A DNA stretch of 64,000 bases from Capnocytophaga gingivalis ATCC 33624. Lineage in GTDB: Bacteria > Bacteroidota > Bacteroidia > Flavobacteriales > Flavobacteriaceae. The position numbers and the translations under genes are program-made. The notes below the pieces were generated by a model. It was not told the DNA's origin, did no database searches, and worked only from the letters and a program-made list of their open reading frames with translations. Where the stretch lies: contig NZ_ACLQ01000021.1 of assembly GCF_000174755.1 (NCBI RefSeq), positions 1 to 64,000 on the forward strand, read 5' to 3'. This document shows, in pieces, positions 1 to 64,000 of the stretch; the first letter of the stretch is position 1; every line of letters starts with the position of its first letter.

Positions 1-1503
1 CAAGTCTCGACCGGTATTGCTTGACTGTAGGGTCTCTGCACTACCTGGAGTGGTAGCATATTTGTAGATCTTTATCACATAAGGAGCTACTCCCTTAGTT
101 CTATCAATCGCATCTGTTATCGGTAAGTAAGCCGTTCCATCATATACACCTATCACTCCCGTAGACTCTCCTGTACAAGCTACCATGCTGGCAGAAAGAC
201 CAGGATTTGTAAGGAAGGCTGGAGTTTCAGCTTTTACTTCCTTGCTTACTATATGTTCACAGCCGTTGGCATCTACCACCTTGAAGTGGTATTCTCCCGC
301 TGTCTTAATCGTTACCAAATAAGTAACTGTAGCTCCCGGTGTAACATTGGTAAGTACATTGCCGCCGTCCGTATCTGTCGTTGGGTTATAACCCGATGGA
401 TCTGTAGCTACGCCACCTCGCTTCCAAGTGAAGGTATATCCTCCTGATATTTGGGCACCTCCCTTGGCCTCAATGGTGATCTGCTCTTGTGGGGTGGTAC
501 ATCCAAAGGCATCATCTGAGCTAAGACCTACTTCCATCACCTGTGGTATCACTACCACTTGGGTAAATTCACAGCCTAAGGCGTCTTTTACTTTTATGGT
601 ATAGCTTGCTGGGTTCAGACCATCAAAGCGGTATTCGGTTGGGTTGCCTGGGTCACTTACCCAAGTGGTTCCGCCATCCTTGCTAAATTCATAGCCTCCA
701 TTACCATTGTTCACCTGTACCATCACCTCACCTGTCCTACCTGACTGTAAGCACAAGGTTGGGGTCAAGGTTACATCTATATCTATCTTTGCAGGTATAA
801 ACTTCTGCTCTATATTCGAGAGACACTCATTCGCATCCTTAATTCTAAACTGATAGTGTACTCCATCGGTAAGGTTCGCCACTGTAGCTGTCGTTCCTGT
901 CCATGTCACATCCGCCGTAGGTACATCCACAAAGTCTGCATCAGCAGGGCCTTTCTTCTGTACTGTATATGGATGTGTTCCACTATGTGTGCGTCCGTAA
1001 GCTACACGGATGATCGCTCTGGCTGTCATGTAAGGTGCTATACAGCCCTTAGGAGAGATCTTCACCTCTTCTATGGTCAAGGCAGGAACATCATTGATAC
1101 GTGCCTCTACCCCACCTGCAGTAATCTCACACAAGGTACCATCTGGGTTTACCATACGTACTTTCAAGGTATGAGCTGGATCCGAAGGCGCTGTCACTGG
1201 AGCTGGTATCTTCAGCTCATCTGTACCTACCAAAGTAGTACTTCTATACGCTCCTCCGTTAAGCTGGTACTCAAAGGTAGCCCCAGCCTTGATGTTTCTG
1301 AGTTTTACCAATAGGGTACCCTCTCCACCATGGCACTTAGGAGGTTCTACCTGAGTGATGGTTGCTCCAAAGCCTTTGCTTGGCTCTACCTGTACCGAGA
1401 TAGGCTCTCCCGACTGGCAGTTCTTAGTAGGCTGGATCACTTCTATCTCATCCAGACCCACCGCAGCATTGTTCACGCCCGCTTCTATAATCAAGCGGTA
1501 ACT
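1..1503 (-). CDS. Continuation of the giant secreted protein after a frameshift (partial, runs off the window)
   Basis: From about 1500 down to base 1 the minus strand is open in a frame shifted by one base from the 1448-7939 frame. It reads YRLIIEAGVNNAAVGLDEIE and then the same kind of Thr/Gly-rich Ig-like repeats, with phrases such as SKDGGTTWVSD and a Cys about every 80-100 residues. No stop is seen before the window edge. Joining GFNQHTQ to YRLIIEAG by dropping one T in the CAGTTACC context restores a continuous module, so I read this as one gene with a single-base insertion. Whether the insertion is real or a sequencing error cannot be told here. Confidence 0.75.
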
Positions 1504-4500
1504 GGGTGTGCTGGTTGAAGCCTTCCAAATCCTCAAAGGTCACTTCACCACTCTGCCATGTACCTCCCTGCGCTGCTGCTGGAAGGGTACGTACAAAGGC
1601 TGTCGTACCTGCCCCCCCTGGATTGGTCACCTGTAGGGTCACTCTCAGTGGTACACTCGCCGCCGTATTGGCATCATTGCCCAAGTTCACATACTTGAAC
1701 TTCACTGTTGCCTTAGCACGTGGTACCACATTCTGTATATCCTTCACATACAAGCGGTTATCGCTTGGTGCTGTGTGTATCGCATAGTATCTGCCTGTAC
1801 CTGCCAAAGAGCGGTAGGTAGTTGGAGTGGCTGGTAACTGCTTGGTTACCACATGCACTCCCGCAGAGAGTATGCCTGTTGTCTTAGCAGAACCTACCCC
1901 TGTAGGAGCCCCGTCGCTCTCGTCAAGGTCTTCCATGTCGGCAAAGGTCTCATTGTAGAGCTGGTTCACCGACTCGGTAGCGGGTTCTGTATAGTATACT
2001 CGAACTAAATATGGCGTAGCTCTGCCTGCCAAACCTGTATAGCGCATCGCATTGCCTAAGTTTGGCGCTTGACGTACGCCGCCGTCCAAGCTATATTCAT
2101 AGGTATAAGTAGCTCCCCCTGGAGCAGTTGGCGTTACTGTAAAGGTTCCGTTGCCACCACAGTCATAATCCACTGTAGAAGCTGCCAAAGTAGGTTTGGT
2201 CAAGTCTTTCTTGGCCATTACCTCGAACTCGGCAATACAGCCATTGCTATCCTTTACAAATACTTTAACCTTAGGATTGGCCTGGCTACCTCCGTCCACC
2301 AATAAAGTCCTATCTGGGCTGTAGGAGCCTGTACCTGAGGTAGACATAAACTGATAGCTGCCAGAACCTCCCTTCACCCAGTTCACCTTGAGCAAGAACT
2401 TGCCATTGTTGCCATCGCAGTTGTTCGCACTCACTACCCCTATAGAGGCTTCTATAGGTGCTGGAGATTCTATACGTATATCTCGGACAATCTCACAACG
2501 ACGTCCACCTCCTCCACTATTGAAGAGGTAGCTAAGGGTCACTCTATACTTACCTGCTGAAAGGTTGTTGAACTGTCCTGCAAGGTTGTTCTGTGCTGGG
2601 AAGCTCGTGTCCATAGTGCCGTCGGTCTTGTATTTCTCCAACTTCACACTTGGACTTGGTACATTGCTCTCCAAGAACTTAGCCGAGATGCTTCCTCCAT
2701 GTTGAGTCGCACACGTAAGGTCTACCTTGGTAACCTCTACCGCATAGCGAGAGGCTTGGCTTACCTGTACCTCATTGGTCAAGGCATATCTATCATCATT
2801 ATCTCGTACCAAGAAGATATATTTACCTTCTCTTGGAACTTCTATCCAAGAGGAGAATACATCTGGTACCGTACCTACTGCATTGGTAGGGGTGATTGCA
2901 CTTGAGAAGTCACCATCAGGAAGCTGCTCAAATACCTTGCCCGCATACTCTGTCTTGGCCAACTGACCATCTATCTTATATATAAGGTATCGGTAGTTAC
3001 GTACCCCACCGTATACCGTGAAGTTATATTTAGCTTTGTTACACTCTGTAGTAGACCACTCTCCAGTATATTCTACCTCTGCCTTCATGGTCTCCAAGCG
3101 GTTGATCGTTACTGTCTGTTCGAAGGTACATCCATTGAGCGCACCTCCCTTAGCCTTGATCACTATTCTAAAGGTATCCTGACTCCTATTGTTCGGTACT
3201 TCCAGACCTGTTACGTCCACCTTGTGCATATTGGCGCCTGAAGCAGGGCCATTTCCTGTGAAGGTTCTACCATCAGAGCGGGTAGCTACGTACTCATACT
3301 GTACTCCATGGGTACCCATCTCGAAGTTCGCTGCCCCTAAGCTCAAGGCTGTATGTGGGGTAGGGGTTCCTATTAAGGTTCCTGAGAGTTGGGTGGTGAA
3401 GACCTCAAAGTAGAACTCTCTGGTACAACTACCATTGCCCACCTGTAAGCGGTACTTACCTGGGGTAGTACCTCCTATGGTAAAGCTCCTATCGGTAGAT
3501 ACTGTAGACCAGCATGCCGCACTGGTATTATAACAGTTTGGCTGGTTGGCATTGCTACAGCCTGAGCCCTCTTTCTGCCATTTTACTCCTGACTGGTGGT
3601 AGGCTACCTGCAATACCTTGCTGCCTGTACCTCCACAGAAGTAGAAGTGGCTTTGCCATTTGGTGTTATCCGTAGCACATACCCCGCCTACATTGCCCGC
3701 TAAGGCTCTGATAGGATCTACCGTGGTATCACTCTTGTCCACCAAGCGGATCACTTCTGTAGTCTTCGCCTCAATACCACTACAAGTGGCTATCTTCTCT
3801 ACTGTATAGTAGCCTGCCGCACTTACCGCTTGGCTACTAGTGGTACTTGCCAATGGAGTCAAACTACCTGGCTGTCCACTATACCACTTATATGAGGTAT
3901 AGCCTGTACCCAAAGCTGTAAGCGTGAAGCTACCACCGCAGTAGAGTTCCTCGCGTGGACAGGTGGCACGACTGTCAATCTCTGCCGCAATGCCGTCCCC
4001 TTGGATGGTATTCTCTGCCACACATCCTGCTCCTCCTACACTATAGATAAGTTTAGGTTGTGCTGTAAGTATTGCCTGACATGCATTCACATACGCATCA
4101 CAACCCTGATCCTGCTTGATCTTGATCGGAATATATGCTGAGCGTTCCGCATTCTGTGCCAATACACCTCCGGTGATATTTGCCAAGATCAGTACTCTCG
4201 GGTTGCCTGTGTCATAGCTTACATTCACCGCACCGCCCAACTGTGAGGTAACTATCGCAGGGTCATTCGCTGCAGGTAGCTCATAGTTGGTGTTCGTGTT
4301 ATCCGGTAGGGTAATCCTCAAGGCGCCTGTACTGATAGAAGTAGCTGTAGTGTTCTTGAGCGTTACCTTATAATATACTGTACTTCCTTTGGCTACCGAA
4401 GTGAGGGCTGTAGTGCCGCCCACATTGGCCACAAAAGAACTGGTGATCTGAATATTTACGTTCGGAGCCGTTACCGTTACCTTAAAGCTCTTAGTAGCTG

Positions 4501-7500
4501 CTGTGCCCCCTGCTATCTTGCCCTCTACCTTATAGGTTACTGTAGATTCGCCCACAGGAAAACCATTCCAGCTGGTGGCTGGCGTATTACCATTGGCATC
4601 CGGCGTAGGGGTATATTTACTTCCGTCTGGCTTGGTTACCTCCCAAGTGAGCTTGTAGCCACACCCCGCCGTGTCATTGATCGTAGGGGATGTCCAGCTT
4701 ACATCCGCTGCACACTGGTTCACTGGCAGTACTCCTGTCTTATCCGATAAGCCTGTGATATCCGATGCCGCAAAGTTGCTGCGGATCAGGTTCACCTGCT
4801 TCTTGGCGGTATCCTTAGATACTGGAGTACATCCAAAACCTGATTTCATCTTATAGGTAACCCAGTACTCTGCATCCACCGTAGGATTCAAGGTGATCGA
4901 AGGACGCGTCTTGTCCGCTACTCCTGAAAGAGCAGTAGCTGGAGTTGACTTCCACTCCAACTCATACAAACTCGCTGGTAAGTCCACACTCAATGTCAAT
5001 GGAGTACCCGCACATGCCGTAGCCGATGAGGTACGTACCTGTGGATTCTGCAAAGAACCAAACTCAGGGACAGGTACCAAACGATCCAAACAACCTGATT
5101 CAAACTTCACTTCATAACTATCACTGCCAGAAAGCCTTGGAATATTACTGAAAGTTGCATAAGCATCTTCCAAGTTTGCAGGACGGGTAGCTACCCTTAC
5201 AGGAGCTACCTGAGTACCATCCGAATAGGTAGCTATCGCCTTTGTCCCTCCTGATACCTTATATAAAGTATAGGTAATAGGATACTGTGGCTCAGATCCC
5301 GCAGGCAACTCAACCCTTACCATCCCTGAACTCGCATTCGATGGATCACACATGCCAATCACTGAAATAGGAACTACATCCGTTATTTCTTTTACTGTGA
5401 AGGTCTTATAGATAAAAGTATCAGCAAGCTTTCCTTTACCTTTCTGTTGCTCAGGCCTATAACCATAGGTATACCCATTTTCCTCTGGCTTATATACAGC
5501 GGTGCGATAATGTGAGCTAGCTGTTATGATTCCTAATATATAATTTCCTGTAGGCAAGTTGGGAACTTCTGCTTTTACCTCAATTTTGGTAGGATCCGAT
5601 GGACTAGGAATCCCTGCCACTGGTACTATTCTCATATAAGTTCCCGTATTAGCCCGCTTATAGATAGGTTCTGTTCCTCCTGGATCTCTAAAAATATGTA
5701 GATATCCTAACCGAGAAGTATTTTCTCCTGATAACGATCTATAGATGAGTTTCCCCTTTCCTGTTTGTCCGTTTTTGCTACATTCGGTCTCTACCTTCAA
5801 GGGGTCTATATCATAGTAAGTGGGGGTATCAGCTTCCTCTACTTTGAGAGGAAGATCACGACTGGCACAATTATTCTTAATGTTCACCATATACTCTCCC
5901 GGTGGCACATCCATAATCAATATATATCCAGAGGCTGTATCCTCTGCCTTGTAAGTTCTCTCTATGGGGAATTTTATCTTATAGGTGCCTGCCAAGTTCC
6001 ATGGCCCTGTAGCGGTATAGGTTTTGATACCTTGGAAACCATCTTTGCGACGGATAGAAACCTTTAGGGGGTTGGCATCAGTTACTACTCCCCCCACATT
6101 CGTTATCTGTACTCTTTTCCCTCTGTGCTCCCACTGTAAGATTCCTTCTCCATTATAGTAAGCATGTATACCTATATTATCAATCAGATCGGGCTTAGTT
6201 AGGGTCAGTTCTGGGGAGACATAGTGCTTGCAATCGTTAGGTGCCGAAGCATTAAGTGGTGTAGAGGCATTGGCATATTCTACCTGATATTTGTCGGTTA
6301 CTGTAGAAACAGGCACATACATCCTATGGCGATTGACATCATGTTCGTCATAGAACTTGTACATCACATTGGTTACAGAGGTAGCTGTTTGCCAAATATT
6401 GGACGTTTTTACACGGGCTTTCATTCCCGTGAAATTACAAAAATCGGTATAGGAAGGCGATCCTCCATGTTGGAAAGTAGTGGTAAGCACTACCTCTCTA
6501 TCACAATCGCCCCCACCTGTTTTCTTGCGTACTCCTATCTCGGAGTAAGGCTTATAAGGGGTTGTAACAACGGTGTGTTTGAGCACTATACGAGTGGCCA
6601 AGGAACAGTCTTCATAGGTAATGGTGATGACATCCCCCCCTTTTACCTTATGGGCGGACTTATGTACCATCGCATCATAAAGATTGTTGAACCTAAACTC
6701 ATTATTACCATATATAATTCCATTATTGGTACCTGTCTGTGGCAAGGCATCGGTATTGGTGAATTGTTCTGGGAAGCCTGGAAGCATCACTCCACCACGC
6801 TTTACTTCTACCTTGAGGTTATAAGTATAGAACTTATCACGGGTTACCTGATTGGGTATCACACTATTTCTGTTAGGAAACTTAGGTACCACAGCGAATT
6901 CGTATTCTCCACAATCGGAACAAGTATGAGCCAAGTGAAGGCGTATGGATTCTGCAGAGAAACGCAAAGGATTCATCTGAACTCTTTCAGCTACACAGTT
7001 GGTTCCTACATCTTTTACCTTAATAATATATTCCTTACCTACTTCCAAGCTTTTCCCTGCATCAGGTTCTATTTCTTTTTGTGTAGTTCCTGTAGCACCT
7101 CCTTTAGTAAAAGAATGATCTGGATTGGATGCCGATACGATTAATTGGTTATCCTCCTTCTTACGAACTTCTACTTCAAAAGGTCCTGTTCCATAAGTAT
7201 TGTTAATCTCAACAGTGATCATTCCTCGAGAGCCTCTTACAACACCCTTTTGCTTACAACTCTCTAAAGTGACCCCTCTAAGGAAAGATTGTGTTGTAGG
7301 CAAGGTAGTAATATCCCTTACATTTCTAGGTTCAGTAACGGCACAAGTTCCTCCTCCTATCTGGTCAGTTACTTCTATATTATATTTGGTATTAGGACTA
7401 AGACCAGAAATATTTACAGTAGTCTCATTTCCTGTCTTGTTCGTAGGAGCAGATACAGAAGTAGGTGTTGAGGATCCTTGCTTGTAGAAAGCAACTACAA

Positions 7501-7939
7501 AAGGTCCAGAGCCATTCTTAATCTTGAGTGCCACTTTCCCATCAGTTGCACATTCTCCTGTAGCAGCTACCTGAGTAGCCTTAGTCATATCTACAGAAAA
7601 GCGCTTATAGGTACTTACAATGGTAACCGACAAAACCGTAGGATGGGTATCCGTACCATCCTTCTTTTCTACCTTTACCTTATAAGTACCCGAGGAACGA
7701 TTGGTAAACTCAGCTTTCCCTGCTGCAGAAAAGTTCTGTCGTGCCTGCACCGCACCAGTGTTGTCGTACAAGACCGCCCAATATCGGCTAATACAATTGG
7801 TATCGGCAGAAGCCAAGGCAACCTTGACAGTACCCCCACAAGCGGTGTTCTCCGCTGTGGCTGTATAATTCACACGACACTGCTGAGCTTTCCCTACTAT
7901 AGGGATAAGAAATAAAAGTATGTATAATAGTGATCTCAT
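1448..7939 (-). CDS. Giant secreted repeat protein, probable type IX secretion cargo (N-terminal part)
   Basis: The frame encodes a very large exported protein. I place the start at 7939, where MRSLLYILLFLIP opens a signal peptide ending near GKAQQ; the 20 extra upstream codons read as leader. About 2,160 residues follow, made of repeated Ig/PKD-like modules that are rich in Thr, Gly and Tyr with regularly spaced Cys and YTYEYSLDGG-like motifs. This is typical of the huge adhesins of Flavobacteriaceae that carry a type B gliding-associated sorting domain at the C-terminus; that end lies outside the window. The frame stops at 1448 after an abrupt low-quality tail following GFNQHTQ, and the protein clearly continues in another frame. 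A promoter lies at 8094-8123. The role, surface adhesion or gliding, is inferred from family resemblance only. Confidence 0.8.
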   Translation of the reverse strand: MRSLLYILLFLIPIVGKAQQCRVNYTATAENTACGGTVKVALASADTNCISRYWAVLYDNTGAVQARQNFSAAGKAEFTNRSSGTYKVKVEKKDGTDTHPTVLSVTIVSTYKRFSVDMTKATQVAATGECATDGKVALKIKNGSGPFVVAFYKQGSSTPTSVSAPTNKTGNETTVNISGLSPNTKYNIEVTDQIGGGTCAVTEPRNVRDITTLPTTQSFLRGVTLESCKQKGVVRGSRGMITVEINNTYGTGPFEVEVRKKEDNQLIVSASNPDHSFTKGGATGTTQKEIEPDAGKSLEVGKEYIIKVKDVGTNCVAERVQMNPLRFSAESIRLHLAHTCSDCGEYEFAVVPKFPNRNSVIPNQVTRDKFYTYNLKVEVKRGGVMLPGFPEQFTNTDALPQTGTNNGIIYGNNEFRFNNLYDAMVHKSAHKVKGGDVITITYEDCSLATRIVLKHTVVTTPYKPYSEIGVRKKTGGGDCDREVVLTTTFQHGGSPSYTDFCNFTGMKARVKTSNIWQTATSVTNVMYKFYDEHDVNRHRMYVPVSTVTDKYQVEYANASTPLNASAPNDCKHYVSPELTLTKPDLIDNIGIHAYYNGEGILQWEHRGKRVQITNVGGVVTDANPLKVSIRRKDGFQGIKTYTATGPWNLAGTYKIKFPIERTYKAEDTASGYILIMDVPPGEYMVNIKNNCASRDLPLKVEEADTPTYYDIDPLKVETECSKNGQTGKGKLIYRSLSGENTSRLGYLHIFRDPGGTEPIYKRANTGTYMRIVPVAGIPSPSDPTKIEVKAEVPNLPTGNYILGIITASSHYRTAVYKPEENGYTYGYRPEQQKGKGKLADTFIYKTFTVKEITDVVPISVIGMCDPSNASSGMVRVELPAGSEPQYPITYTLYKVSGGTKAIATYSDGTQVAPVRVATRPANLEDAYATFSNIPRLSGSDSYEVKFESGCLDRLVPVPEFGSLQNPQVRTSSATACAGTPLTLSVDLPASLYELEWKSTPATALSGVADKTRPSITLNPTVDAEYWVTYKMKSGFGCTPVSKDTAKKQVNLIRSNFAASDITGLSDKTGVLPVNQCAADVSWTSPTINDTAGCGYKLTWEVTKPDGSKYTPTPDANGNTPATSWNGFPVGESTVTYKVEGKIAGGTAATKSFKVTVTAPNVNIQITSSFVANVGGTTALTSVAKGSTVYYKVTLKNTTATSISTGALRITLPDNTNTNYELPAANDPAIVTSQLGGAVNVSYDTGNPRVLILANITGGVLAQNAERSAYIPIKIKQDQGCDAYVNACQAILTAQPKLIYSVGGAGCVAENTIQGDGIAAEIDSRATCPREELYCGGSFTLTALGTGYTSYKWYSGQPGSLTPLASTTSSQAVSAAGYYTVEKIATCSGIEAKTTEVIRLVDKSDTTVDPIRALAGNVGGVCATDNTKWQSHFYFCGGTGSKVLQVAYHQSGVKWQKEGSGCSNANQPNCYNTSAACWSTVSTDRSFTIGGTTPGKYRLQVGNGSCTREFYFEVFTTQLSGTLIGTPTPHTALSLGAANFEMGTHGVQYEYVATRSDGRTFTGNGPASGANMHKVDVTGLEVPNNRSQDTFRIVIKAKGGALNGCTFEQTVTINRLETMKAEVEYTGEWSTTECNKAKYNFTVYGGVRNYRYLIYKIDGQLAKTEYAGKVFEQLPDGDFSSAITPTNAVGTVPDVFSSWIEVPREGKYIFLVRDNDDRYALTNEVQVSQASRYAVEVTKVDLTCATQHGGSISAKFLESNVPSPSVKLEKYKTDGTMDTSFPAQNNLAGQFNNLSAGKYRVTLSYLFNSGGGGRRCEIVRDIRIESPAPIEASIGVVSANNCDGNNGKFLLKVNWVKGGSGSYQFMSTSGTGSYSPDRTLLVDGGSQANPKVKVFVKDSNGCIAEFEVMAKKDLTKPTLAASTVDYDCGGNGTFTVTPTAPGGATYTYEYSLDGGVRQAPNLGNAMRYTGLAGRATPYLVRVYYTEPATESVNQLYNETFADMEDLDESDGAPTGVGSAKTTGILSAGVHVVTKQLPATPTTYRSLAGTGRYYAIHTAPSDNRLYVKDIQNVVPRAKATVKFKYVNLGNDANTAASVPLRVTLQVTNPGGAGTTAFVRTLPAAAQGGTWQSGEVTFEDLEGFNQHTQLPLDYRSGREQCCGGSG

Positions 7940-8093
7940 AATATAGTTATCGGATTTGGCTACTATCATCTTCTTATAATTGTTAATTATTAATATCAAT
8001 TGTTAATTAGAGAAGAAATCTACACTTCTTTTTAGCTATAAAATAGTCTTTTACCACATGGATACTTTTCTCCCATGAAACATATTTTCTGGG

Positions 8094-8123
8094 CAAATTT
8101 ATGAAATATTATTAATATCACAA
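8094..8123 (-). promoter_or_regulatory. Promoter of the giant secreted protein gene
   Basis: On the minus strand TAAATTTG (8094-8101) matches the Bacteroidetes -7 element TAnnTTTG, and TTG (8121-8123) lies 19 bp upstream. The leader to the start at 7939 would be about 150 nt. Confidence 0.6.
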
Positions 8124-8185
8124 GTATTTTTTTTGTGTTTTTTTTTCACAAAACAAAATTTAACATTCTGCTTGTGAAAAATAAA

Positions 8186-8212
8186 AAGGAGATGAATTAT
8201 ATTCATCTCCTT
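8186..8212 (-). terminator. Terminator of the rpoC-DUF3467 unit
   Basis: A perfect 12-bp stem (AAGGAGATGAAT with its complement, 3-nt loop) is followed on the minus strand by TTTATTTTT. It lies 32 bp after the DUF3467 stop. Confidence 0.85.
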
Positions 8213-8243
8213 ACTTATTGTTATACTGATTGTTAAACTGACC

Positions 8244-8549
8244 TTAAGCTTCTCCTGAACCAGAGAAGTGTGTCTGTGAAGCAAAGACTTCCCCATCGGA
8301 AAGTGCCTCTTTGTCTTGCTCATACTGATAGAGGTTGGTGCTGAGGTTCTGCATGAGTTGTTTGGCTTGTGAAGGGGTCATAATCACTCTACTCTGTACT
8401 CGTGCCTTGGGCATCCCTGGCATAATAGAGACAAAATCCAAGACAAATTCTGTTTCTGAATGATTGACTACCACCAAGTTCGAATAGATACCTGTAGCCA
8501 CCTTATCATCAATCTCTATATTGATTTCTTTTTTTATGAGCTTTTCCAT
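8244..8549 (-). CDS. DUF3467 family protein
   Basis: A 101-residue cytoplasmic protein with no signal peptide. It reads INIEIDDKVATGIYSNLVVVNHSETEF and later MTPSQAKQLMQNL, which is the pattern of the DUF3467 family. The family is found directly after rpoC in many Bacteroidetes, and that is its place here: it starts 4 bp after the rpoC stop and shares its terminator. The biochemical role is unknown. The linkage suggests coordinated expression with RNA polymerase but does not show an interaction. Confidence 0.85.
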   Translation of the reverse strand: MEKLIKKEINIEIDDKVATGIYSNLVVVNHSETEFVLDFVSIMPGMPKARVQSRVIMTPSQAKQLMQNLSTNLYQYEQDKEALSDGEVFASQTHFSGSGEA

Positions 8550-8553
8550 GAGA

Positions 8554-11500
8554 TTATAGGTTGATATTTTGCTTAGCTAAATCCTTGCGAGCGCCTACTA
8601 TGATATTCTCATAACGTTTCATACCAGTACCAGCAGGGATACGGTGACCTACAATAACATTTTCTTTAAGTCCGTCGAGGCTATCTACCTTACCTTGTAC
8701 GGCAGCCTCATTGAGCACTTTAGTCGTTTCCTGGAAGGAAGCCGCTGAGATAAAGGACTTAGTCTGTAGGGAGGCACGTGTAATCCCTTGCAATACAGGA
8801 ATTGCAGTAGCAGGGATAACATCACGAGCGGCAACAAGGTTCTTATCCTGACGCTTAAGGAGAGAGTTCTCATCACGAAGCTGACGCATGGTGACGATCT
8901 GTCCTGCTTTGAGATTTTCAGAATCTCCAGCATCTATGACAACCTTCTTACCAAAAAGCTTATCATTTTCTTCGATGAAGTCATCCTTGTGAACCATTTG
9001 TTCTTCGAGGAAGAGTGTATCCCCTGGATCTTGTATTTCTACCTTACGCATCATCTGGCGTACTACCACTTCAAAGTGTTTGTCATTGATCTTCACCCCT
9101 TGGAGTCGGTATACCTCTTGTACCTCGTTAACCAAATACTGCTGTACTGCTGAAGGTCCTTTGATACGTAGGATATCCTCTGGAGTTACCGAACCATCGG
9201 AAAGAGGCATCCCTGCACGTACATAGTCATTCTCCTGTACTAATACCTGAGAAGAGAGTTTTACCAAGTAAGTACGCTTTTCTCCTGTTTTGGATTCTAT
9301 GAAGATCTCACGGTTACCACGTTTTACTTTACCAAAGGAAACAACCCCATCGATCTCGGCTACAATAGCTGGATTTGAAGGATTACGTGCTTCGAAGAGC
9401 TCTGTTACACGTGGAAGACCTCCTGTGATATCCCCAGACTTGGCGGACTTACGAGGGATCTTTACTAAGATCTTACCTTCTTTAATCTTTTCCTTGTCAT
9501 CCACCATGATGTGAGCTCCTAACGGTAAGGTGTACGAACGTAAGATATTTCCGCTCTTATCCTGTATATGTAGGGTAGGAATAAGTCGTTTGTTACGAGA
9601 TTCAGAGATCACTTTCTCTTGGAATCCTGTTTGTTCATCTATCTCAACTTGGAAAGTAACCCCTTGTTCTATATTTTCATAGACAATCTGTCCGGAGAAC
9701 TCGGAGATAATCACCGCATTATAAGGATCCCATTGGTTGATCACCTCTCCTTTTTGTATAGTATCTCCATTTTTCTTAAAGATAAAGGAACCATAAGGAA
9801 TGTTGGAGGTACTTAGTACCATACGGGTATGAGGTTCTAAGATCTTCACCTCGGATGTACGAGAGATCACCACCTCTACTGGATTTCCGTCATAATCTTC
9901 TCCCTTAACTGTCTTAAGGTCATCTATTTCAAGGATACCATCGAAGTGCGCAATGATTTTGTTTTCCTCGGAGATATTACCTGCAGTTCCCCCCATGTGG
10001 AAGGTACGCAAGGTAAGCTGAGTACCTGGTTCCCCGATAGACTGAGCAGCTACTACTCCTACAGCCTCTCCTATCTGTACCATCTTACCGGTGGATAGGT
10101 TTCGTCCGTAACACTTAGCACAAATACCATGCTTAGCTTCACAGGTAAGTGCAGAACGTACTTCTATAGATTCGATAGGAGCCTGATTGATCTTATCCAC
10201 GGCATCTTCACGAATTTCTTCTCCTGCAAGAACAATAATTTCTTCATTAAGTGGATTGACAATATCATTGAGAGCTACACGACCTAATACACGTTCGCCC
10301 AAAGTCTCGATAACCTCTTCATTTTTCTTAAGGGCATGTACCTCAATACCACGGAGAGTTCCACAATCATCGGTATTGATAATCACATCCTGAGATACAT
10401 CCACCAACCTACGAGTGAGGTATCCCGCATCGGCTGTTTTAAGCGCTGTATCGGCAAGTCCCTTACGCGCTCCGTGGGTAGAGATAAAGTACTCCAAGAT
10501 AGAAAGACCTTCCTTAAAGTTCGAAAGGATCGGGTTCTCAATGATCTCGCCCCCACCAGCGGTAGATTTCTTAGGCTTAGCCATCAGACCACGCATACCG
10601 GTAAGCTGACGAATCTGTTCCTTGGAACCACGTGCCCCAGAGTCAAGCATCATATATACAGAGTTGAACCCTTGTCTGTCCTCACTGATACGCTTCATCG
10701 CTAAGTCTGTAAGGCGGGCATTGGTAGAAGTCCATACATCGATCACCTGGTTATAACGTTCGTTATTGGTGATAAGCCCCATGTTATAGTTACCAATGAT
10801 TCCCTGTACTTGTTCATTGGCATCGGCAATCATCGCTTGTTTTTCCTGAGGGATAATGATATCACCTAAGGAGAAAGAAAGTCCTCCTTGGAAAGCAAAC
10901 TTATACCCCATAGACTTGATATCATCCAAGAATTCTGCAGTGCGAGGAATGCTTGTTTTCTTAAGTACGTGACCGATAATGTCTCGTAGAGATTTTTTGG
11001 TCAATACCGTATTGATATATCCAGCCTCTATAGGAACTACCTCATTGAAGAGGACACGCCCTACAGTGGTTTCTATAAGCTTAGTTACAATATTTCCATT
11101 TTCATCTAAGTCCTTAGTACGCACCTTGATAGAGGCATTGAGATGTACCTTACGCTCGTTATAAGCGATATTCACCTCCTCAGGAGAGTAGAACACAGAG
11201 CCTTCACCAGCGATAGGTTCTTCTGGGGTACTCTTGCGCATCTTAGTAATATAGTACAGACCCAAGACCATGTCCTGAGAAGGTACAGTAATAGGTGCTC
11301 CATTGGCAGGATTCAATATATTGTTGGAAGCCAACATCAGCATTTGAGCTTCGAGAATAGCCTCAGGCCCCAGTGGCAAGTGTACGGCCATCTGGTCACC
11401 ATCGAAGTCCGCGTTGAAAGCGGTACATACCAATGGGTGAAGACGAATTGCTTTTCCTTCAATAAGCTTTGGCTGGAAAGCTTGAATCCCCAAGCGGTGC

Positions 11501-12837
11501 AAGGTAGGAGCACGGTTCAGTAGTACAGGGTGTCCCTTGATCACATTCTCCAAGATATCCCATACTACAGGCTCTTTTTTATCAATAATACGCTTAGCTG
11601 ATTTCACAGTCTTGACGATACCACGCTCTATGAGCTTACGTATCACAAAAGGCTTGTAGAGCTCGGCAGCCATATTCTTAGGCAAACCACATTCGTAAAG
11701 TTTCATTTCAGGCCCTACAACAATTACCGAACGAGCAGAATAGTCCACACGCTTACCGAGCAAGTTCTGACGGAAGCGTCCTTGTTTCCCTTTGAGAGAG
11801 TCCGAAAGGGATTTCAGCGGGCGATTAGCATCAGTCTTCACAGCAGAAGATTTACGTGTATTATCGAAAAGTGAATCTACAGATTCCTGCAACATACGCT
11901 TTTCGTTGCGCAAGATCACATCTGGTGCTTTAATTTCGATCAATCGCTTAAGACGATTGTTACGTATAATCACTCGTCGGTATAAGTCATTAAGGTCAGA
12001 AGTTGCAAAACGACCTCCATCCAAAGGCACCAAAGGACGCAATTCAGGTGGAATTACAGGAATCACCTTCATAATCATCCATTCAGGCTTATTCTCACGA
12101 TTTTTCTGAGAATCACGGAAGGCCTCTACCACTTGCAATCTCTTGAGCGCCTCAGTCTTGCGCTGTTTAGAAGTCTCCGTATTAGCCTTGTGACGAAGGT
12201 CATAAGAGAGTGCATCAAGATCTAAGTCATGAAGCAAATCGAAGAGAGCTTCAGCCCCCATCTTTGCTATGAACTTATTAGGATCTGTATCTTCCAAATA
12301 TTGATTTTCTATTGGAAGAGACTCCATAATATCCAAATATTCTTCCTCGGTAAGGAAATCCATCTTTTCAATAGGATCTCCATCAATCGTTTTAGCTATC
12401 CCTGGCTGGATTACGATATAGCGTTCGTAATAGATAATCATATCCAACTTCTTGGAAGGCAGCCCAAGGAGATAACCAATTTTATTAGGAAGTGAACGGA
12501 AATACCAAATATGCGCTATAGGCACTACCAGATTGATATGCCCCACACGCTCTCTACGTACTTTTTTCTCAGTTACTTCCACTCCACAACGATCACACAC
12601 GATGCCTTTATAGCGGATACGCTTATACTTACCACAAGCACACTCATAGTCCTTCACTGGGCCGAAGATGCGCTCACAGAAGAGACCATCTCGCTCAGGC
12701 TTGTGGGTGCGGTAGTTGATGGTTTCAGGCTTAGCCACCTCTCCACGAGAAACGGCTAAGATACTCTCAGGTGAAGCCAATCCGATAGAGATTTTGTCAA
12801 ATCTCAAAGTTGCATTTTTCTCTTTTACTCTTGCCAT
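8554..12837 (-). CDS. rpoC: DNA-directed RNA polymerase subunit beta'
   Basis: This is the catalytic large subunit of RNA polymerase, 1,427 residues from the chosen start. The N-terminal zinc site is visible (C66, C68, C81, C84 in [10 protein letters not shown]...CDRC) and the magnesium-binding NADFDGDQ motif is at 475-482. The second zinc cluster, trigger loop region and long C-terminal domain follow in normal order. The open frame extends 10 codons further upstream (to 12867), but the family begins MAR.K.K, so ATG 12837 is preferred. There is no rpoB upstream: the 5' side is a 550-bp spacer and then a divergent peptidase gene. In most bacteria, including Bacteroidetes, rpoB directly precedes rpoC, so the isolation is unusual. 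Confidence 0.98.
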
Positions 12838-13021
12838 AGCACTTTTTAATAACAAAATTTGTCCCATTTGGAAAAATACACGAAAAGAGGAGGCTACACA
12901 ACCTCTTGATTATGTTGCCTTCTCTATCTTTGTTTTTCTATATAAATAAATGAAAAACAAGTACTTATATGTATCAAAAAAGTCAAAATAACTTCTCTTG
13001 AATACTTTCCCAAATTGGGAG

Positions 13022-13051
13022 CAAAGATACAAAAAAAATTTTACAATCCAA
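13022..13051 (-). promoter_or_regulatory. Promoter of rpoC
   Basis: On the minus strand TATCTTTG (13022-13029) is a perfect Bacteroidetes -7 element and TTG (13049-13051) lies 19 bp upstream. It gives rpoC its own start of transcription, consistent with the absence of rpoB. Confidence 0.7.
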
Positions 13052-13201
13052 TATTTTCTTTAATTATTTTTAGCCATTGTCAATTCCTCTTGTAAGTTAA
13101 TAACATTTTTGAAAAAAACAATGGAACTCGCTACATTACACATTAGTTCATGCAATAAAAAAATTATTATCCTTAAACCACTATTTATTTACAAAAAAAC
13201 G

Positions 13202-13209
13202 TATATTTG
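13202..13209 (+). promoter_or_regulatory. Candidate promoter -7 element of the peptidase gene
   Basis: TATATTTG matches TAnnTTTG and lies 180 bp before the start at 13390. No clear TTG is present at the right distance, so the assignment is weak. Confidence 0.4.
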
Positions 13210-13389
13210 TACTCGTAATCCACTGGAATAAAACTCTTTACACACATCTCATCCCGCAAAAATTAAAAACAGTAAAATACTATTTATTTTAGAATAATAC
13301 ACTAATATTAAAAATATTTACAATTTTAATAATCACTTTATACAGTTTTAGTACTAATTATTTAGATAACAATCATCAATACATATGCT

Positions 13390-15537
13390 ATGAAAAGAAT
13401 ACATCTTGCATTACCTTTGGTTGCTACATTCGCAGCAATCACTTCTTGTCACACTACAAAGGAGGAAAAAACGACCCCTTTCAATCAAGATCAGTTTCCT
13501 CCTGCTCCTGTAGCTGAGCGAATCTCTCAAACTTTTGAGAATTTCGGAGAAAAGCGTACCGACCCTTATTACTGGCTTAAGGACAAAACCAATCCTAAAG
13601 TCATAGAATACCTTAAAGCAGAAAATGCTTATACTGATACAGTAATGGCTTCTACCAAAAAACTGCAAGAGACCATCTATAATGAGATTCTCGGGCGTAT
13701 TAAGGAAGATGACCAAACTTATCCCACCTTTGACAATGGTTACTACTACTACAACCGTAGCGAAAAAGGGAAACAATATCTCACCTATTGCCGCCGAAAA
13801 GGATCCATGGAAGCCCCTGAAGAAGTCTTCTTTGATGTGAACCAAATGGCAGAAGGGAAAAATGCCTTCATCTTCGAGGGGTATTTCATCAGTCCAGATA
13901 ATCAGAAAGCTGCTTATCTGTATAATGAAACAGGCTCCTATGCGGAATATACCTTAAAAATCAGAGACCTTTCCACAGGTAGCGATATCAACTTCCGTGT
14001 GGAGGGAGTCGCTTCTGTAGCTTGGGCAAATGATAGTAAGACCCTCTTCTATAGTACGATTGATAAGTCCTTGCGCTCCCATCAGATCCATCGTCAAGTG
14101 TTGGACGCCCCTAACTCTGAGCTTCTTTACCAAGAGGATGATGCTCGTTTCTCTACTTATGTCTCTGCCGATAAGCTCAAAAGGCATATATGGGTTTTCA
14201 ATGAAAGTTCCTCTACCTCAGAGACACGTTATCTCTCTGCAGATAACCCTACCCAGCCGCTAAAAGTCTTCTTGCCTCGTACCCAAGGAGTGGAATATGC
14301 CGTATACCCACATAAGGATTACTTCTTCCTTCGTTATAAGGATGATAAGCACCTCAATGGAGAAATGTACAAACTACCTTTGGTAGGATATACTGACCGT
14401 ACTCTTTGGAAAGAGTTCCTTGCTCATGATCCCAACACACGTATTGAGGGAATTGATGTGCTGAAGGATTATGTAGTGGTATCCTTGCGCAAAAATGGGC
14501 TTACTCAGTTAGAAGCACTCCCTGTAGCAGGAGGTGAAAAACGCGTAGTCTCCTTCCCTGAACCAGTATATTCGGTCTCTTTGAAAGAAAATCCTATGTA
14601 TGACTCTGGTTCTTTCCGCTATTCATACACTTCATTGAACCGCCCTACTACCCTTTATGAATATGAGATAGCTGAAGGAAAAAGCAACAAACTCAAAGAA
14701 CAAGAAGTGCCCTCTGGTTTCAATCCTGACGATTATACTGTAGAACGACTATGGGCTACCGCCCCTGATGGCGTGAAAGTCCCTATGGCAGTAGTGTACA
14801 AAAAAGGTCTTAAGCGAGACGGATCCGCCCCTGCGCTCTTGTATTCCTATGGAAGCTATGGTAGTAACTCTAGAGTGTATTTCAGCACTTCCTACTATAG
14901 CCTTATTGACAGAGGTTTTGTCTTTGCTATTGCTCAGATACGTGGAGGTAGTGACTTAGGAGAACAATGGTACGAAGACGGAAAGCTCCTCCATAAGAAA
15001 AATACCTTTACCGACTTTATTGCCTGCAGTGAGTTGCTTATCAATGACAAGTATACTTCTGCTGACAAGTTAGCCATCGCAGGAGGATCTGCAGGAGGCT
15101 TGCTCATGGGAGCTGTAACCAATATGCGTCCTGACCTATACCATACCGTGGTAGCACAGGTGCCTTTCGTGGATGTGGTAACTACCATGCTGGACGATAC
15201 ACTCCCTCTTACCACAGGTGAATATGAGGAATGGGGAAATCCTAATGAGGAAGAATATTTCCGCTATATGCTTTCCTACTCCCCTTATGATAACATCAAA
15301 GCACAAAACTACCCTAATATGCTGGTAACGGGTGGACTTAATGACTCTCAAGTACTCTTCCATGAACCTGCTAAGTATGTAGCTAAGCTTCGCTCGCTTA
15401 AAACTGATAAGAATCTCTTGCTCCTGCACATGGACATGGATTCCGGACACGGAGGTGCCACAGGTCGCTATGGTAGAATTAAGGATACAGCCTTTGAATT
15501 CGCCTTTATCCTCAAGTGTATTGGAATAGAGAAATAA
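13390..15537 (+). CDS. S9 family oligopeptidase B-like lipoprotein
   Basis: A serine oligopeptidase of the prolyl oligopeptidase family, 715 residues, expected to cut short peptides. The lipobox ITSC places Cys20 as the lipidated residue, so it should be anchored in the cell envelope. A beta-propeller domain fills roughly 60-440. The alpha/beta-hydrolase domain carries GGSAGG with Ser567, Asp652 in GLNDSQ and His687 in SGHGG, in the order of the catalytic triad. The sequence around the active site (QIRGGSDLGEQWYEDGK) resembles protease II (PtrB), so trypsin-like cleavage after Arg/Lys is likely but inferred. It is a single-gene unit, divergent from rpoC and ended by the strong hairpin at 15568-15600. 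Confidence 0.92.
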   Translation: MKRIHLALPLVATFAAITSCHTTKEEKTTPFNQDQFPPAPVAERISQTFENFGEKRTDPYYWLKDKTNPKVIEYLKAENAYTDTVMASTKKLQETIYNEILGRIKEDDQTYPTFDNGYYYYNRSEKGKQYLTYCRRKGSMEAPEEVFFDVNQMAEGKNAFIFEGYFISPDNQKAAYLYNETGSYAEYTLKIRDLSTGSDINFRVEGVASVAWANDSKTLFYSTIDKSLRSHQIHRQVLDAPNSELLYQEDDARFSTYVSADKLKRHIWVFNESSSTSETRYLSADNPTQPLKVFLPRTQGVEYAVYPHKDYFFLRYKDDKHLNGEMYKLPLVGYTDRTLWKEFLAHDPNTRIEGIDVLKDYVVVSLRKNGLTQLEALPVAGGEKRVVSFPEPVYSVSLKENPMYDSGSFRYSYTSLNRPTTLYEYEIAEGKSNKLKEQEVPSGFNPDDYTVERLWATAPDGVKVPMAVVYKKGLKRDGSAPALLYSYGSYGSNSRVYFSTSYYSLIDRGFVFAIAQIRGGSDLGEQWYEDGKLLHKKNTFTDFIACSELLINDKYTSADKLAIAGGSAGGLLMGAVTNMRPDLYHTVVAQVPFVDVVTTMLDDTLPLTTGEYEEWGNPNEEEYFRYMLSYSPYDNIKAQNYPNMLVTGGLNDSQVLFHEPAKYVAKLRSLKTDKNLLLLHMDMDSGHGGATGRYGRIKDTAFEFAFILKCIGIEK

Positions 15538-15567
15538 AGTATAATAACTAACTATTTGTGACAAATA

Positions 15568-15600
15568 AAAGGGTTTTAGCTTTGCATGCTAAAACCCTTT
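15568..15600. terminator. Bidirectional terminator between the peptidase and the LRR operon
   Basis: AAAGGGTTTTAGC and its exact complement form a 13-bp stem with a 7-nt loop, flanked by A and T runs. It serves the convergent genes on both sides. Confidence 0.9.
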
Positions 15601-15619
15601 GTTGTAAAATATTCTTTAA

Positions 15620-16429
15620 TCATGGTTTAGGATAGATCTTATCAGAAAAGGCACTCCAATAATTAGCCCTTTTGTAACGTTCTACCGAAGAGGAGGGTAC
15701 ATATATCTTCTGTAGGGCTGTACTCCTGAAAGGGTTGTTCACCAAAACTGGAGGATTTACCGCAAGGATAGTCACTGTTTTTAGTTTGTTACAATACCAA
15801 AAAGCATCATACCCTATAGCAGTGAGGGTTGCTGGCAGAAAAACACTTTCCAATTCCATACATCCAGAGATTCCTACTGTTTGTATTTCAGTAAGTTCTG
15901 TATTTTCCAAATGGAGTACCTTGAAATAATTCCAACTGATCGCTCCAAAACCCAATTTGTTTACCTTATTGAAATAAATTTCTTCGAGTTTGGCAAAAGA
16001 GAAAGCACTGTCAGACAACAAACGTATATTAGGAAGAGTCACCTTCTTAAGATGGGCATTGAAAAAAGCCTTTTCTCCGAAATCCACCATAGCAGCCGTG
16101 TTGAATACAACTTCTCCACTAAGATCAGCCTCTTCAAAAGCAAAGGCTTCTATCTCCTTGAGATTGTCTGGAAAAGTAATGGATTGTAAGTGCTTATGTT
16201 CCTTGAAAGCACCTTCTCCTATAGTATTAACCTTTCTAAGTTCATTATCGGCTTGCATATCAAGAGAAGTGGTATTAGGATTTTTCCATTTTATAAGTGT
16301 ACGCCCATCCCCACTAAGATCATAATTCTCGGTGGAACGAATGGAGTTGGCTCTATTGTTATCTCCATCACCTTTGGAACACCCCATCAGCATGAAGAAT
16401 ATTGAGGTTAGTAATAAAAAGTTTTTCAT
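15620..16429 (-). CDS. BspA-type leucine-rich-repeat lipoprotein (copy 1)
   Basis: A 269-residue surface or periplasmic lipoprotein. MKNFLLLTSIFFMLMGC is a lipoprotein signal with Cys17. The body from about 65 on is made of LRR_5 (BspA/Treponema pallidum type) repeats, for example AFKEHKHLQSITFPDNLKEI and GCMELESVFLPATLTAIGYDAFWYC. It ends with a KIYVPSSSVERYK closing repeat. LRR_5 proteins are commonly host- or matrix-binding, but no ligand can be inferred. It is the last gene of a three-lipoprotein unit and is a close paralogue of the next gene, separated from it by 16 bp. Confidence 0.85.
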   Translation of the reverse strand: MKNFLLLTSIFFMLMGCSKGDGDNNRANSIRSTENYDLSGDGRTLIKWKNPNTTSLDMQADNELRKVNTIGEGAFKEHKHLQSITFPDNLKEIEAFAFEEADLSGEVVFNTAAMVDFGEKAFFNAHLKKVTLPNIRLLSDSAFSFAKLEEIYFNKVNKLGFGAISWNYFKVLHLENTELTEIQTVGISGCMELESVFLPATLTAIGYDAFWYCNKLKTVTILAVNPPVLVNNPFRSTALQKIYVPSSSVERYKRANYWSAFSDKIYPKP

Positions 16430-16445
16430 TTGACAAATACTTATG

Positions 16446-17270
16446 TTATGGAATCACCTGAATATAATCTGCAAACGCCTTCCAATAATAATCTCTTTTA
16501 TAAAGAGAAAGCAGCTCCTCTGGCTGACTGGGCACATAGATCTTTGGGAAGGTAACTTTGGAAATACCATAGAAAGGATCTCCCTCATAATAAGGAGGAT
16601 ACAGAGAAAGCATAGTAAAACTATCCAATGTCTTACAATTGGCAAAAGCTTTATCTCCTATAGGTTTTAGATTCATTGTTACTGAGAGTATAACCTTTTT
16701 CAGCTGGCTACAATTGGCAAAGGCCTCCTTCCCTATTCCTTCCACGTTTGCTTGAGTGAGGTCTACTTGTTCTAATACCTCACAGCCATAAAAAGCTCCG
16801 TCTCCTATAAGTTTCGTCTTGGCGAAAGTAACTTTTTTAAGTTGTTTGCAATCGGCAAAAATACGATTAGGGAGCGCTTTAGTATTAGGAAGCATAACCT
16901 CCCTAAGGTTAGACTGATAGAAGGTTTTCTCCCCAAAGACTACATTTGAATAAGAATAAAAGTGAAGTCCTTCACTCAGATCTGTCTGAGCAAAAGCCTC
17001 AGTGCCTATTTCTTTAAGATTATCAGAGAGAGTAATCCCTTTGAGATTCTTACAACCCTTGAAGGCTTCATCGGCAATGGTATTGATCTCTCGCAACTTG
17101 CTATCGGCTTGCATATCTATATAAGAGGAACTTTGATCTTTCCATTTTACAAGTGTGAGCCCATCATGGCTAAGCTGATAGTAGCTCGAAGGAATATCAC
17201 TATGTCCACTATCCTCCTTCTGACAACCCACTAAGAGTATAAACAAAAGAAATAAGAAGAGTTTTTTCAT
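16446..17270 (-). CDS. BspA-type leucine-rich-repeat lipoprotein (copy 2)
   Basis: A 274-residue lipoprotein with the signal MKKLFLFLLFILLVGC (Cys16). It matches its downstream neighbour at many positions: LTLVKWKDQ.S...DMQAD.KLREINTI.DEAFK and the KIYVPSQPEEL end. It keeps more complete LRR_5 units, such as AFANCSQLKKVILSVTMNLK and AFYGCEVLEQVDLTQ. The pair is best explained by tandem duplication. It lies 50 bp downstream of the 17321-18604 gene and is probably cotranscribed with it. Confidence 0.85.
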   Translation of the reverse strand: MKKLFLFLLFILLVGCQKEDSGHSDIPSSYYQLSHDGLTLVKWKDQSSSYIDMQADSKLREINTIADEAFKGCKNLKGITLSDNLKEIGTEAFAQTDLSEGLHFYSYSNVVFGEKTFYQSNLREVMLPNTKALPNRIFADCKQLKKVTFAKTKLIGDGAFYGCEVLEQVDLTQANVEGIGKEAFANCSQLKKVILSVTMNLKPIGDKAFANCKTLDSFTMLSLYPPYYEGDPFYGISKVTFPKIYVPSQPEELLSLYKRDYYWKAFADYIQVIP

Positions 17271-17320
17271 TATATTGACTTTAGAAGTTAAAAAAACAAA
17301 TCACAAGTGTGCTTCTTACA

Positions 17321-18604
17321 TTAGTGTATAGTAATCTCCTGTGCAAAAGACTCAGACAAGAGCCTAATCTGTGAGGAAAAGACAACCTTATAAGTACCTG
17401 CAGGCACACTATCATCAATGGTAAAAGTGGCAGTTGTATCTCTGTGAATAAAAGTATCTATAGTTGCTTTTACTTCTCCATCTTTGATCAGTAGCAAACT
17501 ACAATATCTATAATCACCATTGGTTCGTCCCACACTTGTATAAGTAAAATATTCCCCTGTGAGGGTTAGTGTGTCTCCTACCCTTAGAGAAGTCTGAGAA
17601 AGGGAGTGGATCAAAGGTGCATGAGCTACCTCTATTTCTATAGGTTCTTTCTGGCTATTGACAAAAGGAAGTACATACTCTTTTCCCTTCCCCTTGATAA
17701 CAAAATCAAAGTCCTTACCACCTATCAAAGGGGTAGAAGGCGTATCAAACATCAAAAAATGAACATTATAAGAACCAGTATAAGTTACTGCAAGAGGATA
17801 GTCCTGCCCATTCTTTCTCAAATAATAAGTATATTTGGCTAAATCCTCTTCCTTGGCATATATAACTGTATTAAATTTCTGCAAATGAGTAGTAGCTAAT
17901 ACAGTGACTGGATCTTCAAAACGATTGATATCCAACACCTTCAACACAGGAATACCATTCTCTAAGACAAAAAAGTCACTTGAGGCCTCTTCTTTGTCAA
18001 AAGTTGCCTTAAGACGATATTCACCATTCTTGTAAGAGGCAGGCAAAACTACATCTACCCTTCTCTCCTTCTTATCTATCTTCTGTACTTTCAACTCATA
18101 AGAGATAGAAAAATCTTTTCGGTTGACCAATTGTACCTTGATTTGCTCCTTTTTTACAGGTAAGGTATTGGTATTGAAAGAAACTACCTCTCCCCCTTGC
18201 TTGTCTTTGGCAAATCCTTGAGGAATAGGTTCTATAGCTATAGGCACCTGTGGTTGCTCAGTTTTCTCAACTGTCACCACTACTTTATAGGTCTTAGTGG
18301 TCTTGTCCTGAGCTGTTACGGTATAGCTTACTGGTTTTGTAAAATCCTGTGCTACCCCTGTATTAGGACTAAGTGTTGCTCCTTTGGAAATTGTAATTGT
18401 AGGGCTAAGCGCCTCCACTGGAGTATCTTCAGGTAAAGAAACTGTAATATCTGTTCCTTTGATAAGAGCCGTATAGGGCTTATCTTCCAGAGTAAAGACA
18501 AACGAAAGAATATCCTTTTCTGTATTCAGTGGAAGTGATTCAGAATCGTCCTTCTTGCATCCTATAGCCAGAAGCAAGAGGCATAAAGCATAAATTTTTT
18601 TCAT
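17321..18604 (-). CDS. Lipoprotein with DUF5018-like and IPT/TIG domains
   Basis: A 427-residue envelope lipoprotein with signal MKKIYALCLLLLAIGC (Cys16). Residues 30-115 resemble the DUF5018 module of Bacteroidetes lipoproteins: ILSFVF, then SPTITISKGATLSPNTG and YTVTAQDKTTKTYKVVV. A C-terminal TIG/IPT-like Ig fold is suggested by HSLSQTSLRVGDTLTLTGEYF near residue 335. It is the first gene of the unit and has a good promoter 33 bp upstream. The role is unknown; linkage to the two LRR lipoproteins suggests a joint surface function. Confidence 0.75.
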   Translation of the reverse strand: MKKIYALCLLLLAIGCKKDDSESLPLNTEKDILSFVFTLEDKPYTALIKGTDITVSLPEDTPVEALSPTITISKGATLSPNTGVAQDFTKPVSYTVTAQDKTTKTYKVVVTVEKTEQPQVPIAIEPIPQGFAKDKQGGEVVSFNTNTLPVKKEQIKVQLVNRKDFSISYELKVQKIDKKERRVDVVLPASYKNGEYRLKATFDKEEASSDFFVLENGIPVLKVLDINRFEDPVTVLATTHLQKFNTVIYAKEEDLAKYTYYLRKNGQDYPLAVTYTGSYNVHFLMFDTPSTPLIGGKDFDFVIKGKGKEYVLPFVNSQKEPIEIEVAHAPLIHSLSQTSLRVGDTLTLTGEYFTYTSVGRTNGDYRYCSLLLIKDGEVKATIDTFIHRDTTATFTIDDSVPAGTYKVVFSSQIRLLSESFAQEITIH

Positions 18605-18636
18605 TACAAAAGCTTTTAAAGTGTTTTATCTGAAGG

Positions 18637-18665
18637 CAAAGGTAATAAATAATCATCTACAACAA
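18637..18665 (-). promoter_or_regulatory. Promoter of the three-lipoprotein operon
   Basis: On the minus strand TACCTTTG (18637-18644) and TTG (18663-18665) are separated by 18 bp. The leader to 18604 is short, about 25 nt. Confidence 0.65.
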
Positions 18666-18718
18666 AGCAAAAATATATAATTTAACACCGTCAATTCCTC
18701 CCCTCTTCCAAAAAACAC

Positions 18719-18757
18719 AAGAGGAGCTCCTCCAGAAGTCTCTGGAGTTCTCCTCTT
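18719..18757 (-). terminator. Terminator after the barstar-like gene
   Basis: The arms AAGAGGAG and CTCCTCTT enclose a second short CCAGA/TCTGG stem. On the minus strand the hairpin is followed by GTGTTTTTT. It lies 24 bp after the gene's stop. Confidence 0.8.
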
Positions 18758-18780
18758 ATGGTTTTCTCTTAAGAAGTACC

Positions 18781-19104
18781 TTAATATTCGAATGACACTT
18801 TTTTATCAGGATTGCCTGTCCAATACGCTTTGTAAAGATTCAGACTATCGACGATTTGCCCATACAAGGCCTCGTTGTTCTGGCGGACATCGTCCAAATG
18901 GTAGAACTTAGCCAATACCTGCTTTTGTTCTATCCATTCCAAAGACTGCATGCAGTCATCCAAGCCATCCAAAGTATAACCAAAATAGTCGGGCAAGGAA
19001 AAGGTTTCCTTCATCTTGTTCAAGAAAGCACGCTCGCTGCGAACATTTCTCAAATCAATATGAATTTCCATGGCATTTTTTCTAAGATATGCATATGTAC
19101 TCAT
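18781..19104 (-). CDS. Barstar-family protein
   Basis: A 107-residue protein (96 if it starts at Met12, codon at 19071, which fits the family better: MEIHIDLRNV). The pattern IDLRNVRSERAFLNKMKETFSLPDYFGYTLDGLDDCM is that of barstar, the intracellular inhibitor of barnase-type ribonucleases; the Y.G.NLD-like turn is visible as YFGYTLDGLDD. No ribonuclease gene is next to it, so it could be an orphan immunity protein or a domesticated regulator. It starts just after the acyl-CoA carboxylase stop and is probably cotranscribed with it. Confidence 0.8.
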   Translation of the reverse strand: MSTYAYLRKNAMEIHIDLRNVRSERAFLNKMKETFSLPDYFGYTLDGLDDCMQSLEWIEQKQVLAKFYHLDDVRQNNEALYGQIVDSLNLYKAYWTGNPDKKVSFEY

Positions 19105-19145
19105 ACTATTAGTAAATATTTAAAATAGTGTTTTTACTTATGAAA

Positions 19146-20774
19146 CTATACTTGGAGCACTCCCATATTAAATGCTTTTTTAAGAGGGGCTCCATTGGCA
19201 GCCTCAATTCCCATAGATATCCATTGTCGAGTATCCAAGGGATCTATGATTGCATCCACCCAGAGATGGGCTGCAGCATAGTAAGGAGAGGTCTGCTCAT
19301 CATATTTTTTTTGAATATTCTCTAATAGTTCTTGCTCCCTTTCTGGAGAGAGTGTCTCTCCTTTGCGCTTAAGGGTAGCCGTCTCTATCTGCAAGAGCAC
19401 TTTAGCTGCCTGCACACCGCCCATCACAGCCAAATTGGCCGAAGGATAAGCGACAATAAGACGAGGGTCATAGGCCTTACCACACATGGCATAGTTGCCT
19501 GCTCCGTAAGAATTGCCTACAATAATAGTAAACTTAGGGACAACCGAATTGGCCACAGCATTGACCAGTTTTGCTCCATCCTTGATAATTCCTCCGTGCT
19601 CGGACTTGCTCCCTACCATGAATCCTGTAACATCCTGAAGGAACACCAGGGGTATTTTCTTTTGGTTACAGTTGGCTATAAAGCGTGTTGCCTTGTCCGC
19701 ACTATCGGAATAGATGACACCTCCTACCTGCATTTCTCCTTTTTTGGTTTTAACTACCTTGCGTTGGTTAGCGACAATTCCCACCGCCCAACCATCGATA
19801 CGAGCATAGCCTGTGAGAATGGTTTGTCCATATCCCTCCTTGTATTCCTCCCATTCGGAATCATCAACTAAGCGGAGGATAATCTCCTTCATATCATAGG
19901 GTTGTGTCCTACTCTGGGGGAGTATACCATATATATCAGCAGGATTGAGCTTAGGCTTAACACTCTTTATTCTACTAAAGCCTGCCTTGGAGCTCTCCCC
20001 TATCTTATCCACTAAGTTTTTAATTACCTCAAGAGCATCTTGGTCATTCTCACATTGATAATCCGTCACACCACTGATCTGGCAATGGGTAGTAGCTCCT
20101 CCTAAGGTCTCATTATCAATATCCTCACCTATTGCAGCTTTCACCAAGTAGCTCCCTGCAAGGAAGATACTCCCTGTTTTGTTGACAATCAAGGCCTCGT
20201 CGCTCATAATAGGCAAGTAAGCTCCTCCTGCCACACAACTCCCCATGACAGCAGCTATTTGCACGATCCCCTCGCTACTCATCTGAGCATTGTTACGGAA
20301 GATACGCCCAAAATGCTCCTTATCGGGAAACACCTCATCCTGAAGTGGTAGGAACACCCCAGCACTATCTACCAAGTAGATAATAGGCAAGCGGTTTTCC
20401 ATAGCAATCTCCTGAGCACGAAGGTTCTTTTTACAAGTCATCGGAAACCAAGCGCCAGCCTTGACTGTAGCATCATTAGCCACGACAATCACCTGATGAC
20501 CACGCACATAACCTATCTCCACCACCACTCCTGCAGAAGGGCAGCCCCCATATTCTTTATACATACCTTCTCCAGCAAAAGCCCCTATCTCCACGCGAGG
20601 CTTGTCCTTGTCCAACAGATAGTCAATGCGCTCACGAGCTGAGAGCTTTCCCTGACTGTGAAGCTTCTCGAGGGCTTTCTCTCCCCCTCCAAGTTTTATC
20701 TGTTCCCATCGCTGACGCACCTGATCTCGCGCCAACTTGTTATAGTCCTCGTTCTTATTAAAAGCTAAATCCAT
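19146..20774 (-). CDS. Acyl-CoA carboxylase carboxyltransferase (beta) subunit
   Basis: The enzyme moves a carboxyl group from carboxybiotin to an acyl-CoA, such as propionyl- or methylcrotonyl-CoA. At 542 residues it has the normal length of the family. The two crotonase-like halves are visible: GGCPSAGVVVEIGYV, AGAWFPMTCKKNLRAQEIA and GSCVAGGAYLP in the N-terminal half; QDVTGFMVG and GNSYGAGNYAMCGKAYDP in the C-terminal half. The start at 20774 (MDLAFNKNED) is chosen because the -7 promoter element lies at 20793-20800, inside the longer open frame. No biotin carboxylase or biotin carrier subunit is adjacent, so the substrate cannot be fixed from context. Confidence 0.93.
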   Translation of the reverse strand: MDLAFNKNEDYNKLARDQVRQRWEQIKLGGGEKALEKLHSQGKLSARERIDYLLDKDKPRVEIGAFAGEGMYKEYGGCPSAGVVVEIGYVRGHQVIVVANDATVKAGAWFPMTCKKNLRAQEIAMENRLPIIYLVDSAGVFLPLQDEVFPDKEHFGRIFRNNAQMSSEGIVQIAAVMGSCVAGGAYLPIMSDEALIVNKTGSIFLAGSYLVKAAIGEDIDNETLGGATTHCQISGVTDYQCENDQDALEVIKNLVDKIGESSKAGFSRIKSVKPKLNPADIYGILPQSRTQPYDMKEIILRLVDDSEWEEYKEGYGQTILTGYARIDGWAVGIVANQRKVVKTKKGEMQVGGVIYSDSADKATRFIANCNQKKIPLVFLQDVTGFMVGSKSEHGGIIKDGAKLVNAVANSVVPKFTIIVGNSYGAGNYAMCGKAYDPRLIVAYPSANLAVMGGVQAAKVLLQIETATLKRKGETLSPEREQELLENIQKKYDEQTSPYYAAAHLWVDAIIDPLDTRQWISMGIEAANGAPLKKAFNMGVLQV

Positions 20775-20792
20775 GTTGGATATTTGACGTTG

Positions 20793-20822
20793 CAAAGTTA
20801 AGAATTTTTATTATTTCCACAA
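20793..20822 (-). promoter_or_regulatory. Promoter of the acyl-CoA carboxylase gene
   Basis: On the minus strand TAACTTTG (20793-20800) and TTG (20820-20822) are 19 bp apart. It sits about 20 bp before the preferred start and rules out the upstream Met. Confidence 0.75.
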
Positions 20823-20856
20823 GTTTTTATGTGACTTTTTTTGTTAAAAAATACTT

Positions 20857-20885
20857 ATAATTGTTATATTTCATATAACAATTAT
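20857..20885 (-). terminator. Terminator of the DUF2271 gene
   Basis: A perfect 12-bp stem, ATAATTGTTATA with its complement and a 5-nt loop, is followed on the minus strand by AAGTATTTTTT. Confidence 0.65.
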
Positions 20886-20914
20886 TGGTTTTCAAGTATT
20901 TGCATGAATAAAAG

Positions 20915-21385
20915 TTATTTTACCTCGCTTAGGCGTACATAGCGTACGTACCCTGTACCAGAGACTTTTTCTTTGAGTGATTCGGTGGTGAAAGGAACTT
21001 CTGCATCAGTCGTATAGTAATACTGATCCTCAACCGCCGATTCAAAACGAAGCTTATACCCCTGATTCAAAAGATTATTGTCCAAGTCCAAAACAATCGT
21101 CTTGCGATCCCCCTGAGTGATGGAGGCACCTGTGAGCGCATCCACTTTTTCTTTCTTAGCAGTATAGAAGTCATACCACTTCTTGAGAGCGTCGTAGTAC
21201 TTGCTATTGTCGCCAAAGACATGTAGTGTCTTGAGGTAACTCCCCTGGGGATCTATAAGGGAGACCACCATATAAGCTGCTTCTCCAGAATAATTGGTCA
21301 TCTGCACCATACACTTATATTTATTTTGAGCCTGAGCGGACAAAGCCAACAGTACTACACACAGAAAATAAAATTTCTTTACCAT
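20915..21385 (-). CDS. Periplasmic DUF2271-like protein
   Basis: A 156-residue exported protein with signal peptide MVKKFYFLCVVLLALSAQAQ. The body resembles the DUF2271 Ig-like family: AAYMVVSLIDPQGSYLKTL, a KYYDALKKWYDF segment, then DALTGASITQGDR (the TGA motif) and a LRFESAVEDQYYYT strand. In other bacteria such proteins accompany PepSY-type membrane reductases, but none is present here. It stands alone, with its own -7 element (21415-21422) and terminator (20857-20885). Confidence 0.65.
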   Translation of the reverse strand: MVKKFYFLCVVLLALSAQAQNKYKCMVQMTNYSGEAAYMVVSLIDPQGSYLKTLHVFGDNSKYYDALKKWYDFYTAKKEKVDALTGASITQGDRKTIVLDLDNNLLNQGYKLRFESAVEDQYYYTTDAEVPFTTESLKEKVSGTGYVRYVRLSEVK

Positions 21386-21414
21386 AAACTAAAATGTTTT
21401 TAAATTATAAGGTG

Positions 21415-21422
21415 CAAAGATA
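21415..21422 (-). promoter_or_regulatory. -7 element of the DUF2271 gene
   Basis: TATCTTTG on the minus strand, 30 bp before the start; no clear TTG is present at the usual spacing. Confidence 0.5.
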
Positions 21423-21480
21423 GTAAAATCTCTATTATTAAAACTTATTCTATAATAGAAAAAATCTATATAAATAAGGT

Positions 21481-21510
21481 TGATTATATAGATTTTCTTT
21501 ATACTTTTGC
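21481..21510 (+). promoter_or_regulatory. Promoter of the peroxiredoxin operon
   Basis: TTG (21481-21483) and TACTTTTG (21503-21510) are separated by 19 bp; the start codon follows 46 bp later. Confidence 0.75.
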
Positions 21511-21556
21511 ACCCAGAAAATAAAAATAGAAGTTTCATCTTTAAAAACAAAAAAAT

Positions 21557-22192
21557 ATGTCTTTAGTTGGAAAAAAATTCCCTAATATTACCGTTGACGC
21601 TATGTCAGAAATGGGTGATAACCTCCGTATCAACATCCTAGAGGAGGCTACTAAAAAGAATAAAAAAGTAGTTCTTTTCTGGTATCCTAAGGATTTTACC
21701 TTTGTTTGTCCTACAGAGCTACACGCTTTTGAGGAACTTCGTGGAGAGTTCGAGAAGCGCAACACAATCATCATAGGTGCTTCTGTAGATACTTGCGAGG
21801 TACACTTCGCTTGGCTAAATACTCCTAAAGATCAAGGAGGTATAGAAGGTGTTACCTATCCTATCCTTGCCGATACGACTCGTAACCTCTCCAATGCCTT
21901 AGGAATCTTGGATGCAGAACATGTATATAATGAAGAGCAAGAATCGTATCTAATAGAAGGTTCCAATGTCACCTACCGTGCTACTTTTCTTATCGATGAA
22001 AACGGAAAGATATTCCACGAAAGTGTGAATGACATGCCACTGGGGCGTAATGTAAAGGAATACCTCCGCCTTATCGATGCCTACACTCATGTACAAAAAT
22101 TTGGAGAAGTATGTCCTGCCAACTGGGAAGAAGGTAAGGAAGCTATGCATGCCGATAGAAAAAGTACTGCTGAGTACTTAGCCAAACATTAA
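21557..22192 (+). CDS. 2-Cys peroxiredoxin (AhpC/TSA family)
   Basis: A thiol peroxidase that reduces hydrogen peroxide and organic hydroperoxides. It has 211 residues; the peroxidatic Cys51 lies in TFVCPTEL and the resolving Cys186 in EVCPANW, the typical 2-Cys arrangement. The thioredoxin-like protein 53 bp downstream is the natural reductant candidate, since no ahpF is present. The gene opens a three-gene unit with its own consensus promoter. A redox-responsive regulator may control it, but no operator is recognisable. Confidence 0.95.
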   Translation: MSLVGKKFPNITVDAMSEMGDNLRINILEEATKKNKKVVLFWYPKDFTFVCPTELHAFEELRGEFEKRNTIIIGASVDTCEVHFAWLNTPKDQGGIEGVTYPILADTTRNLSNALGILDAEHVYNEEQESYLIEGSNVTYRATFLIDENGKIFHESVNDMPLGRNVKEYLRLIDAYTHVQKFGEVCPANWEEGKEAMHADRKSTAEYLAKH

Positions 22193-22245
22193 TAATCTTA
22201 TTGTCTTATAAAAAACGCAACCCTTACTCTTAATTATTTTATCTT

Positions 22246-22560
22246 ATGTTAGTAGAACTTACCAGCGATACCTTAGCAGAAGTGATACAAGCCAACAAGA
22301 AAGTGGCAGTACAGTTCTCCGCCTCTTGGTGTGGTAACTGTCGTATCATGAAGCCCAAATTCAAAAAGCTCGCTTCAGAGAAGGAGGATATTGCCTTTGT
22401 CATCGTAGATGCTGAGCAATTTCCTGAATCACGCAAGCTTGCCAATGTAACTAACCTACCTACCTTCGCTATCTTTGAGGATGGACAGCTCATAAGAGAT
22501 GTACAGACCAATAAGCAAGAGGTACTAAATGAATTAATCGATGAAATTACCCGTAATTAA
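22246..22560 (+). CDS. Thioredoxin-like protein (WCGNC)
   Basis: A 104-residue cytoplasmic thioredoxin-fold protein. The active site is SASWCGNCR (Cys29, Cys32), differing from the WCGPC of classical thioredoxin, and the cis-Pro is in NLPTFAIF. It lies between the peroxiredoxin and the small protein gene, overlapping the latter by 20 bp. This suggests that it reduces the peroxiredoxin; that is inferred from context. Confidence 0.93.
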   Translation: MLVELTSDTLAEVIQANKKVAVQFSASWCGNCRIMKPKFKKLASEKEDIAFVIVDAEQFPESRKLANVTNLPTFAIFEDGQLIRDVQTNKQEVLNELIDEITRN

Positions 22561-22798
22561 GCATCTCACCCAGTTTGTAGAAGCCAATGATGAAGATTAC
22601 CTTATAGAGGCGATAGAAGTTTTGGAATATCTTACCGAACTTCCGTCCCTTAAGGAAGAGGAATTGGACGTGATAGGGGAACTACTCTCCAATATGTATG
22701 GAGCCTTAGAAGTGGAAAAACTCATCAAGGCAGGAACCCCTCAGAAAGAAGCGCTTAATACCTTTATGCAAAGAGTACTTGGTGCAATTGACAAATAA
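22541..22798 (+). CDS. Small DUF6952-like protein of the peroxiredoxin operon
   Basis: An 85-residue acidic, mostly helical protein with no signal peptide. It starts inside the thioredoxin-like gene (20-bp overlap), so the two are translationally coupled. The sequence MKLPVIKHLTQFVEAND.DYL.EA.EVLE.LTE resembles the small DUF6952 proteins that follow peroxiredoxin and thioredoxin genes in flavobacteria. Its function is unknown; an accessory role in peroxide defence is inferred. Confidence 0.75.
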   Translation: MKLPVIKHLTQFVEANDEDYLIEAIEVLEYLTELPSLKEEELDVIGELLSNMYGALEVEKLIKAGTPQKEALNTFMQRVLGAIDK

Positions 22799-22827
22799 AA
22801 TAAATTTAGAAAGTTAGTTCTTTTACA

Positions 22828-22856
22828 AAACAGGTGGTATCTGAGATATCACCTGT
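22828..22856. terminator. Bidirectional terminator between the peroxiredoxin operon and folP
   Basis: AAACAGGTG.TATC pairs with GATA.CACCTGTTT around a TGA loop, with A/T runs outside. It lies between two convergent genes. Confidence 0.88.
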
Positions 22857-22857
22857 T

Positions 22858-23685
22858 TTATTTTCCTTTCAAAGCTTCTACCATCCTTACACACTCCATA
22901 GCTTCTTTTACATCATGTACTCGAAGAATATCTGCTCCATGGAGCAAGGCAAAGGTATTAAGCACAGTAGTACCATTGAGAGCTTCCTCGGCAGATGTTT
23001 CCAGAAGCTTATATATCATAGACTTACGGGAGATTCCCACCAATATAGGACAATCTAAAATGTCGAATATGGCCAAGTGCTGCATCAGTTGGTAGTTCTG
23101 AGGGAGGGTTTTAGAAAAACCAAAACCAGGATCTACGATCAGGTCGTTGATTTTCAGTTGTCTTGCTTTATCTTTTATCTCAGAGAAATAGTACAATATA
23201 TCGGCAGTAAGGTTTTGATACTCCGTATAGGACTGCATGGTCTGTGGGGTGCCTCGCATATGCATAGCGATATAGGGGACTTGGTAGTGAGCAACGACAT
23301 CCCAGATAGGAGGATCTATCTGTCCGGCAGAAATATCATTGATCATACACGCCCCCGCTTCCAAACTCTGGCGAGCCACTTCAGCACGGAAAGTATCCAC
23401 TGAGATGCGAATCTCAGGAAAATGTTTTACCAAGGCTTCCACTATAGGCACCACTCGTTGTAGTTCTTCTTCAGCCGAGACTTCAGCAGCATTCGGGCGG
23501 GAGCTATACCCACCTATATCCACAAAAGTAGCCCCCAAAGCGAGCATTTGCTCAGCCTTAGCAAGGATTTCAGTGCCTTGTACACGACTCTGGGCAAAAA
23601 AAGAATCGGGGGTTACATTGAGTATTCCCATTACTTTGGGGGTATCAAAGGAGAGAAGTTCTCCTCGACAGTTTATTGACTTCAT
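22858..23685 (-). CDS. folP: Dihydropteroate synthase
   Basis: The enzyme condenses p-aminobenzoate with dihydropterin pyrophosphate in folate synthesis and is the target of sulfonamides. The 275-residue TIM barrel shows the family signatures VMGILNVTPDSFF, FVDIGGYSSRP, MINDISAG, MHMRGTPQTMQ, DPGFGFSKT and the late GISRKS loop. It starts 40 bp after the frameshifted Tai4-like gene on the same strand. No obvious promoter is seen in that gap, so it may be read from upstream. Confidence 0.97.
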   Translation of the reverse strand: MKSINCRGELLSFDTPKVMGILNVTPDSFFAQSRVQGTEILAKAEQMLALGATFVDIGGYSSRPNAAEVSAEEELQRVVPIVEALVKHFPEIRISVDTFRAEVARQSLEAGACMINDISAGQIDPPIWDVVAHYQVPYIAMHMRGTPQTMQSYTEYQNLTADILYYFSEIKDKARQLKINDLIVDPGFGFSKTLPQNYQLMQHLAIFDILDCPILVGISRKSMIYKLLETSAEEALNGTTVLNTFALLHGADILRVHDVKEAMECVRMVEALKGK

Positions 23686-23725
23686 TAGCTTTGAGTTTTA
23701 GTTTGTAGAGAGCATACTTAACTTA

Positions 23726-24686
23726 CTATAATTCCTTTTCTTTTACTTTAAGAGAATCTATGTACAACTCAAGCTTCTTACTATTATAAAAATCCATACA
23801 TTTCATGATTGTCAGATATATTTTCCCTCTATTATCATCTGCGGGGTAGGCATTATATTCTTTTTTATGCCATTCCTTGACAAGACGATCAAAAGATAGG
23901 TTGTTTTTTGTTAGGTTCGCATCCAACCCTCCATAAGTAATATAATCCTCCCTACTTCTATCTATGAACAAAGAGTATAAATCGGGGTTTTCTTTTACAA
24001 TTTGTTCATATTCGTATTCCATACAATTACAAAAAGCAATGTTTTTTAGAATTAATAGCTTGTCATCCTTATTTTTTATCTTTTTCTGTAAAAGCGGGGT
24101 GTCATAATAAATATCATCCGTTTTTGTTGCTGCTGTGCAATATTTTTCATCACTTGCTTTATATCTCTTCTCTAATACTACACGAACAGAATCTAAGTAT
24201 TTTTTAAGTGCCTTACTATTGTAGAAATCTAAACACTTCATATAAGTTAGGATAGCGTTTAGGACTTCCTTTCTCTTGAAAGGTTTTATAATAGGGTTTA
24301 CTTAACCAATTTTCAACGAGCTTATCAAGGGTAGGATTTGCTACTATCCACTCTATATCCAGATACTCACTACACTGAAGATATCCACCTGTAGTAGCAT
24401 CAGGTATCAATTTGTAAGTATTGGGTTCCTTCTTTTTTATACCGAACACTTCTTGTCCAAAACATTTGCGAAAAGCTACATTTTTAAGCATCAACAAATC
24501 ATCTTCTAATGTTTTATCTTTCTTCATTGTCAATACTTCATTGTCAATCTCTTTCTCTTGTTTTATTTCCTTTATTTGAGTAGAGGCTGTGGAGGAAGTT
24601 TCCTTTGGGAACTTTCCTTCACTATTTTGTTTATTATTACAACAAAACAAAAAACTTGATAACGATATAAATAAAAAGTATTTCAT
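23726..24686 (-). pseudogene. Two-domain Tai4-like immunity lipoprotein gene, split by a frameshift
   Basis: Two overlapping frames (24216-24686, 156 aa; 23726-24241, 171 aa) form one disrupted gene. The first has a lipoprotein signal (SSFLFCC) and then LKNVAFRKCFG...LDKLVENWLSKPY. The shifted frame continues VLNAILTYMKCLDFYNSKALKKYLDS, completing a domain, and then holds a second copy: LKNIAFCNC...FDRLVKEWHKKEY...TIMKCMDFYNSKKLELYIDS. Both look like Tai4, the immunity protein to the type VI amidase Tae4. The total of 961 nt is 320 codons plus one base. One extra A in the AAAA of TATAAAACC (about 24284-24290) would explain the break. No effector gene is nearby. Family assignment is by motif memory. 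Confidence 0.6.
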
Positions 24687-24819
24687 ATAATTTTAATTTG
24701 TTTATGCTCTTACTTTATACATCTGAGGAGGACTATCAGAATAATCAATCTAATTCTAAGAGAAAAAGTATTGTCTAAAATACTATCATTAGCTTTCACC
24801 CCCCTTTTATACACTAAAG

Positions 24820-25323
24820 TTATTCATAATTTCTTGTATAGACCCAGAGAAGAGAATTATCTTGGTTCGAGACACCTACTTCTATAAAGACAGTAGCCAA
24901 AAAGGCTTTCTCCTTAAGGAAAAACGGTTTGACTTCTGCCCACTTCTCGGTAAAAATATGCTGCTTTTCCCCCTTATCCTCATAGAAAAGACTATACGGA
25001 ATAGCATCAAGAAGGCGAAATTTCTGTATCTTTTTTGAAATGCATATAACAGATTCTCTTTCGAAGTCATTCCCAAAAGCCCTAAGTATATCACAGCAAT
25101 TTCCTTGTATGAAATAATTTGCTCCTTTTTTGAGTAATTGGATATTGGTTAAAACTACTTTTCGAGAGGTTCTATCGGTAGTATCTACGTTATCACAATC
25201 ACATTCCTTTTGAGAAAATGGCTTTCTTTGTTGAGAAAACATTTCTCCTGCTTGAGAGAAGAACAGCATGCTTAAGAGAATTATCAATTTTGAGTTTTGA
25301 GTTTTGCGCTTCGAGTGTATCAT
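24820..25323 (-). CDS. Secreted protein of unknown function
   Basis: A 167-residue protein with a signal-peptide-like start (basic KRKTQNSK, then LIILLSMLFFSQAG). It has a Cys-rich segment KECDCDNVD and a further NCCDILRAFG. I do not recognise a family. The codons for the basic part of the signal fall in a TTTTGAG-type intergenic repeat (about 25284-25306), so the true start may be a later Met (MLFFSQ or MFSQQ). It lies next to the Tai4-like gene and shares its AT-rich character, so it may belong to the same accessory block. Confidence 0.55.
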   Translation of the reverse strand: MIHSKRKTQNSKLIILLSMLFFSQAGEMFSQQRKPFSQKECDCDNVDTTDRTSRKVVLTNIQLLKKGANYFIQGNCCDILRAFGNDFERESVICISKKIQKFRLLDAIPYSLFYEDKGEKQHIFTEKWAEVKPFFLKEKAFLATVFIEVGVSNQDNSLLWVYTRNYE

Positions 25324-25345
25324 TAGCTATTAGTCATTATAGGTT

Positions 25346-25374
25346 AGTGGTTAGGAGGTAGACTCCTAACCACT
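25346..25374. terminator. Hairpin after dld, member of the TAACCACT repeat family
   Basis: AGTGGTTAGGAG and CTCCTAACCACT form a perfect 12-bp stem with a 5-nt loop, 6 bp after the dld stop. The minus-strand side lacks a T-run, while the plus-strand side has one, so termination of dld is uncertain. Confidence 0.5.
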
Positions 25375-25380
25375 GCCTTT

Positions 25381-27072
25381 TTATTTCCAATCTTTTTTCT
25401 TAGAGGTCTTCCCTATTCCTGAGTTAAAGCTATTGGTAGGATCCAGCTCCTTATAGAAGTTTTTGAGAGGTTCCTTGGCGTGGTATAGGTGACCTACATT
25501 GTGTTCGGCAGGATATTCTGCTCCACGCTGATCGAGTATCTTGAGCATTTCCTCCTCTATCTCTTCACAGTTATAGCCTTTCTTAATCACATAGTCCTGA
25601 TGGAATACATGACACATGAAGTGTCCGTAATAGAGTTTATGGAGAATTTTGTTATCCAATTCTGGTGGAAGTTGTTCGAACCAATCTTCTTCGTTGCGCT
25701 TAAGGGCAATATCCAAGGCAACAATATCTTCTACCTCCTTTTCATGTACAGAGCGGTAACGAATAGCGGCAGAAGCCACGGCAAAGCGCAAGAGCATAGC
25801 TGCCTGAGCTAAATCTGCATCACACTCAAAGTAGGCTCCTTTGCTCTTATCAGCAAAATAGTCTTTGAGATATTCGCGGGCTTCTTCTACTCCCTTACCT
25901 CCCATTTTGAGGATCAGATGATGTTCGTATTGGTTGCGATAATCCCACATGATCTGAGGCAGATGCTTGGGCATAAGTTTGGAAGTTCCTTGTAGGAATT
26001 TTTCGCTAAAGTGGGATGGCATAAAAGGAAGTTTTTTAGCCACACGATCTGCCCATGCCTTGAGAGAGAAGAGTTTAGGCAAATATTCGGTACCTACATG
26101 CTTGATATACCAAAAGGTATCCTTACCATACTTAGCTGCAATATCAAAGGCGGTGCGATGGATATATTCGCCAGAGATAGGAATCTGCTCGAAAGAGCCC
26201 AACATGTGTCGGCGTAGCTCGGTCAGCACCTTGGTATCATTGGTGCCTATATAGAATACGGCTGTGTGTTTCTCAGCAGGGAAAGTATCCACACGTACGG
26301 CAAAAACAGCCAAGCGACCTGCACTTCCTGAAGCCTCGTAAAGGCGAGCAGGGTCTGCATTGAAGCGAGCAGGGGTATCAGCATCTATCTGGCGTACATG
26401 ATTGCAGTAATCGTGGTCGTGCCCTTTCTTATCTGTTTGGTGAATATCCTTCCTTTGGTATTTTCCCTCTTGGAGGTTGGTGAGTATCTCCTTGGGAGTT
26501 TCACCAAGGTCTATCCCTAAGTGATTAATCAGTTCCAGCTTACCTTCTGCATTGCGCTGTGCATAGAGCGCCATCTCGGTATAGGCGGGGCCTCGCTGTA
26601 CAAGAGAGCCTCCAGAGTTGTTACACACACCACCAATCACAGAAGCCCCTATACAAGAGGAACCAATTACGGAATGAGGTTCTCTGTTATAGGGTTTTAA
26701 CTCCTGTTCCAAGTGGTTCAGGGTAGAACCTGGTAGACAAACTGCTTGCTCTCCTTCGAGGATAATTTGGATATTATCATTGCGCATGGTATTGATAATC
26801 ACCACATCGCGGTCATAATCATTTCCAAAAGGATTAGAGCCTCCTGTGATACCTGTATTGGCTGCTTGGGAAATAACAATTACATCAGCCTCGGTACAAG
26901 CCTCCAACACTTGCCATTGTTCCCAAAGAGTAGCGGGCCGCACCACTGCCAAGGCATTTCCTGTCCCAAAGCGATATCCTGTACGATAGCGCTCGGTCTG
27001 CCCTGGGTCGGTCATTACATACTTTGCCCCTACTATTTGGCGTAGTTTTTCTAATAAGTTTTGTGTATTCAT
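25381..27072 (-). CDS. dld: Quinone-dependent D-lactate dehydrogenase
   Basis: An FAD flavoprotein that oxidises D-lactate to pyruvate and passes electrons to the quinone pool at the inner membrane. The 563 residues match the Dld family in length and order. The FAD-binding PCMH part shows SQAANTGITGGSNPFG and GSSCIGASVIGGVCNNSGGSL. The membrane-binding Dld domain follows, with EHHLILKMGG. The end HNVGHLYHA..PLKNFYKELDPTNSFNSGIGKTS is characteristic. It lies 53 bp downstream of dsbD on the same strand and may be the last gene of the ubiE-porT-dsbD unit. Confidence 0.95.
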   Translation of the reverse strand: MNTQNLLEKLRQIVGAKYVMTDPGQTERYRTGYRFGTGNALAVVRPATLWEQWQVLEACTEADVIVISQAANTGITGGSNPFGNDYDRDVVIINTMRNDNIQIILEGEQAVCLPGSTLNHLEQELKPYNREPHSVIGSSCIGASVIGGVCNNSGGSLVQRGPAYTEMALYAQRNAEGKLELINHLGIDLGETPKEILTNLQEGKYQRKDIHQTDKKGHDHDYCNHVRQIDADTPARFNADPARLYEASGSAGRLAVFAVRVDTFPAEKHTAVFYIGTNDTKVLTELRRHMLGSFEQIPISGEYIHRTAFDIAAKYGKDTFWYIKHVGTEYLPKLFSLKAWADRVAKKLPFMPSHFSEKFLQGTSKLMPKHLPQIMWDYRNQYEHHLILKMGGKGVEEAREYLKDYFADKSKGAYFECDADLAQAAMLLRFAVASAAIRYRSVHEKEVEDIVALDIALKRNEEDWFEQLPPELDNKILHKLYYGHFMCHVFHQDYVIKKGYNCEEIEEEMLKILDQRGAEYPAEHNVGHLYHAKEPLKNFYKELDPTNSFNSGIGKTSKKKDWK

Positions 27073-27125
27073 GGGATTAGTTTTTAATTCTAAGTTTTGA
27101 GTTTTGAGTTACTGAAAATTAATCA

Positions 27126-29090
27126 TTAATCATTTTTCACTCCCTTTCTAAGCCATTCCTTATAGGTCTCCACATCCACATATTGTACAGGAGTAGAGAG
27201 CAGTTCAGTATTGGGAGAGAGTAGCACATAATAAGGTTGGGAGGCTGAGGAGAAATTCACCTCTTGGAAAGTAGCCCACTTGTCACCTATGGTTTTAATA
27301 TATTCTACACGCCCATTACGGTGCTTGAAATCAAATTGTTTGTCCTTAGGTAGCTCTTCTTTGTCATCTACATAGAGAGAGATCAGAACGTACTTCTTCA
27401 TAAGTTCTTTCACCTGAGGATCTGTCCATACATGTTCTTCCATCTTGCGACAATTGACACAAGCCCACCCTGTAAAGTCCAGCATAACGGGCATATTATG
27501 TTTCTTGGCATAGGCCATTCCCTCATAGTAATCCTTGAAGACGATTTGATCATTTTTGTGTTCCTTAGGGAAGAAAGCATAGGATTCTGGAGGTGGGAAA
27601 CCACTGAGTACCCTCAGACTGTTCTTACCAAAAAGACCTAAAAGTAGATATATAGAGAAGGCAGCCGAAAGTACTCCTATGAGCAAACGCCCTTTGGAAT
27701 ATTGTAAGAGAGGCTTGCGTGGCTCATCATGCGGAAAACGAATCAATCCAAACAAATATAGGGTAAGCAAAGCAAAGAGGACAAACCAAAGTCCTACAAA
27801 TACTTCTCGCTTAAGCAATCCCCAGTGCTGTACAAGGTCAGCATTGGAAAGGAACTTAAGAGCAAAAGCCAATTCCAAGAAACCTAAAAACACTTTCGCG
27901 GTGGTCATCCACCCTCCTGATTTAGGTAAAGAGTTGAGCCAAGAAGGGAACAAGGCAAAGAGCACAAAAGGCAAAGCCAAGGAAAGTCCGAAGCCCGCCA
28001 TTCCTAAGGTAAGCTGTATGGCTCCCCCTGAAGAGAGCGAACCTGCCAAGAGAGATCCCAAGATAGGCCCTGTACAAGAGAAGGATACGATGGCCAAGGT
28101 CAGTGCCATAAAGAAGATCCCAATCATCCCCCCTACATTGGAGGCATTGTCCATCTTATTCCCCCAAGAAGACGGTAGAGTAATCTCATAAAATCCAAAG
28201 AAAGAAAAGGCAAAGATTACAAAAATCACAAAAAAGACCACATTGAGCCATACATTGGTAGAAATATTATTGAGAATCTCTGGGTCTATATTGTCCAAGA
28301 AATGGAAAGGAATACTCAAAAGGACATAGATCAGTAGAATAAAGAAACCATAGAGGAAGGCGTTGAAAATACCTTTCTTACGTGTCTTGCTCTGTTTGGT
28401 AAAAAAGGATACCGTAAGAGGAATCATAGGGAATACACAAGGGGTAAGCAAGGCTATGAAGCCACCGAGAAAGCCTAAAAGGAAGACTGTCCAGTTGGAC
28501 TCCTGTTCTGTCTTTCCGATAAGCTCTTTGTTTTTGAGAGGTATCTCCAACTGCTTGGCCATATCCTCACTACGGCTATCTATCTGTTTTTGTTCCACCT
28601 GAGCTGCTGAACCATCCAATGAGAAAACAAAATCTTCTTTGAGATTGATACACACATCTATACATGCCTGGCAAAAGATATTCCCCTTGATATGTTTTAC
28701 ATTAGGGTCGGTGATTTTTACCTTTTGGGTGATTTTTATTTCCTTCTCAAAGAAAAGTTCATCCACCCCAAAAACATCGTTGAAAGTCTTCTGAAGGCCT
28801 TCCTCTTGGGATTCTCCCACCATCTCTATCCCTTCTGTAGTGGTATAGGTAATGACCATAGGGAGGGCACCCCCCTTGGGGTTGTTCTGAGAATAGACAT
28901 GCCACTTAGGCGCTATCTTCCCCTTGAAAATAAGCAAATACTCTGTATCGGAGAGTTTTTCTTGGGAGAAAGTCCATTCTACAGGGTTGTCGTTCTGTTG
29001 TCCTGCCAAGGGACTGTTAAAAGATATTTGTGCTTTTGCAAAAGGAATTGCCAGTAGCACCATCAGAAAAGTAAGTAGGTATCTTTTCAT
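27126..29090 (-). CDS. dsbD: Thiol:disulfide interchange protein DsbD
   Basis: An inner-membrane protein that carries electrons from cytoplasmic thioredoxin to periplasmic disulfides. The 654 residues show the three DsbD parts. First, a signal peptide and an N-terminal immunoglobulin-like domain with Cys in FCQACIDVCINL (140, 143, 147). Second, an eight-helix core from about 203 with redox Cys in LTPCVFP and SFSCTGPILGS. Third, a C-terminal thioredoxin domain with GWACVNC (Cys544, Cys547). It starts 20 bp after porT. The last codons (K-N-D-stop) lie in an ATTAATGATTAAT repeat. Confidence 0.95.
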   Translation of the reverse strand: MKRYLLTFLMVLLAIPFAKAQISFNSPLAGQQNDNPVEWTFSQEKLSDTEYLLIFKGKIAPKWHVYSQNNPKGGALPMVITYTTTEGIEMVGESQEEGLQKTFNDVFGVDELFFEKEIKITQKVKITDPNVKHIKGNIFCQACIDVCINLKEDFVFSLDGSAAQVEQKQIDSRSEDMAKQLEIPLKNKELIGKTEQESNWTVFLLGFLGGFIALLTPCVFPMIPLTVSFFTKQSKTRKKGIFNAFLYGFFILLIYVLLSIPFHFLDNIDPEILNNISTNVWLNVVFFVIFVIFAFSFFGFYEITLPSSWGNKMDNASNVGGMIGIFFMALTLAIVSFSCTGPILGSLLAGSLSSGGAIQLTLGMAGFGLSLALPFVLFALFPSWLNSLPKSGGWMTTAKVFLGFLELAFALKFLSNADLVQHWGLLKREVFVGLWFVLFALLTLYLFGLIRFPHDEPRKPLLQYSKGRLLIGVLSAAFSIYLLLGLFGKNSLRVLSGFPPPESYAFFPKEHKNDQIVFKDYYEGMAYAKKHNMPVMLDFTGWACVNCRKMEEHVWTDPQVKELMKKYVLISLYVDDKEELPKDKQFDFKHRNGRVEYIKTIGDKWATFQEVNFSSASQPYYVLLSPNTELLSTPVQYVDVETYKEWLRKGVKND

Positions 29091-29109
29091 CTTCTATTAA
29101 GTATTTTAG

Positions 29110-29802
29110 TTATTCAAAAGTAAGATTAATCATCACCCCACGGGTAAAAATCCCTTTAAGGTTTCCTGTCCAAGGGCTGGCAGGGTCACTGTCATGGATC
29201 AGCTCATTGTCTATGGAGAATAATCCTCTTATAGAAGGGGTAAAGCGGAAGTGAGGGGTATAGAAGTCTATCCCAAAGCCCAATTCGTAGAAATAGACTA
29301 TAGGTTGGGTACGGAACTTACCTTCGCTGTTATCCGAACGAGACTTATTATTGGCACTGAGGTTAATGCCCACAGAAGTCCCAGCGGTAATATAAGGTTT
29401 GAAGTTGTCCCAACGCTTAGAGCCATATTTTAGAAGTACAGGGATATATATATAGGTAGAGAGTACCTCGCGCTTGCGGTCGGTCTGTTGGGTCAAGAAA
29501 GGAAATTCCAACTCTCTTTTGTTATAGATAAGTCCTGGCTCAAAGCGCAGACTCAGATGATCTATCAGGCGTAGATCCCCCGTAAGACCTACATTGAAAC
29601 CATAAGACCGCTTGGTCTGTATATCCGTCAGCGGTGGATTGGTATAGTCAAGTGCTTGATAGTCCACACGGAAATCAAGCGTATTTATCCCAAAATAGTA
29701 CCCCCATTGGAATTTTTGGTAGTCAAAATCTTCCAAATTGATAATTGGTTGTGCTTTTGCTAACAAAGGCAACAGGAATATAAGCAAAGTAATTTTCTTC
29801 AT
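29110..29802 (-). CDS. porT: PorT-like outer membrane barrel protein of the type IX secretion system
   Basis: A 230-residue beta-barrel protein with signal peptide MKKITLLIFLLPLLAKAQ and alternating aromatic strands (WGYYFGINTLDFRVDY, GLIYNKRELEF, YIYIPVLLKYGSKRW). The sequence resembles PorT/SprT, needed for type IX secretion and gliding. The gene order ubiE-porT is the one I know from flavobacteria, which supports the call. It sits 5 bp after ubiE and is followed closely by dsbD. It fits the presence of a giant probable type IX cargo gene at the left end of the window. Confidence 0.8.
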   Translation of the reverse strand: MKKITLLIFLLPLLAKAQPIINLEDFDYQKFQWGYYFGINTLDFRVDYQALDYTNPPLTDIQTKRSYGFNVGLTGDLRLIDHLSLRFEPGLIYNKRELEFPFLTQQTDRKREVLSTYIYIPVLLKYGSKRWDNFKPYITAGTSVGINLSANNKSRSDNSEGKFRTQPIVYFYELGFGIDFYTPHFRFTPSIRGLFSIDNELIHDSDPASPWTGNLKGIFTRGVMINLTFE

Positions 29803-29807
29803 AATAT

Positions 29808-30545
29808 TTATTTATCAGCTATATATATAGTAGCTACTCCTAAGGATTGAGGAATAAAATGCACCTTTGAGAAGCCTATTTCATCTTTGAGGATTCCTGA
29901 CAGTTTCTTTCCAAAAGGAAACTTTGCTGCCGATTCAGACAGATAGGCATAAGCATTCTTGTTCTTGGCTAAGAGTTTCCCCATCATGGGCACGATAAAC
30001 TTGGTATAGAGTTTGTACCCCTGTTTGTAAGGGAAGCGAGTAGGTACAGAGGTTTCCAAGATCACCAAGCGCCCCCCAGGACGCAATACTCGCCTGAGCT
30101 CAGAAAGTCCCTTGTGAAGATTTTCGAAATTGCGTATCCCAAAAGAGACAGTTACTGCATCAAAACTGCCATCAGCAAAAGGCAAATTCTCACTATCGGC
30201 TACTTGCATGACAATTCGCTCAGATAGTCCTAATTCTTTGACCTTTTTCTCCCCTACTGAAAGCATCCCTTGGGAGATATCCACAGCAGTAATGTGAGCA
30301 GAAGGAATCTTAGAGAGTTCTATAGCCAAGTCGCCTGTACCGGTAGCTACATCAAGAATAGTGCCAGGTTTTATCTGGGCTATTTTTTCTCTTACATGCT
30401 TGCGCCAAGAGATGTCCATACGCAAGGTCATTACTCTATTTAGTCCATCGTAAGAAGGAGAAATGGTGTCAAACATTTCTTGCACTTGCTCTTTCTTTCC
30501 TTTGTTCGAATTCTTATCAGGGGTTACGATCTCTTCTTGTTGCAT
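29808..30545 (-). CDS. ubiE: Demethylmenaquinone methyltransferase (UbiE/MenG)
   Basis: A SAM-dependent C-methyltransferase for the last step of menaquinone synthesis. With the start at 30545 (MQQEEIVTPDKNS) it has 245 residues. Class I SAM motifs are DVATGTGDLAIEL and AVTVSFGIRNFENL; the family signatures SPSYDGLNRVMTLRMDISWR and LVILETSVPT are visible. A longer frame begins at 30593, but the promoter at 30564-30593 lies inside it, so the shorter start is preferred. Menaquinone is the likely electron acceptor for the Dld enzyme encoded downstream. Confidence 0.95.
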   Translation of the reverse strand: MQQEEIVTPDKNSNKGKKEQVQEMFDTISPSYDGLNRVMTLRMDISWRKHVREKIAQIKPGTILDVATGTGDLAIELSKIPSAHITAVDISQGMLSVGEKKVKELGLSERIVMQVADSENLPFADGSFDAVTVSFGIRNFENLHKGLSELRRVLRPGGRLVILETSVPTRFPYKQGYKLYTKFIVPMMGKLLAKNKNAYAYLSESAAKFPFGKKLSGILKDEIGFSKVHFIPQSLGVATIYIADK

Positions 30546-30563
30546 GAATTCTATTTTTAGGCG

Positions 30564-30593
30564 CAAAGGTACAAAATAATGATTAATGTTCAA
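30564..30593 (-). promoter_or_regulatory. Promoter of the ubiE-porT-dsbD unit
   Basis: On the minus strand TACCTTTG (30564-30571) and TTG (30591-30593) are 19 bp apart. The start codon at 30545 is about 20 bp downstream, which fixes the ubiE start. Confidence 0.8.
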
Positions 30594-30656
30594 CGATTAA
30601 TTCTATAAAATACTTCCGTGCCCATTCCCCCTAACCACTGAAGGGAAAAAAGAGAA

Positions 30657-30700
30657 CAGTGGTCAGTGGTTAGGGACTATCCACTAACCACTGACCACTG
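30657..30700 (-). terminator. Terminator of the DUF5723 gene
   Basis: CAGTGGTCAGTGGTTAG and its complement form a perfect 17-bp stem with a 10-nt loop. On the minus strand TTCTCTTTTTT follows. The arms belong to the TAACCACTG repeat vocabulary seen also at 25346-25374. Confidence 0.85.
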
Positions 30701-30721
30701 AGAATTGTTACTACTTACTGA

Positions 30722-32065
30722 CTATTTGTACATACCTCCAAAGCGAAGTCCGAAGAAGAAGTTCATCTCCTTAGCCCCTCCTGTGAGGTTACCTAAGATA
30801 CTACGAGAACCAAAGACAAGAGGTCCTATATGGAAACCTGTTCCTACATTGAGTTTGGAGATTTGGTTGTAGCTTATAGGAAGAAAAGCTCCAAAGATTC
30901 CAGGTCCGAAACGTGTCTCGTAACGAGGAGTAAGCACAAAATCATTGGCATAGCGTGCATTGTACTCATTCTTGGACACTACATTGAGCTGGTTAGAAAG
31001 ATTCAAATAGAACCCATCTATAAAACGATAATCCAAATCAATATTCAAGGTAGTAGGCAATGAGGAAGAGAAGGAAGTCCCTTGTAATGGAGTTGGTGAA
31101 GGAATTTTATCTAAGCTTCCTTGCATATTATCAAGGTTAAAATCTTGATTATGAATAGTATAATTGTAAGATTTTGAATTGGTTGTATAGCTAAGCTTAC
31201 CCAAATCCAACAAGGAAACTCCTACTTTGAATCGGTAAGGAACATGACCATCGCAGTTAGGGCAACCATCCTCATTGAACTCATAAATAACTCCCAAGTC
31301 AAACCCCACTGTAGTTGCGTGAGTTTCCAGCACATTGAAAGAAGAGCCCAATACATCCAAGCCTCCACTTCTGACCTCTGCATGACCATCTCCTATATGC
31401 ATGATCACATCTCCATTTTCACGACGAAGGGTTACATTGTCCTGATTGACACCAGAGAATCCCATACGGTAACTTCCTGTTCCCTGTACGAGCTTCACTC
31501 CAGCTCCCAATCTTATAAGGTTATACCCATCATTCATTACTGTATAGCTCCATACGGCACCTATTTCCTTGAAAGCATTTACCAAAAGATTCATATCATT
31601 AATCCCTTGCACTTTGTAGTACTGAGAAGGATCTGTAGGAAGTTGCATATCCCCTACCCCAATAAGTCCTTGAAGCACCTTGGCATCAATTCCTGTGGTA
31701 TTGGCCATCACACGCATACGTGTTACTAAGCCCAAAGCATGTTCCTTATTGATACGGAAAATAGCCGAAGGTCCTAACACATCGGCAGTAAGTCCTGCAT
31801 TAATCACCTTAGAAGTACTCAATCCATCGGTGAACTTATTGAAGGATTTTTCCAAATTAAACGAAAATGCCATGTCATTGTTCCCCAAGTTGGCATCTAC
31901 AGCAACCAAATTCACATCCCAAGGGCGTGCCCCAAGAGCATGTGCTGGATTAGAAAGGGTAGTGGTCACCCCTCCATAGGTACTTGTCCTAAGCCCTGTA
32001 AATGATTGTTGAGCAATACCTTGATAGGCTACTAAAGTCAATAATGAAAGAAAAATTTTTTTCAT
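30722..32065 (-). CDS. DUF5723-like outer membrane beta-barrel protein
   Basis: A 447-residue exported protein with signal MKKIFLSLLTLVAYQGIAQ. Early TSTYGGVTTTLSNPAHALGARPWDVNL and later YRFKVGVSLLDLGKL, NIDLDYRFIDGFYLNLSNQ and FFFGLRFGG suggest a barrel of the DUF5723 type, common in Bacteroidetes. It ends in an aromatic strand, as outer membrane proteins do. The role is unknown. A -7 element lies at 32089-32096 and the strong hairpin at 30657-30700 ends the unit, so it is monocistronic. Confidence 0.75.
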   Translation of the reverse strand: MKKIFLSLLTLVAYQGIAQQSFTGLRTSTYGGVTTTLSNPAHALGARPWDVNLVAVDANLGNNDMAFSFNLEKSFNKFTDGLSTSKVINAGLTADVLGPSAIFRINKEHALGLVTRMRVMANTTGIDAKVLQGLIGVGDMQLPTDPSQYYKVQGINDMNLLVNAFKEIGAVWSYTVMNDGYNLIRLGAGVKLVQGTGSYRMGFSGVNQDNVTLRRENGDVIMHIGDGHAEVRSGGLDVLGSSFNVLETHATTVGFDLGVIYEFNEDGCPNCDGHVPYRFKVGVSLLDLGKLSYTTNSKSYNYTIHNQDFNLDNMQGSLDKIPSPTPLQGTSFSSSLPTTLNIDLDYRFIDGFYLNLSNQLNVVSKNEYNARYANDFVLTPRYETRFGPGIFGAFLPISYNQISKLNVGTGFHIGPLVFGSRSILGNLTGGAKEMNFFFGLRFGGMYK

Positions 32066-32088
32066 AACAATTTACTTATTTTATGGGG

Positions 32089-32096
32089 CAAATGTA
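32089..32096 (-). promoter_or_regulatory. -7 element of the DUF5723 gene
   Basis: TACATTTG on the minus strand, 24 bp before the start. A TTG at 32113-32115 is only 16 bp away, closer than usual. Confidence 0.45.
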
Positions 32097-32200
32097 CAAA
32101 AATAATATATAACAACTTAGTTTAAATTGTTAATTAAAACTTAAATTAAGAAAAACAAAATATTTTATAAAAAGAGTTATTTATAGTATGCAAAGAAAGC

Positions 32201-32230
32201 TTTATAATTCATTTTTATTTCGTACTTTTG
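32201..32230 (+). promoter_or_regulatory. Promoter of the nitroreductase gene
   Basis: TACTTTTG (32223-32230) lies 16 bp before the start codon; TTT (32201-32203) is a weak -33 element at 19 bp. Confidence 0.55.
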
Positions 32231-32246
32231 CAAAAAAAATAAGATT

Positions 32247-32837
32247 ATGAATTTCTTATCATTGGCTCAGAACCGCTATACTACCAAAATTTATAACGGA
32301 AAAACACTTTCGAAAGAGACTCTTGAACAATTAAAAGAGATTCTTCGCCTAGCGCCCTCTTCTATCAATAGCCAACCATGGGAATTTATCTTGGTAGGAG
32401 ATAAGCGTAAAGATGAAGTTTTTGCACCCCTCTCCCTAATGAATGAAGAGCGGGTAAAACAAGCCAGCCATATTGTTATCTTCAGAGTATTGGAGAGTGT
32501 AGAACATTTTGAAGAGGAAGCCCCTTCTTATATCTCGGAAGGAGGGCGGACTTTCTATCAACAATATATCAAACCTCAGGGCGAAGCGCATGTCAAGGCT
32601 TGGATGGGACACCAAGTATATGTAGCCTTAGGGTATTTCCTTGCCGGATGTGCTGCTATGGGAGTGGACTCAACCCCTATGGAAGGAATATTACCTAAAG
32701 AATATGACCAACATCTCCCTAAGAACGGCTATCAAACTCTCTTTGCTGTAGCCATTGGTTATCGTGATCCAGAAGACAAAAACCAACCCTCTATCACTCC
32801 CAAAAAGAGAAAAGAATCAGTAGTGAGAGAACTGTAA
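32247..32837 (+). CDS. Nitroreductase family flavoprotein
   Basis: A cytoplasmic FMN-dependent NAD(P)H oxidoreductase of the NfsB type, 196 residues. FMN-binding features are RYTTKIYNGKTL near the N-terminus, LAPSSINSQPWEFILV (SSxNxQPW motif), GYFLAGCAAMGVDSTPMEG and the C-terminal AIGYRDPEDK. The natural substrate cannot be told; family members reduce quinones, nitro compounds or flavins. It forms a single-gene unit with its own promoter. Confidence 0.92.
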   Translation: MNFLSLAQNRYTTKIYNGKTLSKETLEQLKEILRLAPSSINSQPWEFILVGDKRKDEVFAPLSLMNEERVKQASHIVIFRVLESVEHFEEEAPSYISEGGRTFYQQYIKPQGEAHVKAWMGHQVYVALGYFLAGCAAMGVDSTPMEGILPKEYDQHLPKNGYQTLFAVAIGYRDPEDKNQPSITPKKRKESVVREL

Positions 32838-32882
32838 ACAAGAATCAATTCCTCATTCGGGGTTAGGGGGAATAAACAGAGG

Positions 32883-32970
32883 TCAAGTATAGCCCTTGTC
32901 GATAAGTCCTTCTATATCTTTTCCCTGTGGAGTTAAGGTTAGCTGAGGTGTAGTATTTTTATCTTGAATT
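32883..32970 (-). pseudogene. Possible C-terminal remnant of a lost gene
   Basis: Between 32838 and 33024 no intact gene is present. On the minus strand a short frame reads TPQLTLTPQGKDIEGLIDKG, then YT and a stop at 32883. This looks like a protein C-terminus (LTPQGK is common at the end of winged-helix regulators), but stops lie just upstream. It is offered only as a possible decayed fragment. Confidence 0.25.
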
Positions 32971-33024
32971 ATAATTCATTAAGGAACTATAAACCCTCTC
33001 CAACATGAGAACTGGAATAAGACA

Positions 33025-33483
33025 TTAACATTCCTCTGAATAAAAAGTCCAACCTTTGAGTTTCTCCTTCTTATACTTTTTCATAAAAGCTTCCTCTACC
33101 CATATGCTACGAAGACTATCCTCGTTATAGAAAAAGATACCTTCTTTAGAATGTTGGGTGATATGTAGTAACTTATGCTCCGTTTCTATAAGGCTATTAT
33201 TGGAATATATCTTTGCAGGAATCCACTCAAATGTCCCTGGACACTGTTTTTCAAAGAAATCCATTGCCCTTTTGTTCAGCAAATAGATATAGACTCTATT
33301 AATGGATATACAATCCCATTTGGCAGCAATAGCTTCGAAGTCGGTAAAGTCAAGTCGAATGTTCAAGTGTATAGGTTCAGGATCTCCGAACATCAAATAA
33401 TCAGTAATAGAACCTTTTACCGACCGAAAAGCACCGTATGCTCTACTTGGGTAATTGTTGGAAGTGCCTATGGTATATAGCAT
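33025..33483 (-). CDS. Possible Imm11/Imm43-like immunity protein
   Basis: A 152-residue cytoplasmic protein. The middle part (RLDFTDFEAIAAKWDCISINRVYIYLLNKRAMDFFEKQC, then TFEWIPAKIYSNN) recalls the Imm11/Imm43 (DUF1629) pattern, in which a strand-helix element ends in F.PV.I. I am not certain of the family. No toxin gene is adjacent. It follows the 33542-33913 gene by 58 bp on the same strand and is probably cotranscribed with it. Confidence 0.45.
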   Translation of the reverse strand: MLYTIGTSNNYPSRAYGAFRSVKGSITDYLMFGDPEPIHLNIRLDFTDFEAIAAKWDCISINRVYIYLLNKRAMDFFEKQCPGTFEWIPAKIYSNNSLIETEHKLLHITQHSKEGIFFYNEDSLRSIWVEEAFMKKYKKEKLKGWTFYSEEC

Positions 33484-33541
33484 TTTATTAAGTATTTGGT
33501 TTTAGTGATTGATATAGAAATGAACTTGTGATGAATAAGGG

Positions 33542-33913
33542 TTAGCTCTGTATTACTTTTTTGAGATCTACTCCCATCTTTTGGTACTTTTCTTCTAAGA
33601 CTTCTAATAGGTATTCGAATACGTCAGCATAGTAGAAAGAGGGATTACTTTCATTTTCTTGAAGTTTGGTCTTTATATATCTGTAGATGCCGATAGTTCC
33701 TTCATAATAAACGTAGGTATTTACTATTTCAGTGAGCTTTTCTGGCAGGAAATCGGGAGCTTTGATAAGGGCATTTATCATCGTAAGCAAGCAAAGGTCT
33801 GAGGACTGTTTGTATAGTTCCTTGCTTGCATAAACAAGAGCTGCCTTTGTATCTGAATAATCCAATCCTTCTATATGGGTAAGTAGCTCCTTGTAGTGTG
33901 ATTCTATAGTCAT
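33542..33913 (-). CDS. Small helical protein of unknown function, possible immunity protein
   Basis: A 123-residue soluble protein, mostly helical by composition (KAALVYASKELYKQSSDLCLLTMINALIKAPDFLPEKLTEIV). I do not recognise the family. Its size, acidic nature and pairing with an Imm-like gene suggest a cognate-immunity type cassette, which is inference. A -7 element (33945-33952) precedes it. Confidence 0.5.
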   Translation of the reverse strand: MTIESHYKELLTHIEGLDYSDTKAALVYASKELYKQSSDLCLLTMINALIKAPDFLPEKLTEIVNTYVYYEGTIGIYRYIKTKLQENESNPSFYYADVFEYLLEVLEEKYQKMGVDLKKVIQS

Positions 33914-33944
33914 AACGAATGTATTATCCCCTTATTTTTGGGGA

Positions 33945-33952
33945 CAAATATA
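33945..33952 (-). promoter_or_regulatory. -7 element of the 33542-33913 gene
   Basis: TATATTTG on the minus strand, 32 bp before the start; no clear TTG partner. Confidence 0.4.
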
Positions 33953-34045
33953 CAAAATTAATCCTTCGTCTCCTATGAAAATTCTCTTATCTATTCCTCT
34001 TTTTTCCCTTCTCCTCTTTACCCCTTAATTAATTAACAATTGACC

Positions 34046-34078
34046 TTTGACAATTAACAATTAAAAATTGTATCTTTG
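34046..34078 (+). promoter_or_regulatory. Promoter of the ABC-F gene
   Basis: TTTG (34046-34049) and TATCTTTG (34071-34078) are 21 bp apart; the start codon is 26 bp downstream. The spacer consists of the AATTAACAATTAA-type repeat. Confidence 0.65.
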
Positions 34079-34104
34079 CCCCACTCTTTTACAAATATAC
34101 AATC

Positions 34105-35997
34105 ATGCTCAATGTCAGTGGCTTATCTATTTCTTTCCAAGGGGAAACACTTTTCTCGGATGTGGCTTTTATGCTCATCGGGGGGGATCGTGTAGGGATT
34201 ATCGGTAAAAATGGTGCAGGAAAATCCACCTTGCTCAAGATGCTTTCAGGGGAGCTCCCTCCTGATACAGGTACCATTGCCTTGGAGAAAAATGCAAAAA
34301 TAGGTTACTTAAAACAGGATATTGACTTTGTCGCAGGGCGTACTGTTCTTGAGGAGGCCTATCAGGCTTTCACTACCCTGATGCGCTTGGAAGAAGAATT
34401 AGACCATATCCACCATGAGATGGCTGAGCGCACGGACTATGAGAGTGATAGCTATAATGACCTGCTGATCCGCCTGCACGATGTCACTCATGAGTACGAG
34501 ATCCATGGAGGATATACCTATAAGGGAGATACTGAACGTATCCTCTCAGGTTTGGGCTTCTCTCGGGAGGATTTTTCCCGCCTAACGGACAGTTTCTCGG
34601 GAGGGTGGCGCATGCGTATAGAGCTGGCCAAGCTCCTCTTGGAAAAAAATGACATACTCCTACTGGATGAGCCTACCAACCACCTTGACATAGAGTCCAT
34701 TATATGGTTTGAGGGCTTTCTCAAGTCCTTCCCTGGAGCGGTGGTGATTATCTCCCACGACAAGATGTTCCTTGACAATGTCACCAATCGTACCATTGAG
34801 ATTGTGGCAGGGCGTATCTATGACTATCCCAAGCCTTATTCTGCTTTCTTGGAACTGAGAAAAGAGATGATTACCCAACAGCTTGCCGCTCAGAAGAACC
34901 AAGAAAAGATGATTCAGCAAACGGAAAAGCTTATCGATAAGTTCCGAGCCAAGGCCTCCAAAGCCTCTATGGCACAGTCGCTCATCAAAAAGCTCGACCG
35001 TATAGAACGTATTGAGGTGGATGAACAAGAAACCGCCGTAATGTCGGTACGCTTTCCCCTCTCTCAGCAACCAGGGAAAGTGGTATTGGAAATAGACCAT
35101 GTCAGCAAGAGTTATGATGACAAACTGATTCTCAAGGATGTGAGTCTGCTTGTGGAACGCGGTTCCAAAATAGCCTTTGTCGGGCAGAATGGGCAGGGAA
35201 AAACTACCCTTGCCAAGATGATTATAGGAGAAATACCCTACGAAGGAAACATTCGCTTAGGACACAATGTGGAGATAGGCTATTTTGCTCAGAATCAAGC
35301 GCATTACTTGGATGGTGAGCTCACCCTACTGGACACAATGCTCAATGCTGCCAACGACTCCAACCGTACCAAAGTACGTGATATCCTCGGTGCTTTTCTC
35401 TTTCGTGGCGATGAGGTAGAGAAAAAGGTAAAAGTACTCTCTGGAGGCGAACGCAATCGCTTGGCATTGGCCAAAATGCTCCTCTCCTCCTTCAATGTCC
35501 TAGTTATGGACGAGCCTACCAACCACCTCGACATTGCCTCCAAGAATGTGCTCAAGCAGGCACTACAACGATTTGAGGGAACACTCATTATCGTATCCCA
35601 CGACCGCGACTTCCTCACTGGACTCACAGATAAGGTATATGAGTTCAAGAACCATACTATCAAAGAATATCTCGGCGATATCGACTTCTATCTGGAACAA
35701 AGAGCAGTATCTTCCTTCCGCGAAATAGAAAAAGGCGAAGAGGTTAAAAAAGAAATTGTGGTAGAGAAAGAAAAGACTCTTTCCTACGAAGAACAGAAAG
35801 AACGCAAGAAACTCTCCAACCAGCTCAGCAAGGTAGAACGCCAGATCAGTGATCTCGAAAAAGAAATCGCCCAGATGAATACCCAAATACAAAATACCCC
35901 TACCCCTGAGCTTATGGAACAATATGGAAACAAGAAAAAACAACTCGATAACCTTATGGAGGAATGGGAAAAAATTTCATTAATGATCAATAATTAA
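34105..35997 (+). CDS. ABC-F family ATPase (Uup/EttA-like)
   Basis: A soluble protein with two ATP-binding cassettes and no membrane segment, the type that acts on the ribosome in translation rather than in transport. Domain 1 has Walker A GKNGAGKST, signature FSGGWRMRIELAK and Walker B LLLDEPTNHLD. A linker of about 80 residues (the P-site tRNA interaction motif region) follows. Domain 2 has GQNGQGKTT, LSGGERNRLALAK and VMDEPTNHLD. A charged C-terminal coiled coil (about 555-630) resembles Uup. At 630 residues it is close to Uup length. The last codons (M-I-N-N-stop) run into the TTAATGATCAATAATTAATGA repeat. Confidence 0.92.
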   Translation: MLNVSGLSISFQGETLFSDVAFMLIGGDRVGIIGKNGAGKSTLLKMLSGELPPDTGTIALEKNAKIGYLKQDIDFVAGRTVLEEAYQAFTTLMRLEEELDHIHHEMAERTDYESDSYNDLLIRLHDVTHEYEIHGGYTYKGDTERILSGLGFSREDFSRLTDSFSGGWRMRIELAKLLLEKNDILLLDEPTNHLDIESIIWFEGFLKSFPGAVVIISHDKMFLDNVTNRTIEIVAGRIYDYPKPYSAFLELRKEMITQQLAAQKNQEKMIQQTEKLIDKFRAKASKASMAQSLIKKLDRIERIEVDEQETAVMSVRFPLSQQPGKVVLEIDHVSKSYDDKLILKDVSLLVERGSKIAFVGQNGQGKTTLAKMIIGEIPYEGNIRLGHNVEIGYFAQNQAHYLDGELTLLDTMLNAANDSNRTKVRDILGAFLFRGDEVEKKVKVLSGGERNRLALAKMLLSSFNVLVMDEPTNHLDIASKNVLKQALQRFEGTLIIVSHDRDFLTGLTDKVYEFKNHTIKEYLGDIDFYLEQRAVSSFREIEKGEEVKKEIVVEKEKTLSYEEQKERKKLSNQLSKVERQISDLEKEIAQMNTQIQNTPTPELMEQYGNKKKQLDNLMEEWEKISLMINN

Positions 35998-36120
35998 TGA
36001 TTAATGATCAATGAACAATGATTAATGATTATTTCTTGTAAAAACTAATAACTATTCACTAATAACTGTTCACTGATAACTATTCACTGATAACTATTCA
36101 CTGATAACTGACAATTAACA
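35985..36120. repeat. Intergenic repeats between the ABC-F gene and dnaX, with 14-bp tandem copies
   Basis: The spacer begins with several ATTAATGAT/ATCAATGA words. At 36053-36108 there are four head-to-tail copies of TATTCACTGATAAC (the first two with one change each), preceded by a half copy. A GACAATTAACAATTAAAG word ends it. No gene or promoter is visible. Confidence 0.85.
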
Positions 36121-36130
36121 ATTAAAGAAG

Positions 36131-37219
36131 ATGAACCCATTTATAGTATCCGCCCGCAAGTATCGTCCACAATCTTTTGTCGATGTAGTGGGACAAAAGG
36201 CCATTACTGACACCTTGGAAAATGCCATTGCCAACGATCACTTGGCACAGGCACTGCTCTTTACAGGGCCTCGAGGAGTGGGTAAGACTACTTGTGCCCG
36301 TATCTTGGCTAAAAAAATCAATGAGAAGACCACCCCTACTGACGGAGATAATGATTTTGCTTTCAACATCTTTGAACTGGATGCGGCCTCCAACAACAGT
36401 GTGGAAGGAATCCGATCACTCATCGAGCAAGTACGTATCCCCCCTCAAGTAGGTAAATATAAGGTCTATATCATTGACGAGGTGCATATGCTCTCCAATG
36501 CTGCCTTCAATGCCTTTCTCAAGACCTTGGAGGAACCGCCCGCACATGCAATCTTTATTCTGGCCACTACCGAGAAGCATAAGGTGATCCCGACCATCCT
36601 TTCTCGCTGTCAGATATTTGACTTTAAGCGTATTACTATCAATGATGCTCGTGAATATCTCAAGTATATTGCTAAGGAACAAGGACTTGAAGCCGAAGAC
36701 GAAGCACTACAAATCATTGCCCAAAAGGCTGATGGAGCTATGCGCGATGCCCTTTCTATCTTTGACAGAGTGGTAAGTTTCTGTGGGAAGACAATTACCC
36801 GACAAGCGGTATCGGAGATACTCAATGTATTGGACTACGATACTTATTTTAAGGTTACCGACCTTATCGTGAGCAATAACATCCCTCAACTACTCATTGA
36901 GTTCAATAGTATTCTCGCCCATGGTTTTGACGGACAACACTTTATAGCAGGCTTGGCTGAACATTTCAGAGATCTTATGGTCTGCAAAAATAGCCAAACT
37001 GTATCCCTTATGGAAGTCGGTGAGGAGACCCAAAAAAAATATATTGAACAGACCACCAAGTGTGACTTTCCGTTCTTGGTGGAGGCACTACGCATAGCTA
37101 CCCAATGCGATTTGGAATATAAGACAAGCCGTACCCCGCGCCTTTTGGTGGAGCTGGCTCTGATGCAATTGGCTTCACTTACCTACCAGGGGGATAAAAA
37201 AAAAATGATGGATATATAA
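36131..37219 (+). CDS. dnaX: DNA polymerase III subunit gamma (short dnaX product)
   Basis: The clamp-loader ATPase. The zero frame gives 362 residues covering AAA+ domains I-III. Walker A is GPRGVGKTT, Walker B is VYIIDEVHMLS, sensor 1 is ILATTEKHK and the SRC motif is LSRCQIF. The usual four-Cys zinc module between Walker A and ELDAAS is missing, as I recall for flavobacterial DnaX. The frame ends at 37219, five codons after an A10 run (37196-37205). The sequence downstream continues the protein in the -1 frame, so this looks like the short gamma form, with tau made by slippage. A plain indel in the run is the alternative. Confidence 0.93.
   Translation: MNPFIVSARKYRPQSFVDVVGQKAITDTLENAIANDHLAQALLFTGPRGVGKTTCARILAKKINEKTTPTDGDNDFAFNIFELDAASNNSVEGIRSLIEQVRIPPQVGKYKVYIIDEVHMLSNAAFNAFLKTLEEPPAHAIFILATTEKHKVIPTILSRCQIFDFKRITINDAREYLKYIAKEQGLEAEDEALQIIAQKADGAMRDALSIFDRVVSFCGKTITRQAVSEILNVLDYDTYFKVTDLIVSNNIPQLLIEFNSILAHGFDGQHFIAGLAEHFRDLMVCKNSQTVSLMEVGEETQKKYIEQTTKCDFPFLVEALRIATQCDLEYKTSRTPRLLVELALMQLASLTYQGDKKKMMDI
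37196..37205 (+). promoter_or_regulatory. A10 slippery run in dnaX
   Basis: Ten consecutive A follow GGGGAT (codons 355-358). In register the frame reads K-K-K-M-M-D-I-stop; A11 or A8 transcripts join to the tau frame, and A9 stops at once in TGA. Runs of nine or more A are known to cause RNA polymerase slippage in dnaX of Thermus. Confidence 0.65.
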
Positions 37220-37791
37220 TCCCTGCGACTGTCTTTTATCAAAAAACTGTTCAAAATACTGAAAATAAATTAGTTACAAAAGTTCCTTCTTCTCAAGGAA
37301 ATGCTCCTGTCTCCCAGACTCCTCCCAAGGACAGTGTTTCAGCTACTTCTCTTAAGAGCATTCAGCTCAAGCATGAAGCCGCTAAGATACGTGATCAGCA
37401 CCAAGCACAAGCCCAGCATACAGCTCGAGACAGCTATACACAGGAGGATTTCGAGGGTGTCTGGAAACAGATGTTGGCCATCTTAGAAAAAAGAGGTGAA
37501 CACCTACTAATCAGTCATTTAGGAAAAGATTCTGCCCCTACTATAGCAGAGGATGTAATTCTTTTGGAAGTAGGCTCAGAGCTTGCTCTGATAGAAACCC
37601 AGTCCCAACAGGAGCGGTTGCTCACCTATATTCGCAAGTCACTGAACAACTACAACATTACGCTACAGATTACTGTAAACAAAGAAATTGCCCCTGTCAC
37701 TGCTTATACTCCTGAAGAGAAGTATTTGGCACTGAAGGAGCAAAATCCACTTTTGGAAACTTTTGTTCGCGAATTAGGCCTACAATTTTAA
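37199..37791 (+). CDS. dnaX: Tau-specific C-terminal part of DnaX, -1 frame
   Basis: This frame has no start of its own near the junction. It reads GDKKKNDGYIIPATVFYQ straight from the A run, then a Pro/Ser/Gln-rich linker, and ends with a folded-looking domain (FEGVWKQMLAILEKRGEH, YTPEEKYLALKEQNPLLETF, VRELGLQF) like the C-terminus of other Bacteroidetes DnaX proteins. The fusion would be about 553 residues. The open frame of nearly 600 bases with conserved character shows that it is translated. In known systems the tau extension holds the polymerase and helicase contacts. It converges on pepE with 4 bp between stops. Confidence 0.85.
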
Positions 37792-37795
37792 GTTC

Positions 37796-38602
37796 TTATT
37801 TGAAGAAAGGAAGGGGAGTCTTGCCATCCCATTCGTAAGGCTCTTGTCCTTGTTGGAAGATACGTGCGGTAAGCTTTCCCTTGAGAGTGAGTTTGCCGTT
37901 TTCTATCACTAACCAACTACCTTCTCTTAGTCCTATGACAGGGGTATCATTGAGGATATGGAACTCATTGATACGTGTCTGTCGTGTTTCTCCTTTGTGC
38001 TTACTCTTAGGATCTGGATCCAAGTAATGTGGATTGATATTGAAAGGCACCACTCCTAAGGTCTTGAAGCTGGGCGGGTAGATGATAGGCATATCATTGG
38101 TTGTCTGCATACTTTGCCCTGCTATATTGGTACCTGCACTGGCTCCCATATAGGGGGTTCCTGCATTCACCGCTTCACGTAGGGGCTCCATTACCCCATT
38201 CTCATATAGCTGAGTAACCAAGAGGAAAGTATTCCCTCCCCCGGTGAAGATTGCTTTGGCCTGCTTCACTGCCTTAGCGGGGTTGGCAAAAGTGTGAATC
38301 CCCACTACTTTTTTCCCTATGGTAGCGAAAAAATCCTTCGCTTTTTGGGTATATTCATCGTGAGAGATACCACTGGGACGCGCATAAGGAATGAAGAGAA
38401 TTTCGTCCACTCCAGCGAAAAACACCTTGAGTTCTTCCTTGAGATAAGACAGATACGTACCTCCATAAATAGTTGAAGTACTGGCAAGTAGAATTTTTTT
38501 CATCTTTGCTTGTTCTTGAGAAGGTTTTGGGGCGCTCTGTCCCTGTCCATATACAAGGCCTGTTATGAGCAATGCCCAAAGAGTAATTAATATTTTTTTC
38601 AT
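37796..38602 (-). CDS. pepE: Exported peptidase E-like protein (family S51)
   Basis: A serine peptidase related to alpha-aspartyl dipeptidase. Unlike the cytoplasmic Salmonella enzyme it starts with a signal peptide (MKKILITLWALLITGLVYGQ), so a periplasmic location is expected. The nucleophile elbow is MGASAGTN with Ser155; Asp170 (TTND) and His192 (NPHYLD) follow at 15 and 22 residues, the same spacing as Ser120-Asp135-His157 of Salmonella PepE. At 268 residues it equals the family plus the leader. A near-consensus -7 element (38628-38635) precedes it. Substrate choice (Asp-X dipeptides) is inferred. Confidence 0.85.
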   Translation of the reverse strand: MKKILITLWALLITGLVYGQGQSAPKPSQEQAKMKKILLASTSTIYGGTYLSYLKEELKVFFAGVDEILFIPYARPSGISHDEYTQKAKDFFATIGKKVVGIHTFANPAKAVKQAKAIFTGGGNTFLLVTQLYENGVMEPLREAVNAGTPYMGASAGTNIAGQSMQTTNDMPIIYPPSFKTLGVVPFNINPHYLDPDPKSKHKGETRQTRINEFHILNDTPVIGLREGSWLVIENGKLTLKGKLTARIFQQGQEPYEWDGKTPLPFFK

Positions 38603-38671
38603 GTTTTTTAAATTTAGAATACTCCCCCAAAATTACGAATTTTACAGGAACTATCCTAATAAAAAAGATTT

Positions 38672-38891
38672 TTATGGCTTTGATAGTTCAAAAGCAATTT
38701 CCTCCAGATTCTTATCCCAGGTCACACGAGCTCCCATAAGCTTGCCCTTTTGAAAATAAAACTCAAACTGATCAACCTCATAGTAGCGATTCTTCTTTGT
38801 TTGTGGAATCCTGAGGTGATCCCCCTTGAGTGTCCAAGAGCGGGTATCCTTGCGGCGAGACACCTGTAATGAGTAGTAATAGTTTTTTCAT
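38672..38891 (-). pseudogene. Decayed lipoprotein or secreted-protein gene
   Basis: On the minus strand ATG at 38891 opens a signal-peptide-like start (MKKLLLLITG). The frame that continues sensibly is shifted by one base: VSRRKDTRSWTLKGDHLRI, then FEFYFQKGKLMGARVTWD and a stop at 38672. Only about 75 codons remain, so the piece looks like the two ends of a longer secreted protein with the middle lost and a frameshift at the join. It starts 6 bp after the stop of the 38897-39652 gene. The 63-residue frame might instead be expressed from GTG 38863. Confidence 0.45.
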
Positions 38892-38896
38892 ATTTT

Positions 38897-39652
38897 TTAA
38901 TCCTTATAAGCATCGGGATACTTCTTTTTAATCTCTTGGATATATTCGTCCCAACCATATTTATAATACTCAGGGGCAGGGGAAAATTCTCCTGCACCCA
39001 TATCCAAATCTCCTGCACAGGGAACATGATAATGCCCCCAACTCACTTGCTGAGACTTATGTGTTTGCTTGCTGGTCCAAGTCCCTATATAGGCATTATT
39101 CAAGTAAGGGTCTGCCATAAGATAGCCATCATTATATTCTATCTTTCCCTTTTTGGAGAGAAACCACCATAAGAGCACTTTACCCTTGAATACCCCAGTG
39201 GCTGGGAGGTCTTCATATTCGTCCAAAATGAAATCGCCCACGGCCACTCCTTCTTCCTGTACACCACTATTTTCTGTGTAGAGATCATTTGTGGTATCTT
39301 CTGGTTTGCCTGAGATAAGTTGGGTAAGGGTTATACTCCCCTTGAATTGTCTGACATTCTTCCCTACTCGTGTCCTCCCCGCTATTTCATACATCAAAGG
39401 ATTCTGAGGATTGCGCTTAACAGAAGAAATCAAGACCACTAAGCGTTTTTTATGAACCCCTATAGCCCCTAAATAATCTGTACTTTGGTTGAGAATAACC
39501 GAAGAGAAGTCCGCCTTCTGAATATCTATCTTGGAAGGATAGGTTTTGTCATAGAAGAGGGTCATTTTGTTTAATACATCCTTATAGGTACAAGGCTGTG
39601 CCATAGCTGAAGAGAACAAACCGAATAGCAGAATAAAAGTCTCTTTTTTCAT
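38897..39652 (-). CDS. Secreted protein of unknown function
   Basis: A 251-residue exported protein with signal peptide MKKETFILLFGLFSSAMAQ. Two Cys are present in the mature part, near the N-terminus (QPCTYKDV) and the C-terminus (HVPCAGDLDMGAGEFSP), which may pair. The body is mixed beta with many Lys and Tyr. I do not recognise a family. It begins just after the tpiA terminator, with no clear promoter, and is followed by a gene remnant. Confidence 0.6.
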   Translation of the reverse strand: MKKETFILLFGLFSSAMAQPCTYKDVLNKMTLFYDKTYPSKIDIQKADFSSVILNQSTDYLGAIGVHKKRLVVLISSVKRNPQNPLMYEIAGRTRVGKNVRQFKGSITLTQLISGKPEDTTNDLYTENSGVQEEGVAVGDFILDEYEDLPATGVFKGKVLLWWFLSKKGKIEYNDGYLMADPYLNNAYIGTWTSKQTHKSQQVSWGHYHVPCAGDLDMGAGEFSPAPEYYKYGWDEYIQEIKKKYPDAYKD

Positions 39653-39670
39653 ATCTATAAGTTTAAAAAA

Positions 39671-39692
39671 GGGATAGAGTCTCCCCTATCCC
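39671..39692 (-). terminator. Terminator of tpiA
   Basis: On the minus strand GGGATAG and CTATCCC form a stem with an 8-nt loop, followed by TTTTTT. It starts 20 bp after the tpiA stop. Confidence 0.85.
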
Positions 39693-39712
39693 TCTTAGTA
39701 AATATTTTTAAC

Positions 39713-40465
39713 TTATTTCATCGCCTGAATAATGGAGATAAAATCATCTGCCACAAGGGCAGCTCCTCCTATGAGGCCTCCATCTACATCAGGATTAGCA
39801 AAAAGAGAAGTCGCATTCTTGGCATTACAGCTACCACCATATAGAATAGTGAGATTATCGGCCACTTCCTTGCCATACTTATCCGCTACAGTCTTGCGGA
39901 TAAAAGCGTGTATCTCTTGCGCCTGCTCAGGAGTAGCTGTCTCACCCGTACCAATAGCCCATACTGGTTCGTAAGCAAGTACAATATGCTTCCAAGCATC
40001 CTTAGGTAAGTGGAAAAGAGCTTTTTCTATTTGGCGCTGCACCACTTCAAAGTGTTTCTCGGCCTTACGCTCGGCAAGTTTCTCCCCTATACAGAAGATG
40101 ATACGAAACTGATGAGCAAGGGCAGTATCGACCTTTTTAGCGAGACTTTCGTCCGTTTCATTAAAGTATTCACGACGTTCGGAGTGTCCTAAGATAGTGG
40201 TTCTAACTCCTATAGCCTCAAGCATAGAAGCAGATACTTCTCCAGTGAAAGCCCCCTTTTCAGCAAAGTGCATATTCTGTGCAGCTACGACAATAGGACT
40301 TCCTTTTGTTTTTTCCACTGCTAAAGCCAGATTCACAAAAGATGGAGCTATAATCACCTCTGCCTTAGTTTGTGGGAGCTTCTGTAGCAAAGCGGCAATG
40401 AGCTCTGCGGATTGCCCCGCATCATTGTTCATTTTCCAGTTTCCTGCAATTATTTTTTTTCTCAT
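39713..40465 (-). CDS. tpiA: Triosephosphate isomerase
   Basis: The glycolytic enzyme that interconverts dihydroxyacetone phosphate and glyceraldehyde 3-phosphate. The 250-residue TIM barrel has Asn9-Lys11 in GNWKMN, the catalytic His94 in ILGHSERR, Glu166 in LAYEPVWAIGTG and the phosphate loop YGGSCNAKN. Length and motif order are normal. A TATCTTTA element, one change from consensus, lies at about 40512-40519. The gene has its own terminator. Confidence 0.98.
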   Translation of the reverse strand: MRKKIIAGNWKMNNDAGQSAELIAALLQKLPQTKAEVIIAPSFVNLALAVEKTKGSPIVVAAQNMHFAEKGAFTGEVSASMLEAIGVRTTILGHSERREYFNETDESLAKKVDTALAHQFRIIFCIGEKLAERKAEKHFEVVQRQIEKALFHLPKDAWKHIVLAYEPVWAIGTGETATPEQAQEIHAFIRKTVADKYGKEVADNLTILYGGSCNAKNATSLFANPDVDGGLIGGAALVADDFISIIQAMK

Positions 40466-40545
40466 AAGTCTGTTATTTTGATTAAGTAATAGATCTTTTC
40501 TAATTCAGGTGTAAAGATACTACTTTCCCTTGAGAAATGCAAGTT

Positions 40546-42312
40546 TTATTTCACTCCATGCATAAGTTTTTTGATCATAGGGTGCAGAAGAATTACTAAT
40601 ATTCCTGCTCCTGCGGCTATGACTGCAAAAATAAGGAAGAAAGTACTTAATCCATAGTTTTGCTTGACATACTCTATCTGTCCACCTAAGGTTGCAGCTA
40701 TCTTTTGAGCAATAGCAATTCCTAAGTACCACATACCGAACATGAAGGCAAGCATTCTGGCTGGTACTAACTTGGAAACATAGGAAAGTCCCACAGGAGA
40801 GATGAATAATTCCCCTAAAGTATGGAATAGATAGGTAAGGATAAGGAATATTACAGAGATCTTCGCTCCTTCGCCCAAACCTGTAGCGCCTAACCATATA
40901 GCAATATATCCAATGGCCACGAAGAACAATCCAAAGCCATACTTGTAGGCTGCTGGAGGATTGAATTTAGATTCCCATATCTTCGATACAGAGGAAGCTA
41001 AGGTAATGACAAAGAAGGGGTTAAGCACAGAGAACCACGATACAGAGATTTCGGATTCTGTCTTAGCAAATTCACTCTTGAGCATATACACTACCACTAC
41101 CCAGATGAGAGAAAAACATAATAGGAGAATCATATTGGTAATTGGGATATGTTTCCAAGTGGCTATTGCAAGCCTTATAAGCACATAGAAGATAATGATC
41201 AAGGGCACCACCACAATAAGGCTGTTAATGATATTGAAGATAAACAATCCATTGCCTGTAAGACTTCTATCCACATGATCACGAGCAATAATAATCAATG
41301 AAGAAGGTGCTTGATCGAAGGTTATATAAAAGAACATGATAAAGATTGCCAAGCTCACCACTGCCAACATACGGCTACGCACTACCCCTTCATAGCGCAT
41401 GATACGGGAGAAGAGTACATAGATAAAGAGTACTAAGGTAATGATGATAAAGAGCGTTTGTCCTCTCATAAGGGAGCTATTCGCCCAAGCAAAGACATCA
41501 TACATGCCATTCTTGGACAATGGATCATTGAAAGCATAAGTGAGTCCCAGAAGGGTTACTATCGTAATGAGGATTGTATCGGTAAAGGTAAAAGGATTAC
41601 GCTTATCCGTATCTTCTTTTTTGACTTCTGTGACTTGTTTTTCCTCTTTTTGTTGAGGAAGCGATTGCTTAAGTACCCCTAAATCTCCCATAAGGTTCTT
41701 TGCGAAAACAAATTGGATTGTTCCCAATGCCATAAAGATACCTGCCAGTCCGAAGCCCCAACTCCAGCCATGAGTCATCGCTAAGTACCCACAGAGCATG
41801 GTACCGAAGAAAGAGCCTGAATTGACCCCCATATAGAAAATGGTATAAGCACTATCCTTCTTATCAGCATGCTCCTTGAACATTTCCGAGAGGATAGAAG
41901 GGACATTAGGCTTGAAGAATCCTACTCCTATCACTAAGCAAGTAAGCCCTATGTAGAACATCACAGGGATAGATAGGAAGAGACAGAGCTGTCCTATAGT
42001 CATGATCACCGCTCCGGTAATCACAGCATTGCGCGCCCCGAGGTACTTATCGGCAATGATACCCCCCAAGACAGGAGTTAGGTATAGGAGCATGGCATAC
42101 GTTCCATAGAGCGAAGCCGCTTGCTCAGCGGTCCAGCCCCAACCTCCCTTAGGATCCCCCAAGAGGATCTCAGCGGTTAGAAATTGTACCAAAAGGACAC
42201 GCATTCCATAGAAGGAAAAGCGTTCCCACATCTCAGTGAAGAACAAAAAGAAAAGTCCCGAGGGCTGCCCCAGTACTTTTGTGTCGAAATAATGTTTCTT
42301 TTGCTGTTCCAT
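40546..42312 (-). CDS. POT family proton-coupled peptide transporter
   Basis: An inner-membrane importer of di- and tripeptides driven by protons. It has 588 residues with about 14 predicted helices. The family signature is the TEMWERFSFYG motif in helix 1 (ExxERFxYYG); FFKPNVPSILSEMF and FYMGVNSGSFFGT match the second PTR2 signature. A long cytoplasmic loop rich in Lys/Glu lies near residues 215-240. A peptide importer fits an organism that also exports several peptidases, two of which are encoded in this window. Confidence 0.93.
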   Translation of the reverse strand: MEQQKKHYFDTKVLGQPSGLFFLFFTEMWERFSFYGMRVLLVQFLTAEILLGDPKGGWGWTAEQAASLYGTYAMLLYLTPVLGGIIADKYLGARNAVITGAVIMTIGQLCLFLSIPVMFYIGLTCLVIGVGFFKPNVPSILSEMFKEHADKKDSAYTIFYMGVNSGSFFGTMLCGYLAMTHGWSWGFGLAGIFMALGTIQFVFAKNLMGDLGVLKQSLPQQKEEKQVTEVKKEDTDKRNPFTFTDTILITIVTLLGLTYAFNDPLSKNGMYDVFAWANSSLMRGQTLFIIITLVLFIYVLFSRIMRYEGVVRSRMLAVVSLAIFIMFFYITFDQAPSSLIIIARDHVDRSLTGNGLFIFNIINSLIVVVPLIIIFYVLIRLAIATWKHIPITNMILLLCFSLIWVVVVYMLKSEFAKTESEISVSWFSVLNPFFVITLASSVSKIWESKFNPPAAYKYGFGLFFVAIGYIAIWLGATGLGEGAKISVIFLILTYLFHTLGELFISPVGLSYVSKLVPARMLAFMFGMWYLGIAIAQKIAATLGGQIEYVKQNYGLSTFFLIFAVIAAGAGILVILLHPMIKKLMHGVK

Positions 42313-42546
42313 AGTATTTATAATGATTTTTTGTGTTTCCTATACCGATATTATTTCTATAAAGAGCTGTTAATTAATACATTGGTTATAAAAAAAGCTT
42401 CTTTGAAAACGGCTATAAAAATAGGTTTTTTTTCTGAAATTACCTAATTTTTTTTATTTTTCATATCATTTTTTCTACACATCTCCTTGAAGAGCTATAA
42501 CAGAGAATATAATATAAGCCCAAAGAAGTATTTATAGAATAAATCA

Positions 42547-42576
42547 TTGAACATTACTCATTATTTTGTATCTTTG
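42547..42576 (+). promoter_or_regulatory. Promoter of the CapA-gcvH unit
   Basis: TTG (42547-42549) and TATCTTTG (42569-42576) are 19 bp apart; the start codon is 30 bp downstream. Confidence 0.75.
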
Positions 42577-42606
42577 CCCTTTGTTTGTTAACCTTGTTTT
42601 TCCACT

Positions 42607-43704
42607 ATGAAAAAAGGACTCCTATTCTGCTTTTTACTTATCAGCTTCTATAGCTTGGGACAAGTCTCCATAAACAAGGAAAAGGACACCCTTTCCTTAC
42701 TTTTTGCTGGAGATATCATGGGACACTCCCCACAGATCACATCTGCCTATAATAAGACAACACAACGATATGAATATGAGCCTGTCTTTGCTAAAGTAGC
42801 CCCTATCTTCAGGAAAAATGACTATGTAATAGCCAACCTAGAGGTAACCCTCGGTGGGAAGCCTTATACGGGATATCCAACCTTCTCCTCGCCTAATGCC
42901 CTAGCAGCAGCTTGCTATAAGAGTGGTATCAATGTGATGGTAACGGCGAACAACCATTCCTGCGACCGTGGAAAAAAGGGAATCACCAACACACTATATC
43001 AGTTGGATTCTTTGGGAATAAAGCATACAGGCACCTTCTATGACCTAATAGACAGGGCTCGTAGGAACCTACTTGTGCTGAGGAAAAACAATATCCGTGT
43101 AGGAATCCTTAACTATACTTATGGTACCAATGGCCTACCTATCCCTGAACCTACCCTAGTGAATCTACTTGATACCCTCCAGATAAAAAAAGACCTACAA
43201 AGCGCCCACGCCCACAAGCTTGACAAACTCATTGCAGTAGTACATTGGGGAGTAGAATATGCTACCAAACCCAACCAAGCTCAAAAAGACATGGCCAATT
43301 TCCTCCTGAGAAATGGAGTGGATGCTATCATAGGGGGGCACCCACATGTACTCCAACCTATGGAGAAAAATACTAATGACCAATTTGTTGCCTATTCCTT
43401 GGGCAACTTTATCTCCAACCAGCGCAAGCGCCATACCGATGGCGGCCTGATGGTTAAGCTCTCTTTTGTCAAAAATAAAGAAGGAAAGACGAAATTTCTG
43501 ATTCCTCAGTACTACCTCACTTGGGTACATATATATCAACAAGAGGGGAAAAACCACTATGAGATACTCCCTTGCGCACAAGTAGAAAAGGAGAATTTCG
43601 AAGGACTGGACAAAGAGAGTATTAAGCAGATAAAACTCTTTATAGAAGACTCTCGCAAGCTTTTCCTTGAGAATAATATAGGATATATAGTTGAGAAAAA
43701 ATAG
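42607..43704 (+). CDS. CapA family metallophosphatase-like exported protein
   Basis: A 365-residue protein with signal peptide MKKGLLFCFLLISFYSLG. The PGA_cap domain fills about 27-290, with the metal-site motifs LFAGDIMGH, VIANLEVTLGG, TANNHSCDRG, VVHWGVEY and IIGGHPHVLQP, and YSLGNFISNQ at its end. In Bacillus CapA takes part in poly-gamma-glutamate capsule formation, but no capB or capC is here. The many Bacteroidetes homologues have no known role, so function is left open. It is followed 20 bp later by gcvH. Confidence 0.88.
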   Translation: MKKGLLFCFLLISFYSLGQVSINKEKDTLSLLFAGDIMGHSPQITSAYNKTTQRYEYEPVFAKVAPIFRKNDYVIANLEVTLGGKPYTGYPTFSSPNALAAACYKSGINVMVTANNHSCDRGKKGITNTLYQLDSLGIKHTGTFYDLIDRARRNLLVLRKNNIRVGILNYTYGTNGLPIPEPTLVNLLDTLQIKKDLQSAHAHKLDKLIAVVHWGVEYATKPNQAQKDMANFLLRNGVDAIIGGHPHVLQPMEKNTNDQFVAYSLGNFISNQRKRHTDGGLMVKLSFVKNKEGKTKFLIPQYYLTWVHIYQQEGKNHYEILPCAQVEKENFEGLDKESIKQIKLFIEDSRKLFLENNIGYIVEKK

Positions 43705-43724
43705 AAAATTAAAGAAATAAAGAA

Positions 43725-44102
43725 ATGAACCTACCAGAAGAACTCCGTTATACCGCAGAGCACCTTTGGGTAAGAGCCGAAGGGGACTTATTCTATGCAG
43801 GAATTACCGATTTTGCACAGCAACAACTCAGTGATATTGTATACGTAGAAGTAGAAACCGAAGGTGAAACCCTTGGCAAAGACCAAGTATTTGGTACTAT
43901 AGAAGCCGTAAAGACACTCTCAGACCTCTTCATGCCTCTCTCAGGAGAGATTATCGCCTTCAACAAAGAGCTTGTACGTAAGCCTGAACAGATTAACAAA
44001 ACTCCCTATGAGTCTTGGATTATCCAAATAAAACCTACTGCTCTCACTGAGTTAGAAGAATTACTATCTGCTGAAGAATATGCATCAATGATTAATGATT
44101 AA
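43725..44102 (+). CDS. gcvH: Glycine cleavage system H protein
   Basis: The lipoyl carrier of the glycine cleavage complex, 125 residues. The lipoylation site is Lys63 in IEAVKTLSDL; LRYTAEHLWVR and the GITDFAQQQLSDIVYVE segment are typical. The C-terminus ends with S-M-I-N-D-stop, codons that are already part of the ATTAATGATTAATGA repeat. No other gcv gene is in the window. Confidence 0.97.
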   Translation: MNLPEELRYTAEHLWVRAEGDLFYAGITDFAQQQLSDIVYVEVETEGETLGKDQVFGTIEAVKTLSDLFMPLSGEIIAFNKELVRKPEQINKTPYESWIIQIKPTALTELEELLSAEEYASMIND

Positions 44103-44147
44103 TGAGCAATGAGTTCAATAGCATTGACATTAATCATTAATCATTGA
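44085..44147. repeat. 20-bp perfect inverted repeat between gcvH and the MlaF-like gene
   Basis: TCAATGATTAATGATTAATG (44085-44104) recurs in exact inverted form at 44128-44147, and both convergent genes end inside or next to it. It probably acts as a terminator-like hairpin and is a member of the ATTAATGAT family. Confidence 0.75.
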
Positions 44148-44150
44148 TCA

Positions 44151-44915
44151 CTAATCATTATTCAAGTACATCTGTCGTACTTTCTTAAAGAGTTCAGAGG
44201 AGTAAACAAAGTCAGTAACCGCCTCGTTATTCGTTTTGAAGATAGTATCCTTGCTACCTTCCCATTCTTTGTACCCATTCTTGAGGAAGATAATCTGTTC
44301 CCCTATCTCCATGACAGAGTTCATATCGTGGGTATTGATAATGGTGGTGATGTTAAACTCTTCTGTTACGGTATGAATTAGATTATCTATAACAATAGAC
44401 GTTTTAGGATCCAGCCCTGAGTTAGGCTCATCACAGAAGAGGTACTTGGGCGAGTTCACCACTGCACGAGCAATAGCCACACGCTTTTGCATCCCCCCCG
44501 ATATCTCGGCAGGTTTCTTATGATGGGCATTGACCAGATTCACCTTTTCCAAGACAAAATCCACCCTATCCTTCATCTCGGCAGGGGTCAGAGAAGAAAA
44601 CATCTGCAGCGGGAACATCACATTCTCCTCCACCGTCATGGAATCAAAAAGCGCACTCCCTTGGAAGACCATTCCCATCTCTTGGCGCAACTTACGACGT
44701 TGTTCCTTATTCATATCGGCATACTTGACCCCATCATAGATAATGTTGCCACTATCAGGAATATGCAATCCCAAGAGTGTCTTTAGGAAAACGGTCTTTC
44801 CAGAACCACTCTGCCCTATGATAAGGTTTGTCTTTCCCTTGTGAAAAGTTGCCGAGATTCCTTTAAGAATCTCTACCCCGTCAAAGGATTTTTTTATATC
44901 TTGTACTTCAATCAT
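44151..44915 (-). CDS. MlaF-like ABC transporter ATP-binding protein
   Basis: The ATPase of a lipid-type ABC transporter, 254 residues. Walker A is IGQSGSGKT, the signature is ISGGMQKRVAIARA and Walker B is YLFCDEPNSGLDP, the last two close to MlaF. It starts at the base after the permease stop, so the two are coupled. No MlaD (MCE) gene follows in the window. The C-terminal codons (Y-L-N-N-D-stop) abut the repeat at 44085-44147. Confidence 0.9.
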   Translation of the reverse strand: MIEVQDIKKSFDGVEILKGISATFHKGKTNLIIGQSGSGKTVFLKTLLGLHIPDSGNIIYDGVKYADMNKEQRRKLRQEMGMVFQGSALFDSMTVEENVMFPLQMFSSLTPAEMKDRVDFVLEKVNLVNAHHKKPAEISGGMQKRVAIARAVVNSPKYLFCDEPNSGLDPKTSIVIDNLIHTVTEEFNITTIINTHDMNSVMEIGEQIIFLKNGYKEWEGSKDTIFKTNNEAVTDFVYSSELFKKVRQMYLNND

Positions 44916-45653
44916 TTACGTAAGGAGAATTTGAGTAATAATAAAATCAATAATAATAATTGCCACACTTGTCCATACGAAGGAGATGGTACTAGCCTTT
45001 CCTACGTCCAAGGCGCCCCCCTTCATATAATAGCCGTGATATGCCGGAATAGTCGCCAGCACAAAGGCAAAAATAACACTCTTAATAAGTGCATAGGTGA
45101 TATCGAAAGCGCGGAACTGTAACTTCAAACCTTCCAGGAACTCTGCCGAGGTAGCATAGTGCCCTACAGTAGCCGCAATATACCCCCCATAGATACCCAA
45201 AGCCATCGCCATAGTAATGGCAAAAGGATACAAAAGCAAGGCAATAATCTTAGGAAAGATAAGGTAATTAAGAGAATTGACCCCCATGATATCCAAGGCA
45301 TCTATCTGTTCGGTAACACGCATAGTCCCAATACTTGAAGTGATAAAGGAACCCACCTTCCCCGCTACTATGATAGAGGTAAAGGTAGGAGCAAACTCCA
45401 GTACAATGGTCTGACGGGTGGCAAAGCCAATAAGACTCTTAGGTATAAGAGGGTTATCTATGTTCAGTGCCATCTGTATGGCAATTACCGCCCCGACAAA
45501 GAGCGAGATAAAAGCAATAATCCCCAACGATCCATACATAAGGTCATCTATCTCCTTCATTATAAGCCTTTTCATCATAGCCCATTTGGTGCGTTTGCGG
45601 AATATCTCGTATAACATCAGGAAATACCTCCCGATAGCTTCTAAATGTTTCAT
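44916..45653 (-). CDS. MlaE-like ABC transporter permease
   Basis: The membrane subunit of an MlaFE-type transporter that moves phospholipids between membranes. It has 245 residues from the start at 45653 (MKHLEAIGRYFLML). The MlaE signatures are AVIAIQMALN and the VGSFITSSIGTMRVTEQIDALDIMG region, with five or so helices. A longer frame starts at 45674, but the -7 element (45672-45679) overlaps it, so the shorter start is chosen. Confidence 0.9.
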   Translation of the reverse strand: MKHLEAIGRYFLMLYEIFRKRTKWAMMKRLIMKEIDDLMYGSLGIIAFISLFVGAVIAIQMALNIDNPLIPKSLIGFATRQTIVLEFAPTFTSIIVAGKVGSFITSSIGTMRVTEQIDALDIMGVNSLNYLIFPKIIALLLYPFAITMAMALGIYGGYIAATVGHYATSAEFLEGLKLQFRAFDITYALIKSVIFAFVLATIPAYHGYYMKGGALDVGKASTISFVWTSVAIIIIDFIITQILLT

Positions 45654-45671
45654 TGTGATGATTTGAGAGGG

Positions 45672-45679
45672 CAAAGATA
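45672..45679 (-). promoter_or_regulatory. -7 element of the MlaE/MlaF-like operon
   Basis: TATCTTTG on the minus strand, 18 bp before the preferred start; no TTG at the usual distance. Confidence 0.55.
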
Positions 45680-46146
45680 CAAAAAAAGTAAAAGGTAAAA
45701 AGTAAAAAATAAAAAACTAACAATTGACAGAAAGTAAAAGCCTTGCCACTACCGACTTTCTGCTCTTTTCTGATTGGAAATTAGCTTGTTAAAATAGAGT
45801 TAAATTATTAATTGTATAGGCATAGAATAGATTATGTCTATAGACAATAAACGATATTTGTAAAACATCTATAATATTCATTGTGAGTAAATTAATATAC
45901 TTTTGTATTTGTTGAATACATTTTTGTGTTTTTTATGTTTTAATTAAAATTTGAAGTTAAAAAAAGTTAATTGAATAATATTAATTTGTTTTATTAATAA
46001 TTAACATTGTATTTTGTTTAGTTTTGAAGTAAAATCTACGATATTTTACTTAATAAAGAGAAAAAGGTGAATAAATTCATAAAAAGATTGTTTTTATCAG
46101 ATTTTTTTATGAATATTTGCAAAACTAATTGCTTAAACGTATTAAG
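45675..46146. other. Long AT-rich leader region of the SusC operon
   Basis: No gene is visible. Features seen: a nearly perfect inverted repeat TATAGGCATA / TATGTCTATA (45815-45842); a TACTTTTG -7-like element (45898-45905) without a good TTG; an AGTAAAAT/ATTTTACT hairpin (46028-46050); and a larger inverted repeat, AATTCATAAAAA against TTTTTATGAATA (about 46074-46114), close to the start. An AATATTTG with TTG 21 bp upstream (46088-46119) is a second promoter candidate. Confidence 0.5.
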
Positions 46147-49100
46147 ATGAAAAGAAAATGGCTGTATGTGCTGTTGGGGTTCTTATGGCTCACATTCTCA
46201 GGGCTATACGCTCAAGAGCAGACCGTAACAGGTGTGGTCAAGGACCAAGATGGGCGACCACTCTTAGGAGTATCCGTAGTGGAGAAGGGTACCACTCATG
46301 GAGTGGATACCGATTTGGACGGTAATTTTACCATCAAAGTGTCCAATGAGAAAGCGGTTCTTGTTTTCTCTATGGTAGGTAGTACTCCAGTGGAACGAGT
46401 AGTGGGCAACAACAAAGTGTTGAATATTGTCCTCAAGGAAGAAGTAACAGAGCTTACAGGTCTTGTCTTCACAGGTTACCAAGAGATAGATAAGAAGCTC
46501 TTTACAGGTAATTCGCAAACACTTAAGATAGACAACATCAAGCAAGATGGAGTTGTAGATGTAGGTCGTATGCTTGAGGGACGTTCAGCAGGGGTCAATG
46601 TACAGAACCTTTCAGGTACTTTTGGCACATCTCCTAAGATTACTATACGTGGAGGTTCCTCTATCTTTGGAGATACCAAACCCCTCTGGGTAGTGGATGG
46701 AGCTGTACAGGAGGAGGTGGTAAACCTTTCCTTTGAACAGTTAGCCTCTGGAGATGCCTCAACCCTAATTAGCTCAGCAATCTCAGGGCTGAATGCCAAT
46801 GATATTGAGAGTATAGAAATCCTCAAGGATGCCTCCGCACTTTCCTTATATGGAGCACGTGCGCTTAATGGAGCAGTAATCATTACTACCAAAAGTGGAA
46901 AACGCAATGTGAAGACACAGTTGAGCTACCAGTTGGAGGAGTCTGTACGTATGATTCCTAATTATGCACAGTTCGACCTGATGAACTCCCAAGAGACCAT
47001 GAGTGTCTATCGTGAGTTGGAGCAAAAGGGCTATTTAGACCGAGCTACTTATATGGCTGCTCAACAAGGTGGAGCTTACCAGATCATGTACCGAAATACC
47101 GATACTTATGATCCTGCTACTGGTCGCTTTCTATTGCAGAACAGTCCAGAGGCACGTAATGCTTTCTTGCGCAAATACGAGTATGCCAATACGGACTGGT
47201 TCAAAACCCTCTTCCGACCTTCCTTAACTCAAAATCATACCTTGAGCCTTAGTGGTGGAGGGGAGAATACGACTATCTATAGTTCATTAGGCTTCTTTGT
47301 AGACCCAGGATGGACGATAGCCGATAGGGTACACCGTATTACCGGAAATATAAAGACCACTTATGACCTCTCTTCTAAGGTGAAGATAGGTATCCTAGCA
47401 CAAGGAGCCATCCGTAACCAAAAAGCACCGGGTACCTTCTCCCGTTCGAGCAATCAGGTAACAGGGGAGTACGAACGTGATTTCGACATCAATCCCTTCA
47501 GCTATGCACTCAATACTACTCGTGCACTACGTCCCTATGATGATGAAGGCAACTACGACTATTATCGTATGAACTATGCACCTATGAATATCCTTAAGGA
47601 GCTTAAGAATAATTATATAGATCTGAAGATGATGGAGTACAAGCTCCAAAGTGACTTAGAGATCAAATTCACTCCAGCGCTTAAGTACAAGTTCTTAGGT
47701 TCGGTACGCTATGCCCAAAGTACCCAAGAGCACACGATCTCCGAGGGTTCCAATGTGGTAGGGGCTTATCGTGCTAACGATAATATGATTATAGGGGAGC
47801 GCAACCCATTCCTATACCGCAACCCTGATGATCCTTCAGCCCTTCCGCAAGTGGTACTTCCCAACGGAGGTATCTATAAGTTGGAACAAAATAACCTCCA
47901 AAGCTACTACTTACGCAATGCCTTGGAGTACAATAAGGCTTTCAAAGACCAAGATGAGCAGGACAAGCATACCCTTAAGCTCTTCTTAGGACAAGAATTC
48001 CGTTATACCGATAGGGATAACCAATCCTTCGATGGTTATGGCTATCAGTTCAATCGTGGTGGAGTAGTCTTTACTGATCCTCGAATCATAGAGAAGGTGA
48101 TTGCCGATAACGCCCAATACTTTGATCGCTCTACCGGTCGTGAACGAGGAGTAGCTTTCTTCTCTCAGGCATCCTATGGCTTCCGCAACCGTTATATTCT
48201 CTCTGGTACACTGAACTATGAGGGTTCTAACCAGCTTGGTAGAAGCCGCAAGGCTCGCTGGCTCCCTACTTGGAATATCAGTGGCCGCTGGAATGTGACC
48301 AACGAACATTTCTTGCCTGCGACTCATGCTCTTTCTAACCTCTCTTTCCGTCTTAGCTATGGACTGATTGCAGGACTGAACAATATAGGAAATGCCTTAC
48401 CTATCATGATCAGTACCATCACCCCCCGCTTCCGCAACCAGGATAATGAACGCCTAATCCGTATCCTTTCTCTCCAGAACTCTGACCTTACTTGGGAGAA
48501 GGTGTATGAGACTAACTTCGGTACTGACATAGGCTTCCTTTCCAATGCGATCTCCCTCTCGGTAGACCTCTACCAGAAGAACTCCAAGGACTTATTAGAC
48601 ATCGTGCGTACTTCCGGTATGGGTGGGGAATTGAATAAGTATGCTAATGATGCCTCCATGACCACTCGTGGGGTTGAGCTAGTACTAGATACTCGTAACT
48701 TCAAGACTGAGGATTTCACTTGGAGTACCAGTGTGAACTTTGCTTATTTTAAGCAAGAGATTACCTCCTTGGCCAATGCCTCCAACAGTGTTTTCAACTT
48801 AGTACGTGAGACAGGGGGCAATGTATTGGGTAATCCACGCAACACCCTTTATTCCTATGATTTTGCAGGTCTTAATAACCAAGGAATGCCGCTATTGAAC
48901 CTTAAGGGAGGAAGTAGAGACTATAAGGATATTGATTTCCAAGACCGTGATAATATCCTCTCCTATCTCAAGAAAGAAGGAGCAGTGGATCCCAACATCA
49001 CAGGAGGACTTAGCAATACCTTCCGTTACAAGAATTGGGAGCTAAACTTCCTCATTACTATGCAAGCGGGCAACAAGATTCGCAAGGCACCCCTCTACAA

Positions 49101-49515
49101 AGGAGCTGGCTATGATGACTTAAGTGTCTTCCCAAGAGAGTTCAAAAATCGCTGGGTAGCCCCAGGAGATGAGGCCTTAACTCAAATACCTGGCATTGTC
49201 TCTCAGCGAACACTCAATGAGGAAAACAAGGCCTATATCTCAAGAGCTTATAGCGCTTATAACCACTCTACCGCTCGTGTAGTCGATGGCTCTTTTGTAC
49301 GTATGAAGAGCATCTCCCTATCCTATACTTTTGATAAGGAAGTTTTGGAAAACCTAAACTTAGGCAACCTAACCCTACGCTTACAAGCTTCCAACCCCTT
49401 CCTAATCTATGCTCATAAGGACTTGAACGGACAGGATCCAGAATTCTTCCGCTCTGGAGGAGTAGCCTACCCGATCACACCCCAATATACCTTTACCATT
49501 AATCTTGGAATCTAA
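46147..49515 (+). CDS. SusC/RagA-family TonB-linked outer membrane protein
   Basis: The outer-membrane channel of a SusCD-type importer, 1,122 residues from Met at 46147 (MKRKWLYVLLGFLW); six extra upstream codons are less likely. After the signal peptide a CarboxypepD_reg-like domain (TVTGVVKDQDGRPLLGVSVVEKG...DLDGNFTIKV) spans about 22-105. The plug follows with RGGSSIFGDTKPLWVVDG, and the SusC signature NGAVIITTKSGK is near residue 250. The barrel runs to the C-terminal FTINLGI. The SusD partner starts 14 bp later. The substrate is unknown; the linked metallohydrolase points to peptides, proteins or glycoproteins. Confidence 0.96.
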   Translation: MKRKWLYVLLGFLWLTFSGLYAQEQTVTGVVKDQDGRPLLGVSVVEKGTTHGVDTDLDGNFTIKVSNEKAVLVFSMVGSTPVERVVGNNKVLNIVLKEEVTELTGLVFTGYQEIDKKLFTGNSQTLKIDNIKQDGVVDVGRMLEGRSAGVNVQNLSGTFGTSPKITIRGGSSIFGDTKPLWVVDGAVQEEVVNLSFEQLASGDASTLISSAISGLNANDIESIEILKDASALSLYGARALNGAVIITTKSGKRNVKTQLSYQLEESVRMIPNYAQFDLMNSQETMSVYRELEQKGYLDRATYMAAQQGGAYQIMYRNTDTYDPATGRFLLQNSPEARNAFLRKYEYANTDWFKTLFRPSLTQNHTLSLSGGGENTTIYSSLGFFVDPGWTIADRVHRITGNIKTTYDLSSKVKIGILAQGAIRNQKAPGTFSRSSNQVTGEYERDFDINPFSYALNTTRALRPYDDEGNYDYYRMNYAPMNILKELKNNYIDLKMMEYKLQSDLEIKFTPALKYKFLGSVRYAQSTQEHTISEGSNVVGAYRANDNMIIGERNPFLYRNPDDPSALPQVVLPNGGIYKLEQNNLQSYYLRNALEYNKAFKDQDEQDKHTLKLFLGQEFRYTDRDNQSFDGYGYQFNRGGVVFTDPRIIEKVIADNAQYFDRSTGRERGVAFFSQASYGFRNRYILSGTLNYEGSNQLGRSRKARWLPTWNISGRWNVTNEHFLPATHALSNLSFRLSYGLIAGLNNIGNALPIMISTITPRFRNQDNERLIRILSLQNSDLTWEKVYETNFGTDIGFLSNAISLSVDLYQKNSKDLLDIVRTSGMGGELNKYANDASMTTRGVELVLDTRNFKTEDFTWSTSVNFAYFKQEITSLANASNSVFNLVRETGGNVLGNPRNTLYSYDFAGLNNQGMPLLNLKGGSRDYKDIDFQDRDNILSYLKKEGAVDPNITGGLSNTFRYKNWELNFLITMQAGNKIRKAPLYKGAGYDDLSVFPREFKNRWVAPGDEALTQIPGIVSQRTLNEENKAYISRAYSAYNHSTARVVDGSFVRMKSISLSYTFDKEVLENLNLGNLTLRLQASNPFLIYAHKDLNGQDPEFFRSGGVAYPITPQYTFTINLGI

Positions 49516-49529
49516 CAAAACAGCAACTC

Positions 49530-51071
49530 ATGAAAAGAAACAAATACTTGTCCCTCTTAGCCTTAGCCCTTACCTTGGTGCTAAGCGCTTGTAACAAAAT
49601 ATTAGACGACCTACCTGATAGCCGTACAGAAATAGATAGTCCTGAAAAAATAGAGGAACTCTTGGTCGGCGCCTATCCTAATCGCTTTCCTACTTACATC
49701 GCAGAGATGATGAGTGATAATGTAAGCGAGAAGACCTCTTTCTTAGGAATCTCAACCCTTAATACAGATATGTATTTCTGGAGAGATAACAACGAGATAG
49801 ATGGGGAGGATAATACCCCAACCGACTATTGGATAGCCTGCTATGCGGCCATTGGGGCAGCCAATCAGGCTTTGGAATCCTATGCTGAATTAGGCGAGAC
49901 AGCCCGATATAACTATATCAAAGGAGAAGCCTTGGTAGCACGAGCCTATGCCCATTTTATGTTGGCTTACCTTTGGTGTAAGCCTTATAATGAGGCTACC
50001 GCTGCCACTGATTTGGGATTGGCCTATATTACTGAGCCAGAAAAGCATGTCTTTGGGCACTACACCCGTATCTCCCTCAAGGACTACTACAATGCAATAG
50101 AGCGCGACCTCACCCAAGGGCTTCCCTTGCTCGATGATAGCAAATATAAGCAACCTCGTTTCCACTTCACTACAGCGGCAGCTCATGCCTTTGCTACGCG
50201 CTTCTACCTAATGAAAGCCCAGTGGAATAAGGTAATTGAACATGCCGATGCCGTTTTGGGAGCCAATGCAGAAACCAAGCTTAGGAACATAAAAACCCTC
50301 AATGCAGTAGCCCTCGAGTCCAGAAGTGCTTACTATACAGAATCCACTAACCCATCCAATATACTTGTGGGTACGGCTCGCTCTGCCTTGGCCTATCGTT
50401 TCCAGACTCATAAGTATAGCCTAACTTTGCAAAAGATGGCGGAGATCTGCTCTCCTCGTAATACCCATCCTTTGAACTTCTCCAATATCAGTTGGGAAGC
50501 AGTCAATTCGGCTTTGGGAGATGGTGCAGGTAATATCGTCTTTCCTAAGTCTAACTACTACTATAAGTATGTGAATCGTTCGGCAGGTACTAGGGTTTAT
50601 TATAGTGCAGCGGTTTTGTTCTCTTATGACGAGGTCTACCTCAACCGCTTGGAGGCCTATCTAATGTCTGGCAACTTAGATCAGTTCCGTCGTGACCTCT
50701 TTACCTATCTGATTCCTAAGACCCATAATAGCTCCCGACCCAATGAGGCCTATCCTTTCCCTCGCTTGACCTTCGAGCGCTATATGACTCAGGAGGCGCT
50801 TGATAGGCGTTATCAGGGTAGAGGAGTTGATTTCGATCCTTCCTATCCCCTCACAACCCGACAGAGAGAATGGCTCCAAGCTGTGGTGGATATCCGACGA
50901 GTGGAGTTTGTACAAGAGGGCTTGCGCTGGTTTGATAACAAGCGCTTAGGGATGAAGGTCGTGCATAAGGTGGGCGATGGCCAAATAGAACTCACCAAGG
51001 GTGACCCTCGTCGAGAGCTTCAAATTCCTAATAGCGCCCTTGAATTTGGTATGGCACCCAATCCTCGTTAA
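49530..51071 (+). CDS. SusD/RagB-family substrate-binding lipoprotein
   Basis: The surface lid of the SusCD importer, 513 residues. The lipobox is LVLSAC with Cys21. The SusD N-terminal pattern LDDLPDSRTEIDSPEKIEELLVGAYP, the TPR-like helices (YNYIKGEALVARAYAHFMLAYLW) and the RREFVQEGLRW-like end (VDIRRVEFVQEGLRWFDNKRLG) are characteristic. It is the second gene of the operon, followed 19 bp later by the metallohydrolase. Confidence 0.96.
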   Translation: MKRNKYLSLLALALTLVLSACNKILDDLPDSRTEIDSPEKIEELLVGAYPNRFPTYIAEMMSDNVSEKTSFLGISTLNTDMYFWRDNNEIDGEDNTPTDYWIACYAAIGAANQALESYAELGETARYNYIKGEALVARAYAHFMLAYLWCKPYNEATAATDLGLAYITEPEKHVFGHYTRISLKDYYNAIERDLTQGLPLLDDSKYKQPRFHFTTAAAHAFATRFYLMKAQWNKVIEHADAVLGANAETKLRNIKTLNAVALESRSAYYTESTNPSNILVGTARSALAYRFQTHKYSLTLQKMAEICSPRNTHPLNFSNISWEAVNSALGDGAGNIVFPKSNYYYKYVNRSAGTRVYYSAAVLFSYDEVYLNRLEAYLMSGNLDQFRRDLFTYLIPKTHNSSRPNEAYPFPRLTFERYMTQEALDRRYQGRGVDFDPSYPLTTRQREWLQAVVDIRRVEFVQEGLRWFDNKRLGMKVVHKVGDGQIELTKGDPRRELQIPNSALEFGMAPNPR

Positions 51072-51090
51072 TCTTTTAATTCTTTGAAGT

Positions 51091-51957
51091 ATGAAAAAAA
51101 TAACCTATATATGTATTGCTCTTTCTGTTGCCTTTTCCAGCTGCAATAAGAAAGAGACACTCGATCCCCAAAGTGTGATCCATGACGATACGGATACCCC
51201 CACTACCCTGGATACTTATATCCGAAACGAATATATCAATCCCTATAATATAGAGGTCAATTACAAATATGTGGACATCAACTACGAGATGGGACGCTAC
51301 CTATATCCACCGACTGAAAGCAAGGTACAGCCTTTCTTGGAGATGATCAAGTATGTTTGGTTAGGAGCCTATCAACAAGTAGCTGGTACGACCTTTGTTA
51401 GCCAAGTAGCTCCTCGACAGATAAGCCTTATCGGAGGGCGTAACTTGGATCCTCAGCGCAATCCCGAGACCTACCTCTTCGAGGAAACTCTCGGTCAGGC
51501 TGACAATGGGGCTAAGATCACCATCGCTCGCGTTGACTATTACGATCCAGCCCATCCAAATGAGGAGAATATCAGGCACATTATTCATACCATTCAGCAT
51601 GAGTACTGCCATATCATCAATCAGCATAAGCCCTTTGCGCCTGAATTTGGGAAAATAACCCCCGATGATTACAGTTCTTCTTGGCATGGTAAGACAACGG
51701 CTCAGGCCAATGCCTTAGGCTTTATTACCAACTATGCAGCGGCAAACCCCTTTGAGGACTTTGCTGAAATGACCTCTCATATGCTCATGAAGTCCAAGGC
51801 GCAATGGGATGCCGCCCTCAATGCCATGCCTGAGAAAGGGAAGGTAGCTCTTAAGAAGAAAGAAGCCTTTATCGTGGAGTACTTCAGAGCCGAATGGGGT
51901 ATTGACTTCTATCAGCTCCAAGGGGTCGCTTACCAAAGAATGCAGAACTATTTGTAA
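51091..51957 (+). CDS. Substrate import-associated zinc metallohydrolase lipoprotein
   Basis: A 288-residue lipoprotein (lipobox AFSSC, Cys18) with the zinc motif HEYCH at 170-174 and a further His179. It matches the Bacteroidetes family of HExxH lipoproteins that accompany SusC/SusD genes. The expected role is to cut a polypeptide substrate at the cell surface for import, which is inferred from context. It stands between the SusD gene and a DUF4302 gene, the common order for this type of locus. Confidence 0.88.
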   Translation: MKKITYICIALSVAFSSCNKKETLDPQSVIHDDTDTPTTLDTYIRNEYINPYNIEVNYKYVDINYEMGRYLYPPTESKVQPFLEMIKYVWLGAYQQVAGTTFVSQVAPRQISLIGGRNLDPQRNPETYLFEETLGQADNGAKITIARVDYYDPAHPNEENIRHIIHTIQHEYCHIINQHKPFAPEFGKITPDDYSSSWHGKTTAQANALGFITNYAAANPFEDFAEMTSHMLMKSKAQWDAALNAMPEKGKVALKKKEAFIVEYFRAEWGIDFYQLQGVAYQRMQNYL

Positions 51958-51975
51958 ACCAAAACAGATACTAAA

Positions 51976-53322
51976 ATGAGAAAAATATTATACCTACTCG
52001 CTATCATAGCTGTAGCCGGATGTCAGAAGAACGAACCTGACTTGCTCATGGGTAAGAATGCTTCCGAACGTATACAGCAGAACAAGGAAAATCTCAAAAA
52101 AACGCTCTCGGAGGCGCCTTATGGTTGGAAATTGAGCTATTTTCCTAAAAAGAATACCTTCGGAGGCTATACCTTTCTAATGAAGTTCACCCTCGGAGGA
52201 CGCGTAACGATGGTGGCTGATTTTGGTAGTGGAACAACCCCTCAGGAGAGTGGCTACCAAATTCAGGAAGGACAAGGTCCCCTTTTGGTCTTTACCACCC
52301 GAAACTACATTCATACCCTGCTCGAACCTCTTACCTATAGCTCAGACCCTCGTGAGCATATCGGTAAAGGTCTCGAAGGTGAATTTCAGTTTGTCTATAT
52401 AGGGCAGGAAGGTGATAAACTTAAGTTCAAAACCCAACGAAAGTCAACCGAACAATTCCTTTATTTTGAAAAGGCCACTGCCGAGGATTGGACAACTATA
52501 GGTACTCAAGGAGAACAGCTCGATGGTATTGATCATACCTATTACCTAAAAGTGACTTCTGCTCAAGGGGTGGAGAATTACTTTGTAAGAAGTGCCTTCC
52601 GCATGTTCCTCTTTACCTCCATGCAGGATAGCCACAAAGCAAGCCGAGCAGGTATTGCGGTGAATTCTAATGGACTGACCTTCACACCTTCGTTGGAGAT
52701 AGCAGGAGAAAAATTCACTCATATGACAGCAGTGCCAGGAACTCCTCCGCTGAACTATAGAGCACAAAGCAATGGAGTGACTATTGAGCTAAGACACTTC
52801 AACAATCCTATGGATGAGTTCGAATCCCAAGGGGATGTTGTCACTGACTTTATAGTACTCTTAGGCGATCAAGCACATCTTAACTTGCCTTATATGAGTG
52901 CGGACTTCAAAAGAGACTTCTATACAGAGGTAGGCGAAGGGAAATTCTTCTCCTATGAGCTACTCTTCCAATCCGATGCGGACACCCCTCTCTTGCGGGT
53001 AGGCTATACCCCTACAGGAAACCAAAATGATAGAGTGTATTACGCATACAAATGCAACTATGAAATCCGTGATAAGAAGATATACATCACCTTCATAGGC
53101 GAGCATGAGGATATGGATGAGTTCTGGATAGATCCTAATAATGAAGAAATTCTACAGATGGCACAGGAGCGATTGACTCATTTTATTCAAATGAGCTCGC
53201 AAGGTATCTATCTTTGGAAGTCCAGCTTATCGGCTACCTTGGGACCAGTATACTATATGAGAAGTATCTCAGAACCTAAATATTACTTCCCTGGCACAGT
53301 AAACCAAGCCGTGGAAGAATAA
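51976..53322 (+). CDS. DUF4302 lipoprotein
   Basis: A 448-residue lipoprotein with signal MRKILYLLAIIAVAGC (Cys16). The start of the mature part (ASERIQQNKENLKKTLSEAPYGWKLSYFPKK) followed by GGYTFLMKF is the DUF4302 pattern. DUF4302 proteins occur with SusCD-metallohydrolase loci and probably bind the substrate at the surface, but this has not been shown to my knowledge. It is the last gene of the operon, closed by the 22-bp hairpin at 53336-53386. Confidence 0.85.
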   Translation: MRKILYLLAIIAVAGCQKNEPDLLMGKNASERIQQNKENLKKTLSEAPYGWKLSYFPKKNTFGGYTFLMKFTLGGRVTMVADFGSGTTPQESGYQIQEGQGPLLVFTTRNYIHTLLEPLTYSSDPREHIGKGLEGEFQFVYIGQEGDKLKFKTQRKSTEQFLYFEKATAEDWTTIGTQGEQLDGIDHTYYLKVTSAQGVENYFVRSAFRMFLFTSMQDSHKASRAGIAVNSNGLTFTPSLEIAGEKFTHMTAVPGTPPLNYRAQSNGVTIELRHFNNPMDEFESQGDVVTDFIVLLGDQAHLNLPYMSADFKRDFYTEVGEGKFFSYELLFQSDADTPLLRVGYTPTGNQNDRVYYAYKCNYEIRDKKIYITFIGEHEDMDEFWIDPNNEEILQMAQERLTHFIQMSSQGIYLWKSSLSATLGPVYYMRSISEPKYYFPGTVNQAVEE

Positions 53323-53335
53323 GAGATATATTGTT

Positions 53336-53386
53336 AATAATGGTTAATGATTCATCCCATGCGAGGATGAATCATTAACCATTATT
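53336..53386. terminator. 22-bp perfect hairpin ending the SusC operon
   Basis: The arms 53336-53357 and 53365-53386 are exact complements with a 7-nt loop (CATGCGA). The outer half consists of TTAATGATT-type words. It lies between the DUF4302 stop and the next promoter; there is no long T-run. Confidence 0.75.
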
Positions 53387-53406
53387 GAATTATTATATAT
53401 TTCTCA

Positions 53407-53437
53407 TTGGTCATTTCTTATTTAATTCGTATCTTTG
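53407..53437 (+). promoter_or_regulatory. Promoter of the ExbB-like/DUF2149/maf unit
   Basis: TTG (53407-53409) and TATCTTTG (53430-53437) are 20 bp apart; the start codon is 24 bp downstream. It separates this unit from the SusC operon. Confidence 0.75.
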
Positions 53438-53461
53438 CACTTAGAAATAATCTAAATCAAA

Positions 53462-54064
53462 ATGGATCAAATCTCACAAATTCTTTTCTTAGTATCGGAC
53501 AGCTTGCTCATTCCAGACATCATAGTGCTGTTGATACTCTTTGTACGCGCGCTACTGCTCTCTGGTAGCTTTTATAACCAATTCATTACCAAATACAAAA
53601 ACCAGCGACAACTCTCCCCCATCTTGGAGACGCTCAGCCCAGAGTCACTACCTCGCTTACAGGAAGCGCTTCCCGAGAAGGACAATTCTCTCTTTGTAAA
53701 ATACCTGCGTAAGATCCTACTTCGTCCTACCGATGGGGCTTATGCCGATTATATGATTTCCAATTTTGAGAATGAGGCTGAGAAGGATATCGTCACCTCC
53801 AAACTACTTTCCAAGGTAGGCCCTGTATTGGGACTTATCGGAACACTTATCGCCATGAGCCCTGCTCTTACAGGTCTCTCTCAGGGGGACATCTCCAAGA
53901 TGGCTTCCAATATGCAGGTGGTCTTCGCCACTACGGTTGTGGGATTAGTAGTAAGCCTTGTAGGGCTTATCACTCTACAGTTCAAACAACGCTGGTATGC
54001 CAAAGAGGTAAACCAGTTAGATTATATTTCCCGTATTGCTACCCAACAAACTCCTGAGAAATGA
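53462..54064 (+). CDS. MotA/TolQ/ExbB proton channel family protein
   Basis: A 200-residue inner-membrane protein with three predicted helices (about 10-35, 118-140 and 160-182). The ExbB-type core is KVGPVLGLIGTLIAMSPALTGL...VVFATTVVGLVVSLVGLITLQ. Together with the next gene, which overlaps its stop by 4 bp, it matches the HmuU-HmuV type pair of heme uptake loci in Porphyromonas. There the channel protein is paired with a DUF2149 protein instead of ExbD. It probably converts proton flow into work on an outer membrane receptor; the receptor served is not proven. Confidence 0.85.
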   Translation: MDQISQILFLVSDSLLIPDIIVLLILFVRALLLSGSFYNQFITKYKNQRQLSPILETLSPESLPRLQEALPEKDNSLFVKYLRKILLRPTDGAYADYMISNFENEAEKDIVTSKLLSKVGPVLGLIGTLIAMSPALTGLSQGDISKMASNMQVVFATTVVGLVVSLVGLITLQFKQRWYAKEVNQLDYISRIATQQTPEK

Positions 54065-54399
54065 GAAATTCCCGAAGAACAAACCCATTCAAGGACGACG
54101 ATGCTGATCCACTAAGTGTCGTGGTCAATCTCTTCGATGTCGCTATGGTTTTCTCCGTTGCTCTAATGGTATCCATGGTGATGAATCTGAACCTCTCTGC
54201 CTTTTTCACAGGAGGAGACTTCACTATTGTCAATAAAAATGGAGATGATATGGAGATTATCCAGAAAAAAGGAGAGAAAATTACCAAATACAAAACTGCT
54301 AAAGGGGCTTCCTCTTCGAGTTCCTCCAAGGACAAAGGTAAGCGATTGGGAACCCTCTATGAGAATGAGGACGGAGAGAATATTTTTGTCCCAGACTAA
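54061..54399 (+). CDS. DUF2149 protein, ExbD-like partner
   Basis: A 112-residue protein with one membrane helix near 25-45. NPFKDDDADPLSVVVNLFDVAMVFSVALMVS is the DUF2149 signature, and the conserved Asp in the helix resembles the functional Asp of ExbD. A basic, Ser-rich stretch (SSSSSSKDKGK) and an acidic end (YENEDGENIFVPD) follow. It overlaps the ExbB-like gene by 4 bp, so a stable complex is likely. Confidence 0.85.
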   Translation: MRNSRRTNPFKDDDADPLSVVVNLFDVAMVFSVALMVSMVMNLNLSAFFTGGDFTIVNKNGDDMEIIQKKGEKITKYKTAKGASSSSSSKDKGKRLGTLYENEDGENIFVPD

Positions 54400-54413
54400 T
54401 CTTTCGAAAGCTT

Positions 54414-55013
54414 ATGTTATCACAATCACTCAGGGGATATTCCCTTATCTTAGCCTCTGCTTCTCCACGCAGAGCCCAATTCCTCAAGGACCTAGGTCTC
54501 CCCTTTGAAGTTCGTATCAAGCAAACAGATGAGCACTACCCCAAAGACTTAAAAGGAGCTGAAATTCCCTTATATATTGCTCAAGAAAAAGCGCATGCTT
54601 TCTCAGGAGAGATTGCTGAAAAAGAAATTCTTATTACGGCTGATACGCTTATATGGTTTGAAGGAAAAGCTATCGGCAAGCCCAAGGACTATGCCGATGC
54701 AAGAGCTACACTTAGTGATTTCTCAGGGAAAACACATGAGGTGATTACAGCAGTATGCCTGAAAGGAAAGGAGCAACAAAGGGCTTTTTATGAGAGTACT
54801 CAGGTGACTTTCTCCACCCTTACCCCTGAAATGATTGATTACTATCTTACCCACTACCAACCTTTTGACAAGGCTGGTAGCTATGGGATACAGGAATGGA
54901 TAGGTGCTGTAGGAATTACCCAAATCAAGGGGTCTTATAACAATGTTGTAGGCTTCCCTACACAATTATTTTGGGAAGAACTTACAGAGATGATAGCCTC
55001 CCAAACTATATAG
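54414..55013 (+). CDS. maf: Maf family nucleotide pyrophosphatase
   Basis: A house-cleaning enzyme that hydrolyses non-canonical or modified nucleoside triphosphates to the monophosphate. The 199 residues show the N-terminal LILASASPRRAQFL motif, ITADTLIWFEGKAIGKPKD, SGKTHEVITAV and the KAGSYGIQEW motif. It starts 14 bp after the DUF2149 stop and so belongs to that unit. Its 3' end overlaps the convergent prenyl synthase gene by 8 bp. Confidence 0.93.
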   Translation: MLSQSLRGYSLILASASPRRAQFLKDLGLPFEVRIKQTDEHYPKDLKGAEIPLYIAQEKAHAFSGEIAEKEILITADTLIWFEGKAIGKPKDYADARATLSDFSGKTHEVITAVCLKGKEQQRAFYESTQVTFSTLTPEMIDYYLTHYQPFDKAGSYGIQEWIGAVGITQIKGSYNNVVGFPTQLFWEELTEMIASQTI

Positions 55014-55989
55014 TTCGCTCTATGACGTAAGTGACTATCTGTAGCAGTGCTTTTTTATAAGGAGAATCTGGAAAGCGATCCAATATAGCCAACGCTTTTG
55101 CTTGGTATTCTTTCATTTTCTCCTGGGTATAGTCGATTCCTCCATGTGCTTTGACAAAGGCTATCACTTCTTTCACCCGTTTTTTGTCTGTATTGTGGTT
55201 TTTGATACTATTGATCAGCCAATGGCGGTCTTTTTCGGTAACCATATTGAGGGTATAGATCAGTGGAAGGGTCATTTTTTGTTCCTTAATATCGATTCCT
55301 GTAGGCTTTCCAATAGCTTCTTCTGTATAGTCAAAGAGGTCATCCTTTATCTGGAAGGCCATACCGACATATTCTCCAAAAAGGCGCATTTGCTCTATCA
55401 CTTGGCTATTTTCAGGAGCTACCGAGCAAGCTCCCATAGCACAACAAGCGGCAATGAGGGTAGCCGTTTTCTGTCGGATAATCTCATAATATACTTCCTC
55501 GGTGATATCCAATCTGCGCGCTTTTTCCATTTGTAAGAGCTCTCCCTCACTCATCTCTCGTACTGCTACGGAAATGATTCTCAATAGGTCAAAATCCCCA
55601 TTGTCTATAGAAAGAAGTAGTCCCTTGGAGAGGAGATAATCCCCTACCAGAACTGCTATCTTATTCTTCCACAAGGCATTGATAGAAAAGAAACCTCGCC
55701 TTTTGTTACTATCATCTACGACATCGTCATGAACCAAAGTAGCCGTATGGATCAACTCAATGACCGCCGCTCCTCGGTAGGTACGCTCCTGTACGAGTCC
55801 TTCAGAGACAAGCTTTGCCACCAAGAATACGAACATGGGGCGCATCTGTTTCCCCTTGCGGTTTACTATATAGTGGGTGATACGATTGAGCAAGGCCACC
55901 CTTGAGGACATAGAGTCTCTGAACTTGTCCTCAAAGGCGGCCATCTCCTGAGCGATAGGCTCTTTTATTTGTTCTATGATTTTCGCCAA
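55006..55989 (-). CDS. Polyprenyl diphosphate synthase (octaprenyl type)
   Basis: A trans-prenyl chain elongation enzyme of 327 residues that makes the side chain of menaquinone. The first Asp-rich motif is VHDDVVDDSNKRRG, the second is KDDLFDYT, and RKGKQMRPMFVFL precedes them. It resembles IspB, but chain length cannot be read from sequence. It pairs functionally with ubiE in this window. It follows the hemerythrin-PAS gene by 20 bp. Confidence 0.92.
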   Translation of the reverse strand: MAKIIEQIKEPIAQEMAAFEDKFRDSMSSRVALLNRITHYIVNRKGKQMRPMFVFLVAKLVSEGLVQERTYRGAAVIELIHTATLVHDDVVDDSNKRRGFFSINALWKNKIAVLVGDYLLSKGLLLSIDNGDFDLLRIISVAVREMSEGELLQMEKARRLDITEEVYYEIIRQKTATLIAACCAMGACSVAPENSQVIEQMRLFGEYVGMAFQIKDDLFDYTEEAIGKPTGIDIKEQKMTLPLIYTLNMVTEKDRHWLINSIKNHNTDKKRVKEVIAFVKAHGGIDYTQEKMKEYQAKALAILDRFPDSPYKKALLQIVTYVIERTI

Positions 55990-56009
55990 AGCAAAAAGTT
56001 ATTTATATC

Positions 56010-56963
56010 TTACTCCCATTCCAGAAGGCGTCTTTCCCCTTCTATAGTTTTTATATCGGTAATATCCTGAGACATTTCTATCACTCCACGATAGTTCTTC
56101 TGAGCATCGCGTACAGCGAAGTAGCGTACATAGATGAGTCTACCACGATAGTTGAACCAGAAGTTGGCTTCATTTTGGGTACCATTGCGGAAGGCTTCTA
56201 CGATCTTCAGTACTGTCCCTACACTCTTAGGAGGATGACAGAACTTCACCTCACGCCCTATGATTCCAGCACTACGAGGGAATACACGTTCCTCTCCACG
56301 ATTATAGAAAATAACCTTATCATTCTCATCGACAAAAGTAATATCAATAGGTAAGGTTTTGAGCAATAGATTTACTTGTTCTATAGTCAAATACCCTTCA
56401 TCATAGTGTTGTGCATTTTCATCGAAAACTACATCCGTACGTAGGGTGGTATCCTCCGAAGGGTGTATATATCCGGATTCATTAGGGTAAGTAGGTGGTG
56501 GAGTAGGAAGCATCCAACCAATCTCGTCCTCTCCTTGGCGCATCTTGATCCAATCCTCTTCAGAGAGAATCTCCAATGAGCGGGCAAAAAGAATGTTGTA
56601 CTCTACAGAGAGTAAGCGCTGGAGGTTGTCCTCCACATATACCATATTCTCTTTAGCTTTAGCTAAATCCTTTTCTTCTAAGTTCTTTCTGACTAAGCGG
56701 AACATATCGCGAATGGTATCGTGGAATGACCACATATTCTGCGAAGGGTTCGTCCACCCCTTTTGCTCCAAGAAAGGGAATAGCTGATTCTCTTTTCTTT
56801 GGAATCGCTTCTCCACGGTGGAAAGGTGATTGAAGAGATTATAGAACTTCTGATAATCCTTCTCAGGATCCGTTTGCATGATTTCTTCTAAAAGGTTTTG
56901 AATAAGTTCTGTTTCATGCAAATAAGTGCGTATAGGGTGTCCTTCTGCTAATTCTGAATACAT
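56010..56963 (-). CDS. Hemerythrin-PAS domain protein
   Basis: A 317-residue soluble protein. Residues 5-150 form a hemerythrin (HHE) four-helix domain with His9, His16, His46, Glu58 and His81 as possible di-iron ligands. Residues about 195-310 form a PAS domain (LLLKTLPIDITFVDENDKVIFYNRG...GREVKFCHPP). The usual DUF438 domain at the N-terminus of such proteins is absent. It may sense oxygen or nitric oxide or protect against them; no output domain is present. A -7 element (56988-56995) precedes it. Confidence 0.87.
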   Translation of the reverse strand: MYSELAEGHPIRTYLHETELIQNLLEEIMQTDPEKDYQKFYNLFNHLSTVEKRFQRKENQLFPFLEQKGWTNPSQNMWSFHDTIRDMFRLVRKNLEEKDLAKAKENMVYVEDNLQRLLSVEYNILFARSLEILSEEDWIKMRQGEDEIGWMLPTPPPTYPNESGYIHPSEDTTLRTDVVFDENAQHYDEGYLTIEQVNLLLKTLPIDITFVDENDKVIFYNRGEERVFPRSAGIIGREVKFCHPPKSVGTVLKIVEAFRNGTQNEANFWFNYRGRLIYVRYFAVRDAQKNYRGVIEMSQDITDIKTIEGERRLLEWE

Positions 56964-56987
56964 AATAATAGGGTATTAAATAGGTGG

Positions 56988-56995
56988 CAAATGTA
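56988..56995 (-). promoter_or_regulatory. -7 element of the hemerythrin-PAS gene
   Basis: TACATTTG on the minus strand, 25 bp before the start; no clear TTG partner. Confidence 0.45.
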
Positions 56996-57032
56996 CGAAA
57001 TTTTTTTGAGGAAAGAAACATAATTATTTGCT

Positions 57033-57062
57033 TTGAGAATAAAAAAAAATATGCTATCTTTG
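57033..57062 (+). promoter_or_regulatory. Promoter of ppa
   Basis: TTG (57033-57035) and TATCTTTG (57055-57062) are 19 bp apart; the start codon is 26 bp downstream. Confidence 0.8.
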
Positions 57063-57088
57063 CTCTCTAATTTTTTGATATAAATACA

Positions 57089-57601
57089 ATGGCAAAAGAA
57101 ACAACTTTTGATGTACTTATTGAGATTCCAAAGGGAAGTAGAAACAAGTACGAATATGATTTTGATTTAGGAAAAATGCGCTTCGATAGAATGCTCCATA
57201 CCTCCATGGTGTACCCTACTGACTATGGTTTTATTCCAGAAACTTTGGCCGATGATGGGGATCCTTTGGATGTATTGGTGATCTCCACCATTCCTTTTTT
57301 CCCTGGATGTGTAGTAGAGGTAAAACCTGTGGGTATCCTCTATATGTCCGATGAAAAAGGAGGGGACGAAAAAGTACTTTGTGTGCCTAAAGCCGATCCT
57401 ATGGTAAAATCACTCAATGAGCTTGACCAAGTAAACCCTCACCTTACTAAGGAAATAGAACACTTCTTCAAAGTATACAAAGACTTGGAAAACAAGAAGG
57501 TAGAAGTACGTGGCTGGGGAGATGCCCAGAAAGCGCTTGAGGTATACGAAGAGTGTATCGCTCGCTACAAAGGACAAAGTGCAAAGAAATTTGTTCTCTA
57601 A
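57089..57601 (+). CDS. ppa: Inorganic pyrophosphatase
   Basis: The soluble family I enzyme that splits pyrophosphate. The 170 residues show GSRNKYEYD, MVYPTDYGFIPETLADDGDPLDVLV (the metal-binding Asp cluster), DEKVLCVPKADP and VEVRGWGD. Length is normal for bacteria. Its stop codon lies at the border of the ATTAATGATTAATG hairpin that separates it from recA. Confidence 0.97.
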   Translation: MAKETTFDVLIEIPKGSRNKYEYDFDLGKMRFDRMLHTSMVYPTDYGFIPETLADDGDPLDVLVISTIPFFPGCVVEVKPVGILYMSDEKGGDEKVLCVPKADPMVKSLNELDQVNPHLTKEIEHFFKVYKDLENKKVEVRGWGDAQKALEVYEECIARYKGQSAKKFVL

Positions 57602-57665
57602 TGATTAATGATTAATGCCAACGTCTATTAATCATTAATCATTGATCATTAACCATTAATCATTA
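57600..57665. repeat. ATTAATGATTAATG inverted and direct repeats between ppa and recA
   Basis: A perfect 17-bp inverted repeat (57600-57616 and 57627-57643) is followed by further ATCATTAACCATTAATC words up to recA. No recA promoter of the usual type is visible here, so recA may depend on read-through or on a weak site. Confidence 0.75.
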
Positions 57666-57670
57666 AAAAG

Positions 57671-58834
57671 ATGGCAAAAAAAGAAAAAGATAAAGTAGAG
57701 GAAATCAAGGATAAAGATGCCAAAGCCCAAGCCCTGAAGCTTGCCTTGGAGCGCTTAGAGAAATCCTTCGGTAAGGGGACTGTAATGCGCCTTGGGGACA
57801 AAGTAGCTGAAAAGGTAGAGGTTATCCCTTCTGGCTCCTTAGGGTTGGATATTGCCTTGGGGGTAGGAGGTTATCCTCGTGGTAGGGTGATTGAGATCTT
57901 CGGTCAGGAATCCTCTGGTAAGACCACCCTAACCCTACATGCGATTGCTGAGGCTCAAAAACAAGGAGGTTCTGCTGCTTTCATAGATGCAGAGCATGCC
58001 TTTGACCCTTATTATGCTAAAAAAATAGGAATCGATATAGACAACCTAATCGTCTCCCAGCCAGACAATGGAGAACAAGCGCTTGAGATTGTCGATGGCT
58101 TGGTACGATCCGGTGCAGTGGATATTATCGTAGTGGACTCTGTGGCTGCCCTTACTCCTAAGTCTGAAATAGATGGGGAAATGGGAGATTCCAAAATGGG
58201 AGTACATGCCCGACTGATGTCTCAGGCACTGCGCAAGATCACTGGTAGTATCAGCAAAGCCAATTGCGTGGTAATGTTCATCAACCAGCTTCGAGACAAG
58301 ATAGGTGTTACTTTCGGAAATCCTGAAACAACCACTGGAGGAAACGCACTGAAATTCTACTCGTCCGTACGTGTAGATGTACGCCGACAAGCTGCTCCAC
58401 TGAAGAACAAAGACGGGGAGGCTTATGGTAATCTTACCCGAATCAAAGTGGTGAAAAATAAAGTAGCCCCTCCTTTCCAGAAAACAGAATTTGAAATTAT
58501 CTACGGAGAGGGTATCTCCAAGGTTTCTGAAATCGTAGATTGGGGTACCGAATTTGACATCCTCTCCAAGAGTGGTGCTTGGTATAGTTACCAAGGAACA
58601 CGCCTTGCCAATGGTCGCGATGCGATGAAGGCTTTACTTCTTGACAATCCTGAAATGGCCGAAGAGATTGAAAACAAAATCAAAGAGGCTGTCAAGGAAG
58701 GAAAAGTAGTAGTCAAGAAAAAAACCAAAAGCAGCAGTAGCAAATCCAAAGGAAAATCCAATGAGGATGACGATGATAATTATGACGAACCTGAGGATGA
58801 TGACAACTATCCAGATGAAGAAGACGACGATTAA
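57671..58834 (+). CDS. recA: Recombinase RecA
   Basis: The strand-exchange and SOS coprotease protein, 387 residues. Walker A is [14 protein letters not shown], with Gln where Pro is usual; FIDAEHAFD, the [20 protein letters not shown] segment and [30 protein letters not shown] are the family signatures. The C-terminus is long: a Lys/Ser stretch followed by about 25 residues of almost only Asp, Glu, Asn, Tyr and Pro. The acidic tail is a known autoinhibitory part in E. coli, but this one is longer. No LexA box was recognised upstream. Confidence 0.98.
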
Positions 58835-58838
58835 TAAC

Positions 58839-58869
58839 AAAAAACCGCTCCCAAAAAGAGCGGTTTTTT
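58839..58869. terminator. Terminator between recA and the TonB-dependent receptor gene
   Basis: AAAAAACCGCTC and GAGCGGTTTTTT form a perfect 12-bp stem with loop CCAAAAA. It serves both convergent genes. Confidence 0.93.
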
Positions 58870-58888
58870 CTATTTATATAATATGGCA

Positions 58889-61843
58889 TCAGAAGAGATG
58901 GAAGGTAGCGCGAGCAAAGACATAGCGTCCATTGAGCCCAAACTGAGAAGTGGCTCGTGAATAGACAAACTGGTCATTATTGTTATTAACCTTGACATTT
59001 TTCTCAGGATAAAGGTCAAAGAGGTTGTTCACCCCAAGGGTAAAAGAGGTCTTTGGAGTAAAGTTATACGCTATGGAAAGATCAGTGATTATTTTTCCAC
59101 GGATCACTTGGTGTCCCCGCTCATCGAATACAAAATCTCCTACTTGGTCAGCAGTTCGGATGATATCTGGTCCAGTGGCCTTGCCATAATAAGTATTGCG
59201 CAAGTAGCCATTCCATTTTCCTATGGTAAGATTGTGAGAAAGAGTAGCTTTGAAGCGAGGGATTACCTCTTCCAGAAGTACTCGAGAGCGCTCGGAGAAG
59301 AATTTTTCTTCAAGTCCTGCAGCCTTAATAGCTCTTGGGGTATGTATTTCTCCTACTTTTTTAGTTTGGGTAAGGTTAAAAGCAAAATCATTGGTCAGGG
59401 AGAACTTATCGTTTTGTAGCGAATGGCTCAGTACTACATCTATTCCTTTGGTTTCTACATCTACCGCATTGGCAAAGAACTGTACGGTATTGACATTGGC
59501 CAAATCAAATATTTGTTTGAGTTCATTCTCAGCAGTAGTATTCCCTGCAGGACGAGAAAAAGCTTCAGTAAGGATAATACGGTCATCCACACGGATAAAG
59601 TAAGCATCGGCACTGAGAGAGAGACCTGCCTTAGGCACTTTCAAGGCGAAACCTGCACTAACCGACTTGGATTTTTCTTCGCGAAGCTTATCTATTCCAA
59701 AGAGTTCTGCTGCACGAGAGATATTGTTAAAAGTACCTGTTTCCTGTAATACTCCATTGATCTGTAAGGTATTGATATTGGTATAATACAACTGATGAAT
59801 AGAAGGAGCACGGAAGCCAGTAGAGGCAGCCCCGCGGAGATTCACATTCGGAAAGAGTTTTACACGTGTAGCGAGCTTATAGTTAAAGGTATTTCCAAAG
59901 TCTGAATAATGTTCATAACGCACTGCAGCATTAGCCAATAACCATTTGGTAATATCTGTTTCGAATTCTCCATACCCTGCCACTACATTACGTGTTTTGG
60001 TAAGAGCACTTTCTTTCCTAAATCCAGGGAGCACTTGTGCGCCTCCAGGGAGTGCGTTCCCAAAAAAGTCAGTTGTCTTTTGGCTGCTTGGTGCTCCCAA
60101 TGGGAGTACTCCGCCATGTATATCATAGGTAGCATAGGAGAGTTCCTCGCCTGCCACTGTACTATAAGCCTCATGACGCTGCTCCAATCCAAAAGAAATA
60201 TTAGCCTTTTCAAAGAGCTCAAGAGGGCGAGAGAAGTCTAAGTTGATCGTATTCTGCAGGAAGCGTAACTTACCAGCATCGAAGGAGTCCGGAGAGGCAA
60301 AGCGTAAGCTGGTATTGCCTGTATTCTTAATGGTGTAGGCGAACTCATTGCGACCAAAGGTATTACTCAAGTCGATATGCCACTTCCCTACTTCTCCACG
60401 TATCCCTGCCGAGATAGAGGAATCCTGTATGTCGGTAGTTATCTTAGGCAAATATCCATTGGGATGTAAGCCTGTGAAAGTACGAGCTTGGTTAGGACGA
60501 CGGAAGAAGCCTCCTGCTTCTCCATAGCGATAACTCTGCCCTCCGAAAGCATACAGTTCCCAGTGCTTAGAGAAAGGAATCACTGCATTGATAAAGAACT
60601 GAGTCCCCAAGAGACTGGATTGGCCTACATGCATATTGAAATCTTTGCGGCCCAAGCCTCGGTAAGCGAGTTCCTGCTCGGTAAAGTCCTTCTTGAGAAG
60701 CGGCTGCAAGGCTGCTATAGAGGTAGCACCCTGTATCTGAGAGAGATAGCTGCTATCAAAATAATCTACCTCCTGAACATAACCTTTGATAAGCCCTAAT
60801 AGGCGAGAGTCTGCATCTACATTGATATTGCTAAAGTACCCCGATAAGTTGTCATTGTGCTCAAGAGCACGCAGTTCTATAGCATTGTAAGCGTTGAAAA
60901 TATCTCCATCAAAAGTACCTGCACGATGAGTTGTGTTACGAAACTGAGCAGAGAAAGTTAGGTTGAGGAATCCCCCCTTCTTGCCCAATTCGGTACCGTA
61001 ATTAATATCCAGCTGACCTTGTCCGCCATCAAAGTCACCCCTATGGTCATTAGCCTTAGGTGTAAGGTGACCTCCATAACTTACCTGAGCGGAAAGCCCT
61101 TTTTCTTTTTTGAGTTCTAAGTTCATCACCCCTGCGATGGCATCCGATCCATACTGAGCAGAAGCTCCATCACGCAATACCTCTATACGAGAGAGCGCAA
61201 AGGAAGGAATCGTATTCAGATCGGTTCCTACAGTGCCTCGCCCTGGAGTCCCATTGACATTGATAAAGGCAGAAGTATGTCGGCGCTTTCCGTTGAGAAG
61301 TACCAAAGTTTGGTCAGGCCCCAACCCACGCAACTGAGCTGGGTCAAGGTGATCCGAACCATCGGACACCACTTGAGTAGTGGAGGTAAAAGAGGGTGCT
61401 ATACTATTGAGTATCTGGTTAATATTCGCCTGTGGCTGTGTCTTGCTTGTTTTGGTCACATCGAAGACATCCACCGGTACAGGGCTGTCAATCTTAGTGC
61501 GTCCTCCTGCACGAGAGCCCACTACCAAGAGTTCAGGAAGTTCCTCGGCTTCACTCTCCAAGGAGACTAAGAGTTGTTTGTGCTTGCCTACCTTGACTTC
61601 CTTCGTCTTAAATCCTATATAGGAAAAGACAAGAGTTTCTTCGGGAGAGACTCTGAGGGTAAACTCTCCTTTCTCATTGGTCGTAGCCCCTCTGCTGGGA
61701 CTATCCTTTACCAAGATGGTAACTCCCAAGAGAGGCTCCTTTTGATCATCAGTAACTTTCCCTTTGAGGGTCTGCGCTCCTGCCACTGTGGCGAGGAGAA
61801 AAAAAGCAAGGCTTAAAAGCTGTTGTCGAATTTTTGTTCTCAT
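58889..61843 (-). CDS. TonB-dependent receptor with CarboxypepD-like N-terminal domain
   Basis: An outer-membrane active transporter of 984 residues. The signal peptide is MRTKIRQQLLSLAFFLLATVAGA. A carboxypeptidase regulatory-like domain (LKGKVTDDQKEPLLGVTILVKD) spans about 24-105. The plug follows with PVPVDVFDVTKTS, LNGKRRHTSAFINVNG and RIEVLRDGASAQYGSDAIAGVMNL, then the barrel, ending in ATFHLF with a terminal Phe. It is of the classical receptor type without a SusD partner. The ligand is unknown. Expression appears to be controlled by an attenuator-like leader with a sulfur-amino-acid-rich upstream ORF, which suggests a sulfur compound, peptide or metal complex; that is inference. Confidence 0.94.
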   Translation of the reverse strand: MRTKIRQQLLSLAFFLLATVAGAQTLKGKVTDDQKEPLLGVTILVKDSPSRGATTNEKGEFTLRVSPEETLVFSYIGFKTKEVKVGKHKQLLVSLESEAEELPELLVVGSRAGGRTKIDSPVPVDVFDVTKTSKTQPQANINQILNSIAPSFTSTTQVVSDGSDHLDPAQLRGLGPDQTLVLLNGKRRHTSAFINVNGTPGRGTVGTDLNTIPSFALSRIEVLRDGASAQYGSDAIAGVMNLELKKEKGLSAQVSYGGHLTPKANDHRGDFDGGQGQLDINYGTELGKKGGFLNLTFSAQFRNTTHRAGTFDGDIFNAYNAIELRALEHNDNLSGYFSNINVDADSRLLGLIKGYVQEVDYFDSSYLSQIQGATSIAALQPLLKKDFTEQELAYRGLGRKDFNMHVGQSSLLGTQFFINAVIPFSKHWELYAFGGQSYRYGEAGGFFRRPNQARTFTGLHPNGYLPKITTDIQDSSISAGIRGEVGKWHIDLSNTFGRNEFAYTIKNTGNTSLRFASPDSFDAGKLRFLQNTINLDFSRPLELFEKANISFGLEQRHEAYSTVAGEELSYATYDIHGGVLPLGAPSSQKTTDFFGNALPGGAQVLPGFRKESALTKTRNVVAGYGEFETDITKWLLANAAVRYEHYSDFGNTFNYKLATRVKLFPNVNLRGAASTGFRAPSIHQLYYTNINTLQINGVLQETGTFNNISRAAELFGIDKLREEKSKSVSAGFALKVPKAGLSLSADAYFIRVDDRIILTEAFSRPAGNTTAENELKQIFDLANVNTVQFFANAVDVETKGIDVVLSHSLQNDKFSLTNDFAFNLTQTKKVGEIHTPRAIKAAGLEEKFFSERSRVLLEEVIPRFKATLSHNLTIGKWNGYLRNTYYGKATGPDIIRTADQVGDFVFDERGHQVIRGKIITDLSIAYNFTPKTSFTLGVNNLFDLYPEKNVKVNNNNDQFVYSRATSQFGLNGRYVFARATFHLF

Positions 61844-61879
61844 TCGGTCTAATAATTTAGGGTTATAAGTTTAAAAAGA

Positions 61880-61918
61880 AAAAAGAAAGCAACGATACTA
61901 CATCATTGCTTTCTTTTT
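61880..61918 (-). terminator. Intrinsic terminator in the receptor leader (attenuator)
   Basis: AAAAAGAAAGCAA (61880-61892) and its exact complement (61906-61918) form a 13-bp stem, extended by three pairs across one wobble on the minus-strand RNA. The RNA then has UUUUUUCUUUUU. It ends 37 bp before the receptor start and would cut the transcript before the gene unless disrupted. Confidence 0.85.
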
Positions 61919-61940
61919 AGAATATCTATACTATGGACAA

Positions 61941-61999
61941 AAGAAATTATGATGTCTTACTAAGGGTAAGCCATTGAGCAACACATCATGTTATTTCTT
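61941..61999 (-). promoter_or_regulatory. Structured leader element competing with the terminator
   Basis: On the minus-strand RNA the arms AAGAAAU/AUUUCUU and AUGAUGU/ACAUCAU make a 14-bp interrupted stem, with an inner CUUAC/GUAAG hairpin. The segment ACAUCAU (61949-61955) can pair with AUGAUGU at 61983-61989 or with the identical AUGAUGU (61900-61906) in the 5' arm of the terminator. The two pairings exclude each other. Confidence 0.65.
61960..61989 (-). CDS. Nine-codon leader peptide upstream of the receptor (MMCCSMAYP)
   Basis: ATG at 61989 opens M-M-C-C-S-M-A-Y-P followed by two stop codons in a row (TAG TAA). Three Met, two tandem Cys and a Ser in six codons is far from chance composition. 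The first codons cover one arm of the leader hairpin, and the stops lie just before the segment that can pair with the terminator. This is where regulatory codons and stops sit in trp- and his-type attenuators. There is no Shine-Dalgarno sequence, but an A-rich GAAGAAATAAC precedes it, as usual in Bacteroidetes. Translation is not proven. Confidence 0.5.
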   Translation of the reverse strand: MMCCSMAYP

Positions 62000-62076
62000 C
62001 GAATAATACTCATTCTTAATTATTAATTTTCAATTGTTAATCCTTTTCCACCGTTCATTGTTCACGATTTCAGGCG

Positions 62077-62105
62077 CAAAGGTAGTAAAAATTTTTTAAT
62101 TACAA
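62077..62105 (-). promoter_or_regulatory. Promoter of the receptor leader
   Basis: On the minus strand TACCTTTG (62077-62084) and TTG (62103-62105) are 18 bp apart. Transcription would start near 62070 and give a leader of about 225 nt. Confidence 0.75.
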
Positions 62106-62147
62106 AACAAAAATAAATATTTTTTTATTATTTTTATTTTATATAGT

Positions 62148-63857
62148 TTAAAAGCCTACTGCCACATCATCTCCACGAGGATCAGCACCTCCTTCTAAGC
62201 TACCATCTTTCTCTACCAAAATAGCATCTACACGACCAATAATTACAAAGTTTTCTTCCTTAGGCACATAGCCTTTAGCCTTCAGCTTACTGATGACCAT
62301 AGGGTCAAAACCTTTGGGCTCGAACATGACATCGTCCGGTAACCATTGGTGGTGAAAGCGAGGCTTGCTTACTGACTCCTGCATAGTCATACCATACTCA
62401 AAGACATTGAGCATACACTGGAGTACAGAAGTAATAATGGTAGAGCCCCCTGGGGTACCTATAACCATACGGAGCTTCCCATTTTCCTCTACTATAGTAG
62501 GCGACATAGAGCTAAGCATTCGTTTGTTGGGTGCAATAGCATTCTTTTCAGACCCCACTAATCCGTAGGTATTTGGCTCCCCTGGCTTGATACTGAAATC
62601 ATCCATTTGATTATTGAGGAAAAAACCAGCTCCTTTTACATATACCTTGGAACCATAATTGGTGTTAAGAGTAGTGGTTACAGCTACCGCATTGCCCTCG
62701 CTGTCGACGATGGAGTAGTGAGTGGTCTCATCACTCTCATAACCGACCACCTTACCATGAGCTATCTCACTGGACTTGCTAGCCTTATCCCAAGAGAAGG
62801 TACTCATACGCTGTTTTAGATAGTCAGGAGAAAGTAGTGTCTGGGTAGGTACCTTTACAAAATCAGGATCCCCCAAAAAGTAAGCCCTATCGGCATAAGC
62901 ACGTCGCTCAGCCTCTACTAAGAGCTGTACATATTTTTCCCCATTGTGAGGGTATTGCCCAATCTTGTAAGGCTCTATCGATTTGATTATCTGAGCGATA
63001 CAGAGCCCCCCACTGGAAGGGAGTGGCATAGAGGAAATGGTATAATTCTTATAATTGAATGTAATAGGAGTACGCCACTGAGAGTGATAGTTCTTCAAGT
63101 CTTCAAGAGAGAGAATCCCCCCTAATTCTTGGACATAGCTTACGATACGCTTGGCAGTTTCTCCCTCGTAAAATTCAGCGCGACCATTGTCTCGAATACG
63201 TTCTAAGGTCTGTGCTAGTTCCTCATACTTAAAACACTCACCTGCCTTCCATCCATTCTCAAAAGGAGTGACATAATTATTGGCTTTTTTTATTTGTTCT
63301 ACATTTTTCCCCATGTAGAAATCCGCCTGTAAGGGAGTGATGACCACCCCATTGCGAGCTAAATCGATAGCTGGTTGTATGAGCTCTGCCATAGGGAGTT
63401 TTCCGAACTTCTTGTGTACTTCAAAGAGTGCATCTATCGTACCAGGCACCCCTATCGCAAGCGCCCCAAGGGTACTTTTACCAGGAATCACCTTGCCATT
63501 GGCATCCAAGTACATATCACGATGTGCTTTGTTAGGTGCTTTTTCTCGATAGTCCAAAGCGCCTTTTTCTCCATTAGCCAAACGGTATACCATAAAGCCT
63601 CCCCCGCCTATATTCCCAGCATTGGGGTAAGCCACTGCCAAGGCTAATTCTGTAGCGACCATTGCATCAAAGGCATTACCTCCTTTTTTAAGGATTGCAA
63701 GCCCTATCTCGGAGGCTTCCCTCTTGGCACTCACGACCATAGCATGCTTGGCCAATACCCCTTTTTTCTGTCCTGTGGCTACTTTCCCAGTAGTGCATGC
63801 ACTCACTAATAAGAAAAGAAGTGCTCCAAAAAATGAAAAGATTCTTTTTACAATCAT
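62148..63857 (-). CDS. ggt: Gamma-glutamyltransferase (lipoprotein)
   Basis: An N-terminal nucleophile hydrolase that removes gamma-glutamyl groups from glutathione and similar compounds. It has 569 residues, with lipobox LLVSAC (Cys21), so it is envelope-anchored. The large subunit has GGNAFDAMVA and GNIGGGGFMVYR. The self-cleavage site and nucleophile is Thr378 in DETTHYSIVD, as at Thr391 of E. coli. LSSMSPTIV and GTPGGSTIIT are in the small subunit. Its product pathway yields Cys-Gly and cysteine in the periplasm. That is of interest because the next gene downstream has a Cys/Met-coded leader. Confidence 0.96.
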   Translation of the reverse strand: MIVKRIFSFFGALLFLLVSACTTGKVATGQKKGVLAKHAMVVSAKREASEIGLAILKKGGNAFDAMVATELALAVAYPNAGNIGGGGFMVYRLANGEKGALDYREKAPNKAHRDMYLDANGKVIPGKSTLGALAIGVPGTIDALFEVHKKFGKLPMAELIQPAIDLARNGVVITPLQADFYMGKNVEQIKKANNYVTPFENGWKAGECFKYEELAQTLERIRDNGRAEFYEGETAKRIVSYVQELGGILSLEDLKNYHSQWRTPITFNYKNYTISSMPLPSSGGLCIAQIIKSIEPYKIGQYPHNGEKYVQLLVEAERRAYADRAYFLGDPDFVKVPTQTLLSPDYLKQRMSTFSWDKASKSSEIAHGKVVGYESDETTHYSIVDSEGNAVAVTTTLNTNYGSKVYVKGAGFFLNNQMDDFSIKPGEPNTYGLVGSEKNAIAPNKRMLSSMSPTIVEENGKLRMVIGTPGGSTIITSVLQCMLNVFEYGMTMQESVSKPRFHHQWLPDDVMFEPKGFDPMVISKLKAKGYVPKEENFVIIGRVDAILVEKDGSLEGGADPRGDDVAVGF

Positions 63858-63886
63858 AATATTTTTGCTTTATTTCAATTCAATGG

Positions 63887-63894
63887 CAAATATA
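63887..63894 (-). promoter_or_regulatory. -7 element of ggt
   Basis: TATATTTG on the minus strand, 30 bp before the start; the -33 partner is not clear. Confidence 0.5.
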
Positions 63895-64000
63895 GTTATT
63901 TTTTTGAAATAAAAAAGGGCTTTGTAAAAAAACTTCTCTTCTTCCCTATGAAGCTGTTTAAACTTTTCCTTATAATAAAGTAAAAGCTCCCAAGAATTAG

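Follow-up and report, generated by a model that had tools for sequence, protein, structure and literature searches.

Analysis of the window, the whole 64-kb stretch of DNA studied here, points to a ribosome-mediated attenuator that would sense charged tRNA-Cys, and probably also charged tRNA-Met, and control a TonB-dependent receptor gene, a reading to which we assign a probability of roughly 0.85. The trp-type attenuator put forward in the preliminary description is supported by conserved pairings, by a Met/Cys core in the leader peptide and by comparable leaders in related genomes. The receptor as target gains comparative support from leaders in the same genus, in genome G038 and of a Flavobacterium type, and cysteine (or methionine) as signal is supported comparatively by an excess of tandem Cys codons and by leaders preceding Cys and Met synthesis genes. 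The tandem Cys codons on which the earlier proposal also leaned are not conserved as such, since other leaders carry LC or SC, and a Met-x-Cys-x-Met arrangement is conserved instead. With conservation holding for Met-x-Cys-x-Met but not strictly for the CC pair, the signal is better named 'sulfur amino acids' than 'cysteine'.

Leader ORF and alternative RNA pairings in the window

The features of the element and its neighbours are as follows.

62148-63857, minus strand: gamma-glutamyltransferase gene (ggt), upstream neighbour of the receptor gene, tied to it by adjacency alone
62077-62106, minus strand: likely promoter of Bacteroidetes type by consensus match, TTTG (62106-62103), N18, TACCTTTG (62084-62077)
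61960-62013, minus strand: leader ORF MSIIRRNNMMCCSMAYP, stop TAG (61962-61960) followed by an in-frame TAA, with counterparts in loci L003 and L004
61977-62000, minus strand: segment A, 5' arm of the A:B pause / anti-antiterminator hairpin, overlapping leader codons
61972-61989, minus strand: regulatory codons, Met Met (61989-61984), Cys Cys (61983-61978), Ser, Met (61974-61972)
61938-61961, minus strand: segment B, partner of A or C, starting at the leader stop codon
61901-61918, minus strand: segment C, terminator 5' arm, repeating the AAGAAA and ATGATGT words of A
61880-61896, minus strand: segment D, 3' arm of the intrinsic terminator
61869-61888, minus strand: U-rich tract at the terminator end and beyond it
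58889-61843, minus strand: TonB-dependent receptor gene, 984 aa (CarboxypepD_reg-like, Plug and beta-barrel regions), the proposed regulated gene

Direct reading confirmed the codons ATG ATG TGT TGC TCA ATG GCT TAC CCT TAG TAA at 61989-61957. The codons of the MMCCSMAYP leader first described are therefore correct; the frame itself extends upstream to an ATG at 62013, giving MSIIRRNNMMCCSMAYP, in which the tandem Cys residues are codons 11-12 counted from that ATG. The B core ACATCAT (61955-61949) and the C core ATGATGT (61906-61900) lie where they had been placed, and the word GTTGCT is indeed common to the leader ORF and the terminator 3' arm. The 7-nt words originally assigned to A, B and C hold as cores of a larger pairing, with A extending over 62000-61977 and B over 61961-61938, and with B:C spanning AAAGAAA in addition to ATGATGT. 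The leader RNA was predicted to fold with -45.7 kcal/mol, compared with -21.9 +/- 3.2 kcal/mol for shuffled sequences (z -7.35; 0 of 200 shuffles equally stable). The A:B and B:C duplexes were computed at -19.2 and -14.2 kcal/mol, values that none of 2000 shuffles attained for either duplex, and the computed A:B, B:C and C:D helices are mutually exclusive, C:D being the intrinsic terminator. This terminator (61918-61880) has a stem of 18 pairs, with one terminator-like site found as against 0.3 in shuffles, and release of the RNA would be expected near 61870-61879.

The promoter claimed in the preliminary description is present by consensus match and is likely to be of the Bacteroidetes type, for which the consensus is TTTG / TAnnTTTG; a sigma-70-type scan of the region performed no better than shuffles (2 matches vs 1.9). 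The pattern TTTG-N17-20-TAnnTTTG matched twice on the minus strand of the 64 kb, and the promoter word TACCTTTGCGCC recurs exactly at 30560-30571 on the minus strand of the window. Transcription would be expected to start a few bases 3' of the promoter, near 62070, in which case approximately 57 nt precede the leader ORF. A search of the whole 64-kb window against Rfam release 15 gave 0 matches at the gathering score, and the best matches in a scan of the leader region were far under the cut-offs.

The receptor matched none of the NCBIfam receptor families at cut-off, and its relatives of solved structure (22 matches, among them SusC homologues and siderophore and B12 receptors) aligned in the N-terminal and plug regions. 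Among the 27 Plug-domain genes of the window genome, a short ORF with CC within 300 nt upstream was found only at the receptor studied here. No Met/Cys attenuator leader was found upstream of this genome's own cysE and metY genes, 457 nt having been examined in the case of metY. The latter gene, encoding an O-acetylhomoserine sulfhydrylase, is situated approximately 12 kb from the receptor gene on the same contig (G000:C17:74278-75543; L217:18278-19543). The suggested link with Ggt (and Cys-Gly) is one of adjacency only, ggt lying 5' of the receptor gene in three of the four genus members with an orthologue (the window genome, G001 and G013) and cysK taking its place in the fourth.

Conservation within the genus

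A survey of 20 genomes of the genus, that of the window included, gave a receptor match at E 1e-100 in four and none in the remaining 16. A receptor remnant of 118 residues, 79% identical and containing one in-frame TGA, was observed at G002:C16:204965-205318 (L018) in a genome otherwise lacking the receptor. The receptors at L003 and L004 are 84% and 79% identical to that of the window and are preceded by the leaders MFLIQRNNMMMCCPMPYPCKTS and MTFTSKNMMMLCSMVSP respectively, the latter (MMMLCSM) containing one Cys; the TAnnTTTG word also occurs 5' of both. Conservation of the A/B/C complementarity, on which the earlier proposal was staked, was found in both of these terminator-bearing congeners, which keep A:B, B:C and the terminator. 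The A:B and B:C duplexes were computed at -13.7 and -14.0 kcal/mol for L003 (reached by 10 and 6 of 2000 shuffles) and at -19.7 and -17.5 kcal/mol for L004 (1 and 0 of 2000). In the A segment of L004, TGTTG is replaced by CTTTG and B is changed to match, such that the duplex of this A with its own B comes to -19.7 kcal/mol, compared with -8.6 kcal/mol for the same A with the B of the window; these differences represent a compensating change. An RNAalifold consensus of the three leaders contained changes on both sides in 2 of 39 pairs, which is suggestive, three sequences not making a powered covariation test. The attenuator is present in only three of the four genus members carrying the receptor; the fourth (L005) has a receptor 69% identical to that of the window and a uORF with CC, and its terminator scan was negative.

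Searching 199 genomes of the family with the pattern AAYATGATGTGYTGY gave 17 places in 16 genomes as against one in the control. The 16 places other than the window were unconvincing by eye, and the literal MMCC form consequently seems local to the genus; at L151 there is a promoter-like word, but the next ORF reads as GMP synthase. Each of the 15 terminator-bearing receptor leaders that were read contains the core M[SCL]C.M; these are the leaders of the window, L003 and L004 together with L050 and 11 further leaders of the Flavobacterium type described below. L005, L009 and L189 lack this core.

In G013 the L004 receptor gene is followed by metE. The 93-nt gap between the two genes (L219:9205-9298) holds a promoter-like TAGTTTTG, and with metE possessing such a site of its own, co-transcription of receptor and metE is only putative.

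Tandem Cys codons upstream of receptor homologues

Short ATG-initiated ORFs were counted in the 300 nt preceding each of 91 receptor homologues and compared with 200 dinucleotide shuffles. Tandem Cys constituted the main excess among the amino acids, CC occurring in 16 upstream regions (3.0 +/- 1.6 in shuffles) and CCC in seven (0.10 in shuffles), with neither count reached in any of the 200 shuffles. Met was second, with MM in four (0.7; reached once in 200 shuffles) and MMM in two (0.01), and slight increases were seen for Val pairs (11 vs 6.8; 16 of 200 shuffles) and for triplets of Arg (2 vs 0.39; 11 of 200) and Ser (4 vs 0.96; 4 of 200). Two of the 16 CC ORFs, at L006 and L007, begin before the point where transcription is predicted to start and are probably due to chance, as are probably those at L064 and L067. 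Within these loci, 9 of 77 receptor genes have a CC ORF upstream compared with 18 of 599 other genes, and 6 of 77 have a CCC ORF compared with 4 of 599. When mostly intergenic upstream regions alone were considered, the corresponding values were 7/60 vs 10/264 for CC (p 0.022) and 5/60 vs 4/264 for CCC (p 0.013).

The non-receptor genes preceded by CCC comprised a tandem receptor paralogue (L101), two ResA-like genes (L102 and L109) and an unrelated gene (L087). Both ResA-like genes head a same-strand gene run containing the receptor. This run is conserved (L102:2465-8748 and L109:412-8688) and consists of the Cys leader, a ResA/AhpC-TSA-like gene, genes that are presumably YceI-like and MauG-like, as assigned by reading of their sequences, and the receptor gene.

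Terminator stems of at least 10 pairs within 200 nt were found in 6 of the 91 receptor upstream regions, of which three belong to genus members and one to Flavobacterium (L050). Given this rarity of intrinsic terminators in other lineages, Cys leaders there, if functional, would act otherwise. A further receptor locus (L072:5965-9951) combines the leader MTKLMCTLRMCCCSC with an amino-acid permease gene directly after the receptor; after the leader come a wide-loop AACCTC/GAGGTT hairpin and a U-run, not counted by the terminator scan, and a test for a B partner at this locus gave no signal, 757 of 1000 shuffles being as good.

Leaders upstream of cysteine and siroheme synthesis genes

A covariance model built from the three genus leaders and searched in the 20 genus genomes recovered its three builders together with many weak matches. 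Ten of the others were read and one of these, L189 in G015, proved to be a leader, the remaining nine (L205, L190-L194, L207, L208 and L210) having the appearance of ordinary gene-end terminators. At L189 a TAnnTTTG word is followed by the leader MMNYTNNNMMMCCTSQKAVSASLCH (MMMCC), a terminator and then cysE and cysK; the receptor orthologue of G015 lies 3' of cysE-cysK on the same strand, with its own TACATTTG word and a uORF with CC. The model gave L189 an E of 0.0019 and the gene-end terminator L205 a better one (7.6e-5), so the case for L189 rests on the reading of the locus and not on its E-value. The L189 terminator 5' arm pairs with a leader segment at -18.2 kcal/mol (0 of 1000 shuffles), and B is located in the last codons of the leader, 3' of the main Met/Cys codons. 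The gap between the G015 cysE-cysK genes (L216:5518-5811) was observed to be packed with short repeats of the types GCCGAAGGCGTTTGATG and CAAACAACATCAAA.

A search of the genus for SATase_N (PF06426) found no cysE, this being the wrong family for these enzymes. Among 30 cysE loci, 17 or more of them from 0.6-Mb genomes, only L249 has a clear Cys leader, L231 and L241 being candidates. G038, which belongs to a different family of the order, was scanned for CCC followed by a stop codon, with 34 places found compared with 10 in the backward control. Thirty of the 34 were read; 26 lay within ATG-started ORFs of at least 60 codons and one (L304) had no ATG-started leader, leaving three leaders, L268, L294 and L299, which end in CCCC. 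The initial filter had passed L268 and L294, with L299 added by hand because it had already been identified as a cysE leader, and a recheck left the same three. L268, for which no promoter was recognised, precedes a run of genes for a DUF2061 protein, a nitrite/sulfite reductase, a uroporphyrinogen methyltransferase and CysG (siroheme), L294 precedes the receptor orthologue, and L299 precedes cysE-cysK. The L299 leader lies within an open frame extending 5' from the cysE start codon, and this case would be weaker if CysE were in fact longer. A leader ending in CCCC also occurs 5' of the receptor gene in Hymenobacter (L092), where a cystathionine gamma-synthase gene is located two genes upstream. 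An MCCC-stop pattern gave 36 places in 148 genomes of the order as against five in the backward control and was rejected as evidence: of the 30 loci viewed by eye, nearly all appeared to lie inside or antisense to genes, L112 was ambiguous and L140 was the only one plainly 5' of a gene that reads as SusC-like.

A Flavobacterium-type family of proposed attenuators

Similar leaders, VCNMMSCKMP and VCNMCCMMWK respectively, precede the receptor gene of Flavobacterium sp. ACN2 (L050) and cysE in G100 (L241); the two share the B word TCCGCAGAG and have similar terminators. A gapped pattern combining B, C and D, of which the ORF formed no part, was searched in 398 genomes of the genus of G100 and occurred at 97 places in 96 of them, compared with none in the backward control. 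The alternative-pairing test was weak for both L241 (39 of 1000 shuffles) and L050 (99 of 1000). Thirty of the 97 loci were read in detail, and in all 30 the end of a short ORF overlaps the B word, the terminator being present by construction of the pattern. B here is located in the last leader codons, 3' of the main Met/Cys codons. Taking the target as the first ORF of at least 120 codons within 900 nt downstream, these leaders precede 11 receptor genes, 14 metY genes, two cystathionine-synthase-like genes, one MetX-like gene, one cysE and one unnamed ORF. The 11 receptors are 48-52% identical to that of the window over about 440-470 aa and the 14 metY products 71-75% identical to that of the window genome; the MetX-like and cystathionine-synthase-like assignments fell below family cut-offs in the one example of each that was scanned.

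Beyond the start codon, 0-4 Cys and 1-6 Met were counted in 29 of these leaders, and the remaining one, MKFTICNMCCRMMWKSPQRKPIA of L320, is likewise rich in Met/Cys. Among 13 metY leaders in the count, 10 carry the core M[SCL]C.M. Codon content follows the target. The leaders of the MetX-like and the two cystathionine-synthase-like genes are Met-rich (4-6 Met, 0-1 Cys), those of cysE are Cys-rich (3 Cys and a single Met after the start in L340; likewise 3 Cys in L241), and those of metY and receptor genes are mixed. A second ORF with at least six Met plus Cys was found at 16 of the 30 loci, 14 of these having a further terminator-like site downstream, and a typical example, MKNSTVNKMMMCCKMPMCIQSCCCQK, resembles RNNMMCCSM of the window. 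Such tandem attenuator-like units were seen before metY at loci among L316-L340, and also at L340 (before cysE) and L328; at L337 the second unit comes just after the first terminator.

An Rfam scan of 15 loci other than the window gave no match on the attenuator itself. In 11 of the 15 (L313, L314, L315, L316, L318, L324, L329, L340, L341, L050 and L241) a SAM-II riboswitch lies on the strand opposite the attenuator, about 0.2-1.3 kb away, and SAM-sensing and Met/Cys-sensing leaders would be divergent neighbours at these 11 loci. L050 contains a SAM-I riboswitch too (13044-13151), kilobases from the attenuator.

Signal and mode of action

The alternative that survives best is that methionine is the real signal, the ribosome stalling at the Met codons with the Cys codons as passengers. 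It draws on Met codons being at least as conserved as Cys codons, on MMMLCSM of L004 with its one Cys and the metE gene following that receptor, and on the Met-rich leaders of the MetX-like and cystathionine-synthase-like genes. However, conservation of the Met codons in A is partly forced by pairing with B, Cys is the main tandem excess across the 91 receptor upstream regions, and both terminator-bearing cysE leaders of the Flavobacterium-type family hold 3 Cys. The G038 leaders, moreover, end in CCCC and two of the three precede Cys synthesis genes, and metE of G013 has its promoter-like site in the gap separating it from the receptor gene. We consider methionine in this role unlikely, and the reading in which charged tRNA-Cys, with probably also charged tRNA-Met, is sensed is preferred.

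Action at translation initiation or via Rho, as proposed for mycobacterial Cys leaders, is suggested by Cys leaders at L005, L009, L037, L061 and L249 that have no terminator in the scan and by L268, where the sole terminator match has 5 pairs and lies inside the leader. Such a non-terminator mode probably holds in other lineages; for the window it is improbable, as an intrinsic terminator is present there and in L003, L004, L189, L241 and L050, as well as, by construction of the search pattern, in the 30 Flavobacterium-type loci. It is still less probable that a ligand-binding riboswitch or protein-bound RNA runs the terminator and the small ORF is untranslated: the A:B hairpin is long and stable, but the Met/Cys codons are conserved in frame, and no Rfam family reached the gathering score in the window, the best matches in the region being far below the cut-offs. 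Least credible is an ordinary 5' UTR in which the terminator belongs to ggt, directly upstream, and the leader ORF and A/B repeats are by-products of its palindrome, for although gene-end terminators are common in these genomes, as the weak covariance-model matches attest, a promoter-like element lies between ggt and this terminator, A:B and B:C are conserved with a compensating change, and Flavobacterium leaders that precede a receptor of this family again contain the Met-x-Cys-x-Met core.

For the attenuator reading, the following sequence of events is proposed from the geometry and the trp-type mechanism, in which kinetics, ribosome positions and the actual signal are presumed. With Cys and Met sufficient, the ribosome would reach the leader stop codon and cover B, C:D would form and RNA polymerase would halt near 61870. 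A shortage of Cys-tRNA (or Met-tRNA) would stall the ribosome on the Met/Cys codons, where it would cover A and leave B free to pair with C, such that the terminator would be blocked and the receptor made. If the leader is untranslated, A:B would form and the terminator would remain on.

Relation to known systems

Trp-type attenuators combine a leader peptide rich in regulatory codons, A:B / B:C / C:D alternatives and an intrinsic terminator. The element of the window has leader codons, alternatives and a terminator of this kind and differs in its target, an outer-membrane receptor in place of a biosynthetic operon, and in that two sulfur amino acids share the leader. Ribosome-mediated attenuation is a known kind of control, and Cys-sensing leaders are, according to the accessible parts of the sources cited below, known or proposed in Rhodobacterales and Actinobacteria. 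The uORFC-8-2 motif of cysS leaders, reported from Rhodobacterales only, contains two tandem Cys codons, usually codons 14-15, and is predicted to sense Cys-tRNA (PMC8632094, portions available); a uORF with tandem Cys, a structured leader and a U-run fitting an intrinsic terminator are common to both, whereas the target in the window is a TonB-dependent receptor in Bacteroidota and not cysS, and Met codons form part of the core. Cys leader peptides are described in Actinobacteria, with no conserved terminator hairpin reported for Mycobacterium in the accessible part of the source (PMC1262725), and the mechanism of the mycobacterial polycysteine leaderless short ORFs (Canestrari 2020) is described as translational, as cited in the available portion of PMC13236596. 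These leaders share with the window Cys codon runs in a leader ORF, and theirs are Cys-responsive; unlike the window, where about 57 nt would lie 5' of the ORF if transcription starts as predicted and an intrinsic terminator is present, the mycobacterial ORFs are leaderless and have cys gene targets. In Flavobacterium psychrophilum, of the same bacterial family, leader-peptide attenuators were noted before amino-acid biosynthesis operons without details, the available text naming no Cys/Met attenuator or receptor target (PMC9723704), and leader-peptide attenuators have been suggested in B. thetaiotaomicron (PMC7366714, in part). Among the papers listed by the literature searches, mainly open-access and in part as excerpts, none was found to describe a TonB-dependent receptor controlled by a Cys or Met attenuator, and no Rfam family covers the element.

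Implications

The receptor may import a sulfur source. The odds appear even that the leaders described here represent a Bacteroidota class of sulfur-amino-acid attenuators, often tandem and with Met/Cys codons blended to suit the target, which would govern a single conserved family of TonB-dependent receptors alongside the synthesis of Cys and Met. That family would then be dedicated to the uptake of cysteine, glutathione or another organosulfur source across the outer membrane. This would be an amino-acid attenuator governing outer-membrane uptake, in a phylum where leader-peptide control is only sketched in the literature found. It would give a TonB-dependent receptor family without a name a testable substrate class, and the series of leaders with varied Met/Cys content may offer a natural set for codon content as a tuning device.
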